Part shown: positions 1-64,000 of the stretch, in pieces
Layout: each line of letters begins with the position of its first letter
Numbering within the stretch: position 1 is the first letter of the stretch
Source of the DNA: Sphingomonas cavernae
GTDB lineage: Bacteria > Pseudomonadota > Alphaproteobacteria > Sphingomonadales > Sphingomonadaceae
Assembly (NCBI RefSeq): GCF_003590775.1
Contig: NZ_QYUM01000002.1
Location: 1-64,000, forward strand
Reading direction: 5' to 3'
Length of the DNA stretch: 64,000 bases
Notes under the pieces: generated by a model
The model's input: only the letters and a program-made list of their open reading frames with translations
Told to the model about the DNA's origin: nothing
Database searches by the model: none
Program-made: the position numbers and the translations under genes

Positions 1-83
1 CTTGGATAATTTTTTGCTAAGAGCCGGTTAAGAAAGTCTGTTTACGCCCGGCCGGGTTCGGCGTGCAGCAGGGGGGACATCCG

Positions 84-1088
84 ATGAAGGCGTTCGCGCG
101 GCTCCTGGGGGCGGGCTTTGCAGTCGCGGCTTTGGCAGCTTCGATTCCTGCCATCGCCGACGTCGAGCAAGGCATCGACGCCTGGCTGAGGGGTGATTTC
201 GCCGAAGCGGTCAATCAATGGCGTCCGCTTGCGATCGAAGGGGATGCCGACGCGCAGTTCAATCTTGCGACTGCCTATAAGCTCGGCCGCGGCGTCCGCG
301 CCGATCTGGTTCAGGCCGAACAGTGGTATCGGCGCGCCGCCCTGCAGGGTCATGAAGAGGCCGAGGACAATTACGGGCTGGCGCTGTTCCAGAACGGGCG
401 GCGCGCCGAAGCGCTGCCCTGGCTAGAAAAATCAGTCGCGCGGGGAGAACCGCGCGCCGAATACATCCTTGGCACCGCGCTGTTCAACGGCGATCTCGTC
501 GCAAAGGACTGGACCCGCGCCTATGCGCTGGTCACGCGCGCCTCGGCTGCGGGACTGCCTCAGGCCTCAAAGGCGATCGCGCAGATGGATCAGTTCATGC
601 CGCTCGATCAGCGGCAGCAGGCGGTCGTGCTCGCGCGACAGATAGAGTCCAACCGCGCAAGGCCCGCAGTGCCGGCGCCCGTGACCACAAATCTTCCGCC
701 CTCACAGGCTGCAGCGACGACCAAGCCGGTTGGCGCGCCCTATCCGGTTCCGGGCGCAGCCGCGAAGCCCGCGCCGGTCGTCGCCAAGGCGGTTGCGCCT
801 GTCAAGGCCACCGCACCTGAACCCAAAGCCGCTCCGCGCGTCGCCGCCCCCGCTTCGGGCGCCTGGCGCGTCCAGCTCGGCGCCTTCAGCGACGCCACGC
901 GCGCAAAGACGCTCTGGAACGGGCTCCAGCCCAAGGTGAAGGGGCTTGGAGCGGTACAATCCTTTTATGTGAAGGCCGGCGCGGTCACGCGCCTGCAGGC
1001 GGGGCCCTTTGCGAGTAAGGCCGATGCCGAGCGCCAGTGCGACGCCATCAAGACTGCCGGGCAACCCTGCCTCACAGTGAAACCCTGA
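84..1088 (+). CDS. Exported Sel1-repeat protein with C-terminal SPOR domain
   Basis: A 334-residue protein. The ATG at 84 is chosen over an upstream GTG at 63 because a G-rich ribosome site lies just before it and because a signal peptide (positive start, hydrophobic core, cleavage near residue 26) follows at once. Residues about 45-180 hold Sel1-like (TPR-type) helical repeats. Residues about 195-250 are an Ala/Pro/Lys-rich linker. The last 80 residues (GAWRVQLGAFSD onward) are a SPOR domain, which in known families binds denuded septal peptidoglycan. A periplasmic role at the cell envelope or division site is inferred. The gene is convergent with serB. Confidence 0.85.
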   Translation: MKAFARLLGAGFAVAALAASIPAIADVEQGIDAWLRGDFAEAVNQWRPLAIEGDADAQFNLATAYKLGRGVRADLVQAEQWYRRAALQGHEEAEDNYGLALFQNGRRAEALPWLEKSVARGEPRAEYILGTALFNGDLVAKDWTRAYALVTRASAAGLPQASKAIAQMDQFMPLDQRQQAVVLARQIESNRARPAVPAPVTTNLPPSQAAATTKPVGAPYPVPGAAAKPAPVVAKAVAPVKATAPEPKAAPRVAAPASGAWRVQLGAFSDATRAKTLWNGLQPKVKGLGAVQSFYVKAGAVTRLQAGPFASKADAERQCDAIKTAGQPCLTVKP

Positions 1089-1103
1089 CGTCGCAGGCCG
1101 CGG

Positions 1104-1982
1104 TCAATTGACCCAATCGGCGCGCGAGACGCCCTGCGCGTAAAGCAGCGTCGTCAGATCGCCATGGACGATCCGCGCATCGGCGGCCGCGGCGGCCTTT
1201 TCCTTCGCGTGATAGGCGACCCCCAGCCCCGCCGCCTCGATCATCGGGATATCGTTGGCGCCGTCGCCCACCGCCAGCGTCTCCGCGCGCGACAGCCCGA
1301 GCCGCCCCATCTCCGCCAGCAGCGTCGCGCGCTTGGCCTCCGCGCCGATCACCGGGCGCGCCACCGTTCCGTCGAGCGCATCGGCGCCGAGACCCAGCAC
1401 ATTCGAAACCGCGCGATCGAACCCGATATCGGCCGCGACCGGATCGGCGAAATGCGTGAACCCGCCCGAAACGAGGATCGTATATGCGCCGCGCGCGCGC
1501 ATCGTCCGCACCAGCGTCGTTGCGCCCGGCATCAGCTTCACGCGCTCCCGGTAACAGACATCGAGCGTCGTCACGGGCAGCCCCTTGAGCAACGCGACAC
1601 GCGCATCGAGCGCCGCCTCGAAATCCAGCTCGCCGCGCATCGCGCGTTCGGTCACATCGGAGATCTCGGCCTTGATTCCCGCATAATCTGCAAGCTCGTC
1701 GATGCACTCGATCGTGATCATCGTCGAATCCATGTCGGAGATAAGCAGTTTCTTCTCGCGGCCCGCTGCCGCCTGCACGATCACGTCCACACCAGCCAGC
1801 AGGCCCTCGAGCGTCGATCTGGCGATGACGGCGTCACCGTCAAAGGACAGGTCCGCCGCCTTTTCCTCATCGATCCAGGCGAATTCGCGTGAATCCATCC
1901 CCGCCGCCCGAAGCGCTTCCTGCGCACGAAAGATATCGGCCTGGCTCAGGCGATCCGCTGCTATCAAGGTGGCGATGAACAA
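1104..1982 (-). CDS. serB: Phosphoserine phosphatase SerB
   Basis: Catalyses the last step of serine synthesis, O-phosphoserine to serine. At 292 residues it has the length of bacterial SerB with an N-terminal ACT-like part (about residues 1-75). The HAD phosphatase domain follows: motif I DMDST at 83-87 (nucleophile Asp83, acid/base Asp85) and motif [11 protein letters not shown] near residue 235. The best start is a TTG at 1982, the only one giving the conserved [10 protein letters not shown] beginning. It overlaps the start of the divergent miaA by eight bases, so the promoters of the two genes must lie inside each other's coding regions. Family assignment is secure; the TTG start is less so. 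Confidence 0.93.
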
Positions 1983-2925
1983 GACTCAGATTCCCCGGCG
2001 TCAGAAGCTGGTGCTTATTGCGGGGCCGACCGCCAGCGGCAAGTCGGCTTTGGCGGTAAATCTCGGCCAACGCCTTCCGTGCGTCGTCATCAACGCCGAT
2101 TCCGCGCAGGTCTACCGCGATCTGCGGGTTCTTTCAGCGCGGCCCGATGCCGATGAAATGGCCGGCGTGCCACACCACCTGTTCGGCTATATCGACGGTG
2201 CCGAAGCCTGTTCGGCGGCGCGCTGGGCCGAGGATGCGCGCCGCGAGATCGCTGCGGCAGCCGATACCGGCGCAGTTCCCATCCTGGTCGGCGGGACCGG
2301 GCTTTACCTCCGCACCCTGCTAGACGGTATCGCACCCGTTCCGGAAATCGACGCCGACGTGCGCGCGGCGGTGCGCGCGCTTCGCGTGGCCGACGCCCAC
2401 GCTGCGCTCACGCGGGAAGATCCCGAAGCCGCGGCAAGGCTCGCGCCCGCCGACACCACGCGCGTCGCGCGTGCGCTCGAGGTTGTGCGCTCAACCGGAC
2501 GCCCCCTCGCCGCGTGGCAGCGCGAACGCATTGGCGGCATCGCCGATCGCATCGAACTCGTTCCGCTGATCCTGTTGCCCCCGCGCGACTGGCTGTTCGA
2601 ACGGATCGAGCGGCGCTTCCGGATGATGATCGATCAGGGCGCGGTCGCCGAGGTCGAGGCCTTGCGCATGCGCCAGCTCGATCCCGCGCTCCCCGTCATG
2701 CGCGCCATCGGCGTTCCCGAGATATCTGCATGGCTCGAGGGAGAGATCAGCCGCGAAGCCATGCTTGAACGCGGCACAATCGCGACGCGCCAGTACGGCA
2801 AACGGCAATATACCTGGTTTTCGCACCAGCCCCCCGCGGAATGGACTGTCGCGAATGAGAAACTTGATGACTCTATGACCGGTCAAATTGCAATTAAATT
2901 ACACACACAGGTGTTGACAGTTTAG
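1975..2925 (+). CDS. miaA: tRNA dimethylallyltransferase MiaA
   Basis: Transfers a dimethylallyl group to N6 of A37 in tRNAs reading UNN codons. The protein is 316 residues. The P-loop GPTASGKS is at residues 17-24, followed by the [12 protein letters not shown] substrate motif near residue 45 and the [13 protein letters not shown]-terminal motif near residue 275. The ATG at 1975 is used because it places the P-loop at the usual distance from the start. The last 30 residues are a tail in AT-rich codons. Its final 16 codons, from an in-frame ATG at 2875, are rich in Ile, Leu and Val and may double as a leader peptide for ilvBNC (see separate entry). Confidence 0.93.
2875..2925 (+). CDS. Putative ilv leader peptide, in frame within the miaA 3' end
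   Basis: From the in-frame ATG at 2875 the codons read [16 protein letters not shown] and stop at 2925, 76 bases before ilvB. Six of 16 residues are Ile, Leu or Val, encoded by ATT, ATT, TTA, GTG, TTG and GTT; apart from GTG these differ from the C-ending codons that dominate the neighbouring genes. This is the pattern of a branched-chain attenuator leader. It could be translated as part of MiaA or on its own from a promoter inside miaA. No strong ribosome site is seen before the ATG. The leader role is inference. Confidence 0.4.
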
Positions 2926-2931
2926 TTTATT

Positions 2932-2990
2932 GCCCGTAGCTCAGCCCGCCTTGCCTTTGCTGCACCGCGGCAGCCGGGCGCGTATTTATT
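2932..2990 (+). promoter_or_regulatory. Candidate ilvBNC attenuator: competing hairpins before ilvB
   Basis: Two copies of GCCCG (2932-2936 and 2944-2948) can each pair with a single CGGGC (2975-2979). A separate hairpin GCTGC/GCAGC occupies 2959-2974. The T-rich stretch TATTTATT follows at 2983-2990, then the ribosome site GGAGGA of ilvB. Mutually exclusive stems right after an Ile/Leu/Val-rich ORF fit an attenuator. The pairings are short and were found by eye, and the T-rich stretch lies four bases beyond the stem, so a classical terminator is not certain. Confidence 0.35.
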
Positions 2991-3001
2991 GGTTGGAGGA
3001 C

Positions 3002-4753
3002 ATGATGACGGCGGAAAAGTCCGGAGCGGACATACTGGTCGAGGCCCTGAGCGATCTCGGGGTCGAGGTCGTATTCGGCTATCCGGGTGGGGCCGTGCTT
3101 CCGATCTACGACGCGATCTTCAAGCAGACGCGGATCAAGCACATCCTCGTCCGCCACGAACAGGCGGCGACGCACGCGGCCGAGGGCTATGCCCGCTCGA
3201 CCGGCAAGCCCGGCGTCGTCCTCGTCACCTCCGGCCCCGGCGCGACCAATGCGGTCACCGGCATCACCGATGCGCTGATGGATTCGATTCCGATGATCGT
3301 CATCACCGGTCAGGTTCCGACCGCGCTGATCGGCAGCGACGCCTTTCAGGAGGCCGACACCGTTGGCATCACGCGCCACTGCTCGAAGCATAACTATCTG
3401 ATCAAGGATCCGGCGAAGCTCGGCGATACCGTCCATGAGGCGTTCCATATCGCGACCTCGGGACGGCCGGGGCCGGTGGTCGTCGACATTCCCAAGGACG
3501 TCCAGGTCGCGACCGCGAAATACAAAAAGCCCGGCGCGATCCAGCACAAGACCTATCGCCCGCAGATCAAGGCCGATCAGTCGCTGATCGAATCGGCGGT
3601 CGAAATGCTCGCAGCAGCAGAACGTCCGGTCTTCTACACCGGCGGCGGCGTCATCAACGCGGGTCCCGCGGCCAGCCAGATTCTGCGCGAGCTCGCGCGA
3701 ATCACCGGCGCGCCGGTCACCTCCACGCTGATGGGGCTCGGCGCATTTCCGGCCTCGTCGGACCAGTGGCTCGGCATGCTGGGCATGCACGGGACCTACG
3801 AAGCCAATCTGGCGATGAACAAGGCCGACCTCATCATTGCGCTGGGCAGCCGCTTCGACGACCGCGTCACCGGCCGGCTCGACGCGTTCGCGCCCAACGC
3901 GCGCAAAGTTCATGTCGATATCGACCGGTCTTCGATGAACAAGACCGTCCATGTCGACCTGCCGATCCTCGCCGATGTCGGCCGCGCAATGGAGGATATG
4001 GTCCGCGTCTGGAAGGCGCGCGGCCACCAGAAGAACGATCTGTCCGGCTGGTGGGCGCAGATTACCGAATGGCGCGCGAAGAAGTGCCTCGAATATCCCG
4101 CGTCGACCAAGGAGATCATGCCGCAGGAGGCGATCCGCAAACTCTGGGAAGCGACGCACAAGCGCAATCCGATCATCACCACCGAGGTCGGCCAGCACCA
4201 GATGTGGGCGGCGCAGCATTTCCATTTCGAGCATCCGAACAAGTGGCTGACCTCGGGCGGTCTCGGCACGATGGGTTACGGGCTACCTGCGGCGATCGGC
4301 GCGCAGATGGGCAATCCCAACGCGCTTGTCATCGACATCGCGGGCGAAGCCTCGATCCAGATGAACATCCAGGAGCTGGGCACCGCCACCCAGTACCGCC
4401 TGCCCGTCAAGATCTTCATCCTCAACAACGAATATATGGGGATGGTGCGCCAGTGGCAGGAACTCACCTATTCGAGCCGCTATTCGGAAAGCTATTCCGA
4501 CGCGCTGCCCGATTTCGTGAAACTGGCTGAGGCGTACAACTGGACGGGCATCCGCATCGACAAGCCCGGTGAGCTCGAAGCGGGAATCCAGGCGATGCTC
4601 GACGCGCCGGGGCCGGTAATCGTTGATTGCCGCGTGGCAAAGCTCGCCAACTGCTTCCCGATGATCCCGTCGGGCGCCGCGCATACCGAGATGATCCTGC
4701 AGTCCGACCAGGTTTCGGGCGAAATGGACGACGAAGCCAAAGCGCTGGTCTGA
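3002..4753 (+). CDS. ilvB: Acetolactate synthase large subunit
   Basis: Thiamine-diphosphate enzyme making 2-acetolactate or 2-aceto-2-hydroxybutyrate, the first common step of Val/Leu/Ile synthesis. The 583-residue chain has an N-terminal TPP domain with FGYPGG and the catalytic Glu53 in RHEQAATHAAEGYAR, a middle FAD-binding-type domain, and a C-terminal TPP domain with GYGLPAAIGA. The metal-binding motif reads G-E-A-S...N rather than the textbook GDG...N. The ATG at 3002 (or the next codon at 3005) follows GGTTGGAGGA. It is first in the ilvB-ilvN-ilvC operon and is probably controlled by the leader in the miaA 3' end. Confidence 0.97.
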   Translation: MMTAEKSGADILVEALSDLGVEVVFGYPGGAVLPIYDAIFKQTRIKHILVRHEQAATHAAEGYARSTGKPGVVLVTSGPGATNAVTGITDALMDSIPMIVITGQVPTALIGSDAFQEADTVGITRHCSKHNYLIKDPAKLGDTVHEAFHIATSGRPGPVVVDIPKDVQVATAKYKKPGAIQHKTYRPQIKADQSLIESAVEMLAAAERPVFYTGGGVINAGPAASQILRELARITGAPVTSTLMGLGAFPASSDQWLGMLGMHGTYEANLAMNKADLIIALGSRFDDRVTGRLDAFAPNARKVHVDIDRSSMNKTVHVDLPILADVGRAMEDMVRVWKARGHQKNDLSGWWAQITEWRAKKCLEYPASTKEIMPQEAIRKLWEATHKRNPIITTEVGQHQMWAAQHFHFEHPNKWLTSGGLGTMGYGLPAAIGAQMGNPNALVIDIAGEASIQMNIQELGTATQYRLPVKIFILNNEYMGMVRQWQELTYSSRYSESYSDALPDFVKLAEAYNWTGIRIDKPGELEAGIQAMLDAPGPVIVDCRVAKLANCFPMIPSGAAHTEMILQSDQVSGEMDDEAKALV

Positions 4754-4769
4754 GGCGCTGGGGGAAACA

Positions 4770-6405
<1,636 letters not shown>

Positions 6406-6406
<1 letters not shown>

Positions 6407-6423
6407 CGGCCCCAACAGGCCGT
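6406..6423 (+). terminator. Short hairpin after ilvC
   Basis: ACGGCC and GGCCGT form a perfect 6-bp stem around CCAACA directly at the ilvC stop codon. There is no T-run, so this is at best a weak or Rho-assisted end, or an mRNA 3' stabiliser together with the repeat that follows. Confidence 0.35.
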
Positions 6424-6515
6424 CACCCTGAACTTGTTTCAGGGTCCATGAACACGGCGCGTGCAGAATCTGCGCCGCCGGTGTTCATGGATGCTGAATC
6501 AAGTTCAGCATGACG
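6421..6515. repeat. Dispersed REP-like element, copy 1 (between ilvC and bioF)
   Basis: The left part (6421-6449) contains CCCTGAACTTGTTTCAGGGT, itself a hairpin. The right part (6487-6515) contains ATGCTGAATCAAGTTCAGCAT, also a hairpin, and the two parts are imperfect inverted copies of each other. A second copy sits at 52148-52236, where the left 29 bases are identical and the centre differs. Two copies with conserved ends and unrelated middles mark a non-coding dispersed repeat. Confidence 0.85.
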
Positions 6516-6529
6516 CTAAGGGGCGGGCG

Positions 6530-7681
6530 ATGACCTCCGAGACTCGCCTGTTTGAAACCCACGCCCGCCAACTCGATGCGCTCGCCGCCGACGATCGGCT
6601 TCGCGTGCTCCGACCGCGTCAGGGACTCGATTTCGTCTCGAACGATTATCTGGCTCTCGCCAACTCGCCCGAGTTGCGCGCAGCCCTGTTCGACGGCATT
6701 GAGCGTGGCCTGCCCGCGGGATCGGGCGGTTCCCGCCTGCTGCGCGGCAATCACGAGGAGCATGAGGCGCTCGAAAGCGAGGCTGCGCGCCATTATGGCA
6801 GCGAGGCCGCGCTGTTCTTTGCGACGGGCTTCACTGCCAATGCCGCACTCTTTGCGACGCTGCCCCAGCGCGGTGACCTCGTCGTCCATGACGAACTCAT
6901 TCATGCGAGCGCACATGACGGGATGAAGCTCGGCCGTGCAGAGCGTGTCGCCGTCGCGCACAACAATGCCGACGCCTTCGAAACCGCGATCCGGAACTGG
7001 CGCGCGCGCGGCGGCCTCGGTCGCCCGTGGATCGCGGTCGAAAGCCTCTATTCGATGGACGGCGATCGCGCGCCCCTTGCGGCGCTGGCCGAAGTGGCCG
7101 AGCGAAACGAGGCGGTGCTCATCGTGGACGAAGCGCACGCAACGGGCGTTTTCGGCCCCGAAGGCCGCGGCCTTTCGGCATCGCTCGCACGGCAAGAAAA
7201 CGTCATCGCACTGCACACCTGCGGCAAAGCGCTGGGTTGCGAGGGCGCGCTGCTCTGTGCGCCGCGCGTGCTTGTCGACTTCCTCGTCAACCGCGCCCGC
7301 CCCTTCATCTTCTCGACCGCATCCTCACCCTTCGTCGCGCATATGGTTCGCCGCGCGATCGAGGTGGTCGCCGCGCAGCCCCAGCGTCGTGCCGCACTCG
7401 ATGCGCTCGTCGAGCATGCGGGCGCCCGATTGCACGACCGGCTCGGCGTCGCGCCCACGGGTTCGCAGATCATCCCCGTAATTATCGGGGACAATGGCCG
7501 CACGATGGCGATCGCATCGGAGCTTCAGTCAGCAGGGTTCGACGTCCGCGGCATCCGTCCGCCGACCGTGCCCGCGGGCACCGCGCGACTGCGCGTATCA
7601 ATCACGCTCAACGTCACCGCTGCCGATATCGACGCGCTCGTCGACGCGATGGAGGGGGCGATCGCGCGCATTCCGGCATGA
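6530..7681 (+). CDS. bioF: 8-amino-7-oxononanoate synthase
   Basis: PLP enzyme of the alpha-oxoamine synthase family condensing pimeloyl-ACP/CoA with alanine in biotin synthesis. The 383 residues carry the family signatures DFVSNDYLAL, SGGSRLLRGN, DELIHASAHDG, DEAHATGVFGPEGRG and the PLP-binding Lys233 in HTCGKALGCEGA. The ATG at 6530 is preceded by GGGGCGGGCG. The frame stays open upstream to 6461, but that part is the REP-like element. The stop overlaps bioD as ATGA. The closely related 2-amino-3-ketobutyrate ligase is excluded by the bioD-bioA context. Confidence 0.93.
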   Translation: MTSETRLFETHARQLDALAADDRLRVLRPRQGLDFVSNDYLALANSPELRAALFDGIERGLPAGSGGSRLLRGNHEEHEALESEAARHYGSEAALFFATGFTANAALFATLPQRGDLVVHDELIHASAHDGMKLGRAERVAVAHNNADAFETAIRNWRARGGLGRPWIAVESLYSMDGDRAPLAALAEVAERNEAVLIVDEAHATGVFGPEGRGLSASLARQENVIALHTCGKALGCEGALLCAPRVLVDFLVNRARPFIFSTASSPFVAHMVRRAIEVVAAQPQRRAALDALVEHAGARLHDRLGVAPTGSQIIPVIIGDNGRTMAIASELQSAGFDVRGIRPPTVPAGTARLRVSITLNVTAADIDALVDAMEGAIARIPA

Positions 7682-8295
7682 GCCAGCGCTTCGTCATCAC
7701 CGCCACCGACACCGATGTCGGCAAGACCATCTTCTCCGCCGCGCTCGTCCAGGCGCTTGGCGCAAGCTACTGGAAGCCCATTCAGGCGGGCCTCGAAGGC
7801 GGAACCGACAGCGAGACCGTGGCGCGGCTGACGGGAGTCACGCCGATCCCCGAAGCATGGCGCCTCGCAACACCCGCCTCCCCGCATCTCGCCGCCGAAA
7901 TCGACGGTGTGACGATCGACCCTGTCGCGCTTGCACCACCCGATTGCGACGGCCCGCTCATCATCGAAGCGGCCGGCGGCGCGCTCGTTCCTGTCACGCG
8001 CACCACGCTGTTCGCCGATATCTTCGCGCGCTGGCAGTTGCCCGTGATCGTCTGCGCGCGTACCGCGCTCGGCACGATCAACCACAGCCTGATGACGATC
8101 GAAGCGTTGCGCAATCGTAACGTTCCAATTCACGGCCTGGCCTTCATCGGCGACGCCATGCCCGACAGCGAGGCGATCATCCCTGAAATCACGGGAATCC
8201 GGCGCCTGGGCCGCCTCCCCCACCTCGATCCACTGACCCCGAAAACGCTCGCCGCCGCCTTCGCCGCGCATTTCAAGACGGGCGACTTCACATGA
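7678..8295 (+). CDS. bioD: Dethiobiotin synthetase
   Basis: ATP-dependent carboxylation of 7,8-diaminopelargonic acid to dethiobiotin. The 205-residue protein starts with the extended P-loop TATDTDVGKTIFSAALVQAL and continues with the substrate loop YWKPIQAGLEGGTDSE and IIEAAGGALVPV. It overlaps bioF at its start and bioA at its end by ATGA, so the three genes are translationally coupled. No bioB is present in the window, so the final sulfur-insertion step must be encoded elsewhere. Confidence 0.95.
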   Translation: MSQRFVITATDTDVGKTIFSAALVQALGASYWKPIQAGLEGGTDSETVARLTGVTPIPEAWRLATPASPHLAAEIDGVTIDPVALAPPDCDGPLIIEAAGGALVPVTRTTLFADIFARWQLPVIVCARTALGTINHSLMTIEALRNRNVPIHGLAFIGDAMPDSEAIIPEITGIRRLGRLPHLDPLTPKTLAAAFAAHFKTGDFT

Positions 8296-9539
8296 GCCTT
8301 TCCCCCGTCTGGCATCCCTTCACCCAGCACGGTCTCGGCGAACCCATTCCGCTGATCGAGCGTGCTCAAGGCGCAGCAATCTACGACGCTGACGGCCGGC
8401 GCTGGATTGACGCGATCTCGTCCTGGTGGGTGGTGACACACGGCCATTGCCATCCGCGCATCATGGCCGCGATCCGGGAACAGACCGAACGGCTCGACCA
8501 GCTCATCTTCGCGGGCTGGACGCACGAACCCGCCGAAAGCCTTGCGCGTGAACTCGTCGACATCACCCCCGAACCGCTCACGCGCGTGTTCTTTTCGGAC
8601 AGCGGCTCGACCAGCGTCGAGGTCGCGCTCAAGATGGCGCTCGGCTATTGGTCCAATATAGGGCGCCCGCGCCACCGCATTCTCGTGATGGAGCACAGCT
8701 ATCATGGCGACACGATCGGCGCGATGTCGGTCGGCGCGCGCGGCGTGTTCAATAAGCCTTATGAGCCGCTGCTGTTCGACGTCGGCGCCATTCCCTTCCC
8801 CGCCGAGGGCCGCGAACAGCAAACGCTCGACGCCCTCGAAGCCGCCTGCCGCGAAAAGCCCGCCGCCTTCATCGTCGAGCCGCTGATCCTCGGCGCGGGC
8901 GGCATGCTCATCTATTCGGCTGAGACGCTCGCCGAAATGCGCGGCATTTGCGCGCGTCACGGCGTGCTCTTCATCGCCGACGAGGTCATGACGGGCTGGG
9001 GCCGCACCGGCACGCGCTTTGCCTGCGATCAGGCGGGCATCGCACCCGATATCATGTGTCTCTCCAAAGGGCTGACCGGCGGCGCGATTCCGCTGGCCGT
9101 CACGCTTGCGACTGACGCAATCTTCGAAGCGCATTATTCCACCGATCGCGCGAAGACGTTCTATCATTCGAGCAGCTACACCGCGAACCCGATCGCCTGC
9201 GCCGCGGCCAACGCCAATCTTGCCATCTGGCGCGAGGAGCCCGTTGCTGAACGCATCGCCAGCCTGGCCACAATGCAGGAGCAACAGCTCGCACGCCTTG
9301 CAGCCCATCCTCGCCTCACCAGCCAGCGCCAGCTTGGCACGATCGCCGCGGTCGATATTGTTGCCGATGATGCGGGCTATCTCTCCGACCTTGCGCCGCG
9401 TCTCATCGCTTTCTTCCGCGAATGCGGCCTGCTGCTGCGACCGCTCGGCAACACGCTCTACGTGATGCCGCCCTATTGCATCGACGAGGCCGACATGACG
9501 CTGATCTATGATGGAATTCTGGACGCGATCGAGGTTTGA
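8292..9539 (+). CDS. bioA: Adenosylmethionine-8-amino-7-oxononanoate aminotransferase
   Basis: Class III PLP aminotransferase making diaminopelargonic acid from KAPA with S-adenosylmethionine as amino donor. In 415 residues it shows WHPFTQHG at the start (typical of BioA), DAISSWWVVTHGHCHP, the SDSGSTSVEVALKMA glycine-rich loop, DEVMTGWGRTG and PLP Lys259 in LSKGLTGG. It is the last gene of the bioF-bioD-bioA cluster. Order and overlaps indicate one transcript. Confidence 0.96.
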   Translation: MSLSPVWHPFTQHGLGEPIPLIERAQGAAIYDADGRRWIDAISSWWVVTHGHCHPRIMAAIREQTERLDQLIFAGWTHEPAESLARELVDITPEPLTRVFFSDSGSTSVEVALKMALGYWSNIGRPRHRILVMEHSYHGDTIGAMSVGARGVFNKPYEPLLFDVGAIPFPAEGREQQTLDALEAACREKPAAFIVEPLILGAGGMLIYSAETLAEMRGICARHGVLFIADEVMTGWGRTGTRFACDQAGIAPDIMCLSKGLTGGAIPLAVTLATDAIFEAHYSTDRAKTFYHSSSYTANPIACAAANANLAIWREEPVAERIASLATMQEQQLARLAAHPRLTSQRQLGTIAAVDIVADDAGYLSDLAPRLIAFFRECGLLLRPLGNTLYVMPPYCIDEADMTLIYDGILDAIEV

Positions 9540-9593
9540 CAGAAGCGTCCCTCGACACCACCTTGCGCGCTGCCCCTCAACAGGAGACCTCCA

Positions 9594-10235
9594 ATGCGTC
9601 GCAAGCTCATCGCCCTCGGAGTCGCAGTCGTCGCCGTCGTCGCCCTCCCGGTCATCGCCCAGCAATCATCGCAACTCCCCGGCGCCAAGAATCCTGCCGC
9701 GGTCACCGGGGGCACCTACACGGTAGACGCACCGCACACGCTGGTCCGCTGGGAAGTCGATCATCTCGGCTTCACGCCCTATTTCGGTATTTTCGGTGAC
9801 GTGACAGGGACGCTCGTGCTCGACCCCAAAAACCCTTCCGCAGCCAAGGTCGACGTCACCATTCCCGTCGCCAAGGTGACCACCGCCAGCGCCGGGCTCA
9901 CCAAGCATCTGCTCAAGCCCGCCGAGGGCGGAAAGCCGGCCGACTTCTTCGGCGCCAATCCCGCGGATGCCAGGTTCGTGTCGACCGGCGTCACTGTCGA
10001 CGGCGACGATGCCAAGATCACGGGCAACCTGACGCTCAACGGCGTCACCAAGCCCGTCACGCTCGACGCTGAATTCTACGGCGCGGGCAAGGCCCCCGCG
10101 CAGATGGGCGGCAAGGAAAATGTCGGATTCGAGGCCGAAACCACGATCAAGCGCAGCGATTTCGGCATCGGCTACGGCATCCCCATGGTCTCGGACCAGG
10201 TGAAGCTCGACATCGCCGTCGCCTTTCAGAAATAA
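9594..10235 (+). CDS. YceI-family periplasmic protein
   Basis: A 213-residue protein with a clear signal peptide (residues 1-22, cleavage after VIA) and one YceI domain: YTVDAPHTLVRWEVDHLGFTPYFGIFGDVTG at its start and TLNGVTKPVTLDAEFYG in the middle. The family forms lipocalin-like barrels that bind isoprenoid or other amphiphilic lipids; the ligand here is unknown. It starts 54 bases after bioA behind a good ribosome site (AGGAGA) and ends at a strong terminator. Confidence 0.93.
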   Translation: MRRKLIALGVAVVAVVALPVIAQQSSQLPGAKNPAAVTGGTYTVDAPHTLVRWEVDHLGFTPYFGIFGDVTGTLVLDPKNPSAAKVDVTIPVAKVTTASAGLTKHLLKPAEGGKPADFFGANPADARFVSTGVTVDGDDAKITGNLTLNGVTKPVTLDAEFYGAGKAPAQMGGKENVGFEAETTIKRSDFGIGYGIPMVSDQVKLDIAVAFQK

Positions 10236-10244
10236 TCGTGCGTC

Positions 10245-10278
10245 AAAAGCCCCTGTTGCGAAAGCGATAGGGGTTTTT
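10245..10278 (+). terminator. Rho-independent terminator after the YceI gene
   Basis: AAAAGCCCCT and AGGGGTTTTT form a G/C-rich hairpin with flanking A and T tracts just after the YceI stop. It separates this gene from the leuA leader that follows at once. Confidence 0.85.
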
Positions 10279-10304
10279 GCTGGACAGGCACGGCGTTTCC
10301 CGCC

Positions 10305-10364
10305 ATGGCCTTAACCATGAACGCGCACCGCGCCCTTCTCCTTCTTCGACTTACGCGCCCTTAG
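10305..10364 (+). CDS. leuL: leuA leader peptide (leucine-rich attenuator ORF)
   Basis: The ORF encodes MALTMNAHRALLLLRLTRP (19 residues; an inner ATG at 10317 gives 15). Six residues are leucine, four in a row, using TTA, CTT, CTC, CTT, CTT and CTT, mostly not the CTG/CTC codons usual in this high-GC DNA. It lies between the YceI terminator and leuA and ends inside one arm of a perfect 11-bp stem. A leucine-codon run just before the first gene of leucine synthesis is the classic sign of ribosome-mediated attenuation. No clear ribosome site or promoter is visible. The function is inferred. Confidence 0.7.
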   Translation: MALTMNAHRALLLLRLTRP

Positions 10365-10415
10365 GCGCGACGCTTCCGCTTGGCTCTTTTCAGAGCCGCG
10401 GCACCGCCTAAGGGC
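10357..10415 (+). promoter_or_regulatory. leuA attenuator stem-loop
   Basis: GCCCTTAGGCG (10357-10367), covering the last codons and stop of the leader, is perfectly complementary to CGCCTAAGGGC (10405-10415). Nested inside is a 6-bp hairpin GGCTCT/AGAGCC (10382-10397, loop TTTC). A ribosome that reaches the leader stop would open the outer stem, and one stalled at the Leu codons would leave it differently exposed. No T-run follows, so the control may act through Rho or on translation rather than through an intrinsic terminator. Confidence 0.6.
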
Positions 10416-10484
10416 TATAATAAACCAGAGCGAAACGAGCAGCAGGCGCGGACACGTGTCGCTGTGAAGCCGAAGAGAAAACTC

Positions 10485-12206
10485 ATGCTGCGCGATCCGT
10501 CCGTAAAATACCGCCCCTTCCCGCAGGTCGATATAGCCGACCGTGAGTGGCCAAGCCGCACCATCACCAAGGCACCGCGCTGGCTGTCAACCGATATGCG
10601 CGACGGAAACCAGGCGCTGATCGATCCGATGGACAGCGAGAAGAAGACGCGCTTCTTCGAGCTGCTGTGCAAAGTCGGGGTCAAGGAGATCGAGGTCGGC
10701 TTCCCGTCGGCGGGGGCGACCGAGTTCGACTTCATCGCGGGCCTCGTCCAGCAGGGCCGCGTTCCCGACGACGTGATCATCCAGGTGCTCACCCAATCGC
10801 GTCAGGATCTGATCGAAAAGAGCTTCGAAAGCCTGAAGGGCGCGAAACAGGCGATCGTCCATCTCTACAACGCCGTCTCGCCCGCATGGCGACGGATCGT
10901 GTTCAACATGGAGCGCCCCGAGATCAAGGCGATCGCGGTGGCCGGCGCCAAGGTGCTGCGCGACGAAGCCGCGAAGCAGCCCGACACGCAATGGCATTTC
11001 GAATACAGCCCAGAAACCTTTTCGACCGCCGAACTCGATTTCTCGGTCGAGGTCTGCGAGGCGGTGATGGACATACTCCAGCCGACGCCCGAGCGTCCGC
11101 TGATCCTCAACCTGCCCGCGACGGTCGAGGCGGCGACGCCCAATATCTACGCCGACCAGATCGAATGGTTCTGCCGCAATATCCGCAATCGCTCATCGGT
11201 CGTCATTTCGCTCCACCCGCATAACGACCGCGGCACGGGCGTGGCTGCCGCCGAACTGGGCCTGATGGCGGGCGGCGACCGTGTCGAGGGTTGCCTGTTC
11301 GGCAATGGCGAACGCACGGGCAATTGCGATCTCGTGACGGTCGGGCTGAACCTCTACACGCAGGGCGTCGACCCGCGCCTCGACTTCTCGGATATCGACG
11401 AGGTGATCCGCACCGTCGAATATTGCAACAACATCCCCGTCCATCCGCGTCACCCCTATGCGGGCGACCTGGTGTTCACAGCCTTTTCGGGCAGCCATCA
11501 GGACGCGATCAAGAAGGGTTTCGTTGCGCAGGAAGCGCGCAACGACGAATATTGGGAGGTTCCCTATCTGCCGATCGACCCCGCCGACCTGGGCCGCAGC
11601 TACGAGGCGGTGATCCGCGTCAACTCGCAGAGCGGCAAGGGCGGCGTCGCCTGGGTTCTCGAACAGGACAAGGGGCTGAAGCTGCCCAAGCGGATGCAGG
11701 CCGATTTCAGCCGCCACGTTCAGGCGCTGGCCGACGAGACGAGCCGCGAACTCAACGCCGCCGACATCTGGGGCGCCTTCGCCAAGGCCTATGCGCTCGA
11801 CGGCGAGCACCCCTTCGGCCTGATCGATTATCAGGAAACCCACGCTCCCGGCGGGATTGGCGGCGCCAATCGCATGTTCGTGGGCAAGATCCGGCTTGAG
11901 GGCGAGGAACGCTCGATCAGCGGGCGCGGCAACGGCCTGATCTCCTCAGTGCTCGCAGCGTTGCGCGACGAATGCGGCATCGACCTTGAGGTCGCCGACT
12001 ATAGCGAGCACGCCATCGGTCATGGCTCGGACGCGCAGGCTGCTGCCTATGTTGAATGCCGCACGGCTGAAGGAAAGACGGTCTTTGGCGTGGGCGTCGA
12101 TGCTGACGTGGCGACCGCAAGCGTTCGCGCGGTGCTGAGCGCGGCGAACGTGCTAGGCACCGAAGCCGCTTCGGCGAGCGGGGCAAGCGCGGCGTCCGCT
12201 GCATGA
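10485..12206 (+). CDS. leuA: 2-isopropylmalate synthase
   Basis: Condenses 2-oxoisovalerate with acetyl-CoA, the committed step of leucine synthesis. The 573 residues match the longer (LeuA2/actinobacterial-like) form: [17 protein letters not shown] start, catalytic TIM barrel with [50 protein letters not shown], and a C-terminal regulatory domain (about residues 440-560) for leucine feedback. The ATG at 10485 gives the conserved start; the frame is open upstream through the attenuator, which is rejected as coding. The product uses the 2-oxo acid from the ilvBNC pathway in the same window. Confidence 0.95.
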
Positions 12207-12215
12207 TCCGGTCCG

Positions 12216-12237
12216 GCGCCGCCCAACGCGGCGGCGC
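12216..12237. terminator. Hairpin between convergent leuA and acyP
   Basis: GCGCCGC (12216-12222) pairs with GCGGCGC (12231-12237) just after the leuA stop, reaching the acyP stop from the other side. It is G/C-rich without a T-run, so it may be a weak bidirectional end or only a stabilising hairpin. Confidence 0.4.
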
Positions 12238-12524
12238 TACACCGTCGGCAAGAACACGAAGCCCCTCTCTGCGGGCGCCTCGGCGTCCTGCACCGCGACG
12301 TCGGTGACGCGCGCCAACGCCGGCCCCTGATGGCAAGCGACAATGAATGCCTCAACAGCCTCCTGCGATCCGGAGGCCAGCGCCTCGACGCTGCCGTCGC
12401 TGCGGTTGCGCACCCAGCCAGAAAGTCCCAGCGATCGCGCCGCGCCGGTCGCCCAGTCGCGATAACCCACGCCCTGAACGCGCCCTGTGACCCTCAAGCG
12501 GCGAGCGGTGCTACAATCGGCCAT
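12237..12524 (-). CDS. acyP: Acylphosphatase
   Basis: Small enzyme hydrolysing acyl phosphates. At 95 residues it is full length for the family, with the phosphate-binding loop GRVQGVGYR and catalytic residues Arg22 and Asn40 (GWVRNRSDGSVEA) visible. The start at 12524 (MADCSTARR) gives the usual short N-terminus; longer in-frame starts exist upstream. It is convergent with leuA and single. Confidence 0.9.
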   Translation of the reverse strand: MADCSTARRLRVTGRVQGVGYRDWATGAARSLGLSGWVRNRSDGSVEALASGSQEAVEAFIVACHQGPALARVTDVAVQDAEAPAERGFVFLPTV

Positions 12525-12697
12525 GGCTTCATCGTCCGTTGTGCGACGCATACAGGCTGCGCCCGCTCTTCTCGCATCGCAAGCGAAATCATCACGTTCG
12601 CAATAACTTACACCAGTGTATAGAAAATTCGACGAGCGACGCTGTCGCTTAGACCAACGTCGTTGCATATCAAACTAACGCCCGATATGCCGCGCCC

Positions 12698-12925
12698 ATG
12701 CGTTGTAGTGTTTCCTCCGTCGAGCGTGTTGCCCGCGCGATATGCGAGCAGGCTTTTTACGAGCGTAACAATTTTGCTCCGACGCAGCACACCGTCGATC
12801 GCGACTGGCGCGGCTTTGCGCAACAGGCCGCAGCCGCGATCGAAGCGATCAACGGTGACGAGGAGGCGCTCGCGGGCCGCCGGGCGGTTCGCGACAATTG
12901 GGACAGGCTGCTCTTCACCCCCTGA
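12698..12925 (+). CDS. Small hypothetical protein
   Basis: A 75-residue soluble protein beginning MRCSVSSVERVARAICEQAFYERNNFAP, with a DRDWRGFAQQAAAAIEAI segment. The ERVARAIC...AAAAIEAI pattern recalls short helical proteins common in phages and alphaproteobacterial genomes, but no function is recognised. The surrounding DNA (12560-12720) looks less G/C-rich than its neighbours. Coding is plausible but not certain. Confidence 0.45.
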   Translation: MRCSVSSVERVARAICEQAFYERNNFAPTQHTVDRDWRGFAQQAAAAIEAINGDEEALAGRRAVRDNWDRLLFTP

Positions 12926-13039
12926 GCGGCCGACATCCGCGTTATCCGCCGCGACAGCGTGGATCGCAATCATCGCGCGCTGCGGCATGGCTCAAATGCG
13001 CGCCACGGAACAATGGCCTGCGCACGCAGTTACCCTAAC

Positions 13040-13273
13040 ATGGCTCTGATCTGGATCGGCATGTTGTTGGTGTTCGGCGGCATGGTGCTTGCGGCGACGC
13101 GAACCATGAAGCGCGGTCGCCTTAGCGAAGCCCGATCACAGACGGCTACGAAACGTCCCGACACGCTGGAGCCGAGCGGACGCGGATCGCGGCTGAGCAT
13201 CAAGGCCGATCTTCCCGGGCTCGGGCTCATGGCGCTCGGCGCTCTGCTGCTCCTCATCGGCGCGTTCGTATAA
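13040..13273 (+). CDS. Small two-helix membrane protein
   Basis: A 77-residue protein with a membrane helix at residues 1-20 (MALIWIGMLLVFGGMVLAAT), a basic polar middle, and a second helix at 56-77 (GLGLMALGALLLLIGAFV) ending at the C-terminus. The ATG at 13040 is chosen because it starts the first helix directly; the frame is open upstream to 12959. It is unrecognised. A partial copy of the mutL 3' end follows 22 bases after its stop. Confidence 0.5.
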   Translation: MALIWIGMLLVFGGMVLAATRTMKRGRLSEARSQTATKRPDTLEPSGRGSRLSIKADLPGLGLMALGALLLLIGAFV

Positions 13274-13295
13274 CGCCGATCACGTTCGACGGCGC

Positions 13296-13322
13296 AGCTT
13301 CTCGCTATCGCCGTGCGCCAGC
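13296..13322 (-). repeat. Diverged copy A of the mutL 3' end
   Basis: These 27 bases match the coding end of mutL at 13961-13987 with one mismatch. Read on the minus strand in the mutL frame they give LAHGDSEKL followed by RRRT and a stop, against LAHGDIEKLFGRK in mutL itself. No other part of mutL is attached, so this is a fragment and not a gene. Confidence 0.8.
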
Positions 13323-13354
13323 CTCAGCAGAGTGGAGGCACGAAAAAACACCAT

Positions 13355-13382
13355 GGTTAGCAGACATTGGTTAGCAGACATT
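13355..13382. repeat. Perfect 14-bp tandem duplication
   Basis: GGTTAGCAGACATT occurs twice head to tail at 13355-13368 and 13369-13382. The inner copy contains the last codons and stop of the lipoprotein-like ORF on the minus strand; the other copy lies just beyond it. It looks like a recent slippage or insertion scar. Confidence 0.9.
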
Positions 13383-13700
13383 CACGTCTGAATAAGGAGT
13401 GGCGCAAGCTCGTCTCTTCACGTTTTTGGCGCAACCCGACGATTTGATCATTGCAGCGACATTCTCAAATTGTCGGGCTTCTATCGGACCAACTTCCATC
13501 GTGCCAACGCCGTTGGACCAAGCGGGATGTCGGGCCAAGGCTATGTCGTGCTCTGTCAAGCGGGCGACGACGCCACCCAGGCACTCGGGCGAGCCGGTAA
13601 CTCCGATGCTGACCTTCCGCGGTGTTCCCTTGTCGTGCTCGCCACCACAGGAAGAGCAACTGAGGAGTGTCAAAAGAAGGCCGATAACAGCTTTAGTCAT
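13371..13700 (-). CDS. Putative small lipoprotein, unknown function
   Basis: A 109-residue product starting MTKAVIGLLLTLLSC, a short signal sequence with a lipobox-like LLSC (or the next Cys in SSC). The mature part is polar, with a GVTGSPECLGGVV segment and several cysteines. No family is recognised. Codon use is less G/C-biased than in neighbours, and the gene is bracketed by two fragments of the mutL 3' end, which suggests acquired DNA. It could also be a decaying or non-coding stretch. Confidence 0.45.
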   Translation of the reverse strand: MTKAVIGLLLTLLSCSSCGGEHDKGTPRKVSIGVTGSPECLGGVVARLTEHDIALARHPAWSNGVGTMEVGPIEARQFENVAAMIKSSGCAKNVKRRACATPYSDVNVC

Positions 13701-13751
13701 ACCCCGTTTGAATGCCGCACACGCTGACCATCTGCAATGGATCGTTGGCGA

Positions 13752-13789
13752 CACTCACTTCCGCCCAATAACTTCTCGATATCGCCATG
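13752..13789 (-). repeat. Diverged copy B of the mutL 3' end
   Basis: The stretch matches mutL 13942-13979: CACTCACTTCCGCCC is identical, then a small change with one base missing, then TTCTCGATATCGCC identical. In the minus-strand reading it encodes HGDIEKLLGG and then runs past the position of the mutL stop. It is a fragment only. Confidence 0.8.
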
Positions 13790-13808
13790 GCCCCGCTTTT
13801 GTCTTTTC

Positions 13809-13929
13809 CCCCTCCCTTCAAGGGAGGGGTTAGGGGGTGGGCATCGCCGCCAGGCGATCAAAACATTGGCGCTGAAGATAGCTCGCTCCGCTCGCCACCC
13901 ACCCCCGGCCCCTCCCTTGAAGGGAGGGG
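13809..13929. repeat. Paired palindromic repeat (BIME-like)
   Basis: Two 21-base near-palindromes, CCCCTCCCTTCAAGGGAGGGG at 13809-13829 and its sister with a central G at 13909-13929, stand in inverted arrangement. Flanking TAGGGGGTGGGC and CCACCCACCCCCGG also pair with each other. The unit lies between copy B and the mutL stop and could form nested hairpins at the end of the mutL transcript. Such CCCTCCC...GGGAGGG pairs are typical dispersed intergenic repeats. Confidence 0.8.
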
Positions 13930-13944
13930 AGAAGGCTCGCACAC

Positions 13945-16938
<2,994 letters not shown>

Positions 16939-16955
16939 TCGGGGCGTAAGCGCGT

Positions 16956-17843
16956 ATGGCGCCGCCCAAAAATCGGCGCCCCGGCTTTTCGCGCCGTGCC
17001 CAATATGGCCTGTTCGCGGGCTATGTCGTCGCAGTGCTCGGCGCATTGCTCGGCCTGTTGCTGATCGTCACCGCCTGGGTCGACCCCGCGGGCCATAATG
17101 CGATCCGGGCGTTGATCAGCGACGTCACCAGCCCGGTGTCGAGCGCACTGCGCTCGAGCGTGCGCGCGACAGGGGCGAGCGGCACCGCAGTGCTGGAATA
17201 TTTCGACGCCGGATCGAAGAACGCCGCGCTGCGCGAGGAGCTCACGATCGCGCGCCGCAAGCTGATCGAGGCGCGCGCGACGGAATATGAAAACCGTCGT
17301 CTGAAGCGGTTGCTCGGCATTGCCGAGGCGGACTCCTCGGCGATCGTCGCGGCGCGCCTGACGAGTTCCTCGGCATCGAGTTCGCGGCGTTTCGCAATGT
17401 TGAACGCCGGGAGCGTTCATGGCGTTACCACCGGCCAACCCGTGCGCGGCCCCGACGGGCTTGTCGGCCGCGTAATAGAAATCGGGCGTGGCACCGCACG
17501 CGTGCAGCTCATCACCGACACCGGCAATGTCGTTCCCGTCATTCGTGTGACCGACGGACTGCCCGCAATCGCAACCGGCAATGGCGATGGCTCGATCGAC
17601 ATCCGCGCGCTCACTGCCACGGGCAACGTCTTCAAACCCGGAGATGTGTTCATCACCTCAGGCACCGGCGGTGTCTATCCTCCGAAGATTCCGGTGGCGA
17701 TCGCAATCACCGCCTCGGGCGACGGCGCGATGGCGCGCCCGCTCGCGAACCCCGCCAAACTCGACTATGCCGTCGTCCTTCCCGTATTCGTGCCCATCGT
17801 CGCCAACGCCCCGGTCGCTCCACCGGAGGAAGGCACGGAATGA
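16956..17843 (+). CDS. mreC: Rod-shape determining protein MreC
   Basis: Bitopic inner-membrane protein organising the elongation complex. The 295 residues start with a basic cytoplasmic stretch, one membrane helix at about 20-42 (GLFAGYVVAVLGALLGLLLIV), a coiled-coil (about 90-125, ELTIARRKLIEARATEYENRRLKRLLG) and the two-lobed periplasmic beta domain (VHGVTTGQPVRGPDGLVGRVIEIG; DVFITSGTGGVYPPKIPV). It follows mreB by 17 bases and overlaps mreD as ATGA. Confidence 0.95.
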   Translation: MAPPKNRRPGFSRRAQYGLFAGYVVAVLGALLGLLLIVTAWVDPAGHNAIRALISDVTSPVSSALRSSVRATGASGTAVLEYFDAGSKNAALREELTIARRKLIEARATEYENRRLKRLLGIAEADSSAIVAARLTSSSASSSRRFAMLNAGSVHGVTTGQPVRGPDGLVGRVIEIGRGTARVQLITDTGNVVPVIRVTDGLPAIATGNGDGSIDIRALTATGNVFKPGDVFITSGTGGVYPPKIPVAIAITASGDGAMARPLANPAKLDYAVVLPVFVPIVANAPVAPPEEGTE

Positions 17844-18352
17844 GCCCGCGCATCCGCTCGGACGGCGAGGAGAGAATAGCGCGGCTGCGTGGCACGACGC
17901 TGCCGGTGATCAGCACAATGCTCGGATCGGCCACCGTCATCCTGCCGATTATCGCAACCACACCCTTGCTCCCGCCTTTCGGGTTTCTGATGTTGCTCGC
18001 CTGGCGACTGCTGCGTCCCGAACTCTGGCCGGTCTGGATCGGGCTTCCACTGGGTCTGGTCGACGATCTTTTCAGCGGTCAGCCAATCGGCAGCGGGATG
18101 CTGCTGTGGACGCTCGCGCTGCTGGGCATCGACCTGGCCGATCGGCGCATGGTGTGGCGTGATTATTGGCAGGACTGGCTCATTGCGGCGGCCGCGACTA
18201 TCCTGTGCCTCATCGGCGGGCTGGTGACCGCCAACGCCACCGGAGGCAATGGAACGGTGCTGCAGATCGTGCCGCAAATGATTTTGTCGGTTCTGATTTT
18301 CCCAGCGGTCGCGCGCTTCTGCGCGCTGCTTGATCGCTGGCGTCTATCGTGA
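17840..18352 (+). CDS. mreD: Rod-shape determining protein MreD
   Basis: A 170-residue polytopic membrane protein with about five helices after a hydrophilic N-terminus. The segment GLPLGLVDDLFSGQPIGSGMLLWTLALLGID is the recognisable MreD core. Its stop-start overlap with mreC and position before mrdA make the assignment firm despite low sequence conservation of the family. Confidence 0.92.
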   Translation: MSPRIRSDGEERIARLRGTTLPVISTMLGSATVILPIIATTPLLPPFGFLMLLAWRLLRPELWPVWIGLPLGLVDDLFSGQPIGSGMLLWTLALLGIDLADRRMVWRDYWQDWLIAAAATILCLIGGLVTANATGGNGTVLQIVPQMILSVLIFPAVARFCALLDRWRLS

Positions 18353-18365
18353 TGAAGCGAGGCTG

Positions 18366-20381
18366 ATGAAACGCCGCCAGCGCCCGATCCTGTCTGAGGC
18401 CCAACAATCGCTGTCCTTTACCCGACGCACGCTTTTCCTCGGCGGCGCGCAGGCGGGAATCGGCGTGCTGCTGGCTACGCGCATGGGCTGGCTTTCGATT
18501 GCCGAAAATGAGCGCTATGCGCTGATGTCAGAAAGCAATCGCGTCAACCTGACGCTGGTCCCGCCGCGCCGCGGCTGGATCGTCGACCGCTATGGCCGGC
18601 CGATTGCGATCAACCGCACCGATTTTCGTGTCGATCTGATTCCCGATCGCGTCACTGATCCCGAGCGGGTGGTGAATGCGCTCGGCAATCTGCTCTCGAT
18701 CGATCAGGACCAGCGCGAACGCATATTGGAAGACCTCGAAAAGGCAGCAGGCTTCCAGCCGGTGCAGGTCGCCGCCGGGCTGACCTATGATCAATATGCC
18801 GCGATCAGCGTACGCCTGCCCGACCTGCCTGGCGCAGCCCCAGCGCGCGGATATTCGCGTTTCTATCCGGATGGTGCCGCAGTTGGTCATCTTGTCGGTT
18901 ATGTGGGCGCGGCGTCTGCCAAGGATTATGAGAAGTCGAAGGACCCGCTGCTCATCACCCCCGGTTTCAAGGTGGGCAAGGACTGCGTCGAGAAAATGCT
19001 CGACGAGCGCATGCGCGGCCAGCCCGGCGCCAAGCGTACCGAGGTTACCGCGCGCGGCAAGCTGGTGCGCGAACTTGCAACACGCCCTGATGTTCCCGGA
19101 CACCCGGTCAAGCTGACGATCGATGCCGGACTTCAGGCGTTTGCCGCCCGACGCATCGGCACCCAATCAGGCGCGTGTGTCGTCATCGACTGCACAAATG
19201 GCGACATTCTCGCGATGGCCTCGATGCCCTGTTACGATCCCAACAGTTTCTCGGACGGCATCAGCCATGCCGAATGGGGCATGCTGTCAGAGGATGAGCG
19301 CGTTCCGCTGATGAACAAGACAATGCAGGGCCTTTACCCTCCCGGATCGACCTTCAAGCCGATCACCGCGCTGGCGCTTCAGCAGGCGGGCATCGATCCG
19401 GAGGAAATCGTTCATTGCGGCGGCGGCTACCAACTCGGCAATCGCCGCTTTGCCTGCCTTGGCCGTCATGGCGCGATGAACCTGCACCGCGCCATCGCGA
19501 AGAGCTGCAATACCTATTTCTACACCATGGGACGCCGCGCCGGGATCGACGGGATCGCAGAAGCGGCGCGCGCTCTGGGACTTGGCGCCGAATATACGCT
19601 TCCCATGCCCTCGCAGAAATATGGGACGGTGCCCGATCCTGCCTGGAAGCAGCGGCGATACAAGCAGAACTGGAGCGTGTCGGACACGCTCAACACCTCG
19701 ATCGGGCAAGGCTATCTTCAGGTGAGTCCGCTCCAGCTCGCTGTGATGGCGTCGCGCGTCGCTTCAGGACGCATGCTCGTGCCGCGGCTGATGGCGGGCG
19801 GTAGCGGAAAGCCCGCGCCGCCACTTCCCTATTCGCCCGAGTACGTCGCCAATATCCGCTCGGGGATGGACGAGGTGGTCAACGGTGCCGGCACTGCCGG
19901 ACGGAGCCGCCTGCCGCTCGAAGGGATACGCATGGGCGGGAAGACGGGGACCGCGCAGGTGCGCAACTTCAAGGGCGGCGCACGCCGCGGCCTCGGTATT
20001 CCCTGGAAGTTTCGCGATCACGGACTGTTTGTGGGCTTCGCACCGGTCGACAATCCGCGCTACGCCACGGCCGTCGTTATAGAACACGGCATGTCGGGTT
20101 CCGGCGCGGCAGCGCCCGTGGCGAGCGATACGCTGCTGTATCTGTTCGATCCTGCCAAGGCGATGGCCAAGCTCGAAGCCTTTGAGAAGGAATGGGGCGG
20201 AGACATCGCGACGCGCATGGCCGCCGATGCGACGCGCTACAAGGCCGCGCGCGAAGCCGCCGCCAATCCCGCGATCGCCACGGCACAGGCCGAGGCGGTG
20301 GTCGCCAACGCGTCCAACGCGAGCAATGCTGCGGCGTCGCGTCCCGCCAGTACCGCCGCGCCTGCCGAGGAAGCAGAATGA
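18366..20381 (+). CDS. mrdA: Penicillin-binding protein 2 (elongation transpeptidase)
   Basis: Class B PBP cross-linking peptidoglycan during elongation. The 671 residues have a cytoplasmic/membrane N-terminus (helix about 18-38), the PBP dimer domain, and a transpeptidase domain with SxxK at Ser328-Lys331 (PPGSTFKP), SCN in AKSCNTYFY and KTG in GGKTGTAQ. The C-terminal 50 residues are an Ala-rich tail not needed for catalysis. The ATG at 18366 is preferred over an in-frame upstream start that overlaps mreD. The stop overlaps rodA as ATGA. Confidence 0.95.
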   Translation: MKRRQRPILSEAQQSLSFTRRTLFLGGAQAGIGVLLATRMGWLSIAENERYALMSESNRVNLTLVPPRRGWIVDRYGRPIAINRTDFRVDLIPDRVTDPERVVNALGNLLSIDQDQRERILEDLEKAAGFQPVQVAAGLTYDQYAAISVRLPDLPGAAPARGYSRFYPDGAAVGHLVGYVGAASAKDYEKSKDPLLITPGFKVGKDCVEKMLDERMRGQPGAKRTEVTARGKLVRELATRPDVPGHPVKLTIDAGLQAFAARRIGTQSGACVVIDCTNGDILAMASMPCYDPNSFSDGISHAEWGMLSEDERVPLMNKTMQGLYPPGSTFKPITALALQQAGIDPEEIVHCGGGYQLGNRRFACLGRHGAMNLHRAIAKSCNTYFYTMGRRAGIDGIAEAARALGLGAEYTLPMPSQKYGTVPDPAWKQRRYKQNWSVSDTLNTSIGQGYLQVSPLQLAVMASRVASGRMLVPRLMAGGSGKPAPPLPYSPEYVANIRSGMDEVVNGAGTAGRSRLPLEGIRMGGKTGTAQVRNFKGGARRGLGIPWKFRDHGLFVGFAPVDNPRYATAVVIEHGMSGSGAAAPVASDTLLYLFDPAKAMAKLEAFEKEWGGDIATRMAADATRYKAAREAAANPAIATAQAEAVVANASNASNAAASRPASTAAPAEEAE

Positions 20382-21490
20382 CCGGCAATTCACTCGTCCC
20401 GGCCCCGCTCGCGCGGTTGCCCTGGAAGCTGTTGCTGCTGGTCCTCGGCATAACCGGCTTCGGTCTGATCGTGCTTTATTCGGCCGCGGGCGGGCATCTC
20501 AAGCCCTGGGCGTTTTCGCAGGGGCTTCGCTTCTGCATGTTCTTCGTCATGGCGCTCGTGCTCGCGCGCGTGCCCGAACGCGCCTGGAAGGCGGCCGCCT
20601 TCCCGCTCTACATAGGCGTGCTGATACTGCTGATCCTCGTCGAGATGCTCGGCTTTGTCGGCGGCGGCAGCCAGCGCTGGCTCGACCTCGGATTCATCAG
20701 GATCCAGCCGTCCGAGATGATGAAACTCGCGATCGTGCTTGCGCTCGCACGCTATTACGATCTGCTTCCAGTCGGCCAGATCCGGAGCTGGTCGGCGATG
20801 TGGCCGCCCGCGCTTGCGATCGGCGTGCCCCTGGTGCTGGTGATGATTCAGCCCGATCTCGGCACGTCGCTGATGATCGCCGCCGGCGGGCTCACCGTCA
20901 TGTTCCTCGCCGGACTTCCGCTGTGGATCTTCATCGGCGGCGGGCTCGCGCTGGCCGCCGCGGTCCCGATCGCCTTTTCGATGCTTCACGAATATCAGCA
21001 GAATCGCGTCCTGATCTTCCTCGACCCCGAAAGCGATCCGTTGGGCGCGGGATATCACATCAGCCAGTCCAAGATTGCGATCGGATCGGGCGGCATCTTC
21101 GGCAAAGGGTTTCTCAACGGCAGCCAGAGCCATCTCGACTATTTGCCCGAGGGACATACCGACTTCGTCTTCGCGACGATGGCTGAAGAATGGGGGCTGA
21201 TGGGCGGCCTGTTCATCATCGTCGCGTTCATCATGCTCGTGCGCTGGGGGCTTCGCGTCGGACAGCGCGCGCAGTCGCGCTTCGCGCGCCTCACCGCAGC
21301 GGCGCTCGCGACGACGATCTTCTTCTATGTGGCGATCAACCTGATGATGGTGATGGGCCTTGCCCCGGTCGTTGGCATCCCATTGCCGCTCTTTTCGTTC
21401 GGCGGTTCGGCAATGATGACGGTGATGATCTGCATCGGCATCATGATGTCGATCGAACGCAGTTCGCAGCGCCGGTCGAATTTTGATTAA
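20378..21490 (+). CDS. rodA: Peptidoglycan glycosyltransferase RodA
   Basis: SEDS-family polymerase working with PBP2. The 370-residue membrane protein has about ten helices. Its family signatures are GGGSQRWLDLGFIRIQPSEMMKLAIVLALARYY, PDLGTSLMIAAGGL, the QNRVLIFLDPESDPLGAGYHISQSKIAIGSGG loop and LPEGHTDFVFATMAEEWG. It is the last gene of the rod operon and starts within the mrdA stop. Confidence 0.96.
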   Translation: MTGNSLVPAPLARLPWKLLLLVLGITGFGLIVLYSAAGGHLKPWAFSQGLRFCMFFVMALVLARVPERAWKAAAFPLYIGVLILLILVEMLGFVGGGSQRWLDLGFIRIQPSEMMKLAIVLALARYYDLLPVGQIRSWSAMWPPALAIGVPLVLVMIQPDLGTSLMIAAGGLTVMFLAGLPLWIFIGGGLALAAAVPIAFSMLHEYQQNRVLIFLDPESDPLGAGYHISQSKIAIGSGGIFGKGFLNGSQSHLDYLPEGHTDFVFATMAEEWGLMGGLFIIVAFIMLVRWGLRVGQRAQSRFARLTAAALATTIFFYVAINLMMVMGLAPVVGIPLPLFSFGGSAMMTVMICIGIMMSIERSSQRRSNFD

Positions 21491-21579
21491 ATAGGGTTTG
21501 CAAGGCCGCGAATCCGCTGCTAGGGGGCTCACCTCTTGATCGCGCAGCCCATCGGGCGGCCGGTTCTCAAGGCCAGTGT

Positions 21580-21655
<76 letters not shown>

Positions 21656-21771
21656 CCCTTTCCTATCAGAACCATCCGGGCTTGGCAGTTCGGCGTGTGC
21701 CGATTGACGAATGTCAGCGTCCTGAAACGACGATTGCGCTATCGCAATGACTGCCAACCGGGGGAACGCTA

Positions 21772-21957
21772 ATGGTACCGTCGGACGACAGTGACTATTT
21801 TCTGCGCCGCGAACGCGAGGAGCGGATCGCCGCCGCATGCGCGACGCACCCTGCTGCGCGCAGCGTCCATCTCGATATGGCAAATCGCTACCTGGCGCGT
21901 GCCAGTGCCAGCATAGCAGGTGCGCGACGACTGCGCCGGGGCCTGTCGACGCGATAG
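21772..21957 (+). CDS. Small conserved helical protein
   Basis: A 61-residue, highly charged, probably all-helical protein (DSDYFLRREREERIAAACATHPAARSVHLDMANRYLARA). The pattern of a Tyr/Phe-Arg-rich start followed by AREIHLELADRY-like sequence is common in short uncharacterised sphingomonad proteins (recollection). The function is unknown. It stands alone between tRNA-Lys and the MBL hydrolase. Confidence 0.6.
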   Translation: MVPSDDSDYFLRREREERIAAACATHPAARSVHLDMANRYLARASASIAGARRLRRGLSTR

Positions 21958-22059
21958 ACAGCGATCGTCCCTGTCTGCGCTACACGAAAGCGTGCAGCTA
22001 GAATTGTGGCTGATATCGCGCCACGCCGCTACGATTCCGGACATGCTCAATGAGGAGAC

Positions 22060-22968
22060 ATGCCCGTGATCGTCCGGATCGCCACGCTCATCGTGCTTCA
22101 TGCCACCACTTCCGTAGCTGCCGCACAGGCAACGGCACCGGCTTCACCTCCGGTTTTCGAAGCGATGCGCGCGGGCGCTCATGTGTTGGTAGGTGATGTC
22201 GGCAATGTCCTCGCTTCGGCAGGGCCGGATGGCGTGCTGCTCGTCGACGATCAATATCCCAACACCGCCAACGCGATTCAGGCGGCGGCCAAGGCCCTGT
22301 CACCGGCGCCGGTTCGGTATGTGATCAACACGCATTGGCATGTCGATCATAGCGGCGGGAATGCCTATTTCGGTCGAGCCGGCGCCAGCCTTGTGGCGCA
22401 CGAGAACGTCCGCGCGCGAATGGCCACCGAGCAGGTCCTGAAGGCCTATAATGCTAGAATACCGCCCGCTCCGCCCGTCGCGCTTCCGTCGATCACCTTC
22501 GACGCGGCCCTCACGCTTCGGATCAACGGCGAAACCGTTGACGTGATCCACATCCCGCACGCCCATACCGACGGGGATGCCGTCGTGTTCTTCAGGAACG
22601 CCAATGCTGTGCATATGGGCGACATTTTCTTCAATGGCATGTTCCCCTTCATCGACACCGGGAGCGGCGGCAGTGTGCAAGGCGTGATCGCGGCGGTGGA
22701 CAAGGTGCTTGCGATGACCGACGCAGAAACCCAGATCGTACCAGCGCACGGTCCGATTGCCGATCGCTCCGTGCTCGCCGCCTATGGCGCGATGCTGCGC
22801 GACGTCGCGAAAAAAGTGCAGGCGGGGATCGATGCCGGACTGCCCCTCGCCGAAATCCAGGCGCAGAAGATCGCGGCGCCCTATGCCTCCAGCTATGAAG
22901 GCGACGGGGACCGGTTCATCGGCTTTGTCCATGAAAGCCTGATCGCACCAGCAACGCCCGAGACCTGA
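22060..22968 (+). CDS. Exported MBL-fold metallo-hydrolase
   Basis: A 302-residue protein with a signal peptide (about residues 1-22). The zinc-site motif HWHVDH is at 92-97, with the third histidine in HIPHAHTDGDAVVFF and a later VPAHGP. The arrangement is that of periplasmic glyoxalase-II/cyclase-like MBL hydrolases, not of a confirmed beta-lactamase. The ribosome site TGAGGAGA precedes the ATG at 22060. The substrate is unknown. It is monocistronic. Confidence 0.88.
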   Translation: MPVIVRIATLIVLHATTSVAAAQATAPASPPVFEAMRAGAHVLVGDVGNVLASAGPDGVLLVDDQYPNTANAIQAAAKALSPAPVRYVINTHWHVDHSGGNAYFGRAGASLVAHENVRARMATEQVLKAYNARIPPAPPVALPSITFDAALTLRINGETVDVIHIPHAHTDGDAVVFFRNANAVHMGDIFFNGMFPFIDTGSGGSVQGVIAAVDKVLAMTDAETQIVPAHGPIADRSVLAAYGAMLRDVAKKVQAGIDAGLPLAEIQAQKIAAPYASSYEGDGDRFIGFVHESLIAPATPET

Positions 22969-22975
22969 CCTCGAC

Positions 22976-22992
22976 CGGCCGCACGGCGGCCG
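22976..22992. terminator. G/C-rich hairpin after the MBL gene
   Basis: CGGCCG repeats itself after a 5-base loop, giving a 6-bp self-complementary stem eight bases after the stop codon. There is no T-run. It is a possible weak transcript end. Confidence 0.3.
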
Positions 22993-23105
22993 CCTGCAGG
23001 CGATTCGGTATCGCCCTGCGTCCGCGCGCGTCTCATCCTTGTCCCGTGCCGTAGCGGCGGCGCGCTGCCGCTGGACAGGCCTTTTGGTTGCGGTATGAAA
23101 CGCAT

Positions 23106-24077
23106 ATGACCCTGCCTTCTCCGCTCTTTGATCGCCTGCGGCTGCCCGTGATGGCCTCGCCGATGTTCATCGTTTCCGGCCCCGATCTTGTGATCGCGCA
23201 GTGCAAGGCAGGAATCGTCGGCTCGTTCCCCGCGCTCAACGCGCGTCCACAATCGCTGCTCGATGAATGGCTGCACCGGATCACCGAGGAGCTTGCTGCC
23301 TGGAACCGCGACAATCCCGATTGTCCGGCCGCGCCCTTTGCGGTCAACCAGATCGTTCACAGATCCAATGACCGGCTCGAACAGGATCTCGTCACCTGCG
23401 CAAAATGGCAGGTGCCGATCGTGATCACCTCGCTCGGCGCGCGCGAAGACCTTAATCAAGCGGTGCATGGCTGGGGCGGAATCACGTTCCACGACGTTAT
23501 CGACGATCGCTTCGCGCGAAAGGCAATCGAGAAGGGCGCCGATGGGCTGATCCCGGTAGCCGCAGGTGCGGGCGGCCATGCGGGGCGCTTGTCGCCGTTC
23601 GCGCTGGTGCAGGAAATCCGCCAATGGTTCGATGGCCCGGTTGCGCTGTCAGGTGCGATTGCCAGCGGCCGTTCGATCCTTGCCGCGCAGGCAATGGGTG
23701 CAGATCTTGCCTATATCGGCTCGCCCTTCATCGCGACGGTCGAAGCCAACGCCGATCCAGCCTACAAACAGGGCATCGTCGAAGGCCGCGCGGCCGACAT
23801 CGTTTATTCGAGCCTGTTTACCGGTGTCCACGGCAACTATCTGCGCGGCTCTATAACCGCCGCCGGGCTCGATCCCGATAACCTGCCCGAGGGAGATCTC
23901 TCGACGATGAATTTCGGCTCGGGCGACAATCAGAACAAGAAGGCATGGCGCGACATCTGGGGCTCGGGTCAGGGCATAGGCGCTGTCCAGGGGGTCGAAA
24001 CCGTGGCGGAGCGCGTTGATCGGATGGCCGCCGAGTATCAGGCCGCCAAGGCCGAACTCGCACAAAAAACCCGATAG
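23106..24077 (+). CDS. Nitronate monooxygenase (2-nitropropane dioxygenase family)
   Basis: FMN-dependent TIM-barrel enzyme oxidising nitronates such as propionate-3-nitronate. The 323 residues include RLPVMASPMFIVSGPDLVIAQCKAGIVGSFPALNARP at the start, the GADGLIPVAAGAGGHAGRLSPFALVQEI phosphate/flavin loop with the family histidine, and MGADLAYIGSPFIAT. The ATG at 23106 is used; an in-frame TTG start at 23088 would add six residues. Some members act on other enoyl or nitro substrates, so the exact reaction is inferred. Confidence 0.85.
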   Translation: MTLPSPLFDRLRLPVMASPMFIVSGPDLVIAQCKAGIVGSFPALNARPQSLLDEWLHRITEELAAWNRDNPDCPAAPFAVNQIVHRSNDRLEQDLVTCAKWQVPIVITSLGAREDLNQAVHGWGGITFHDVIDDRFARKAIEKGADGLIPVAAGAGGHAGRLSPFALVQEIRQWFDGPVALSGAIASGRSILAAQAMGADLAYIGSPFIATVEANADPAYKQGIVEGRAADIVYSSLFTGVHGNYLRGSITAAGLDPDNLPEGDLSTMNFGSGDNQNKKAWRDIWGSGQGIGAVQGVETVAERVDRMAAEYQAAKAELAQKTR

Positions 24078-24087
24078 ATCCTCAGCG

Positions 24088-24540
24088 TCAGAGCGATGCC
24101 CGCAAGCGTCGCATCAGACTGTGCGCTGGACTTTCGGTCGGCTCCATACCGCTGTCGATCCGCTTGACGCGGTCATAGAGATCGATGCTTGAGACGATCA
24201 GGGCTTGAGCATCTTCAGGCAGTTGCGAAACGAGCGTCGTGTCGCTTTCCACGGCATGGCCCAGTCGACGCGAGGGATGGCGCCCCTGCGTTTCGTTCAG
24301 TTCGCCGGACTCGACTGCGCGCCGCGTCAGCAGCCAGGCGATGACATGCATCAACCGCGTAGTGACTTTCAGCGATTCACAGGAAAATCCGACGCGCAGC
24401 ATAGGCGCTAGCTGCTCCCGGTCATCCTTGCCGTGCTCGTCAAAATATGCGCGCGCCTCATCGGCAAGCAGCATCGCCTCGACGTACAAGGCGTCTACGA
24501 GCCGAGGTGTCAGACGTGATTCTGCCTTTTGCGTTTCCAT
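24088..24540 (-). CDS. rcdA: DUF1465 / RcdA-like regulator of CtrA degradation
   Basis: A 150-residue helical protein. The segment SCESLKVTTRLMHVIAWLLTRRAVESGEL matches the DUF1465/RcdA core (GESMRLTTRLMQVASWLL in Caulobacter, from memory). In Caulobacter RcdA is a ClpXP adaptor that helps deliver the cell-cycle regulator CtrA for proteolysis. The same role here is inferred. It is convergent with the nitronate monooxygenase and lies next to two YdcH genes. Confidence 0.8.
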   Translation of the reverse strand: METQKAESRLTPRLVDALYVEAMLLADEARAYFDEHGKDDREQLAPMLRVGFSCESLKVTTRLMHVIAWLLTRRAVESGELNETQGRHPSRRLGHAVESDTTLVSQLPEDAQALIVSSIDLYDRVKRIDSGMEPTESPAHSLMRRLRASL

Positions 24541-24726
24541 GCGCCGAGTCTGACATAATCGGCGGCCAGACGGAACGCGGAAAACTGGTTAGTTATCGGA
24601 CGATGGCAATCCTGTCCCGAATTGGCGCTAGAGTCGCATCATTGCGGTGGAGCAACGCGTGTTTCCGTCGAAGCGTGAAATCGGCCGATGCTTGAAACCT
24701 TGATGCACGTTTCAGGCTGAATCAGT

Positions 24727-24924
24727 TCAGGCGATAATGTCGGGAATAAGCTGGTCCTCCAGTACCGCGATCTCGTCGCGCAGGCGCAGTTTGCGCTTCT
24801 TGAGCCGCGCAAGCTGGAGCTGGTCGGCAGCAGAGACGTCCGCAAGCGAGCCGATGGCGCTGTCGAGGTCACGGTGCTCGATCCGGAGCAACTCCAGCCT
24901 TGCCCTGACGTCATCGATGCCCAT
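24727..24924 (-). CDS. YdcH-family (DUF465) small coiled-coil protein
   Basis: A 65-residue all-helical protein (MGIDDVRARLELLRIEHRDLDSAIGSL...QLARLKKRKLRLRDEIAVLEDQLIP). LKKRKLRLRDEI is the conserved DUF465 basic motif. Function is unknown in the family. A divergent second YdcH gene starts 182 bases away, and rcdA lies downstream on the same strand. This repeated neighbourhood suggests a functional link but does not prove it. Confidence 0.85.
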   Translation of the reverse strand: MGIDDVRARLELLRIEHRDLDSAIGSLADVSAADQLQLARLKKRKLRLRDEIAVLEDQLIPDIIA

Positions 24925-25106
24925 CCATTCTCTCCCACGTGCGAACCGGCAGTTCTACGCCACACTCGCCGTTCCCACGCTACTGGTCAACGAATCGTCG
25001 CAAGCCGGATGCGTCCCGCCGATTGCCGCGAATCAGGGGAAGACAGCGGGGCCAATCCATGTTTCAATCCCCGTGTCGCAACATCCAGCCAGAAGGAGAC
25101 AGAAGG

Positions 25107-25262
25107 ATGGAACAGGCACATTTTTCGGCATTGGAAGCAAAGCACGCCGGTCTTGAGCACCGGATCGCCGAAGAGAGTCGCCGTCCTTCTCCTGACTCAG
25201 GCATATTGGCGCAACTCAAGAAGCAAAAGCTCAAGATAAAGGAAGAACTCGCCGCAATTTAG
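25107..25262 (+). CDS. YdcH-family (DUF465) small protein, second copy
   Basis: A 51-residue protein beginning MEQAHFSALEAKHAGLEHRIAEE and ending QLKKQKLKIKEELAAI, the DUF465 signature. The ATG at 25107 follows the excellent ribosome site AGAAGGA. It is divergent from the 65-residue paralogue. Confidence 0.87.
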   Translation: MEQAHFSALEAKHAGLEHRIAEESRRPSPDSGILAQLKKQKLKIKEELAAI

Positions 25263-25298
25263 GCGATCGGGCAGCCGCGCTGCGCCCGGCGTCGCGGA

Positions 25299-25682
25299 TC
25301 AGCCGGTCCGCAACCCGGGCCGGCGTCCATCCCCCGCGGGTTTCGCATGATCGGGAGCGGCGGCGCCCCTGCCAACGGGTCGGCGCGCGGCCGCAGGCTC
25401 GATCTCCATGTCGAAGGCCACGCCGATACGGTCCTCAGTCTTCCATGCCACCTTACCCGTGACCCGACCGACGCCGCGCAGTATCACCTCGACCGCATCG
25501 CCCTTGGCAAATGCAGCGTGACATTCGGCCATCATCCCGCCTGCCGAAAGGTTGCGGACACGCACCTTGTGTTCCTCGCCACCGCTACAATGCACGATTC
25601 CTGCCAGAAACAGGCTGTCGCGCACGACTTCACGCCCCTGCGACGCCAAGCCGGCGGCGTTGAATTTGGCGACATGCTCCAC
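25299..25682 (-). CDS. PilZ-domain protein
   Basis: A 127-residue protein with a single PilZ-like barrel: REVVRDSLFLAGIVHC (Arg-rich switch at the start), VRVRNLSAGGMMAEC (the NxSxxG motif), DAVEVILRGVGRVTGKVAWKTEDRIGVAFD. PilZ domains bind cyclic di-GMP through RxxxR and D/NxSxxG; the first is only partly present here (GREVVRD), so ligand binding is uncertain. The tail (about 95-127) is Ala/Pro/Arg-rich and disordered. It may be an output for the diguanylate cyclase at 53.5 kb, as inference. Confidence 0.8.
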   Translation of the reverse strand: MEHVAKFNAAGLASQGREVVRDSLFLAGIVHCSGGEEHKVRVRNLSAGGMMAECHAAFAKGDAVEVILRGVGRVTGKVAWKTEDRIGVAFDMEIEPAAARRPVGRGAAAPDHAKPAGDGRRPGLRTG

Positions 25683-25818
25683 GTCTTTTAAACCCCAGAT
25701 CTCGCCGCAGCCGGACGCTGCGCCGCGTACCGCCGGTTTAACCGGGCATTGGTGTGAAAAGCGTTAAAAGGCGTGATGCCTCAAGGCGCTAGCCTGTTTC
25801 GATCGGTGCTCTTTCAAG

Positions 25819-26283
25819 CTATTCGTCGCGCGAGATTTTTTCCTGGCGTTCGTGGCGCTCCTGCGCCTCGACGGTCATTGTTGCGATGGGGCGCGCCTCG
25901 AGCCGCGCAAGCGAGATCGGTTCGCCCGTCACCTCGCAATAGCCATATTCGCCCTCGGCGATTCGGCGCAGTGCGGCATCTATCTTGGAGATCAGTTTGC
26001 GCTGCCGATCGCGTGTCCTGAGTTCGATCGACCAGTCGGTTTCGCTCGACGCACGGTCTGTCACGTCGGGTTCGCGAAGCGAGTCATTCTGAAGCTGATT
26101 GAGCGTGTCGCGCGACTCGCGAAGGATATTCTCCTTCCAGGCTAACAGCTTCGCCCGGAAATATTCGAGCTGGCGCTCGTTCATGAACGGCTCGTCCGCC
26201 GAGGGTCGATAATCGGTATCCAGCGTCGGGGCGCGGAGAGCCGGATCGGCTTGCGCCTCATTCTTGGTTAACGCTGTCGCCAT
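25819..26283 (-). CDS. dksA: RNA polymerase-binding transcription factor DksA
   Basis: Works with ppGpp at the RNA polymerase secondary channel to reset transcription in starvation. The 154 residues have a coiled-coil (about 35-105, RQLEYFRAKLLAWKENILRESRDTLNQLQ...DRASSETDWSIELRTRDRQRKLISKI) with the DxxDxA-type tip (DVTDRASSE), then the zinc-finger region GYCEVTGEPISLARLEARPIATMTVEAQERHERQE. Only one Cys remains of the four in the E. coli zinc finger, as in many alphaproteobacterial DksA proteins. Confidence 0.93.
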   Translation of the reverse strand: MATALTKNEAQADPALRAPTLDTDYRPSADEPFMNERQLEYFRAKLLAWKENILRESRDTLNQLQNDSLREPDVTDRASSETDWSIELRTRDRQRKLISKIDAALRRIAEGEYGYCEVTGEPISLARLEARPIATMTVEAQERHERQEKISRDE

Positions 26284-26777
26284 TTACCCGTCTCCGTAAC
26301 TTTACTGACAGGCTTACCGGGCTTTTGCCCGCGCAAGCGCATCTCCCCGGCCGCGCCTATAGACGCCTCGCGCCCAGACATACAAGCCGCAGAATCGTCT
26401 TGCGGTATCAGTATATCCCCCGAGATCCGCCGCACGGCGCAAACCTGCGCTGCCCATAGCCGACATGATGTTGCAGTTTGATGAATGCTGGCGGCTCACT
26501 GGCCGCCGAATCGGCTGCACATCCGGCCCCAGGGACAGTGCACAGTTAACCATGGTCGTTGCATAATTTGTTAATCTTCAAGGTCAGAACTGCCCTCAAA
26601 CGGGACAGTAACCATAACTGCTTCCCATGAGCTTGCCTCGTGGCCCCCGCGCCTGTCGAAAAGAAGGTTAATCACCTTGTTCTGCGCCGCACCGGCGCTT
26701 CTACCAACGGCATGGGCCTGGCGCCTGTCCGATCCGTTCGGACGGTTGACCCGGCTGGGGCAGAAAAAGAGAACGAC
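26284..26777. other. Intergenic region between divergent dksA and the Ser-rich protein gene
   Basis: These 494 bases hold no convincing gene. Close to dksA there is a stem-loop CGGGC-TTTT-GCCCG at 26318-26331 that would sit in the dksA leader. The stretch 26540-26620 is notably AT-rich (TGCATAATTTGTTAATC) and is the likely promoter region of the rightward gene. No -35/-10 pair could be assigned with confidence. Confidence 0.5.
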
Positions 26778-27593
26778 ATGTCGGTACGGATGGCTTTGGC
26801 GAAACTGTGTGCCTGCGCTTGCGGCGGGGCGATCATCGGTGGTGGCGCCGTACATGTCGCGGAGAAACCTCGACCGGCGGTGGTCAAGAGCGTCAAAAGC
26901 GTCAAAAGGGCGGCTGTGAAGCCGGTAACCCGCGCTCCGCGTTACGCCAAAAAGCCCGTTCAGCGCGTCATGCGCGCGACAACAACGGAACTCGCAGCGG
27001 CTCCGCCGCAGATCCAGACTGCCGCGGTGCCGATTCCGATGCCGACGGGCAACGCCATTCAGGGCGGCAGCGGTGGCACGCCCGTAGTAATCGGCGGCAG
27101 CAGCGGCTTTGGGGGCGGCGGGTTCTTCGGAGGCGGATTCTTCGGCGGCAGCAGCAGCGGAGGCAGCATCGTCGTGTCGTCGACCAGCTCGGGCGGATCA
27201 ACCAGCACGTCTTCGGGCGGTTCGGGCGGCTCCAGCACGAGCACGTCGTCCGGCGGATCGGGCGGATCAAGCACAAGCACGTCCAGCGGAGGATCGTCGA
27301 CCAGCACTTCGACTGGCGGATCGTCGACCAGCACTTCGTCGTCGGGGAACGTTTCCACGTCTACGTCGAGCAGTGGCAACGTCTCGACCTCATCGAGCAC
27401 GAGTTCCTCAACCAGCTCGAGTTCGAGCACTTCGTCGAGCACGAGCTCCTCGACGAGCAGCAGCTCCAACGGCAGTTCCTCGCACGGCACATCCAGCGGA
27501 ACCGAGGTTCCGGCACCGCCAGCAATCCTCCTCTTCGGCGCAGGCGCCGCGATACTCGCGATGCGTCGCAGGAGCATGAAAACGGCCGGCTGA
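26778..27593 (+). CDS. Secreted Ser/Gly/Thr-rich protein with PEP-CTERM-like anchor
   Basis: A 271-residue protein. An N-terminal hydrophobic stretch (about 5-28) resembles a signal peptide. A Lys/Arg-rich segment follows (about 30-65), then Gly-rich (about 95-125) and a long Ser/Thr/Gly low-complexity region (about 130-235, SSTSTSSGGSGG units). The C-terminus EVPAPPAILLFGAGAAILAMRRR has the layout of a PEP-CTERM exosortase signal (Pro motif, helix, Arg cluster), with VPAP instead of VPEP. It is probably an exported surface or matrix protein. The ATG at 26778 is favoured over an upstream in-frame start. Confidence 0.7.
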   Translation: MSVRMALAKLCACACGGAIIGGGAVHVAEKPRPAVVKSVKSVKRAAVKPVTRAPRYAKKPVQRVMRATTTELAAAPPQIQTAAVPIPMPTGNAIQGGSGGTPVVIGGSSGFGGGGFFGGGFFGGSSSGGSIVVSSTSSGGSTSTSSGGSGGSSTSTSSGGSGGSSTSTSSGGSSTSTSTGGSSTSTSSSGNVSTSTSSSGNVSTSSSTSSSTSSSSSTSSSTSSSTSSSSNGSSSHGTSSGTEVPAPPAILLFGAGAAILAMRRRSMKTAG

Positions 27594-27614
27594 TCCAACA
27601 CTCGGCCCATTGAG

Positions 27615-27656
27615 GGGCGCCGTCCCATGCGACCCGGGGCGGCGCCCTTCCTTTAC
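27615..27656 (+). terminator. Terminator after the Ser-rich protein gene
   Basis: GGGCGCCG (27615-27622) and CGGCGCCC (27640-27647) form a perfect 8-bp stem followed by TTCCTTTAC. It lies 22 bases after the stop and in front of the convergent host-attachment gene. Confidence 0.6.
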
Positions 27657-27663
27657 GTTCGGC

Positions 27664-29490
<1,827 letters not shown>

Positions 29491-29491
<1 letters not shown>

Positions 29492-30255
29492 TGCGTATTC
29501 TCCTCACCAATGACGACGGCATCAACGCAACCGGGCTCAAGGTGCTGGAAAAGATCGCGCGTACGCTTTCCGACGACATCTGGATCGTCGCGCCAATGGA
29601 GGAGCAATCGGGGGCAGGCCATTCGCTCACCCTCACCCGTCCCTTGCGCATCCGCCGTCACGACGAGCGCCGCTTCTCCGTAAGCGGCACGCCGACTGAT
29701 GCGGTGCTGATGGCGCTGGGGCAGATCATCGAAGGTCCCAAGCCCGACCTCGTCCTCTCGGGCGTCAATCGCGGCGCGAATCTTGCCGAGGACGTGACCT
29801 ATTCGGGGACCGTTTCGGCCGCGATGGAAGGCGCGCTCGCCGGCCTGCGCTCGGTCGCGCTGAGCCAGGTTTATGCACGCGACGGCACGGGTGAGCAGGT
29901 GCCTTTCGACGCGGCGGAAAGCTGGGGCGAAAAGGTGCTGGCTCCCCTGCTCGACTGGGAAATGCCCCATCGCACACTCATCAACATCAACTTCCCGCCC
30001 ATTGCGGCAGAGGTCGTCAAGGGCGTGAAAATCGTCCGGCAGGGCTTTCGTGACTACGGGCGCATGAAGATCGTGGAGGGAACCGATCCGCGCGGTTTTC
30101 CCTATTACTGGTTCGGGCTGGGCGGCAGCGTCCAAACGGCCGGCCACACTACCGACGTCGAAGCCGTGGCCGACGGTTATATCACCGTCACCCCGCTTCA
30201 GCTCGATCTGACGCACGATCCCTCGCTCGCAGCGCTCGAAGCCGTCTATTCCTGA
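29491..30255 (+). CDS. surE: 5'-/3'-nucleotidase SurE
   Basis: Metal-dependent nucleoside-monophosphate phosphatase linked to stationary-phase survival. The 254 residues carry the N-terminal metal site MRILLTNDDGINATGL (Asp8, Asp9), APMEEQSGAGHSLTL, SGTPTDAV and LVLSGVNRGANLAEDVTYSGTVSAAMEGAL. The ATG at 29491 overlaps the serS stop (TGATG). Confidence 0.97.
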
Positions 30256-30320
30256 TCCCACTGGCGCAAACGCGCGATGCTGCTAGTCTCGCGGCATGGC
30301 GATGACAGGGTAAGCCGCGG

Positions 30321-31361
30321 ATGCCTTGGCGAAAATCCGCCCGCGATCTGCGGTACGAGACGCTCCAGCGGCGTTCCCAAATGCCCGTGTGGCTGTCGAT
30401 CGGATGGCGTGTGCTTTTCGTTCTCGGCCTGCTCGCGATCGCGGTCAGTGTCCACTGGTTCGACCGCGAGGGTCTGCGCGACAATTATGACGGCGAGATC
30501 AGCTTCACCGACGTCGTCTATTTCACCGCGATCTCGATCACGACGACGGGCTATGGCGACATTGCCCCCGTTACCGAACGCGCGCGGCTGTTCGACGCGC
30601 TGATCGTTACGCCGATTCGGATCTTCGTCGTGCTGATCTTCCTTGGCACGGCCTACAACTTTGTCTTCAAGCGAACATGGGACAGGTGGCGCATGAGAGT
30701 GATCCAGAGAAACCTGCACGATCACATCGTCGTCTGCGGATTCGGCATCAGCGGGTCGGAGGCAGTCGACGAGCTTGTCGCGCGCGGTACGCAGCCCCAG
30801 GAGATCGTGGTGATCGACACGTCGCCCGCAGCGCTCGAACGCGCCGAGGCGGTCGGCTGCTCAGTAATCGAGGCGGATGCGACACGTGACAAGACACTTG
30901 AGAACGTCAAGATCGGTCGCGCGCGTTCGGTGATCGTCTCCGCAGGGCGCGACGACACCTCGATCCTGATCGTGCTCACCGTGCGGCACCTTGCGGCGAC
31001 CGTGCCAATCAGCGTGCTCGTTCGCGCGGAGGACAATGAGGTTCTGGCGCGGCAAGCGGGCGCCACCACGGTCATCAATCCGGTCAGCTTTTCAGGCCTG
31101 CTGCTCGCTGGCTCGACGCACGGTCCACATCTTGCCGACTATCTTGCCGATCTTGCCGGCACGCACGGCCGCGTGAAGCTCGCCGAACGCATCGTCGCCC
31201 CCGCCGAGATCGGCAAGCCCTTGTCAGCCGTCGAGACGGGCCTCGCGGTCCGGCTCTACCGCGCCAATCAGCCGATCGGCTTCTGGGAGCCCGAGGCTGC
31301 CGCGCTGCAGGCCGGCGACATGATCGTCGAGATCATCCCCGGCGACACTGCCAGCGCCTAG
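30321..31361 (+). CDS. Potassium channel with cytoplasmic RCK (TrkA) domain
   Basis: A 346-residue protein with two membrane helices (about 25-45 and 92-112) framing a pore loop with the K+ selectivity filter TTGYGD at 75-80. A Rossmann-type RCK/TrkA-N domain follows (HIVVCGFGISGSEAVDELV from about 134, nucleotide motif GxGxxG) and a TrkA-C domain at the end. This is the MthK/Kch-like layout of a ligand-gated K+ channel. Its stop overlaps the convergent DUF1761 gene by four bases. Confidence 0.9.
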   Translation: MPWRKSARDLRYETLQRRSQMPVWLSIGWRVLFVLGLLAIAVSVHWFDREGLRDNYDGEISFTDVVYFTAISITTTGYGDIAPVTERARLFDALIVTPIRIFVVLIFLGTAYNFVFKRTWDRWRMRVIQRNLHDHIVVCGFGISGSEAVDELVARGTQPQEIVVIDTSPAALERAEAVGCSVIEADATRDKTLENVKIGRARSVIVSAGRDDTSILIVLTVRHLAATVPISVLVRAEDNEVLARQAGATTVINPVSFSGLLLAGSTHGPHLADYLADLAGTHGRVKLAERIVAPAEIGKPLSAVETGLAVRLYRANQPIGFWEPEAAALQAGDMIVEIIPGDTASA

Positions 31362-31759
31362 CCCGCGAACAGTCCGAAGACCGCGCCCATCAGCGCATAG
31401 ACGACGATCCAGTAGCCGCCGTCGATGAGGAACAGCGCCAATCGACGCCCCGCGAAGAGATAGTTGACGCCGTAAGCCGGCACCACGAAGCCGAGCGCCA
31501 GCCCGACCGCGATCATCACCGAAAGCCCCAGGCCCGGGTCGCCATAGGTTCTGAACACATGCGCCAGGACGAAGGCCGAGAAAAGGTTCAGAAGGAACGA
31601 CAATCCGAAGACCGTCGGCGCATGCGTCTTGGCATCCTCCATCGTCTTTCCCTCGGCTACCAGCCAGGGCTTCAGGAAAAGCGGCCCATACCAGATTCCG
31701 CCCACCAGAAATCCCGACAGCGCGGCGAGAACGATCGCGATCCAGTTGAAATCCCACAT
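31358..31759 (-). CDS. DUF1761 membrane protein
   Basis: A 133-residue integral membrane protein with four predicted helices. The start NWIAIVLAALSGFLVGGIWYGPLFLKPWL is the DUF1761 signature (G-x-WYxPxxFxxxW). Function is unknown in the family. It is convergent with the K+ channel gene. Confidence 0.85.
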   Translation of the reverse strand: MWDFNWIAIVLAALSGFLVGGIWYGPLFLKPWLVAEGKTMEDAKTHAPTVFGLSFLLNLFSAFVLAHVFRTYGDPGLGLSVMIAVGLALGFVVPAYGVNYLFAGRRLALFLIDGGYWIVVYALMGAVFGLFAG

Positions 31760-31869
31760 ATGCCCCTCCTCTTTTGTGGTGCGAAGCTACATCGGAACGG
31801 GGGCAGAATGAAGCATTTGCAGCGCCCTGATGACATTTGCGCGCAAAATCCCTATGTGCGCCCGCACCC

Positions 31870-33204
31870 ATGGCAATTGAACTCCCCACTCCGCCCAAGA
31901 TCGGCATGGTTTCGCTCGGCTGTCCGAAGAACCTCGTCGACAGCGAACGCATCCTGACCAAGCTCCGCTCGGATGGCTATGCAATGTCCCCCGACTATGC
32001 GGGCGCCGACGTCGTGCTGGTCAACACCTGCGGCTTTCTGGACAGCGCGAAGGAAGAAAGCCTCGAGGCGATCGGCGAGGCGATCGCGGAGAATGGCCGT
32101 GTCATCGTGACCGGTTGTATGGGCAATGAGGCCGAGGCGATCCGCAACCGCTTCCCCGATGTGCTCGCGATCACCGGTGCGCATCAATATGAGGATGTGG
32201 TCGGCGCGGTTTACGACGCGGCACCGATGCCGCCCAACGCCTTCCTCAATCTCGTGCCGGAAAGCGGCCTCAAACTCACGCCGCGCCACTACAGTTATCT
32301 GAAGATTTCCGAGGGTTGCAACCACCGTTGCAGCTTCTGCATCATCCCGTCGCTGCGCGGTGACCTTGTCAGCCGCCGTCCCGACGCGATTTTGCGCGAG
32401 GCCGAGAAACTGATCGCCGCGGGCACCAGGGAACTGCTCGTCATCAGCCAGGACACCTCGGCCTACGGCGTCGACATCAAGCACCAGCCGCGCGAATTCC
32501 ACGGCCGCGAGGTGCGCGCCCACATGACCGATCTGTCGCGCGAGCTCGGCAAGCTCGGCGCATGGGTGCGGCTGCACTATGTCTACCCCTATCCTCATGT
32601 CGATCACGTAATCCCGCTGATGGCCGAGGGGCTCGTGCTCCCCTATCTCGATATCCCCTTCCAGCACGCGGCACCCAATGTTCTGAAGGCGATGAAGCGC
32701 CCCGCCAACGAAGCCAAGGTGCTCCAGCGCATCAAGAACTGGCGCGAGATCGCGCCGGACATTGCGATCCGCTCGACCTTCGTCGTGGGCTTCCCCGGCG
32801 AGACCGAGAAGGATTTCCAATATCTGATGGACTGGCTTGAGGAAGCGCGGCTCGACCGCGTCGGCGCCTTCCGCTTCGAGCCCGTGCAGGGTGCCGCCGC
32901 CAACGATCTTCCCGACCCCGTTCCCGAAGAGGTCAAGGAAGAGCGCTACGCTCGGCTGATGGAACTGACCGCGCGCATCTCCGCCGATAAGCTCGCCGCA
33001 AAGGTCGGCCGCACGCTCGACGTCATCATCGACGAGGTCGACGAGGAAGGCGGCGCCTCGGGCCGGTCGAAGGCCGATGCGCCCGAGATCGACGGTCAGG
33101 TCCATCTCCGTGACGCCGAAGGGCTCGTACCCGGCAACATCGTGCACGTCGAGATCGAGGACGCCGACGAGCATGATCTGTTCGGCGCCCCCGTCGCCTC
33201 CTAA
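31870..33204 (+). CDS. rimO: Ribosomal protein uS12 methylthiotransferase RimO
   Basis: Radical-SAM enzyme adding a methylthio group to Asp88 of ribosomal protein S12. The 444 residues comprise the N-terminal UPF0004 domain with cluster cysteines Cys18, Cys54 and one near 88 ([11 protein letters not shown]), the radical-SAM core with Cys150, Cys154 and Cys157 in CNHRCSFC, and a C-terminal TRAM domain (about 370-435). The RimO-specific [16 protein letters not shown] start separates it from MiaB. Confidence 0.96.
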
Positions 33205-33205
33205 C

Positions 33206-34195
33206 TCAGCGTCCGATACGGGGCGGCGCGCTGGCCGCTTCCTCCGGCAGCACGAAGCTGGCTCTGCGATTGGGGAAATCGACAGTCACGCGCGTGAACA
33301 TCCGCAGCGCATCCATCCCGAGCAACAGCGCGGGCTTGCGTAGCTTGAGCTTGCGAAACGCATAGGCATCACCAAAGGCGATCGGCATGCCGTGCAGCGC
33401 CACGCGCCCGATGCGGAGCTGGTCGACCCGTGTATAGTCCGCATTGAGTACATCGCCGGTCACGCCGATCAGCGATATGGGGGTCACGGCATAACGGCTG
33501 CCCGACTTCAGCAGGCGGCGACGCAAGGCTTCGTTGCCCAGGCTAATCTGCGTGCCCGTATCGACGATGACGTCAATCTTCTCACCGTCGATCGTCGAAT
33601 CCGCGAGGATCAATTGGCCCAGCTTGCGGCGTGCGGTCACAACGATTTCGTCGGGACCGGGCCGAACCGATTGGCCGCGCTTCGCCTCGCTGACGGCAAG
33701 CGTGCGTGCGCGAAAGTCCAGCACAACGCGCTGATTTTGCAAGGTATCTATGCCCAGGATGCCGTGTGCGCCGATGTGCGTACCGCCCAACGCAAGCGCC
33801 TGTATGTCATGCGTCTTGCCGGGCCTGAATCGCAGACCCTGGATATGGACCATCGAGGCATTGCCACCGCCGGTCAGCGTGATGAGCCGCACGTTTCCCG
33901 CAGGCTTGAGCGCAAGCGTGTTCGCCAGCTCGCGTGAGATCACGGTGCGCGTCGCCGCGGTATCGAGTATGAAGGCATAAGGACCCCGCTCTGCGATATG
34001 GATCGCCACCGTCATCCGGTCGGTGTCGTTGATTCCCATATCGATGATGCTCGACGCTGGTTCGAGCATCTCTGCGGCTCCCGGGGCAACCGGTGGCGTG
34101 TTGGCTTCATCCGGACGGGCGGGCGCGATTGGCGCAAGCAATAGCAGCCCGGCACCGATAATCGCCCCAATGGGAAGCCGCTTGAATGCGGCCAT
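33206..34195 (-). CDS. Exported double retropepsin-like aspartic protease
   Basis: A 329-residue protein with a signal peptide or membrane anchor (residues 1-28) and two retropepsin-like half domains in one chain. The first has FILDTAATRTVIS (Asp78-Thr-Ala, then GILGIDTL), the second VIVDTGTQISLG (Asp212-Thr-Gly, then LLLGMDAL). Each half has the Asp-Thr-Ala/Gly and hydrophobic-hydrophobic-Gly elements of the family, so the chain may fold as its own pseudo-dimer, as in pepsins. The start at 34195 is chosen because it begins the signal sequence. Confidence 0.85.
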   Translation of the reverse strand: MAAFKRLPIGAIIGAGLLLLAPIAPARPDEANTPPVAPGAAEMLEPASSIIDMGINDTDRMTVAIHIAERGPYAFILDTAATRTVISRELANTLALKPAGNVRLITLTGGGNASMVHIQGLRFRPGKTHDIQALALGGTHIGAHGILGIDTLQNQRVVLDFRARTLAVSEAKRGQSVRPGPDEIVVTARRKLGQLILADSTIDGEKIDVIVDTGTQISLGNEALRRRLLKSGSRYAVTPISLIGVTGDVLNADYTRVDQLRIGRVALHGMPIAFGDAYAFRKLKLRKPALLLGMDALRMFTRVTVDFPNRRASFVLPEEAASAPPRIGR

Positions 34196-34297
34196 GTCGC
34201 CTCTCCAGCCGCGACCGGCCGACATTGCCGGCGCCTGCCGAGTATAGCGCGAATTGCTCTGCGCCCCAAGCTGATGCTGGATCTGGTGGTCCGCGCC

Positions 34298-35218
34298 TTA
34301 CTCGGCGCCTGGCGGCATGATGACACCCCGTTGCTGCGCCTGCGCCAGCCCTGCAAGACGTTCGGCAAGAAAGTCGATGACTACACGCACGCGCGGCGTG
34401 TGGCGCACCCTTTCGTGTGTGAGCAGCCAAATGCCGCGTTCCTTGCCATGCGTCGGCGGAAGGCATCGGACAAGATCGGGGTCGGTATCGGCGACAAAGC
34501 AGGGGAGCACCGCGAGGCCAATGCCCGAGCGAACCGCCGAAAGCAGGCCGGTCGGCGAATCGTGATGCATCGCAATTGCGTCTACAAGGCCGTTTTCCTC
34601 AAGCCAGGCGCGATAAATCTTCCAGACGCCCGCTCCACCCCCGCCGATAAAGGGGTGGCCGGCCAGTTCCCTTCGCCGCCGCGGCCTGCCATGCGCGGCC
34701 GCATAGTCGCGGCTGCAATAAATGGCCCAGTCGTCGATGGTAATCCGTCGACCGACAAGACCGCCCCCCTCCGGCCGCTCGACGCTGCGCAACGCAACAT
34801 CGGCAGCGCCTGCGGCAAGATCGAGCATCGCATCTGACGTATCAAGCTCGATCCGGATCGCCGGATTCGCCTCGTGCAGATCGCGCAGTATCGGCGCGAG
34901 CACTGTAACCGCGTGGATTTCCTGCGCGGTCAGGCGCACCGTTCCAGTGACTTCGCGTCCCTGTGAGCCAGCCGAATCGGTAAAGGCGTTCGCGGCCGCC
35001 TCGACGGCCTCTGCCCGCTCGACCAGGGCTTCGCCCGCGGGGGTCAGAAAATAACCGGTCTGTCGGCGCTCGAAGAGCGGCAAGCCGACCGTCTGCTCCA
35101 GCGCGGCGACGCGCCTGGCCGCTGTGGTCTGGCTCACGCGCAGCGCACGCCCCGCCGCAAGCGTGCTGCCTGTCCGCGCAACCGCGAGAAAATAGCGAAG
35201 GTCGTTCCAGTCGAGCAT
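34298..35218 (-). CDS. LysR-family transcriptional regulator
   Basis: A 306-residue regulator. The N-terminal winged helix-turn-helix is DLRYFLAVARTGSTLAAGRALRVSQTTAARRVAALEQTVGLPLFERRQTGYFLT (about 5-60), and a two-lobed effector domain fills the rest. It is divergent from the UrcA gene across about 120 bases, which could be its target by LysR habit; no T-N11-A box was assigned with confidence. The effector is unknown. Confidence 0.93.
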   Translation of the reverse strand: MLDWNDLRYFLAVARTGSTLAAGRALRVSQTTAARRVAALEQTVGLPLFERRQTGYFLTPAGEALVERAEAVEAAANAFTDSAGSQGREVTGTVRLTAQEIHAVTVLAPILRDLHEANPAIRIELDTSDAMLDLAAGAADVALRSVERPEGGGLVGRRITIDDWAIYCSRDYAAAHGRPRRRRELAGHPFIGGGGAGVWKIYRAWLEENGLVDAIAMHHDSPTGLLSAVRSGIGLAVLPCFVADTDPDLVRCLPPTHGKERGIWLLTHERVRHTPRVRVVIDFLAERLAGLAQAQQRGVIMPPGAE

Positions 35219-35340
35219 GGCCTATTCTGCACTTTTGCAGAACGGGTGCGCAACATCGTTGTTCGTCTCGACTCGCCGGAACAGGTATTAAGGCGTCAGC
35301 GCCACCGGCGCGAATTGACCAGAATCCCCAGGAGACAGTG

Positions 35341-35664
35341 ATGAAGACGATGCTTGCGCTCACCGCGCTTGCCGGAGCGCTGTATGTTGCGCCGGCAACC
35401 GCCCAGTCCCCGGCTGATGGCACGAACACGCGCGTCGTGCGCTATGCCGACCTTGATCTTGGCACCGAAAAGGGGCGCGACGCGCTCGACCGTCGGATCC
35501 GTGTTGCCGTCTCGGCCGCATGCGGCACCGCCTCGAGCGTCGACCCCGAAGGGAAGCGCGAGGTGCGGCGTTGCAAGGCCGACACCCTGGCGCATGTCGC
35601 GGCCCAGCGCGATCAGGCGATCGCGAGCCTGCAAACCGCCCCCACGTTGCTCGCGTCCCAGTAA
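35341..35664 (+). CDS. UrcA-family secreted protein
   Basis: A 107-residue protein with a signal peptide (residues 1-22, cut after ATA) and a short mature part containing VRYADLDLGTEKGRDALDRRIRVAVSAACG and a paired Cys in VRRCKADTLA. This is the UrcA family, named from a urate-related locus but functionally open. The ribosome site AGGAGAC precedes the ATG at 35341; a GTG three bases earlier is an alternative. Confidence 0.85.
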   Translation: MKTMLALTALAGALYVAPATAQSPADGTNTRVVRYADLDLGTEKGRDALDRRIRVAVSAACGTASSVDPEGKREVRRCKADTLAHVAAQRDQAIASLQTAPTLLASQ

Positions 35665-35677
35665 TCGGCCTCTGCCC

Positions 35678-35705
35678 GCCCTCTCCCGATATTCCGGGAG
35701 AGGGC
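35678..35705 (+). terminator. Perfect 10-bp hairpin after the UrcA gene
   Basis: GCCCTCTCCC and GGGAGAGGGC pair perfectly around an 8-base loop, 13 bases after the UrcA stop. No T-run follows. It may end or protect the UrcA transcript, or be a remnant of an intergenic repeat. Confidence 0.5.
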
Positions 35706-35806
35706 AAAGGGTGTTCATAGCAACCGACGCTCCCGCTCCCCTTGCCCTGATCACGCTCCAGCGCCTATCCCGCTGGAATGACCATTGCACCGTTCCGGGG
35801 CTGCCG

Positions 35807-37195
35807 ATGACCGACCTCTCCGCCCTCCTCCAGCCCGACAAGGGCCAGCCAGCCCGTGCCATCCATCTCGTCGATGCCGATGGCTATGACGCCTGGCTGA
35901 AAACCCAGCCAGTGCGTCACCGCACCGCCATCACTGCGCAGAAGCTGACACCAACCGCGTTCGCCAGTGCCATTCTGCCCGGCGACAATGCCGATGACTG
36001 GTCGGTGGTCAGCGTCGTCGCCGATGTCGACAAGCTGTCGAGCTGGTGTCTCGCCAGGCTGGCGGAAACGCTGCCTGAAGGCACATACAGAGTCGAGGGC
36101 GCCGAGCCCGGCCCCGCGACGTTCGGCTGGCTCACGGCGCAATACCGCTTCGAGAAGTATAGGAAGGCCGACAAGGCGCAGGGCCCGCGCGTGCTGCTGA
36201 CCGGAGAGATCGCGAAGATCGCCGAAACCGTCAGGCTCGCCGAGGCCACTGCGCTGGTGCGTGATCTCGTCAACACGCCCGCGCTCGATCTCGGGCCCGG
36301 CGAGCTCGAGGCCAAAGCCGAAAAACTGGCGAAGAAGCACGACGCCGCGCTGACCGTCACCAAGGGGCACGAGCTCGAAGCCGGCTATCCGATGATCCAC
36401 GCCGTCGGCATGGCGGCCGACAAGAAGCACGCGCCGCGCCTGATCGAGCTGGTCTGGGGCAATCCCAAGCATCCGCGCGTGGCGATCATAGGCAAGGGCG
36501 TCTGCTTCGACAGCGGCGGGCTCGACATCAAGCCCGGCGCAGGCATGCGGCTGATGAAGAAGGACATGGGCGGTGCAGCGCACGCGCTGGCGTTGGCCAG
36601 GCTCATTATGGAGCACCGTCTGCCCATCCGGCTCCACATGCTAATCCCCGCTGTTGAAAACGCGATCGCGGGCAATGCCATGCGTCCGGGCGACGTGCTG
36701 AAAAGCCGCAAGGGTCTGACCGTCGAGATCACCAATACCGACGCCGAAGGCAGGCTGATCCTTGCCGATGCACTTGCGAAGGCGGTCGAGGACGAGCCCG
36801 AGCTCATCATCGACTTCGCAACGCTGACGGGGGCGGCGCGCGTCGCGCTCGGTCCCGATCTCCCGGCGATGTTCGCCAATGACGACGCGCTGGCCGAAGA
36901 CCTGCTGGGCGGCGGGACCGCGGAGGACGACCCGCTCTGGCGACTGCCGCTCTGGCAGGGTTATGGTGAAATGCTCAAATCGGACATCGCCGACCTCAAC
37001 AACTCCCCCGATGGCGGCTTTGCCGGATCGGTAACCGCCGCGCTCTTCCTCGAGAAATTCGTGCCCAAGGACACGCCTTGGGCGCATTTCGATACCTTCG
37101 CCTGGCGCCCCGCCGCCAAACCCGGCCGTCCGAAGGGCGGCGACGCACTCGGGCTTCGCGCGGCCTGGGCCGTCCTCAAATCCCGATTCGGATGA
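35807..37195 (+). CDS. Leucyl aminopeptidase family M17 protein
   Basis: Dizinc aminopeptidase removing N-terminal residues. The 462 residues have the variable N-terminal domain (about 1-150) and the catalytic domain with GKGVCFDSGGLDIKPGAGMRLMKKDMGGAA (metal-binding Lys and Asp) and the signature NTDAEGRLILADAL. The ATG at 35807 is used; the frame is open far upstream through the UrcA gene and is rejected there. The stop overlaps the amidohydrolase start as ATGA, suggesting linked peptide breakdown. Confidence 0.92.
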   Translation: MTDLSALLQPDKGQPARAIHLVDADGYDAWLKTQPVRHRTAITAQKLTPTAFASAILPGDNADDWSVVSVVADVDKLSSWCLARLAETLPEGTYRVEGAEPGPATFGWLTAQYRFEKYRKADKAQGPRVLLTGEIAKIAETVRLAEATALVRDLVNTPALDLGPGELEAKAEKLAKKHDAALTVTKGHELEAGYPMIHAVGMAADKKHAPRLIELVWGNPKHPRVAIIGKGVCFDSGGLDIKPGAGMRLMKKDMGGAAHALALARLIMEHRLPIRLHMLIPAVENAIAGNAMRPGDVLKSRKGLTVEITNTDAEGRLILADALAKAVEDEPELIIDFATLTGAARVALGPDLPAMFANDDALAEDLLGGGTAEDDPLWRLPLWQGYGEMLKSDIADLNNSPDGGFAGSVTAALFLEKFVPKDTPWAHFDTFAWRPAAKPGRPKGGDALGLRAAWAVLKSRFG

Positions 37196-38646
37196 TCTCA
37201 ATGCTCAAGAAATGGATTGCCGCTGTTCTGCTGGTCGCCGGAGCGATCAATGGTGCGTCCGCGCGCGAAAATGCCGATCTCGTCATTCGCGGCGCGACCA
37301 TCGTCGATGTCGCTGCGGGCAAACTGATCGAAGGGCACGCTATTGCCGTGCGCGGCGGCGACATCATCGCAGTCGACAGCGAAAAGGTGATCGATCGCCG
37401 TTATCAGCCGTCGCGGACCATCGACGCCGCCGGACAATATGTCATGCCCGGCCTTTGGGACATGCATGTCCATTTCGGCGGTGGCGAAGCGCTGATCGAG
37501 GAAAACAAGGCGCTGCTGCCGCTTTACCTCGCTTACGGGATCACCAGCGTGCGCGATTGCGCCGCCGACATCAGCAACGCCGTCTTGCGCTGGCGCGCGC
37601 AGGTGGCGGCAGGCGAACTGGTCGGTCCCAATATCTACACTTCGGGTCCCAAGCTCGAAGGGCCCAAACCGCTCTGGAAGGGCACGATCGAGGTCGACAG
37701 TCCGGCCGAGGTCGACGCCGCGCTCGACCGGCTGCAGGCCATGCGCGTCGATTTCGTCAAGATCACCGACAACACGCTGCGCCCCGAAATCTTCCTCTAC
37801 GCACTGAAGGCCGCCAAAGCGCGCGGGCTCAAGACGTCGGCGCATATTCCCTATGCGCTCACCGTCGAGCAGGCGGTCGCCGGCGGCCTCTCCTCCGTCG
37901 AACATGGCGACTATCTCATCAAAGCGGGATCAACCGAGGAAGTGCAAATCTCGAAAGACTATGCCGAAAAGAAGCTTACTTATGCCCAGGCGTCGGACAA
38001 GCTGGTCGACACTTTCGATCCAGCACTGGCGCGCAAGGAGTTCCGCAAGCTGGGCAGCCTGGGCCTCTATGTGACGCCGACGCAGAACATGGGGCGCATC
38101 CTCGCTTATCTAGACCGTGAGGATCACAGCAAGGATGCCGCGCTTTCGCTGATTGGCCCGGGCTTGCGCGAAACCTATAACTGGCGTGTCGAGCGCGCCG
38201 CCAAGGCCGATGCAGCCGCGATAGAGCGCCGCCACCGCAAATATGAGCTGAGCGCTACGCTGCTCCCGCTGATGCGCGACGCGGGCATCTCCATCCTTGC
38301 GGGCACCGATGCGGGCTATCTCAACTCGTTCAATTATCCCGGCCAGGGATTGCACGACGAGCTCGCCCGCTTCGTCGAATCGGGACTTACGCCAACGGAA
38401 GCGCTGCACACCTCGGTGATCAACGGACCCAAATTCCTCGGCAAGCAAGCGCGCTACGGCGCGATCGCCCCGGGCAAGGCCGCGGATATCCTGTTGCTCG
38501 GCGCCAATCCCCTCGCCGATATCGCGGCAACGCGCGACATCCGCGCCGTGGTGCGTGCGGGCGCCGTGTACGATCGCGCCACGCTCGATGGCCTTCTCGC
38601 CAGCGCGCGCGAAAATGCCGCAAAACCCGTAACGGAGATAAAATAA
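37192..38646 (+). CDS. Exported amidohydrolase
   Basis: A 484-residue metal-dependent hydrolase of the imidazolonepropionase/prolidase-like branch, with a signal peptide (about residues 4-24). The metal site DMHVHFGG follows YVMPGLWD, further ligands are in KTSAHIPY and SSVEHGDYL, and LAGTDAGYLNSF carries the catalytic Asp. Related exported enzymes hydrolyse Xaa-Pro or cyclic amide bonds; the substrate here is unknown. It overlaps the M17 peptidase by four bases, so the two are probably co-expressed. An inner ATG at 37201 is an alternative start. Confidence 0.88.
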   Translation: MISMLKKWIAAVLLVAGAINGASARENADLVIRGATIVDVAAGKLIEGHAIAVRGGDIIAVDSEKVIDRRYQPSRTIDAAGQYVMPGLWDMHVHFGGGEALIEENKALLPLYLAYGITSVRDCAADISNAVLRWRAQVAAGELVGPNIYTSGPKLEGPKPLWKGTIEVDSPAEVDAALDRLQAMRVDFVKITDNTLRPEIFLYALKAAKARGLKTSAHIPYALTVEQAVAGGLSSVEHGDYLIKAGSTEEVQISKDYAEKKLTYAQASDKLVDTFDPALARKEFRKLGSLGLYVTPTQNMGRILAYLDREDHSKDAALSLIGPGLRETYNWRVERAAKADAAAIERRHRKYELSATLLPLMRDAGISILAGTDAGYLNSFNYPGQGLHDELARFVESGLTPTEALHTSVINGPKFLGKQARYGAIAPGKAADILLLGANPLADIAATRDIRAVVRAGAVYDRATLDGLLASARENAAKPVTEIK

Positions 38647-38670
38647 CCCCAAAGCGGGAAACCGCAGGGG
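38647..38670 (+). terminator. Hairpin after the amidohydrolase gene
   Basis: CCCC...GCGG-GAAA-CCGC...GGGG forms an interrupted stem with a GAAA loop directly after the stop codon. There is no T-run, so it is a weak or Rho-assisted end. Confidence 0.4.
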
Positions 38671-38733
38671 CAATAGCGCGTTATGCCATGACGTAGCCGT
38701 TCCGAATGGCGGAAAAACGGCGTCAGAGGTGGC

Positions 38734-39090
38734 ATGGCAGTGAACAGGGCGTTGAACGGATGGATGGAAACGCTGACCGACTATGTGCGGTCGGGTGAAC
38801 CGGATCTCACCAACCGGCAAATGGCACTGCTCCTTGTCGTCTATCTCAAGCCAGGCCCTCACACCGTCCGTGGACTCGCCCAGGTTCTCAACGTGTCAAA
38901 GCCCGTTGTAACACGCGCCTTGAACAAGCTGGGTGCGCTCGGCTATCTGCGCCGCCAGCGCGACGATGCGGACCGCCGCAATATCTTCGTCGCACAGACG
39001 CGTGAAGGGGCAGATTTTCTTGAAGGCTTCGGTGGACTCATCGCCCGCAGAGGGCACGACACGGACACCCGGCAGCGCCGGCGCGCGTAA
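38734..39090 (+). CDS. MarR-type winged-helix regulator
   Basis: A 118-residue protein with one MarR-like DNA-binding domain: NRQMALLLVVYLKPGPHTVRGLAQVLNVSKPVVTRALNKLGALGYLRRQRDDADRRN, including the recognition helix and the DxRR wing. The C-terminus is polar (GHDTDTRQRRRA). Its end overlaps the following NlpC/P60 gene by about 59 bases in another frame, so the two are tightly linked. The ligand is unknown. Confidence 0.85.
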   Translation: MAVNRALNGWMETLTDYVRSGEPDLTNRQMALLLVVYLKPGPHTVRGLAQVLNVSKPVVTRALNKLGALGYLRRQRDDADRRNIFVAQTREGADFLEGFGGLIARRGHDTDTRQRRRA

Positions 39091-39940
39091 GCATTTCGGG
39101 CTGACCGGCCCTTCGGTCGTCCTCGATCGCCGCGTCAACGCGGTGCGCGGCGACATTGCCGACATCGCGCTCGCGGGTACGCTGTTCGCCCCGCATTATG
39201 CCCGTCCGATGGAGCGCCGCTGCGTCGTCGCGACCGCGGCAGTGCGCGCGAAGGCGAATGACGATGCCGAACTGGTCTCGGAACTTCTCCACGGCGAGGC
39301 CTTTGAAGTGATCGACCTCAGCGGCGGCTGGGCGTGGGGCTATTCGGCGCACGATCACTATATCGGCTATGTCCGTGAAGAGGCGCTCGGCATAGCGCGA
39401 CCGGGTATGTGGCGCGTCAGCGCGCGTAGCGCGACGCTGCGCGATGCACCGGCCGCAGACGCAAAGGCGATTGGCACATTGTCTATGGGTGCGATCGTCG
39501 ACGGCAGTGTCGGTGACGGCTGGCTGCTCACCGACGAGGGCGCCATCGATCGTGCCGAACTCGTCGAGGCTAATACGCGGCTCGACCCCGTCGATCAGGC
39601 GGAAAAGCTCCTCGGCGCCCCCTATTTGATGGGTGGCCGGAGCGAACATGGCATCGATTGTTCGGCGCTTGTCCAGATCACACTTTCCTTTGCGGGCGTG
39701 GCAACACCGCGCGACAGCGATCAGCAGGCTGAAAGCCTCGGCCAACCCCTTGCCGCGGGGTCCCCGCTCCAGCGCGGCGACCTCGCCTTCTTCCCGGGAC
39801 ATGTTGCAATTATGCTCGACGCCGAACGGATCATCCACGCCAACGGCCGTGCCGGCGCGGTCAGCATCGAGCCGCTTGCCGATCTGCTCGCCCGGCTGCC
39901 TGCCGATGATGCCGCCGCCATGACGGTGCGCCGGCCATGA
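39032..39940 (+). CDS. NlpC/P60 peptidase with SH3-like domains
   Basis: A 302-residue cell-wall or peptide endopeptidase. Two bacterial SH3-like segments (about 60-115 and 130-180) precede the NlpC/P60 domain with catalytic Cys210 in HGIDCSALVQ and His257 in FFPGHVAIML. No signal peptide is visible. The start is uncertain: GTG at 39032 is preferred (AAGG six bases upstream), with TTG at 39020 as alternative, and all options overlap the MarR gene. Its stop overlaps argC as ATGA. Confidence 0.87.
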   Translation: MDSSPAEGTTRTPGSAGARKHFGLTGPSVVLDRRVNAVRGDIADIALAGTLFAPHYARPMERRCVVATAAVRAKANDDAELVSELLHGEAFEVIDLSGGWAWGYSAHDHYIGYVREEALGIARPGMWRVSARSATLRDAPAADAKAIGTLSMGAIVDGSVGDGWLLTDEGAIDRAELVEANTRLDPVDQAEKLLGAPYLMGGRSEHGIDCSALVQITLSFAGVATPRDSDQQAESLGQPLAAGSPLQRGDLAFFPGHVAIMLDAERIIHANGRAGAVSIEPLADLLARLPADDAAAMTVRRP

Positions 39941-40881
39941 GCGTCAAGGTCTTCATTGACGGCGCTGTCGGCACCACAGGGCTCGAAATCCGCGAGCGGC
40001 TGGAAGGCCGTGGCGATCTTTCGGTCGCGACATTGCCAGATGCGTTGCGCAAGGACGCGAACGCACGACGGGACGCGCTCAATGGCGCAGATATCGTCAT
40101 ATTGTGCCTTCCCGACGACGCCGCGCGCGAAGCGGTCGCGCTGATCGAAAACCCCGCGGTCAAGGTGATCGACGCCTCGACCGCACACCGCGTCGCTACG
40201 GGCTGGACCTATGGTTTCGCCGAGCTCGAGCCCGATCAGCGCCAACGGCTTTCGGGCGCGACACGCATCTCTAATCCCGGCTGTTATCCGACGGGCTTTC
40301 TGGCGCTGGTCCGTCCGCTCGTACGCGAAGGCCTGATCCCCGCGGACTGGCCACTCACGCTCAACGCGACCTCGGGCTATTCGGGCGGCGGAAAGTCGAT
40401 GATCGCGGCATTCGAGGATGCCGAAGCGCCCGACGCCACCGATACTGCCTTCCGCATCTATGGCCTGGACCTCGCGCACAAGCACGTGCCCGAGATGCAG
40501 ACGCATGGCGGCCTGTCGCATCCCCCGATTTTCGCGCCGGCAGTGGTACGCACCTACCGCGGCATGATCGTCGAGGTGCCGCTCCAGCTCCGCGCCATGG
40601 CGTCCGCGCCCAGCCTGACCCAGATCCACGACGCGCTCGCGGCCGCCTATGACGGCAGCAAGCTCGTCACGGTCAAAGCAACCGACGATACCTCGCTGCT
40701 GACGCTTGAACAGACGGCTGATACCGATCGACTCGACCTGTACGTTTACGGCAACGAGGCTACGGGTCAGGCGCGGCTCATCGCGATCCTCGACAATCTG
40801 GGCAAGGGCGCTGCGGGCGCAGCAGTCCAGAACCTCAATATCGCCGCCGGCCTCGACGAACTGGCTGGTCTCAAACTCTGA
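39937..40881 (+). CDS. argC: N-acetyl-gamma-glutamyl-phosphate reductase (type 2)
   Basis: NADPH-dependent third step of arginine synthesis. At 314 residues it is the short type 2 form. The Rossmann start VFIDGAVGTTGLEIRERL, the catalytic Cys116 in SNPGCYPTG, SGYSGGGKSMI and HKHVPEMQ are all visible. It is unusual for an arg gene to be translationally coupled to an NlpC/P60 hydrolase; no other arg gene is in the window. Confidence 0.95.
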   Translation: MSVKVFIDGAVGTTGLEIRERLEGRGDLSVATLPDALRKDANARRDALNGADIVILCLPDDAAREAVALIENPAVKVIDASTAHRVATGWTYGFAELEPDQRQRLSGATRISNPGCYPTGFLALVRPLVREGLIPADWPLTLNATSGYSGGGKSMIAAFEDAEAPDATDTAFRIYGLDLAHKHVPEMQTHGGLSHPPIFAPAVVRTYRGMIVEVPLQLRAMASAPSLTQIHDALAAAYDGSKLVTVKATDDTSLLTLEQTADTDRLDLYVYGNEATGQARLIAILDNLGKGAAGAAVQNLNIAAGLDELAGLKL

Positions 40882-40952
40882 ACTATAGGCAGATTGTCAT
40901 TCGCCCGATTTGAGCGCACCCTCCGCCACGACAATGAGAGAGGGGGGCTCAA

Positions 40953-41390
40953 ATGGCTGATGCTGTGCAAGTCAAGGTACCGACCTGGTTCTGGGTCGTC
41001 GCGGTGCTGGCGCTGCTTTGGGAACTGATGGGCGTCGCCGCCTATGTCAGCGACGTCACCATGACGCAGGCCGATCTCGCCGCGCTGCCCGAGGGGCAAC
41101 GCCAGCTCTATGCCACAATGCCACCGTGGGTAACCGCGGCCTATGCGATAGCGGTGTTCGGCGGCGCGTTGGGCGCGATGGCGCTTCTGATGCGCCGCAA
41201 CTGGGCGCGGATGCTCTTCATCATCTCGATGATCGCCGTGATCTGCCAGTTCGGCTGGTCTTTCGGCATCGCCAGGGCGCACGAGATCGTCGGCGCCAAT
41301 GCGCTGCTCTTCCCCGCGCTTATCGTCCTGATCGCGATCGCGCTCGTGTGGTTCTCCGGCATGTCCACCAGGCGCGGCTGGCTGCGGTAG
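40953..41390 (+). CDS. Four-helix membrane protein, unknown function
   Basis: A 145-residue protein with four predicted membrane helices (about 11-31, 58-78, 84-104 and 115-135), no recognised motif and a basic C-terminus (STRRGWLR). Such small sphingomonad membrane proteins are often annotated only as conserved. It ends ten bases before the alkylsulfatase gene and may share its transcript. Confidence 0.75.
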   Translation: MADAVQVKVPTWFWVVAVLALLWELMGVAAYVSDVTMTQADLAALPEGQRQLYATMPPWVTAAYAIAVFGGALGAMALLMRRNWARMLFIISMIAVICQFGWSFGIARAHEIVGANALLFPALIVLIAIALVWFSGMSTRRGWLR

Positions 41391-41399
41391 GGGCTAGCG

Positions 41400-43346
41400 A
41401 TGAAGAAGATCTGCATCGCACTGCTGCTGGGCGGGGCCGGCACCGCCGTGCTGGCGCAGGACGTGTCGTCCAAACCAGCGAGCGCTTCAACCAAGGCAGC
41501 AAACCGGCAAATCATCGACGGGCTCGACATGGGCGACCGACGTGACGAGACGTTCAGTACCCGCGGTTTTGTCGCCACGCGAACCGACCCGGTTATCCGC
41601 GCGGCCGACGGTGGCGTGGCATGGGATCTCAGCCGCTATGACTGGGTGAAGGGTGACGCGCCCGACACGGTCAACGCGAGCCTGTGGCGCCAGATGAAGC
41701 TGCTCAAGGCGCACGGTCTCTACAAGCTGACCGAGGGCGTCTGGCAGGTCCGCGGCTTCGATATTTCCAACATGACCGTGATCAAGGGCCGAACCGGATG
41801 GATCCTGATCGACCCATTGCTCGGGCAGGAGACCGCACGCGCGGCGCTTGATCTCGTCAACGCCAATCTCGGCAATCGCCCGGTGACCGCCGTCATCTAC
41901 ACCCACAGCCATGGCGACCATTTTGGCGGGGTGCGTGGTGTCGTCGACGAAGCCGACGTCACAGCGGGCAAAGTCGCGATCGTCGCGCCCGACCGGCTGA
42001 TCGAGGAGGCGATCGCCGAGAATGTCATTGCGGGCAATGCAATGGGGCGGCGCGCGACCTATCAGTTCGGTTCGGCGCTCACGCCGGGCGAACGCGGCCA
42101 GATGGGTTCGGGCATTGGGCCGGGCACCTCGGCGGGAGGGATCACCCTCCTCGCTCCCACCGATCTGGTCAAGGCGACGGGCGACACGCGCACGATCGAC
42201 GGCGTGACGTTCGAATTTCAGATGGTGCCCGAATCCGAAGCGCCTTCGGAATTCAACCTGTATCTCCCGGCGCAAAAGGCCTTGATCATTGGCGAGATCG
42301 CAGTGCCGACGCTGCATAATATCCAGACGCCGCGTGGTGCGCTGGTCCGCGATGCGTTGAAGTGGGCGGGCTATCTGACCCAGGCGGTCCGGCTTTACGG
42401 CGATCGGAGCGATGTTGTCGCCGCGAGCCATGGCTGGCCACGCTTCGGCCAGAACGAGGTAAAGCAATATCTGACACTTCAGCGCGACAACTACAAATTC
42501 CTGCACGACCAGAGCGTGCGCCTGATGAATGCAGGGCTCACCGCCGAAGAAATCGCGGAAACGATCACACCCCCACCCGTCATCGCCCGGCAATGGTTCA
42601 ATCGCGGCTATTACGGGACGTACAGCCACAATTCGAAAGCGGTCTATCATCGCTATATGGGCTGGTATGACGGCGTTCCTGCGCATCTCGATCCGCTTCC
42701 GCCCGTCGAAGTCGGGAAGCGCTATGTCGCGGCGATCGGCGGGCAGGCGCAGGTGCTCACGCTTGGCAGGGCTGCTATCCGGGCTGGCGATTATCGCTGG
42801 GCGGGCGAATTGCTCAATCACCTCGTATCGGCGGAACCCGCCAATGGCGACGCGCGCGCTCTGCTCGCGGACGCCTATGAACAACTGGGCTACCAGGCGG
42901 AATCTGCGATCTGGCGCAACATGTATCTGATGGGGGCACTCGAACTGCGCGGAAAACCCGATGCGCCCAGCCGACTGCAGGGTCTCGACCTGCTTCGCGC
43001 AACGCCGACGCCAATGCTGTTGGATGCGATCGCAACCCGGCTGAACCCTGCCGTGATCGGCGATCGCGCGATGACGCTGAATCTTGTCTTCACCGACCGC
43101 AAGGAGCGCGCGCTGATAAGCGTCCGCAATGCGGTGCTCGTGCCCGAAATGGATCAGGCAGAGGCTAGCCCGACCGCGACGCTGACGGGACCGCGCGCGC
43201 TGTTCCTTGGCCTGTTCTTCCAGAAGACGCCGGTCGCACAGCTCGAAAGCGCGGGGCTGAAGGTCACCGGCGACAAGGCCGCTATCACTGCGCTGCAGGC
43301 TGCATTGCAGGCCCCCGACCCCGGCTTCGCGATCGTCACACCCTGA
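41400..43346 (+). CDS. Exported alkyl/aryl-sulfatase (SdsA1-like, MBL fold)
   Basis: A 648-residue secreted enzyme with a signal peptide (residues 1-19). The MBL domain has the zinc motif THSHGDHFGGVRG, followed by GVTFEFQMVPESEAPSEFNLYLP. The alkyl-sulfatase dimerisation domain and C-terminal SCP2-like domain follow (about 390-645, with RHYMGWYDG-like YHRYMGWYDGVPAHLDPLPP). The family cleaves primary alkyl sulfates such as dodecyl sulfate. The length and domain order match the family. Confidence 0.9.
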   Translation: MKKICIALLLGGAGTAVLAQDVSSKPASASTKAANRQIIDGLDMGDRRDETFSTRGFVATRTDPVIRAADGGVAWDLSRYDWVKGDAPDTVNASLWRQMKLLKAHGLYKLTEGVWQVRGFDISNMTVIKGRTGWILIDPLLGQETARAALDLVNANLGNRPVTAVIYTHSHGDHFGGVRGVVDEADVTAGKVAIVAPDRLIEEAIAENVIAGNAMGRRATYQFGSALTPGERGQMGSGIGPGTSAGGITLLAPTDLVKATGDTRTIDGVTFEFQMVPESEAPSEFNLYLPAQKALIIGEIAVPTLHNIQTPRGALVRDALKWAGYLTQAVRLYGDRSDVVAASHGWPRFGQNEVKQYLTLQRDNYKFLHDQSVRLMNAGLTAEEIAETITPPPVIARQWFNRGYYGTYSHNSKAVYHRYMGWYDGVPAHLDPLPPVEVGKRYVAAIGGQAQVLTLGRAAIRAGDYRWAGELLNHLVSAEPANGDARALLADAYEQLGYQAESAIWRNMYLMGALELRGKPDAPSRLQGLDLLRATPTPMLLDAIATRLNPAVIGDRAMTLNLVFTDRKERALISVRNAVLVPEMDQAEASPTATLTGPRALFLGLFFQKTPVAQLESAGLKVTGDKAAITALQAALQAPDPGFAIVTP

Positions 43347-43356
43347 CGCTCAGCCG

Positions 43357-44322
43357 CTACATTTCCCCGCGTTCGCGGCGGATTGCATACCATTTCTGCA
43401 CATTGGCGTTGTGCTGGCCAAGAGTCTCGGCGAACACGTGCCCGCCCTTCCCGTCCGCGACGAAGTATAGATAGTTGGTCTGCGCCGGATCGAGCACCGC
43501 GGCGATCGATTCTCGTCCCGGATTGGCGATGGGCCCGACCGGCAAGCCCACGATCGCATAGGTATTGTAGCCGTTTACGGCCGTCAGCTCTGAACGCAGG
43601 ATGCGGCGCCCCAGTGGCTTGCCCTTGGTCACCGGATAGATCGTTGTGGGATCGGCCTGCAATTTCATGCCCTGTTTCAGGCGGTTGGTATAGACTGACG
43701 CCACTGTGCGCCGTTCGGACGGCACGCCGGTTTCCTTCTCTACGATCGAGGCAAGCGTCACCGCCTGCGCCGGCGTCGAAACCGCGATGCCCGGCTTGCG
43801 CTTCGCCCAAAGCTCGGCAAGCGTCTTGTCCATCGCAGCCTGCATGCGCTTGACCACCGCCGCGCGGCGCTCACCGCGTTCGAAGCTGTAGCTGTCGGGC
43901 AGAACCGAGCCCTCACGCGGCACCGCGACGGTGCCCGTAAGCAGAGGTTCCTTCATCAGCTTTTCATGCACGAGTATCGACGGCATGCCCTCGGGAACCG
44001 TCACGAAACGCTGAAGCGTCCTGCCGCTCTGCAGCATCTCGAGAATTTCGGATGCGCTGAGACCCGCGGGGATCCGGTATTCGCCCGAATGGATCGGCGC
44101 GTCGTCTCCGAGAAACTTCGCAAAGGTCAGGAAACTGCCAGCGGAGCCGATCGCCCCCGCCTCCTCGAGCTGACGCGCAGCCGAGGTCAGCGACGACCCG
44201 TCCTTGATCAGGACGGTGATTTCCCTTTCCGCCGGTCCCGGACCATACCAACGGAACAGGGTGAATGCCCCGATCGCAAGCGCGGCCGCAACGATGAAGC
44301 CGAAGCAGCCGAGCTTGCGCAT
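43357..44322 (-). CDS. mltG: Endolytic murein transglycosylase MltG
   Basis: Membrane-anchored lytic transglycosylase releasing nascent glycan strands. The 321 residues start with one membrane helix (about 6-24), then a LysM-like part and the YceG catalytic domain with the conserved ASIVEKETG (Glu195 as the likely catalytic residue), YTNRLKQGMKLQADPTTIYPV and PIANPGRESIAAVL. It follows fabF by four bases on the same strand, so it belongs to the fatty-acid operon, a common arrangement. Confidence 0.95.
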   Translation of the reverse strand: MRKLGCFGFIVAAALAIGAFTLFRWYGPGPAEREITVLIKDGSSLTSAARQLEEAGAIGSAGSFLTFAKFLGDDAPIHSGEYRIPAGLSASEILEMLQSGRTLQRFVTVPEGMPSILVHEKLMKEPLLTGTVAVPREGSVLPDSYSFERGERRAAVVKRMQAAMDKTLAELWAKRKPGIAVSTPAQAVTLASIVEKETGVPSERRTVASVYTNRLKQGMKLQADPTTIYPVTKGKPLGRRILRSELTAVNGYNTYAIVGLPVGPIANPGRESIAAVLDPAQTNYLYFVADGKGGHVFAETLGQHNANVQKWYAIRRERGEM

Positions 44323-44326
44323 GGAA

Positions 44327-45586
44327 TCAGAGCGCCCGCATCACCAGGCTGGCATTAGTGCCGCCGAAGCCGAAGCTGTTGTTGAGCACGGCCTTGATCG
44401 GACGCTCCTTGGCGACGTGCGGCACGAGGTCGACGCCGTTGCAGCCTTCGGACGGGTTGTCGAGGTTGAGCGTCGGCGGGGCGATCTGATCGCGCATCGC
44501 GAGCAGACAGAAGATCGATTCGACCGCGCCGGCGCCACCGAGAAGGTGACCGATAGCCGATTTGGTCGAGCTCATCGAAAGATCGCCGATCGCATTGCCA
44601 AACAGACGGCGGACTGCACCCAGCTCAAGCTCGTCGCCCAACGGAGTCGATGTGCCGTGCGCGTTGATATAGTCGATGTCGCTGAGCGCGAGCCCCGACT
44701 TCTTCATCGCCATTTCCATCGAACGGAACGCGCCCGAACCCTCGGGGTGCGGTGCGGTCACGTGATAGGCGTCGCCCGACAGCCCATAACCGATCACTTC
44801 GCCATAGATCTTGGCACCACGCTTCTTGGCGCGCTCATATTCTTCAAGCACGACAACGCCCGCGCCCTCGCCCATCACGAAACCGTCGCGATCGACGTCA
44901 TAGGGGCGCGATGCCTTTTCGGGCGTGTCATTGAAGTTGGTCGAAAGCGCGCGAGCCTGTGCGAAGCCGGCGATGCCGATCGGGCAGATCGTGCTTTCGG
45001 CACCGCCCGCGAGCATGACGTCGGCATCGTCCATCGCGATCATGCGCGCGGCATCGCCGATCGAGTGCGCGCCCGTCGAACAGGCAGTGACAACCGCATG
45101 ATTGGGGCCCATCAGCCCGTATTTGATGCTGACCTGACCCGAGATGAGATTGATCAGGCGGCCGTGGACGAAATGCGGCGAAACGCGGCGCGGACCCTTT
45201 TCATAGAGCACGATCGATTCGGCCTCGATCCCCGGCAGACCACCGATGCCCGAGCCGATCGAGCAGCCCGCGCGAAAACGCTCTTCCTCGCTCATGTCGG
45301 TGAGGCCCGCATCCTCGAGCGCCTGTCCGGCCGCATCGATGCCATAGACGATGAAGGGATCGACCTGGCGCTGCACCTTGTGATCGACGCGCTTTCCCGC
45401 ATCGAAACCATATTCATGGTCGGCGGGCTTCACTTCGCACGCGATACGGCACTGGTAATCGGTCGCATCGAAGCGCGTGATCGTGCCCGCGCCCGATTTC
45501 GACGCGATGATGTTTTTCCAGGCGGTTTCGACGTCCGCTCCAAGCGGTGTGACGAGTCCCAGTCCGGTTACCACTACGCGGCGCAT
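44327..45586 (-). CDS. fabF: Beta-ketoacyl-ACP synthase II
   Basis: Condensing enzyme elongating acyl-ACP with malonyl-ACP. The 419 residues have the Cys-His-His triad: Cys169 in VVTACSTGAHSIGDA, His in NAHGTSTPLGD and His in KSAIGHLLGGAGAVE. The start at 45586 (MRRVVVTGLGLVTPLG) is the conserved one. It lies 156 bases downstream of acpP, with a strong terminator-like hairpin in between that may reduce its expression relative to acpP. Confidence 0.97.
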   Translation of the reverse strand: MRRVVVTGLGLVTPLGADVETAWKNIIASKSGAGTITRFDATDYQCRIACEVKPADHEYGFDAGKRVDHKVQRQVDPFIVYGIDAAGQALEDAGLTDMSEEERFRAGCSIGSGIGGLPGIEAESIVLYEKGPRRVSPHFVHGRLINLISGQVSIKYGLMGPNHAVVTACSTGAHSIGDAARMIAMDDADVMLAGGAESTICPIGIAGFAQARALSTNFNDTPEKASRPYDVDRDGFVMGEGAGVVVLEEYERAKKRGAKIYGEVIGYGLSGDAYHVTAPHPEGSGAFRSMEMAMKKSGLALSDIDYINAHGTSTPLGDELELGAVRRLFGNAIGDLSMSSTKSAIGHLLGGAGAVESIFCLLAMRDQIAPPTLNLDNPSEGCNGVDLVPHVAKERPIKAVLNNSFGFGGTNASLVMRAL

Positions 45587-45661
45587 AAATTCACTCCATC
45601 AAGGCGATCGCGCGCAGGCCATTGCCCGCCCCTCGCGATATATCAACAATGCAGTTGCTCA

Positions 45662-45707
45662 GAAACAAAACGGCTCCCCGGCCCTCTAGTCCCGGGTCGG
45701 GGAGCCG
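45662..45707 (-). terminator. Intrinsic terminator between acpP and fabF
   Basis: On the minus strand CGGCTCCCCG and CGGGGAGCCG form a perfect 10-bp stem (arms 45698-45707 and 45671-45680), followed by TTTTGTTT. It lies 36 bases after the acpP stop and 76 before the fabF start, so it sits inside the operon. It probably lets abundant acpP transcript end here while a fraction reads through into fabF-mltG. Confidence 0.88.
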
Positions 45708-45742
45708 CTCAAAACTGTTTCGGCTCTTAAGAAGAGGCCTTA

Positions 45743-45979
45743 TCAGCCCTTGTTGGCGTCGATGAAGGAGATTGCGTCCTTCACCGTCGAGATCTTTTCC
45801 GCAGCATCGTCGGGAATTTCGACGCCGAACTCTTCCTCGAACGCCATAACCAGCTCAACGATGTCGAGGCTGTCCGCGCCCAGATCATCGATGAAGCTCG
45901 CGTCTTCGGTGACCTTCTCGGCCTCGACGCCGAGATGTTCGACGACGATCTTCTTTACGCGGTCGGCAGTCTCGCTCAT
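45743..45979 (-). CDS. acpP: Acyl carrier protein
   Basis: Carrier of growing acyl chains. The 78-residue acidic protein has the phosphopantetheine attachment Ser37 in [24 protein letters not shown]. The ribosome site AGAAGGAG precedes the ATG. It lies between fabG and fabF, with its own downstream terminator. Confidence 0.98.
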
Positions 45980-46065
45980 GTAGAGCTCCTTCTCTTAACG
46001 GTTGTTCATGGGCTGCACTAGTCGGGCGGCGGAAACCTTGCAAGCCCCGCCACGCGCCCGCTCGC

Positions 46066-46803
46066 TCAAATCATCGCCATTCCGCCGTTTACATGCAGAG
46101 TCTGGCCCGTGACATAAGTCGCTTCTCGGCTTGCGAGATAGACGACCGCGGCGCCGATGTCATCGCCCTCGCCCAGCTTGCCGGCGGGGATTCGCGCGGT
46201 CAGCGCTTCCTTCTGCGCGTCTGGCAGCACATCTGTCATCGCCGAGCGGATGAAGCCGGGCGCAACGCAATTGACGGTGATGCCCCTGCTGGCAAGCTCC
46301 TGCGCCAGCGCTTTGGACATCCCCACCAGCCCCGCCTTGGAGGCGGCATAGTTGGCCTGACCAGGATTGCCCGTCGCGCCGACGACCGACGTGATCGAGA
46401 TGATGCGCCCGAAACGCGCCTTCATCATCGGCTTGGCGGCGGCGCGGCAGAGCCGGAATGCGGCCTCGAGATTGACGCGGATCACCTGATCCCATTCCTC
46501 GTCCTTCATGCGCATGGCCAGATTGTCACGCGTGACACCCGCATTGTTGACGAGGATGTCGAGCTGGCCCAGCGCCTCGACTGCCTGCGGAACAAGCGCA
46601 TCAACCGCGGCCCCATCGGACAGGTTGCATGGCAGCGCCACATGATCATCACCCAGTTCGGCTCGAAATGCCTCCAGCTTTTCGACATTCGATCCCGAGA
46701 TAGCAAGACGCGCCCCCTGCGCCGCCAAGGCCCTCGCCACCGCCGAACCAATGCCCCCCGAAGCGCCGGTCACCAACGCGCTCATCCCTGTCAAATCGAA
46801 CAT
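46066..46803 (-). CDS. fabG: 3-oxoacyl-ACP reductase
   Basis: NADPH-dependent short-chain dehydrogenase of fatty-acid elongation. The 245 residues carry TGASGGIG (cofactor), NNAGVTRD, the catalytic Ser-Tyr-Lys in SITSVVG...YAASKAG and the FabG-specific RITVNCVAPGFI-like segment (GITVNCVAPGFIRSAMTD). The start at 46803 (MFDLTGMSALVTG) is used. The in-frame extension upstream comes from the repeat arm of the neighbouring cassette. Confidence 0.96.
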   Translation of the reverse strand: MFDLTGMSALVTGASGGIGSAVARALAAQGARLAISGSNVEKLEAFRAELGDDHVALPCNLSDGAAVDALVPQAVEALGQLDILVNNAGVTRDNLAMRMKDEEWDQVIRVNLEAAFRLCRAAAKPMMKARFGRIISITSVVGATGNPGQANYAASKAGLVGMSKALAQELASRGITVNCVAPGFIRSAMTDVLPDAQKEALTARIPAGKLGEGDDIGAAVVYLASREATYVTGQTLHVNGGMAMI

Positions 46804-46813
46804 TTCTTCTTCC

Positions 46814-47233
46814 CTATATTTGGTTCGCGCGGAGGCGCGGAGACGCGGAGGGCTTGTAGCCGTTGACCAGCCGCCGAACACCTTCCTTCAACGTTGCGCC
46901 GCCGAAATTGATAAGCAGCCCTACGGGCTGTTTCGTCAGCCTCAAATAGGTCAGCAACTGTTTCGCATGCGAAGCATGCAACTGATCAACCGATTTGATT
47001 TCCACAAGCAACCGCTCGTCGACCAGTAAGTCGACCCGAAACGCCGCGTCGAAGCGCAAGCCTTCAAATTCTATATCGATGGGCTTCTGACGCGAAACAA
47101 GATAGCCCATCTCCACCAGCTTAGCCGCTAAGACGGTCTCATAAACGGATTCAAGCAGGCCGGGCCCAAGTTCGCGGTGCAGCCGAAGCGCCACATGGAG
47201 CACGTCTCCGCTGATCTCCTCGATGTCCTTCAT
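46814..47233 (-). CDS. GxxExxY-family protein (PD-(D/E)XK-like) inside the fab operon
   Basis: A 139-residue protein of the GxxExxY family: the name motif is Gly25-Glu28-Tyr31 (GLLESVY). The later FRVDLLVDERLLVEIKS gives Asp68...Glu78-x-Lys80, the layout of a PD-(D/E)XK nuclease site. Function in the family is unknown. The last residues (SASPRLRANQI) are encoded by one arm of a 27-bp inverted repeat. It sits between fabD and fabG, where most bacteria have nothing, so it looks inserted. Confidence 0.9.
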   Translation of the reverse strand: MKDIEEISGDVLHVALRLHRELGPGLLESVYETVLAAKLVEMGYLVSRQKPIDIEFEGLRFDAAFRVDLLVDERLLVEIKSVDQLHASHAKQLLTYLRLTKQPVGLLINFGGATLKEGVRRLVNGYKPSASPRLRANQI

Positions 47234-47267
47234 CCGCTCCCCCTCCGCGCCTCCGCGCCTCCGCGCG
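46826..47267. mobile_element. GxxExxY cassette bounded by 27-bp inverted repeats
   Basis: The left arm 46826-46852 (CGCGCGGAGGCGCGGAG...) and right arm 47241-47267 are reverse complements in 26 of 27 bases. They enclose the whole GxxExxY gene except its last codons. The unit starts seven bases beyond the fabD gene and ends 23 bases before the fabG start. No transposase is inside and no clear target duplication is seen. A non-autonomous mobile cassette is inferred; each arm also contains short GCGGAG tandem units. Confidence 0.6.
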
Positions 47268-47274
47268 CATTCAA

Positions 47275-48213
47275 TTACAGCGTCTTCAACAGCGCCTCGA
47301 TATCATCCATCGTTATCACGCTTGTCGCTTCCACTTCACCGGTAGCGCTGCGCTTCACCATCGGCCCGAGCACCTTGCCGCCGAACTCGACGAAATGCGC
47401 CACGCCAGCCGCCTCCATTGCGATGACCGACTCGTGCCAGCGCACGCGCCCCGTCACCTGCTCGACGAGCAACGTGCGGATCGTGTCGGGATCGGCGACG
47501 GGGGCGGCGGTGACATTGGCATAGACCGGCACCAGCGGCGCCCGCAGCGCAGCCTTGCCCAGCGCCTCTGCCATCGCATCGGCAGCGGGTTGCATCAGCG
47601 GGCAATGGAAAGGCGCAGAAACGGGCAGCAGTACGCCGCGCTTGATCCCGTGATCCTTGACCAGCGCGATCGCACGCTCGATTGCGCCCTTGTGCCCCGA
47701 GATCACGACCTGGCCCGGATCGTTGTCATTGGCGACGGTACAGACCTCACCTTCCGCCGCCGCATCGGCCAGCGCCTGCGCCTTTTCGATATCGGCGCCC
47801 AAAAGTGCGGCCATCGCACCCACGCCGACAGGCACCGCAGCCTGCATCGCCTGACCGCGCAGCTTGAGCAGCTTTGCCGTTGTCGCCAGGTCAAACGCAT
47901 CGGCTGCGCACAACGCGCTATATTCGCCAAGGCTGTGCCCGGCGACGAATGATGCCTTGTCGGCAAGGCGGACACCGCCTTCCTTCTCGAGTACGCGCAG
48001 GGTCGCAATCGCATTCGCCATGATCGCGGGCTGGGCATTCTCGGTGAGGGTGAGCTGGTCTTCGGGACCATCGGTCATCAGCTTGAAGAGGTTCTGTCCA
48101 AGCGCGTCGTCCACTTCCTGGAACACCTCGCGCGCGATAACGCTCGCATCCGCTAATGCCCTGCCCATCCCGACGGCCTGGCTGCCCTGGCCGGGAAAAA
48201 TGAAAGCACGCAT
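47275..48213 (-). CDS. fabD: Malonyl-CoA:ACP transacylase
   Basis: Loads malonyl groups onto ACP. The 312 residues have FPGQGSQAVGMG at the start, the active-site Ser94 in AGHSLGEYSAL and the catalytic His in VSAPFHCPLM. The start at 48213 (MRAFIFPGQGSQ) is the conserved one; upstream open frame is not conserved sequence. It is first gene of the fabD-fabG-acpP-fabF-mltG operon, interrupted by the GxxExxY cassette. Confidence 0.96.
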   Translation of the reverse strand: MRAFIFPGQGSQAVGMGRALADASVIAREVFQEVDDALGQNLFKLMTDGPEDQLTLTENAQPAIMANAIATLRVLEKEGGVRLADKASFVAGHSLGEYSALCAADAFDLATTAKLLKLRGQAMQAAVPVGVGAMAALLGADIEKAQALADAAAEGEVCTVANDNDPGQVVISGHKGAIERAIALVKDHGIKRGVLLPVSAPFHCPLMQPAADAMAEALGKAALRAPLVPVYANVTAAPVADPDTIRTLLVEQVTGRVRWHESVIAMEAAGVAHFVEFGGKVLGPMVKRSATGEVEATSVITMDDIEALLKTL

Positions 48214-48360
48214 GATCCTTTTCGCTCCTGTTACAAATCGCGACACAATTTCGATTGGCGCTGAAAACCGGTTGCGGCAGGGACTAGATAGCCAATGGGC
48301 GTAGCGCAAGCGGCCCAGATTTAATTTGAGGTTCATCAGTGGCGGGGAGTTAATGCAAGG

Positions 48361-49755
48361 GTGCGTATCAGACCTTTCCTTACCCTGAGCCTCGCGGCGT
48401 TGACCGCAGCCTGCGCGGTCGGCCCCGACTATCGCCCTACGCCGGCGATCGATCTTGGCGTTCCTGACACCTATACGCGCGGCGGCGGGGAGCGTTTGTC
48501 GCCGCTGGTTCTCTCGATCTGGTGGAAGCGGTTCAACGATCCCGCGCTCAATGCGCTGATCGATCGCGCGATGACAGAAAATCTCGATCTGGCGCAAAGT
48601 ACAGCGCGGCTGAAGCAGGCACGCGAATCGCTCGTTCAGGCACGCGCGGGTCAGTTGCCCAGCGTCGATGGCTCCGCCGGAGCGGGGCGCAATTTCAGCA
48701 ACAGCTCCGCCGATCGCAGCAGCTTTTCGATCGGTGGCGACGCGGCGTGGGAGATCGACCTGTTCGGCGGCATCAGTCGCGGGATCGAAGCGGCACGCGC
48801 CGATGCCGAGGGGGCCGAATACGATCTTGCCGCCGTTCGCGTTGCGATCGTTTCGGAGGTTGTGACCAACTATGTCCAGCTCCGTCTGGCGCAGGAACAG
48901 ATCCGCATCGCACGCGAAACGCTGACCAACGATCGCGAGAACTACGACATCGCCCGGTGGCGCGTTCAGGCCGGCCTCGTCTCATCGCTCGACGAGGAGC
49001 AGGCACGTGCGCAGCTCGCGCGAACCGCTGCATCGATTCCGCGGATCGAGACGAGCTTTTCGGGTGCGCTCAACCGCATCGCGGTCCTGACCGGCCAGGC
49101 GCCAGGCGCTGCCACGCAGGCGCTCGAAAAGAGCGAACCGATCCCTATCGCGCCCACCGACATCGCCACCGGCGTTCCCGCAGATACGCTGCGCCAGCGC
49201 CCCGACATTCGCGGCGCAGAACGCACGCTGGCGGCCGCTACCGCTCGCATCGGCGTTGCCGAGGCTGAACTTTACCCCGCGCTGCGAATCACCGGCAACA
49301 TTGGCACGAGCGCTTTTTCGCTGGGCGGCCTCGCGGATACGATCACCGGCGGACTGTTCTCGGGCCTCAGCCAGACAATCTTCGACGGCGGCCGCCGGCG
49401 CTCGCAGGTCCGATCGCAGCAGGCGGCCGCTGAAGGCGCGTTCGCGGCCTATCGCCAGAGCGTCCTCACCGGCCTCGAAGATGTCGAGAATGCGCTGGTC
49501 GCGCTCGACTCCTCCCGCGCGCGCGCTGAACAGCTCGCGATCGCGCTCGATGCGGCCAACAACTCCGCGATCCTTGCGCGCAGCCAGTATCGCGCGGGGC
49601 TCACCGATTTCCAGACGCTGCTCCAGACCGAGCAATCACTGCTCATCGCACGCGAAAGCTATGCCGCGATACAGGCCGATACGGCGCTGTCGATCGTGCA
49701 ACTCTATCGCGCGCTCGGCGGCGGCTGGCAGACCATGGATGGAATGACCCAATGA
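48361..49755 (+). CDS. Outer-membrane efflux lipoprotein (NodT/TolC family)
   Basis: A 464-residue outer-membrane channel. The signal peptide ends in a lipobox at Cys18 (LTAAC), followed by AVGPDYRPTP, the usual start of OprM/NodT-type factors. Two TolC repeats follow (FNDPALNALIDRAMTENLDLAQSTARLKQARE and the second around 270-450 with RPDIRGAERTLAAATARIGVAEAELYPALRITG). The start is a GTG at 48361. It ends in an ATGA overlap with the adaptor gene, so channel, adaptor and ABC pump form one operon. Confidence 0.93.
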   Translation: MRIRPFLTLSLAALTAACAVGPDYRPTPAIDLGVPDTYTRGGGERLSPLVLSIWWKRFNDPALNALIDRAMTENLDLAQSTARLKQARESLVQARAGQLPSVDGSAGAGRNFSNSSADRSSFSIGGDAAWEIDLFGGISRGIEAARADAEGAEYDLAAVRVAIVSEVVTNYVQLRLAQEQIRIARETLTNDRENYDIARWRVQAGLVSSLDEEQARAQLARTAASIPRIETSFSGALNRIAVLTGQAPGAATQALEKSEPIPIAPTDIATGVPADTLRQRPDIRGAERTLAAATARIGVAEAELYPALRITGNIGTSAFSLGGLADTITGGLFSGLSQTIFDGGRRRSQVRSQQAAAEGAFAAYRQSVLTGLEDVENALVALDSSRARAEQLAIALDAANNSAILARSQYRAGLTDFQTLLQTEQSLLIARESYAAIQADTALSIVQLYRALGGGWQTMDGMTQ

Positions 49756-51434
49756 ACGATTCGGTATCGGTGCCGCAGAGCGAACTCGGCGACTTCCTCG
49801 GCGCAAAGCCCGAGGCGCCATGGCGCAAATGGGTGATCCGCGGTGTCATCGGCGTCACGCTGCTCGCGATCCTTTTCCTGTTGTCACGCTGCTTTGCGGG
49901 CGATGCCACGCCCAACTACACGACCCGCGAGGTGCGTCGCGGCGACCTGACGGTTACCGTATCTGCAACGGGCAATCTCAAGCCCATCAACCAGGTCGAT
50001 GTCGGTTCGGAACAGTCGGGCAAGATCACGCAGGTCTTCGTCGATGTGAACGACCGTGTGGTGAAGGGACAAAGGCTCGCCGAGCTCGATACCCGACGAC
50101 TGATCGACAATGTGGCGCAGAATCGTTCGCAGGTCGCCTCCGCGCAGGCCGGGGCGGCGCAACAGGAAGCGAGCCTCGCGCTCGCCAAGGCAACGCTTGA
50201 CCGTCAGGAGGAAGTCTACCGGATTTCAGGCGGCAAGGTGCCATCGAAGACCGAGATGGACAGCGCGCGCGCGAACTACCGGCAGGCAGTCGCATCGCTG
50301 CGTTCGGCAAGGGCGCAGGTCGGCGTCGCCCAGTCGCAGCTTTCGACGGCGCAGACCAACCTGGATATCGCGCAGATCGTGTCGCCCGTAACCGGGGTCG
50401 TGCTCTCGCGCGCCATCGAACCCGGACAGACCGTCGCCGCGTCATTCAATGCGCCCGTGCTGTTCACCATCGCTGAAGACCTCAAGCAGATGGAGGTCGA
50501 AGTTTCGGTCGACGAAGCCGATGTCGGCCAGGTCCAGAACGGCCAAGCGGCGACCTTCACCGTCGATGCCTTTCCGGGACGCAATTTCCCGGCACAGATC
50601 ACGCGCGTGAATGTCGGTTCCAACGCAGCCAGCAGTTCGTCGTCTTCATCGTCTTCCACGTCCTCATCATCGAGTTCCGGCACGGTCGTCGCCTATACCG
50701 CAGTGCTATCGGTCCAGAATGCCGACGAAACGCTGCGCCCGGGCATGACCGCGACCGCGGACATCGTCACAAAGCAGTTGCAAGACGTGCTGCTGGTCCC
50801 CAATTCCGCGCTCCGTTTCAATCCTCAGCAGGCGGGAAGCGGCAACCAGCGCGGCGGAATTACCAGCCAGATCGTCCCCGGCCCCCGCCGCTTCGGCAAC
50901 CGCGCGACGCAATCGGTCAGCTTCGGCCCCGGCAGCCGACAAACCGTCTATGTCGTCGGCGCGGACGGAAAGCCCAAGGCCGTCAACGTCGTCATCGGCG
51001 ACAGCGATGGTTCGCGCACCGTCATCACCGGCGGCGAGCTGAAGGAAGGCATGAAGGTCATTACCGGCCAACTCGCAGAGGGTCAGCAAGCGCCCGAGGC
51101 CGATCGCGCCAACGGGAACGGCGTCAGCCGCCAGCGCTCACGCGACAGCCAGCAGCCCGGCAACGCGACCGCGCCTGCACGCCCAGCGACGCCCGCGAGC
51201 AACGCGACATCGGCGGCGCCCGCAATCGCTCCGCAGGCCGCGGCGAAGGTCTCCGCGGCGTCCGCCGCTGCGGGCAACAGCGTGGGCCCCACGAGCGAAC
51301 GCCCGCGGCTCCGCGACATGACACCCGAACAGCGACGCGCATTCCTCGACAGCCTCACGCCCGAGCAGCGAGAAGAATTCCGCAAGCGCCGCGAAGAACG
51401 ACGAGCGCAAGCGGCGGCGGCCGATGGCGAATGA
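49752..51434 (+). CDS. Periplasmic adaptor of MacA type
   Basis: A 560-residue membrane-fusion protein. One membrane helix (about 30-48) is followed by the MacA-like TTREVRRGDLTVTVSATGNLKPINQVDVGSEQSGKI lipoyl part, a coiled-coil hairpin (about 115-200) and barrel domains. Oddities are a pure Ser/Thr run (about 295-315) inside the barrel region and a long C-terminal extension (about 430-560) that is Ala/Pro-rich and ends in two TPEQR repeats (MTPEQRRAFLDSLTPEQREEFRKRREERR). It overlaps the ABC ATPase gene by 11 bases. Confidence 0.92.
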   Translation: MNDSVSVPQSELGDFLGAKPEAPWRKWVIRGVIGVTLLAILFLLSRCFAGDATPNYTTREVRRGDLTVTVSATGNLKPINQVDVGSEQSGKITQVFVDVNDRVVKGQRLAELDTRRLIDNVAQNRSQVASAQAGAAQQEASLALAKATLDRQEEVYRISGGKVPSKTEMDSARANYRQAVASLRSARAQVGVAQSQLSTAQTNLDIAQIVSPVTGVVLSRAIEPGQTVAASFNAPVLFTIAEDLKQMEVEVSVDEADVGQVQNGQAATFTVDAFPGRNFPAQITRVNVGSNAASSSSSSSSSTSSSSSSGTVVAYTAVLSVQNADETLRPGMTATADIVTKQLQDVLLVPNSALRFNPQQAGSGNQRGGITSQIVPGPRRFGNRATQSVSFGPGSRQTVYVVGADGKPKAVNVVIGDSDGSRTVITGGELKEGMKVITGQLAEGQQAPEADRANGNGVSRQRSRDSQQPGNATAPARPATPASNATSAAPAIAPQAAAKVSAASAAAGNSVGPTSERPRLRDMTPEQRRAFLDSLTPEQREEFRKRREERRAQAAAADGE

Positions 51435-52125
51435 TCCGATCATCCGGCTGCGCGGAGTCACCAAGACCTATGGCAGCGGCCCCACGGCCTTCCAGGCGCT
51501 GAAAGGCGTTGATTTGGAGATCGAGCGCGGGGATTTCGTCGCGGTCATGGGGCCCTCGGGCTCGGGAAAGTCGACGACGATGAACATCCTCGGCTGCCTC
51601 GACGTGCCCACAAGCGGCGAATTTCGCTTCCACGGCCATCATGTCGAGCGGCTCGACCGCGACCAGCGCGCGCTGCTCCGCCGCAAATATCTTGGCTTCG
51701 TCTTCCAGGGATTCAACCTGCTGTCGCGCACGACGGCGCTCGAGAATGTGGAGCTGCCACTTCTCTATCGCGGCGAAGATCGGCAGACGCGCCACGCATC
51801 GGGGCTCGCCGCGCTCGACAAGGTCGGGCTCAAACCCTGGTGGGATCACACCCCCGCCGAGCTTTCGGGCGGCCAGCAGCAGCGCGTGGCGATCGCGCGC
51901 GCGATCGTCACCAACCCGGACGTGCTGCTCGCCGACGAACCGACTGGCAATCTCGACAGCGAACGGTCAATAGAGATTATGGAACTGTTGACCGATCTCA
52001 ACCGCAACAGCGGCATCACCGTGCTGATGGTGACGCACGAGGCAGACATGGCCGCCTTTGCGCGCACCATCGTCCACTTCAAGGACGGCCTCGTCGAATC
52101 GATCGAAAAGGGAGCGCGGTCGTGA
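51424..52125 (+). CDS. ABC transporter ATP-binding protein (MacB/LolD type)
   Basis: A 233-residue ATPase with Walker A GPSGSGKST (43-51), Q-loop GFVFQGFNLL, signature LSGGQQQR, Walker B VLLADEPTG and H-loop VMVTHE. The sequence is of the MacB/LolD/FtsE class that powers MacB-type mechanotransmission. In canonical MacB this domain is fused to the permease; here the two are separate genes with a repeat between them. Confidence 0.95.
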   Translation: MANDPIIRLRGVTKTYGSGPTAFQALKGVDLEIERGDFVAVMGPSGSGKSTTMNILGCLDVPTSGEFRFHGHHVERLDRDQRALLRRKYLGFVFQGFNLLSRTTALENVELPLLYRGEDRQTRHASGLAALDKVGLKPWWDHTPAELSGGQQQRVAIARAIVTNPDVLLADEPTGNLDSERSIEIMELLTDLNRNSGITVLMVTHEADMAAFARTIVHFKDGLVESIEKGARS

Positions 52126-52147
52126 GCGCCTGGCCTGCCCCCCTGCC

Positions 52148-52236
52148 CGTCACCCTGAACTTGTTTCAGGGTCCATACGATCTCTCCATTCGCTCCAGCG
52201 TGTCCCTATGGATGCTGAAACGAGTTCGGCATGACG
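52148..52236. repeat. Dispersed REP-like element, copy 2 (inside the efflux operon)
   Basis: The left 29 bases (52148-52176) are identical to those at 6421-6449. The right end (52208-52236, ATGCTGAAACGAGTTCGGCAT) matches copy 1 with small changes, and the 31-base centre is unrelated. It fills most of the 133-base gap between the ATPase and permease genes and would fold into two hairpins in the operon transcript. Confidence 0.85.
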
Positions 52237-52258
52237 ATGGGCTACGGGACTACACATC

Positions 52259-53467
52259 ATGCTAGGTACCACGGTCACCCTCGCCTTCCGCGCTATCATG
52301 CGCCACAAGCTGCGCTCGTTCCTGACGACGCTTGGCATTATCATCGGCGTGGCCGCGGTCATCACGATGACAACGCTCGGCAACGGCGCCACCGCCGCAG
52401 TGCGCGAGCAGATCTCCAGCCTTGGCGCAAATATTCTCCAGCTCCGCCCTGGCCAGGGTTTCGGTCGCGGAGGCGGCGGACCACGCCCGCCCGACTTCAA
52501 ACCCGAGGACGTTACAGCGATCGCGCAGCAGATCACAGGCGTCCGCGCGGTCGCTCCACAGGCCCAGAGCTCGGGCCAGGCGATCTATGAGGGCAACAAC
52601 TGGAACACGACGGTCAACGGCACCACCGCATCCTATTTTGAAGCGCAGCAATGGGCGCTGGAATCGGGGCGGCTGTTCATGCCCGAGGAAGAGGAAGCGG
52701 GTAAGCCCGTTTGCATCATCGGCGGAACGCTCAGGCGCAACCTGTTCAGGCAGGAAGACCCCGTCGGCAAGCGCTTCCGGATCAAGGGCGTGAGCTGCCA
52801 GGTGATCGGCTTGCTCGCGACGCGCGGTCAGGGCGGTTTTGGACAGGATCAGGACGATGTGGTCGTGATGCCGATCAAATTCGTCCAGCGCCGTTTCACG
52901 GGCAATCGCGACATCGGACTGATCATGGTGGCCGTGGATGACGCCTATGAGACGGCCACGGTTCAGGCCTCGCTTGAGGATCTGATGCGCGAACGGCGGC
53001 GGATAAAGCCTGGTGACGCCGACAATTTCAACGTGTTCGACACCAAGCAGATCTCCGACACCTTGACGGGTACCACGACCATCCTGACCCAGATTGTCGG
53101 CGCTGTCGCCGCGATATCGCTGCTCGTCGGCGGAATCGGCATCATGAACATCATGCTGGTGTCGGTCACCGAGCGGACGCGCGAAATCGGCATTCGCCTT
53201 GCCATCGGTGCCGTCGCAAACGAGGTGTTGCTCCAGTTCCTCGTCGAGGCGGTCGTGCTCTCATGTCTCGGCGGCCTGATCGGCATGTTCCTCGCGCTCA
53301 TTGCGTCGATCGCAATCGCACCCCTGATGCAGGTGCCCTTCATCTTTGACTGGCAGATCAACCTGCTCGCCGTTGTCTTCTCTGCAGCGATCGGGGTTAT
53401 CTTCGGTTACTTTCCGGCGCGGCGCGCAGCTTCGCTCAATCCGATCGACGCGCTTCGCCATGAGTAA
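52259..53467 (+). CDS. ABC transporter permease (MacB/FtsX type)
   Basis: A 402-residue permease. One N-terminal membrane helix (about 20-42, FLTTLGIIIGVAAVITMTTLGNG) is followed by a large periplasmic MacB-PCD domain (about 45-250) and three C-terminal helices (about 275-385) ending in FPARRAASLNPIDALRHE, a standard MacB ending. It partners with the upstream ATPase, adaptor and outer-membrane channel for export of a drug, peptide or lipid; the cargo is unknown. Confidence 0.94.
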   Translation: MLGTTVTLAFRAIMRHKLRSFLTTLGIIIGVAAVITMTTLGNGATAAVREQISSLGANILQLRPGQGFGRGGGGPRPPDFKPEDVTAIAQQITGVRAVAPQAQSSGQAIYEGNNWNTTVNGTTASYFEAQQWALESGRLFMPEEEEAGKPVCIIGGTLRRNLFRQEDPVGKRFRIKGVSCQVIGLLATRGQGGFGQDQDDVVVMPIKFVQRRFTGNRDIGLIMVAVDDAYETATVQASLEDLMRERRRIKPGDADNFNVFDTKQISDTLTGTTTILTQIVGAVAAISLLVGGIGIMNIMLVSVTERTREIGIRLAIGAVANEVLLQFLVEAVVLSCLGGLIGMFLALIASIAIAPLMQVPFIFDWQINLLAVVFSAAIGVIFGYFPARRAASLNPIDALRHE

Positions 53468-53502
53468 CGGGACCTAAACCACTCGCGGTGCATGCCGTTC
53501 TT

Positions 53503-54705
53503 ATGGCCATGAGCAGCGATCCTGAATCCCTCACTGACAAGCCCGCGCCACGCGCGAGCAACGCCGACCGGCGCTTTCGTACGGAAGCAAAGGTGTTGCG
53601 CCCCGATGCGTCGCCACTGTCTTCGCTGGTGGGCAAGTTGCTGGGCCGAAAGAGCGAAGAGGATGAAGCCGAACCCGTAGCGGCATCTCCATCACCAACC
53701 ACGCCGCGTCCGGGAGGCGATCGGCGTTCGACCGACTATGAGCGGATCGGCGCGTTTCTCGAACGTAACGGACTTGAACCGACGCCCGACCACTATGCGC
53801 TTGCCTGGGAGTATTTTGTCGCGCCGCACAGTGCCCTCGGCTGGGCCGTCGATCGCTCGATCGAAACCGAAGGGGGATTGAGCGCAGGCACTGCGGCGGT
53901 TCTGCTCGAGCAGCACCGCGCCAAGCTCTCGGCCGAAAAACTGACCGACATGATCGGCGAAGCGCGCAACCATATCGCCGATGGCAGCCAACTTGTCGAA
54001 CAAACACGAGCTCACGCAAAAGCTTACGGGACAGCGTTGAAGTCTGAAATGAACGGTATGGCGGGTAGTACCGACATGTCGTCGACGGTGACGGCGTTGA
54101 CCGAACTCACCCAGTCCATGATTCAGAAGACCGCCGAGGCTGAAAAACAGCTTCGCACGGCGGTCCGCCAGATGGGCGATATGCAGGCGCGGCTTGCGGC
54201 CGCCGAAAAGCTCGCCGAAAGCGACGCGCTGACCGGCCTTGCCAATCGCCGCGCGTTTGAAAAAACCCTGAAGCGCACGATCGAAAGCTGCGGCCAGAGC
54301 AAACAGCCACTTGCTGTCGCCTTTTGCGACATCGATCATTTCAAGAAGATCAACGATACCCACGGTCATGCGACGGGCGATCGCGTTCTCAAATATGTCG
54401 CCAACCTGCTGAGCAAGGTGTCGAATGGCAATTGCCATGTCGCACGCCATGGCGGCGAGGAGTTCGTGATCCTGTTGAAGGGCCGCACCGTCGAGGAAGC
54501 GCGCGACATAGTGGACAAGGCGCGCGCCGATCTCGCATCGCGCAACCTGACCGCCAAGGACACCGAAAAGCTGATTGGTAAGGTCAGTTTTTCCGCCGGC
54601 GTGGCGGTGCTCGAGCCCGGCGGTGACGGCAGCGACCTGCTCCACCGCGCCGACCGTGCGCTCTATCGCGCCAAAAAGGACGGCCGCAACCGCGTCTATT
54701 TATAG
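53503..54705 (+). CDS. Diguanylate cyclase (GGDEF) with unassigned N-terminal domain
   Basis: A 400-residue soluble protein. The C-terminal GGDEF domain (about 235-395) has DALTGLANRRAFE, FCDIDHFKKINDTHGHATGD (metal-binding Asp) and the active loop HGGEEF, so synthesis of cyclic di-GMP is likely. The inhibitory RxxD site before the loop is not present. The N-terminal half has a disordered part (1-65), a helical segment with NGLEPTPDHYALAWEYF (a pattern also seen in other alphaproteobacterial cyclases) and a coiled-coil (about 185-230). The start may be ATG 53503 or 53509. Confidence 0.9.
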   Translation: MAMSSDPESLTDKPAPRASNADRRFRTEAKVLRPDASPLSSLVGKLLGRKSEEDEAEPVAASPSPTTPRPGGDRRSTDYERIGAFLERNGLEPTPDHYALAWEYFVAPHSALGWAVDRSIETEGGLSAGTAAVLLEQHRAKLSAEKLTDMIGEARNHIADGSQLVEQTRAHAKAYGTALKSEMNGMAGSTDMSSTVTALTELTQSMIQKTAEAEKQLRTAVRQMGDMQARLAAAEKLAESDALTGLANRRAFEKTLKRTIESCGQSKQPLAVAFCDIDHFKKINDTHGHATGDRVLKYVANLLSKVSNGNCHVARHGGEEFVILLKGRTVEEARDIVDKARADLASRNLTAKDTEKLIGKVSFSAGVAVLEPGGDGSDLLHRADRALYRAKKDGRNRVYL

Positions 54706-54750
54706 CGCGGGTCTTGCCTTTCGCACCGATTTCCGCCATGGGCCGCTGCA

Positions 54751-54791
54751 ACCGGGGTGGAGAGCCAGTCTCTCCGCCCCCGGTTTGTTTT
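54751..54791 (+). terminator. Terminator after the diguanylate cyclase gene
   Basis: ACCGGGG-T-GGAGAG and CTCTCC-G-CCCCCGGT form a long interrupted stem with a short CCAGT loop, followed by TTGTTTT. It separates the cyclase gene from rpsF. Because it precedes rpsF by 70 bases it could instead belong to that leader. Confidence 0.8.
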
Positions 54792-54861
54792 GAGAAGACA
54801 GCCGGAGGGGCGTCCGCATGGGGCGGCGTCAGCGATCGGCCAAGGACAAGGAACAGCGCGC

Positions 54862-55287
54862 ATGGCTCTGTATGAGCACGTGTTTCTCGCGCGTCAGGAT
54901 CTGGCACAAGCCCAGGTTGACGCGCTGGCGGAAACCGCCACCAAGATCATCGAAGAGAATAACGGCAAGGTCGTGAAGACCGAGACCTGGGGTCTCCGTT
55001 CGCTCGCGTACAAGATCGCGAAGAACCGCAAGGCGCACTATGTGCTGCTCGACATCGACGCCCCTGCAGGCGTGGTCGCCGAGCTCGAGCGCCAGACCGC
55101 GATCAACGAAGACGTGATCCGCTACATGACCGTCAAGGTCGACGCGCATGAGCAGGGCCCCTCGGTCATGATGCGCAAGGGTGAGCGCGATGGCCGTCGT
55201 GGTCGTGGCGACCGTGAAAGTGGGCGCGAGGGTGGCCGTGAAGGCGGCCGCGAAGACCGTCCCCGTCGTGACGCAGACAGCGAATAA
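54862..55287 (+). CDS. rpsF: 30S ribosomal protein bS6
   Basis: Binds 16S rRNA with S18. The 141 residues have [22 protein letters not shown] at the start and [25 protein letters not shown] 40-residue Arg/Gly/Glu-rich tail ([21 protein letters not shown]) is common in alphaproteobacterial S6. The ATG at 54862 is the conserved start. It is first in the rpsF-rpsR-rplI operon. Confidence 0.97.
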
Positions 55288-55300
55288 GGAGCTCTGAACC

Positions 55301-55525
55301 ATGGCACGCCCATTTTTCCGCCGCCGCAAGAGCTGCCCCTTCGCCGCCAAGGATGCGCCGAAGATCGATTATAAGGACGTTCGTCTGCTCCAGGGCTTCG
55401 TGTCCGAGCGTGGCAAGATCGTCCCGAGCCGCATCACCGCGGTTTCCGCAAAGAAGCAGCGCGAGCTGGCCAAGGCGATCAAGCGCGCCCGCCATCTCGG
55501 CCTTCTGCCCTATATCGTGAAGTAA
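55301..55525 (+). CDS. rpsR: 30S ribosomal protein bS18
   Basis: A 74-residue basic protein with the family core [49 protein letters not shown]. It starts 13 bases after rpsF and pairs with S6 on the small-subunit platform. Confidence 0.98.
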
Positions 55526-55538
55526 GGAGCGCAGGCAC

Positions 55539-56138
55539 ATGCAAGTGATTCTGCTCGAACGCGTTGAGAAGCTCGGCCACATCGGTGACGTCGTCACCGT
55601 CAAGGACGGCTTTGCCCGCAATTTCCTGCTGCCCCGCAAGAAGGCGCTCCGCGCCAACGAAGCGAACCGCAAGGTCTTCGAAGCCAACCGCGCCCAGATC
55701 GAGTCCGACAACGCCGCCCGCCGCGGCGATGCCGAAGTCGCTTCGAAGGACGTCGACGGCAAGAGCGTCACGCTCATCCGTCAGGCTTCGAACGCCGGCC
55801 AGCTTTATGGTTCGGTTTCGGTCCGCGACATCGTCGAGGCTCTGGAAGCCGAGGGAGCCAAGGTCACCAAGTCGATGGTCGTCCTCGACCGTCCGATCAA
55901 GGCGATCGGCGTCGAAACCGTTAAGGTTGCGCTGCACCCCGAAGTCGTGGTGACCGTCAAGGTGAACGTTGCGCGTTCGCCCGAGGAAGCCGAGCTTCAG
56001 GCGCAGGGCGTCGACGTGATGGCGGCCATGTTCGAAAAGGACGAGGCTGGCTTCACCGAGGACTTCGATCCCAACGCCGAGCCCGGCGAAATCGTCGTCG
56101 AGACCATCGAGGTCACCGAGGAAGAAGCGCAGGGCTGA
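55539..56138 (+). CDS. rplI: 50S ribosomal protein bL9
   Basis: The 199-residue protein has the N-terminal rRNA-binding domain MQVILLERVEKLGHIGDVVTVKDGFARNFLLPRKKAL, the connecting helix and the C-terminal domain (LYGSVSVRDIVEAL). A 45-residue acidic tail beyond the usual 150 residues (EDFDPNAEPGEIVVETIEVTEEEAQG) is typical for this group. It is last gene of the ribosomal operon. Confidence 0.98.
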   Translation: MQVILLERVEKLGHIGDVVTVKDGFARNFLLPRKKALRANEANRKVFEANRAQIESDNAARRGDAEVASKDVDGKSVTLIRQASNAGQLYGSVSVRDIVEALEAEGAKVTKSMVVLDRPIKAIGVETVKVALHPEVVVTVKVNVARSPEEAELQAQGVDVMAAMFEKDEAGFTEDFDPNAEPGEIVVETIEVTEEEAQG

Positions 56139-56167
56139 TCGGCCTTCGCAACGCCAACGAAAAGCGA

Positions 56168-56206
56168 ACCGCCCGCGCTCGACAGAGCACGGGCGGTTTC
56201 TTTTTG
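56168..56206 (+). terminator. Rho-independent terminator after rplI
   Basis: AACCGCCCG and CGGGCGGTT form a perfect 9-bp stem followed by TTTCTTTTTG, 30 bases after the rplI stop. Confidence 0.93.
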
Positions 56207-56359
56207 CGCGTCTGGTTTCAGATCCCGCTGACGTAGAGAAACAGCGTAACGCCGAGCGTCGAGAAGGAAGCGAAAAGCGGGATGATCTGTTTCAGCATGT
56301 ATTGCTGATGCACGAATTCTGACGCGCCCGCTGTGCGCCGGCGCACATGACGGCTCCAC

Positions 56360-57817
56360 TTAGAACACGGCGCTCGTTTCCTTTGAGAGCCCGATGACCG
56401 TGCTGCGATGGCGCGGTTCGGTGACGCCGCGATAGGCCGCGGCCAGCCTTGCGATGCCCTTTTCCAGCATCGCCTCGGGCTGGGTATAGGGTATCCGAAC
56501 GAAACGCTCGAACGACCCATCAACGCCAAAGCGCGGTCCGGCCGTCACGCGCACCCCATGCCCCTCCGCAACCGCCGCGAGCGCGGTGCTGACGCGTGCG
56601 GGCATTTCGGCCCAGAGCGAAAGCCCGCCCGGAGCCAGTTGTATGCGCCAATCGGGCAGATGTGCGCCAAGCAGATCCTGCAGCTTTGCGCGGCGCAATC
56701 TCAGCTCGGCACGGCGCTCAGCGAGATCGGCGTCGCCCTCGGTTAGCAGTGTCGCGGCGGCTATTTGCTCGAGAACGGGCGTTCCCAGATCGAGCGAAGC
56801 GCGGACGCGTCCAAGCGCCGCAATGGTCCGCGCGCTCGCGCGAATCCATCCGATACGAAGCCCGCCCCAATAGCTTTTGCCCGTTGATCCGAGCGTTATC
56901 ACCCAGTCGCCGCTGTCATGCGTCGCGACGGGCGCGGGCGACGGCGTGTCGAGCCATAGATCTGCCAGCGTCTCGTCAATCACGAGCACCGTCTGCGTTC
57001 GCGCCGCCGCCGCAACGAGTTCGGCGCGCGGCGCGGCGTCCATGCAGCGCCCGGTGGGATTGTGGAAATCGGGCAGCAGATAGGCGAGACGCGGGCTCGC
57101 CTGACGGAATGCCGCAACCATTGCCTCGATATCCCAGCCCTGTGCAGGCAGCCCGACGGGCACGGCCCTGCACGACACGCGCTGGATCGCGTCTATCGCA
57201 TGAGGATAGGTCGGATGGTCGATCACCACGCGATCGCCGGGCCCCGCGAGCAACCGCAATATCAGCGCGAGGCCGTGCTGCGCCCCATGCGTTACCATGA
57301 TCTGCCCGGGCTCGGTCGGGCAGGCCCGTGCCGTATATCGCGCGGCAACCGCTTCGCGCAGCACGTCAAGGCCAACGGGCTCATAGCCATGCCCCGGCAG
57401 ATGCGCCGGCAACCCGGCCAGCGCGCCGGCATAGGCGCGGTGCACGCCCGCGCCCGCGGGCAGCGCCGCGACAGCAAGGTCGATGACATCGCCTGACGCA
57501 TAGTCAGGAACCGCTGGAGGCCGTCCCGCCGCGCCGGTCGGGACGCTGGTTCGGCTGCCCGAACCCTGGACGCTCACCAGATAGCCTTCGTCACGCAGGA
57601 TCGCGAAGGCAGCGCTTACCATCGTCCGGCTGACATCGAGCGCCGCGGCGAGATCGCGTTCTCCGGGGATGCGGATGCCGAGTGGCAGACGGCCGTCGAG
57701 AATCAACAGGCGCAAGGCATCCGCCAATTGCCGGTATCCCGAGCTCCCCCTGCCCGCGCCGCGCCACGCGCCGAGTTGCCGCACCAACGATGCGATTCCG
57801 ATGCTTCGAACCAACAT
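56360..57817 (-). CDS. MocR-type PLP regulator (YczR-like)
   Basis: A 485-residue fusion of a GntR winged helix (about 20-85, YRQLADALRLLILDGRLPLGIRIPGERDLAAALDVSRTMVSAAFAILRDEGYLV) and a class I aminotransferase-like domain (DLAVAALP..., HPTYPHAIDAIQ, NPTGRCMD, and the PLP lysine in GSTGKSYWGGLRIGW). MocR proteins use PLP as effector, not for catalysis. The divergent neighbour encodes a YczE membrane protein, the standard partner of YczR regulators, with 60 bases between them. The start at 57817 is chosen. Confidence 0.88.
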   Translation of the reverse strand: MLVRSIGIASLVRQLGAWRGAGRGSSGYRQLADALRLLILDGRLPLGIRIPGERDLAAALDVSRTMVSAAFAILRDEGYLVSVQGSGSRTSVPTGAAGRPPAVPDYASGDVIDLAVAALPAGAGVHRAYAGALAGLPAHLPGHGYEPVGLDVLREAVAARYTARACPTEPGQIMVTHGAQHGLALILRLLAGPGDRVVIDHPTYPHAIDAIQRVSCRAVPVGLPAQGWDIEAMVAAFRQASPRLAYLLPDFHNPTGRCMDAAPRAELVAAAARTQTVLVIDETLADLWLDTPSPAPVATHDSGDWVITLGSTGKSYWGGLRIGWIRASARTIAALGRVRASLDLGTPVLEQIAAATLLTEGDADLAERRAELRLRRAKLQDLLGAHLPDWRIQLAPGGLSLWAEMPARVSTALAAVAEGHGVRVTAGPRFGVDGSFERFVRIPYTQPEAMLEKGIARLAAAYRGVTEPRHRSTVIGLSKETSAVF

Positions 57818-57877
57818 ACGGCCATTATCGGACAAGTGGATATTTATAACAATGCCAATTTGAGCCAGTGGCAAGTA
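57818..57877. promoter_or_regulatory. Shared AT-rich promoter/operator between yczR- and yczE-like genes
   Basis: This 60-base gap is AT-rich in its centre (TATTTATAACAAT, 57841-57853), which can supply -10 elements in both directions. AGTGG occurs at 57835-57839 and 57867-57871 in direct orientation, 32 bases or about three helical turns apart, within ACAAGTGG and GCCAGTGG. MocR regulators usually bind direct repeats, so this is a candidate operator. It was found by eye only. Confidence 0.4.
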
Positions 57878-58486
57878 ATGATGACCCGTCGCCTTATCCA
57901 GCTTTACGCTGGCCTCATCCTATATGGCTTCTCAATGGCGCTCATGCTGCGCGCCAATCTGGGGCTCGACCCTTGGGACGTATTTCATCAAGGCATCGCG
58001 ATGCGTACAGGCTGGAGCTTCGGCACCGTCGTCAACGTCGTGGGCGCATTCGTGCTGCTGCTCTGGCTGCCGCTGCGCCAGCGCCCCGGCATTGGTACGA
58101 TAAGCAATATCGTCGTGATCGGCCTCGCCGTCGACGCCAGCCTTTACCTTCTTCCCACAGCCGAGACATTGCCCGTGCGTGCGGCGCTTCTGGCGCTCGG
58201 GATCGTGCTTAGCGGCCTTGCCGGTGGCGCCTATATCGGCGCAGGGCTCGGCCCTGGGCCACGCGACGGCCTGATGACGGGTTTCGTGCGGCGCTCGGGA
58301 TGGTCGATCCGTCTCGTGCGTACAGGAATCGAGTTGCTGGTGCTTGCGATCGGATGGCTGCTCGGCGGCACCGTGGGGCTTGGCACGATATTATATGCGG
58401 TATCGATCGGCTGGCTGGTGCAGGTCTTCCTGCCGCACCTGACAATCGCCGAGCGCCCGCCAAGGCCAGCGCTGGATCTTCAATAG
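57878..58486 (+). CDS. YczE/YyaS/YitT-family membrane protein
   Basis: A 202-residue membrane protein with about five helices. LYGFSMALMLRANLGLDPWDVFHQGIAMRTGWSFGTV and GAYIGAGLGPGPRDGLMTGFVRRSGWSIRLVRTGIEL are the YczE signatures. The transport role is unproven; in other bacteria the gene is controlled by a divergent YczR regulator, as here. The ATG at 57878 (followed by a second at 57881) is used. It is convergent with folE. Confidence 0.9.
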   Translation: MMTRRLIQLYAGLILYGFSMALMLRANLGLDPWDVFHQGIAMRTGWSFGTVVNVVGAFVLLLWLPLRQRPGIGTISNIVVIGLAVDASLYLLPTAETLPVRAALLALGIVLSGLAGGAYIGAGLGPGPRDGLMTGFVRRSGWSIRLVRTGIELLVLAIGWLLGGTVGLGTILYAVSIGWLVQVFLPHLTIAERPPRPALDLQ

Positions 58487-58506
58487 CGCGTGCGGCGCCA
58501 GCGAGA

Positions 58507-59124
58507 TCAATAACCCATCAGGCTGAGGACTTCCTTGCGGCTGCGCTCGTCGTCGCGAAAAACGCCCATCATCCGGCTGGTCGTCATACCAACGCCTGGC
58601 GTGCGGACGCCGCGCGCGGTCATACAGGCATGGGTCGCCTCGATGACGACCGCGACGCCGTGCGGCTGGAGGTTTTCCCAGATGCAGTCGGCAACCTCCG
58701 CGGTCAGGCGCTCCTGCACCTGCAGCCGGCGCGCGAAACCGTGGAGCACACGCGCGAGCTTGGAGATTCCGACGACGCGGTCCCTGGGCAGATAAGCGAT
58801 CGACGCCGTGCCGATGATCGGCGCCATGTGATGCTCGCAATGCGACTGGAAAGGGATGTCCTTCAGCAGCACCACCTCGTCATAACCGCCCACCTCCTCG
58901 AAGGTACGCGACAGATGCAGCGACGGATCCTCGCCATAACCCTGGCAATATTCCCGCCATGCACGCGCGACGCGCTTGGGCGTGTCGAGCAGCCCTTCAC
59001 GCGACGGATCGTCCCCGGCCCAGCGGATCAGCGTACGGATCGCTTGCTCAACATGCTCGGGCACCTCGACCTTCGCGGGCGAACGGACAAGGTCGCCATC
59101 TGCGGGTGACGCGGAATCGGTCAT
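58507..59124 (-). CDS. folE: GTP cyclohydrolase I (FolE type)
   Basis: Makes 7,8-dihydroneopterin triphosphate for folate synthesis. The 205 residues show the zinc ligands Cys96 and His99 in SHCEHHMAPIIG and a Cys near 167 in THACMTARGV, plus GISKLARVLHGFARRLQVQERLT. The layout is the zinc-dependent IA type. It is single, convergent with the YczE gene. Confidence 0.97.
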   Translation of the reverse strand: MTDSASPADGDLVRSPAKVEVPEHVEQAIRTLIRWAGDDPSREGLLDTPKRVARAWREYCQGYGEDPSLHLSRTFEEVGGYDEVVLLKDIPFQSHCEHHMAPIIGTASIAYLPRDRVVGISKLARVLHGFARRLQVQERLTAEVADCIWENLQPHGVAVVIEATHACMTARGVRTPGVGMTTSRMMGVFRDDERSRKEVLSLMGY

Positions 59125-59428
59125 GAAACTCCCCTTGGGTTACCGTATCGCCGCTAGCACGCGGAACGCAGGAGGCCAAATCGCCCCAATGATCCTGCAC
59201 CTGCACCTGACATTTTGGCGCTGCAGCGAAAAAATGACGCTACGGTAGCTTGGCCATATTCAAGTCTCGTCTTTATTTGCAACCGATTCATTGCTGCACC
59301 AGCACCCAAACGCGCCTGAATCCAAAGTTATCCGCGGTTGACGGCGAAAATATTTATGCAACATTCGTGCGGAAAACCGCACCAAGCGGCTGGCCCACCA
59401 AGACGGGCCAACAGAGAGGGGAAAAACC
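59125..59428. other. Intergenic region between divergent folE and the TonB receptor gene
   Basis: These 304 bases carry no convincing gene. The half next to the receptor is AT-rich (AAAATATTTATGCAACATTC near 59350) and is the likely promoter region; TTGACG at 59338-59343 is a possible -35, but no matching -10 stands at the right distance. A ribosome site AGAGAGGGG precedes the receptor start. Open frames here are short and lack support. Confidence 0.5.
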
Positions 59429-62377
59429 ATGACGAAGCTCGAATTGCTTGCGGCGTCCGCGTTGGCGCTGGTGATCGCAAATCCCGCGCTGGCGCAGGAC
59501 ACAAGCGCCCCGACTGAAAGCCAGGGCATTGCCGACATCGTCGTTACCGCGCAGCGCCAAGCCGAACGGCTTCAGGATGTTCCCATCGCGGTGTCCGCCT
59601 TCTCCGCCGAGGCGCTTGAGTCGCAGCAAATCGAAAATGCGACTGATCTCCAGCTCTCTCTGCCCAACGTCACCTTCACCAAGACCAACTTCACCTCGTC
59701 GAGCTTCACAATCCGCGGCATCGGCGACCTGTGTGTCGGCATCACTTGCGACCAGGCGACCGCGATCCACGTCAACGACATGCCGCTGCTGTCGACCCGA
59801 CTTTTTGAGACCGAATATTTCGATCTTGAACGCGTTGAGGTCCTGCGCGGTCCGCAGGGGACGCTGTTCGGGCGCAACGCAACGTCCGGCGTGGTCAACT
59901 TCATCACCGCCAAGCCCGACCTGACCGAATTCCAGGCATCGGGCAGCTTCGAATACGGCAATTTCGAGTCGTACAAGATCAACGGCATGGTGAACTTGCC
60001 GATCGGCGACACATTCGGCGTCCGGCTGGCGGGCTATTATCTGAACCGCGACGGCTATACGAAGAACTTCTACGACAACAGCCGCATTGATGGCCGCGAC
60101 CTCTACGCGATCCGCGGCTCGGTACGCTGGGAGCCCTCGTCCTCGACGACGCTCGACCTGATCGGCTATTATTTCCGCGAAAAGGACGATCGGTCGCGCA
60201 TTCAGAACCAGCTTTGTAATCGCGACCCGACCGGCATTCTGGGCTGTTCGCCCGATAAGCTCGAGAACGAGACGACAAACGGCAACTCGACGCTCGCGGC
60301 GCTGCTCTCCTCCACCGAGTTTCTCCGCGTCGCATCGGCCGCTTCCGGCGGCGCGCTGGGACGCTTCGGTCTGGGGAGCATCTACGGCCCCGACGTCTAT
60401 GCGAACTTCGCCAAGCCCGATGGTCTTCGCAACGTGAATATCGATTTTGCGCCGACCTATTTCGCCGAAGAGTATCACATCATGGGCCGGTTGCAGCAGC
60501 AGCTCGGCGACACGCTCTCGCTGACCATGACCGGCGGTTACACGCACAATACGGTCGACTCGCGCACCGACTACAACCTTGCGGTGGAGGCGCCGCTCGC
60601 GAACAATCCCGGCCTTCTCCAGCTCAATGCGCTTGGCCGCACCGGTATCGGGTCGCCCTTCGCGTTCCTCGACCCGGTCCGCCGGGCGCTGATCCCCAAC
60701 GGGCCCGCGGGCGGCGTCTGCCAGTCCGACGCGGATCCCAACGGCGTGGGCGTCTATGGTGGCAACGCGATCGGCTGTTTCGGCCAAAGCCTCGATTTCG
60801 ATCGGTCAAAACTCACGACGCGCCAATATGCGATCGAGGGCCATATCGACAGCCAGTTCGACGGCATGTTCAACTTCCTGCTCGGCGCGAACTATCTGGA
60901 CAGCGAGACCAAGGACAACAGCTACTACGTCAACGCCTTCGGCCTCGACTATGGCACGGGCATTCTCGGCGCGGCGAACACCGGGGGCGCCGCCTTTTTC
61001 GGCACGCCCTTCTTTCGCAACGAATCTGCTCTTTTCCGCCTGAAATCCTACGGCATTTTCGGCGAAGCCTATGCCGAGTTCAACGACCGCCTCAAGCTGA
61101 CCCTTGGCCTGCGCTACAACAACGACAAAAAATTCGTCAGGGCGCGCACGACGCTGCTCACCGATTCGCGGAGCCAGTTTCCGGCGGTTCCCTTCGGCTC
61201 CGACAGCTTCTCCGACGCGCTCAACTACGCGTTGCTGGATTTCGATGCCAACACCCCTGGCCTGCAGGAATATGCCGAGAACCGCGTCAGCTTCGACAAG
61301 TTCACCGGACGCGCGGTGCTCGACTTCAAGATCACCGACGACAACCTGCTCTATGCGTCCTATTCACGCGGCTACAAATCGGGCGGCGTCAACCCGCCGC
61401 TGTCGCCGATCTTCGCGGTGCCGGTCACCTTCGGTCCCGAAAGCGTCGACTCGTTCGAGATCGGTTCGAAGAACACCTTCCTCGACGGCACGCTGCGCCT
61501 GAATCTCACAGGCTTCTACTACAAGTACAAGGATCTTCAGCTCAGCCGCATCGTCGCGCGCACCTCGGTCAATGACAATGTCAGCGCCGAGATTTACGGT
61601 CTCGAGGCCGAGGCGATCGTCAGCCCCGTGCGGGCGCTCATCGCCAATCTCGGCTTCAGCTATCTGCATAGCAAGGTGTCGAACGACAAGTTCCTCGGCA
61701 ATCCGCGCGACGCCTCTGGCGGCCGCTCGGACGCGGTGATCATCAAGGACATCCAGAACGCGTCGAACTGCGCCGTGGTCCCAACCACCGCAGGCAACGT
61801 CGTCGGCGTGAACACCTATGTCGCGGCCGTCAATACCGGTCTCGGCCTGCGTGCCCCGGTGCAGGTGCCGGGCACCAACACCACGGGCGCCTTCTCGATC
61901 TGTAGCGCTCTGGCAGCGACGGCCGCCAACCCACCCGCTGCACTGCGAGCGCTGTTCGGTGTACCGACGGGCGCTCTGCCCTTCCAGGTCCTTGGCAGCG
62001 GTGTAGAGGTCAACATCAAGGGCAACGAGCTGCCGCAGGCGCCAAACTTCAAATTCTCCGCCGGCCTGCAGTACACGCTCGATTTCGAGAACGGCATGTC
62101 GCTCGTCCCGCGCATCGACATGACCTACACCGGCGAAAGCTATGCGAGCATCTTCAACGGCAATATCGATCGCATGCCGGGCTATGAGGTGATCAACGCG
62201 CAGGTTCAGTTGAACGGAGAGGACAATCGCTGGTTCGTCCGCGCCTTCGTTCAGAACCTTACTAAGAACAACGCGATCACCGGCCAGTACGTCACCGACC
62301 AGTCATCGGGTCTGTTCACCAACGTGTTCACGCTGGAACCGCGTCGCTACGGCCTCGCCGCCGGCTTCAAGTTCTGA
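59429..62377 (+). CDS. TonB-dependent outer-membrane receptor
   Basis: A 982-residue receptor with signal peptide (1-22), TonB box IVVTAQR (37-43), plug domain (about 45-165: VPIAVSAFSAEAL, RGIGD, VEVLRGPQGTLFGRNATSGVVNFITAKP) and a 22-strand barrel ending in EPRRYGLAAGFKF with the usual terminal Phe. Cys102 and Cys107 in the plug could form a small disulfide loop. The ligand is unknown: the sequence is of the large sphingomonad group for glycans, aromatics or siderophores, and no catabolic genes adjoin. Confidence 0.95.
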   Translation: MTKLELLAASALALVIANPALAQDTSAPTESQGIADIVVTAQRQAERLQDVPIAVSAFSAEALESQQIENATDLQLSLPNVTFTKTNFTSSSFTIRGIGDLCVGITCDQATAIHVNDMPLLSTRLFETEYFDLERVEVLRGPQGTLFGRNATSGVVNFITAKPDLTEFQASGSFEYGNFESYKINGMVNLPIGDTFGVRLAGYYLNRDGYTKNFYDNSRIDGRDLYAIRGSVRWEPSSSTTLDLIGYYFREKDDRSRIQNQLCNRDPTGILGCSPDKLENETTNGNSTLAALLSSTEFLRVASAASGGALGRFGLGSIYGPDVYANFAKPDGLRNVNIDFAPTYFAEEYHIMGRLQQQLGDTLSLTMTGGYTHNTVDSRTDYNLAVEAPLANNPGLLQLNALGRTGIGSPFAFLDPVRRALIPNGPAGGVCQSDADPNGVGVYGGNAIGCFGQSLDFDRSKLTTRQYAIEGHIDSQFDGMFNFLLGANYLDSETKDNSYYVNAFGLDYGTGILGAANTGGAAFFGTPFFRNESALFRLKSYGIFGEAYAEFNDRLKLTLGLRYNNDKKFVRARTTLLTDSRSQFPAVPFGSDSFSDALNYALLDFDANTPGLQEYAENRVSFDKFTGRAVLDFKITDDNLLYASYSRGYKSGGVNPPLSPIFAVPVTFGPESVDSFEIGSKNTFLDGTLRLNLTGFYYKYKDLQLSRIVARTSVNDNVSAEIYGLEAEAIVSPVRALIANLGFSYLHSKVSNDKFLGNPRDASGGRSDAVIIKDIQNASNCAVVPTTAGNVVGVNTYVAAVNTGLGLRAPVQVPGTNTTGAFSICSALAATAANPPAALRALFGVPTGALPFQVLGSGVEVNIKGNELPQAPNFKFSAGLQYTLDFENGMSLVPRIDMTYTGESYASIFNGNIDRMPGYEVINAQVQLNGEDNRWFVRAFVQNLTKNNAITGQYVTDQSSGLFTNVFTLEPRRYGLAAGFKF

Positions 62378-62398
62378 CGCGGCAAGCCGCGCAGATGC

Positions 62399-62431
62399 TG
62401 CCCTGGTCCGCAAGGACCGGGGCATTTTTTT
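62399..62431 (+). terminator. Rho-independent terminator after the TonB receptor gene
   Basis: TGCCCTGGTCC and GGACCGGGGCA pair (one mismatch) around a GCAA loop and are followed by seven T residues, 22 bases after the stop. Confidence 0.93.
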
Positions 62432-62491
62432 GCCCTTGGCGCTGCCCTTGCCCTTCACGACAGGTGGCGTGCCTTCGATATGCGAGAAAGG

Positions 62492-62568
62492 TGGTAGCGG
62501 AGGAGGGACTTGAACCCCCGACACGCGGATTATGATTCCGCTGCTCTAACCAGCTGAGCTACTCCGCC
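62492..62568 (-). tRNA. tRNA-Met (anticodon CAT), probably elongator
   Basis: On the minus strand: acceptor GGCGGAG/CTCCGCT (first pair G-U), D-arm GCTC/GAGC, anticodon arm GCGGA-ATCATAA-TCCGC with anticodon CAT, T-arm GGGGG-TTCAAGT-CCCTC, discriminator A and encoded CCA (62492-62494). The paired first position and the absence of three G-C pairs in the anticodon stem argue against the initiator. An Ile tRNA with modified CAT is the alternative. Confidence 0.93.
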
Positions 62569-62639
62569 CCATGGGCCTCGCGCTTGGTGCGCGGACGGGC
62601 GCTATAGTCAGCGCCGTCGGGGTGGTCAACAGGCCATTG

Positions 62640-63116
62640 CTATCCAAAGCGATGTCGCGATAGCGGCTCCCATAGCCCACCGCGATAACGCCACGCGGCG
62701 AGCCCCGCGATTGCGAGCGGACGCGGCCTGAACGCCTGCTCCAGAGTATCCGCGAGCGCCCTCGCCGCACTTGGCTCGACCTTGTTCTGGATCGTGATAT
62801 GCGGCCGCCAGCCCGCCTGATCCTGCACGATCAAGAGCCCATGAAAATGTTCGGCAAGCTGCGCGCGAATCTCGTCGAGCGCGGGGCTGCCCACGCGCAG
62901 TGCGACGCCCCGGTCGAGCCGCATCACGCCCGTGACGCGTGCGGCCGGCGACGGCATGCCGCGCGTCGCAGCCGAAAGCTGATCGCGAAGTTCGGGCTCG
63001 ATAGCAGGCGGCAGGTGCTGGAACAGTGTCAGGTGCGCGGGCACGCGGTTGTGCTCCGCCGGGTAATGCGCGCGCCGCAGCCCATCGAGCCATGCAAAAT
63101 CCGCGTCGCCGAACAA
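62640..63116 (-). CDS. 2H phosphoesterase (2'-5' RNA ligase/LigT-like)
   Basis: At least 158 residues with the two HxTx motifs of the 2H superfamily: HLTLFQHLPP (His28, Thr30) and PHITIQNKV near residue 106. Members open or close 2',5'-cyclic phosphate links on RNA or nucleotides. The start is doubtful: TTG at 63116 lacks a ribosome site, while the same frame stays open upstream (APIIVSALFG fits the family) to the kup stop codon, where only an ATA is available (63143-63141). The frame overlaps or abuts kup. Confidence 0.82.
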   Translation of the reverse strand: MFGDADFAWLDGLRRAHYPAEHNRVPAHLTLFQHLPPAIEPELRDQLSAATRGMPSPAARVTGVMRLDRGVALRVGSPALDEIRAQLAEHFHGLLIVQDQAGWRPHITIQNKVEPSAARALADTLEQAFRPRPLAIAGLAAWRYRGGLWEPLSRHRFG

Positions 63117-63139
63117 CGCGGAGACGATGATCGGGGCGC

Positions 63140-64000
63140 CTATATCTCGACCTGGCTGCCGAGTTCGACGACGCGATTCGTCGGCAGCTTGAAGAAGTCC
63201 ATCGCGCTTTCGGCGTTGCGCATCATCCAGGCGAACAGCCTTTCACGCCACAGCGCCATGCCGGGCCGGGCCGAGGGCAGCAGCGTCTGCCGCGCGAGGA
63301 AGAAGCTGGTGTCCATCATCTTGAACTCGGGCCCGCAGCCCGTGGTCAACCTGAGCGCCTCGGGAACGTCAGGCTCCTGCATGAAGCCGTAGCGGATGAC
63401 GAGGCGGTGGAAGCCGTGACCGAGGTCCTTCAGCCCGCAACGCTGCTCCATCGCGACATAGGGCACGTCCTCGATCTTCACGGTCAACAGGATGACGCGC
63501 TCGTGCAGCACCTTGTTGTGCTTCAGATTGTGGAGCAGCGCATGGGGTACGCCGTCGGCGGTAGAGGTCATGAATACCGCCGTGCCGGGCACGCGCGTCG
63601 CCGAGTTCGCGGCCGAGTTGACGAACACCGCGATCGGCATCGCCGCTTCGCGCATCCGGTCCATCATCAGCTTGCGCCCCTTTGCCCAGGTCGTGAGCAG
63701 CGTGAAGGCGAACAGGCCGACGAGCAGCGGGAACCAGCCGCCATCGGGCACCTTGGTCAGGTTGGCTGCGAAATAGGCGGTGTCGACGATGAAGAAGACG
63801 GCGAGCACAACCACAGCGATCGCCTTGTTCCAGCGCCACAGGCTGAACAGCACGACCGCGAGCAGGCAGGTGTCGATGAACATCGCCCCCGTCACCGCGA
63901 TGCCGTAAGCCGCCGCCAGATTGCTCGACGAACCAAAGAACAGCACGAGCAGGATCACCATCACCATCAACGCCCAGTTGATCACGGGGATATAGATCTG
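63140..64000 (-). CDS. kup: Potassium uptake protein Kup (3' part; runs off the window)
   Basis: The visible 286 residues are the C-terminal part of a KUP/Trk-type K+ importer. They begin with [44 protein letters not shown] (last helices), then a pair of membrane helices and the cytoplasmic tail ([45 protein letters not shown]), the Kup signature. The first half lies beyond base 64000. Together with the channel at 30.3 kb it gives the cell at least two K+ pathways. Confidence 0.96.

Follow-up and report, generated by a model that had tools for sequence, protein, structure and literature searches.

A conserved leucine-rich leader upstream of leuA in Sphingomonas cavernae as a probable translational attenuator

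The leuA gene of Sphingomonas cavernae is preceded by a short leucine-rich reading frame whose RNA is probably a leucine-responsive translational attenuator of leuA. This reading was adopted because the leader ORF is conserved among relatives, because the stem holding its stop codon (P2) covaries, because a long-range pairing between the Leu codons and the leuA Shine-Dalgarno region (P1) appears to have co-evolved, and because the element is linked to two LeuA families. The DNA studied, called the window, was the whole of positions 1 to 64,000 of the forward strand of contig NZ_QYUM01000002.1 (assembly GCF_003590775.1), and the coordinates of the features are collected in Table 1.

The leader mRNA would begin at or near the ATG at 10317. 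With leucyl-tRNA in good supply, the ribosome would pass the Leu codons, terminate at the TAG inside P2 and depart, after which P1 would form and the Leu codons of the leader would cover the leuA Shine-Dalgarno region and block translation of leuA, while P2, lying beside P1, would keep the two strands of P1 together. When leucyl-tRNA is scarce, the ribosome would stall on the Leu codons, the last of which is the CTT at 10350-10352, and, given the normal size of a ribosome, would cover the 5' strand of P1 and most of the 5' arm of P2, leaving the leuA ribosome-binding site exposed. We infer, rather than compute, the leaderless start, the stalling of the ribosome and the direction of the response, the last two because leucine leaders elsewhere behave in this way.

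Table 1. Positions of the leuA leader features in the window, and the basis for each.
Feature	Positions	Strand	Basis
Promoter-like -35 hexamer TGGACA	10281..10286	+	TGGACA-like hexamer in 51/77 sequences; end 30 nt before ATG 10317
Leader peptide ORF MNAHRALLLLRLTRP and stop, probably leaderless	10317..10364	+	In frame through CGACTT in 78/81 sequences, window included
Leader segment with predicted pairing to 10486-10494 at the leuA start	10322..10332	+	Single-sequence prediction
Proposed control codons, Leu CTT CTC CTT CTT, then CGA, then CTT	10335..10352	+	Sequence
P1 5' strand, UUCUUCG.A.CUU	10342..10352	+	Minimum-free-energy fold, pair probabilities; permutation tests on relatives
Heptamer CGACTTA (codons CGA CTT A..)	10347..10353	+	78/81 sequences; class sample 51/79 vs 1.1 expected
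P2 5' arm GCCCTTAGGCG, holding the leader stop codon	10357..10367	+	Covariation; fold z -4.15
Inner hairpin GGCTCT..AGAGCC within P2, differing in sequence among relatives	10382..10397	+	Pair probabilities
P2 3' arm CGCCTAAGGGC	10405..10415	+	Covariation
P3 hairpin, between P2 and the Shine-Dalgarno region	10445..10460	+	Predicted in the window sequence only
P1 3' strand, AAG.C.CGAAGAG, containing the presumed Shine-Dalgarno region of leuA	10467..10477	+	Pair probabilities
leuA, 2-isopropylmalate synthase, NCBIfam TIGR00970 type (573 residues)	10485..12206	+	818.8 bits vs cut-off 697.4

The original prediction of a Leu-rich leader ORF with six leucines before leuA was borne out by the sequence: the frame opened by the ATG at 10305 encodes MALTMNAHRALLLLRLTRP followed by a stop, and its six Leu codons are TTA, CTT, CTC, CTT, CTT and CTT. 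The start it had placed at 10305, however, should probably be moved to the ATG at 10317. The end of the TGGACA hexamer lies 30 nt before the ATG at 10317 and only 18 nt before that at 10305. TGGACA-like hexamers, from a list chosen by hand, lay no more than 60 nt away in 51 of 77 sequences, the window included, and were 29 to 33 nt upstream of the leader start in 41 of these 51. Since this spacing fits the ATG at 10317, the first four residues (MALT) are probably not translated, and the ATG at 10305 probably sits in the -10 region; since the hexamer ends 30 nt upstream, the ATG at 10317 would coincide approximately with the transcription start. A generic sigma-70 scan found no promoter-like site in the window's leader by the criteria of that scan. 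CTT accounted for 109 of the 256 leader Leu codons located before CGACTT, versus 16.7% of the Leu codons of 45 window ORFs picked by length, and about 35% of the leader residues before the motif were Leu.

A terminator-like stretch, consisting of an A-run, a CCCCT..AGGGG stem and a T-run, was seen by eye at 10244-10278 and would belong to the upstream gene (ORF 9594-10235), which we take to be YceI-like; its presence suggests that leuA has its own promoter. This stretch was absent from the output of the terminator scan of the window, perhaps because of its long loop. The ORF translations of the window also contained three consecutive ORFs at 6461-9539, which presumably correspond to bioF, bioD and bioA of biotin synthesis.

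Comparison of the window with 80 leuA relatives (the first set, 81 sequences) showed that an ORF running through CGA CTT A was present upstream of leuA in 78 sequences and was missing from L075, L079 and L080. Among these 78, the distance from this CTT to the stop codon was 12 nt (52 sequences), 18 nt (20) or 21 nt (6). Conservation of both the ORF and the stem across relatives had been set as the check on the original prediction; both are kept, the stem with compensatory changes. P2 covariation was counted on 67 sequences (63 distinct), in which 95.2% of the cells were paired. Six of the 11 pairs were changed on both sides, a number reached by 2 of 500 shuffles, and the covariation score was 0.249 versus 0.136 in shuffles, none of which (0/500) scored as high; two of the 11 pairs were invariant and the outermost pair was broken in 17 rows.

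The stem had been described as a perfect 11-bp helix around an inner hairpin, overlapping the leader stop and followed by no T-run, and each of these points agreed with what we found in the window. Its arms are complementary at 11 of 11 positions and separated by 37 bases, the hairpin lies at 10382-10397, the TAG at 10362-10364 falls within the 5' arm, and the 3' arm is followed by TATAATAA and hence by no T-run. The folding energy of the stem-loop was -35.8 kcal/mol (z -4.15), and 0 of 200 shuffles were as good. An uninterrupted helix with 8 or more pairs began no more than 14 nt past CGACTTA in 55/56 first-set representatives, versus 15% in shuffles, and past the leuA-proximal CGACTTA in 30/41 class-set representatives, versus 20% in shuffles. 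The leader stop fell within or at the edge of the stem-loop in 56/56 and 38/41 of these representatives, respectively.

A Leu-rich leader with a stem overlapping its end is what classical attenuation would call for, in which P2, or a competing local hairpin (CGCGCC-CTTA-GGCGCG, 6 bp) that can be drawn at 10354-10369, would be a transcription terminator or antiterminator. However, the terminator scan of the window's leader returned 0 terminator-like sites, and a T-run after P2 was not found at 73 loci, where at most 4 T were present in the following 8 nt. Support for the local hairpin was weak: 81.5% of its cells were paired, 2 of its pairs were changed on both sides, which was matched by 336 of 500 shuffles, and its covariation (0.124, reached by 1/500 shuffles) was exceeded by that of a slid version of itself (0.181). 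It is thus not convincingly supported as a competing structure, and we regard classical attenuation as very unlikely.

What the original prediction described was only half of the RNA, the P1 half being missing from it. The unconstrained fold of the window from the ATG at 10317 holds both P1 and P2. In P1, UUCUUCG at 10342-10348 pairs with CGAAGAG at 10471-10477 and CUU at 10350-10352 pairs with AAG at 10467-10469, so that its base nearest leuA is at position -8, and the presumed Shine-Dalgarno bases 10471-10477 were predicted to be paired with the leader at probabilities of 0.84-0.97. A true pairing had to be separated from a simple meeting of purine-rich and pyrimidine-rich sequences, and for this leaders were paired either with the upstream region of their own leuA or with those of other loci (permutation), and the two were compared. 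The energy of own pairs was -14.68 kcal/mol versus -12.56 +/- 0.38 kcal/mol for permuted pairs in the 56 diverse representatives of the first set, and -15.63 versus -13.88 +/- 0.49 kcal/mol in the 41 representatives of the class set, with 0/10,000 permutations as good in either case; 1/10,000 was as good when all 44 class-set sequences were used. Four control windows of the first set showed no own-pair effect (805, 1022, 1104 and 1895 of 2000), whereas two of the four class-set controls were also low (-60..-33, 5/2000; +28..+55, 78/2000), the former perhaps because of the longer leader ORFs there. When the target was slid along the first set, the signal peaked at -22..-9 of leuA (z -4.7), and the absolute z was at most 1.1 outside about -30..+3.

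Synonymous redraws of the 56 leaders bound less well on average than the leaders themselves (-13.19 versus -14.52, Wilcoxon p 0.004), but only 6/56 leaders were within the best 5% of their own redraws. Minimum-energy folds of whole leaders contained at least 5 pairs between the leader and the Shine-Dalgarno region in 55/77 and 22/44 sequences; among representatives such folds were obtained for 40/56 own pairs versus 478/840 swapped chimeras and for 21/41 versus 250/615, a modest own-partner excess. The best isolated duplex of the window, which ranked at 0.60 among swapped partners, is not the P1 of its full fold. Covariation of P1 could not be counted column by column, because P1 has no fixed register.

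The original prediction had left the switch to act either through Rho or on translation, and of these the translation part gained support, since the predicted pairing of the Leu codons with the Shine-Dalgarno region points to translation rather than to Rho. Under Rho-dependent attenuation, full translation of the leader would leave the RNA between P2 and leuA bare, and Rho would load on it and terminate before or early in leuA, with the stalled ribosome or P2 altering access. This would be in keeping with the lack of an intrinsic terminator noted above and with the composition of the P2-leuA interval, which contained 35% C versus 23% G (72 loci), as Rho loading sites often hold more C than G. 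The interval is short, however (29-88 nt from the end of the P2 model R1 described below), and differs in sequence among relatives, and Rho alone predicts no pairing of the Leu codons with the leuA Shine-Dalgarno region. The support that Rho draws from P1 comes from the leaders located before the TIGR00973-type LeuA (the third set), in which P1 is borderline: own pairing at -32..-3 was equalled by 680/10,000 permutations with 35 representatives and by 469/10,000 with all 46 sequences. We consider it unlikely that Rho is the main switch, while Rho-dependent termination in the spacer could work alongside the translational attenuation that we favour. Low counts were obtained in the third set instead around the start codon, at -6..+7 (1/1000) and 0..+13 (0/1000), and at -54..-41 (4/1000), among eleven windows tried, and the control window -60..-33 was near the line (128/2000). 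P1 was marginal for the six swapped loci from the R1 search (37/720). The site that is occluded may not be the same in every group, or leaders before the TIGR00973-type LeuA may use another mechanism. In L178, the leuA upstream region matches the leader perfectly over 8 bp (GGCCTGCT with AGCAGGCC).

The distribution of the leader was examined with R1, a covariance model of P2, which was searched in 196 genomes of the order (E up to 0.001). R1 matched in 96/196 genomes, each time just upstream of a LeuA gene, which was of the TIGR00970 type, the family of the window, in 89 genomes and of an unrelated LeuA family in 7. The LeuA of the window, used as a query, was found in 90/196 genomes, 89 of which were shared with R1; in all 89 the R1 match ended 29-88 nt upstream of the LeuA start on the same strand, while G378 had LeuA without an R1 match. 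The remaining 7 matches lay directly before genes of 511-535 residues. Against TIGR00973, whose cut-off is 598.7, these genes scored 673-720 bits, whereas their TIGR00970 scores of 133-161 bits fell below the cut-off of 697.4; the two families are both 2-isopropylmalate synthases. TIGR00970 passed its cut-off in 1/14 control genomes, which we guess to be Corynebacterium glutamicum.

As a control, a TIGR00973 search of the same 196 genomes gave 74 positives, 67 of which had no R1 match, and the upstream regions of 60 of these 67 were retrieved. CGACTTA was present in 41/60, versus 0.9 expected from shuffles, and CGACTAA or CGACTGA was present instead in seven more; a stem holding the stop codon was seen by eye in many of them, and the leader stop was no more than 30 nt from the CGA in 46/46 usable regions. 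R1 is thus too narrow to detect these, and the leader accompanies more than one LeuA family. Similar leaders were seen before the non-orthologous TIGR00973 family in L178-L184 and L186-L245. We infer that the leader stayed in place while the LeuA enzyme family changed, the alternative being an independent gain. A sample of the class contained the LeuA of the window (E up to 1e-50) in 84/289 genomes, from which 80 upstream regions were retrieved and 79 were usable. CGACTTA was located no more than 350 nt from leuA in 51/79, versus 1.1 expected from shuffles, and was present at least twice in 23/79, versus 0.01 expected; 72/75 of the motifs in this sample read in frame as CGA CTT within a short ORF.

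Two motifs in tandem before leuA (three in L149) were seen in L109, L112, L113, L115, L119-L123, L126, L127, L129, L132-L134, L137, L140, L144, L146, L149, L154, L160 and L171. By eye, LLRLITPAA (L144) is an example of the upstream leaders and LRLIGGSRA (L113) of the downstream ones, and every leader has a GC-rich hairpin of its own. In the genome of the window, CTNCGACTTA had only four matches versus 40 for the reversed pattern, and inspection by eye retained only the site in the leuA leader; of the three others, one was inside an ORF that is presumably response-regulator-like, one was on the opposite strand of a 346-aa ORF, and one fell in no ORF of at least 120 aa.

The A following CTT was kept in 78/78 sequences, a set picked by the heptamer itself, although the next codon was that of T, I, S or M. 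Pairing of CGACTTA in cis with pieces of TAAGTCG was not supported, as these were not enriched downstream (4-mers or longer in 12/52 versus 18.2 expected), and for the same reason P1 does not account for the conservation of the heptamer. We also considered that CGACTT may have complementarity to 16S rRNA, which is an assumption of ours. The lack of an enriched cis partner, the persistence of the A across varied next codons and the excess of the motif, single or repeated, in the class sample and before the other LeuA family would all suit recognition of CGACUUA by a trans-acting protein or small RNA, or else sequence-specific stalling at CGA-CTT or on the nascent LRL peptide, with leucine codon supply being secondary. 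Such a mechanism is nevertheless improbable in our view, given that nearly all of the class motifs are in frame in a short ORF, that the seven TIGR00973 regions with CGACTAA or CGACTGA lose the heptamer but keep Arg-Leu and a Leu codon, and that the leader residues before the motif are so rich in Leu. A wider proposal, which we also regard as unlikely, is that leucine leaders across the alphaproteobacterial class use CGA-CTT-A as a dedicated sensor, either as codons that are read slowly or as a site recognised by a factor. The element would be modular, outlasting a change of LeuA family, standing in tandem in about three of every ten leuA regions sampled and having a common ancestor with the LEU element of Actinobacteria.

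Among known systems, the enterobacterial leuL (Rfam Leu_leader) is also a leader with Leu codons before leuA, and shares its Leu-codon leader peptide with the sphingomonad leader, but it is a transcription attenuator and the intrinsic terminator belongs to leuL only. More generally, the sphingomonad leader has the peptide rich in codons of its pathway that marks a classical ribosome-mediated attenuator, whereas the intrinsic terminator and T-run of such attenuators were not found. A search of the window against Rfam 15 at the gathering score returned two tRNAs only and no leader family, and a search of six loci returned nothing at E up to 1.

The closest likeness is with the actinobacterial LEU element upstream of leuA, whose run of Leu codons was predicted to form a base stem with the Shine-Dalgarno box (Seliverstov et al. 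2005, PMC1262725). In the available part of that paper, attenuation by leader translation is doubted and a protein ligand is favoured, and a conserved pseudoknot or alternative hairpins are placed between the strands of the base stem (PMC1262725). As far as this part describes it, the LEU element has in common with the sphingomonad leader a Leu-rich ORF before leuA, a base stem to the Shine-Dalgarno region and a role considered in translation initiation. Here the base stem was found by permutation, by the sliding target and in the fold of the window, with borderline support before the TIGR00973-type LeuA. The sphingomonad leader differs from what is described there in its covarying P2 that holds the leader stop, in its highly conserved CGACTTA and in its alphaproteobacterial host. 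A crude pairing test gave no signal for a pseudoknot joining the P2 loop to the spacer (868/5000 permutations as good, 41 loci), and this candidate was rejected. The one actinobacterial leader compared, L086, has a Leu run, MQWRALLLGCRGGV, by eye, no CGACTTA and a fold without the base stem. The working principle of the sphingomonad leader matches that of the LEU element; membership is not claimed, because the pseudoknot was not found and homology was compared with that one actinobacterial leader alone.

Leu-rich leuA leaders with GCR near the end were seen in L084 (Cupriavidus), L086 (Tsukamurella), L089 (Sinorhizobium) and L135 (class sample), which come from Beta- and Alphaproteobacteria and Actinomycetota and all share the 8-mer GGTTGCCG by eye; a common origin with actinobacterial leaders is possible. 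The available part of one report describes leuL1 of Streptomyces lividans as a 15-residue leader, MRFGLLLLSCRGEGL, located before leuA, leaderless and without a typical Rho-independent terminator (PMC8079986). The sphingomonad leader resembles this description in its position, in the lack of a typical terminator and, probably, in its leaderless start, and differs from it in its peptide end (LRLTRP instead of SCRGEGL). The leuA leader of C. glutamicum has four Leu codons, according to the accessible portion of another report (PMC4046766). In Alphaproteobacteria, the excerpts at hand describe the Sinorhizobium trpL as leaderless, as attenuating transcription and as the source of a small RNA as well (PMC10117765) and the Caulobacter ilvBN leader as an attenuator with a Rho-independent terminator (PMC4117421); leuA is not mentioned in the latter excerpt. 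Both are, like the sphingomonad leader, leader ORFs before amino-acid biosynthesis genes, but on these descriptions trpL senses tryptophan and ilvBN senses isoleucine and valine, whereas the sphingomonad leader would sense leucine. An alphaproteobacterial leuA leader of this kind was not recognised in the literature searched, although an earlier description is possible.

If the translational attenuator is real, leucine would control the translation of leuA in many Alphaproteobacteria, and the codons that sense leucine would also lock the ribosome-binding site, which would make the choice of leader codons a measurable part of the switch. The element stands upstream of two LeuA families that are unrelated to each other, which suggests that a leader can persist after the gene under its control has been replaced. 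The sphingomonad leader would also provide a tractable system, with a highly conserved heptamer, in which to test the idea put forward in 2005 for the actinobacterial leuA.
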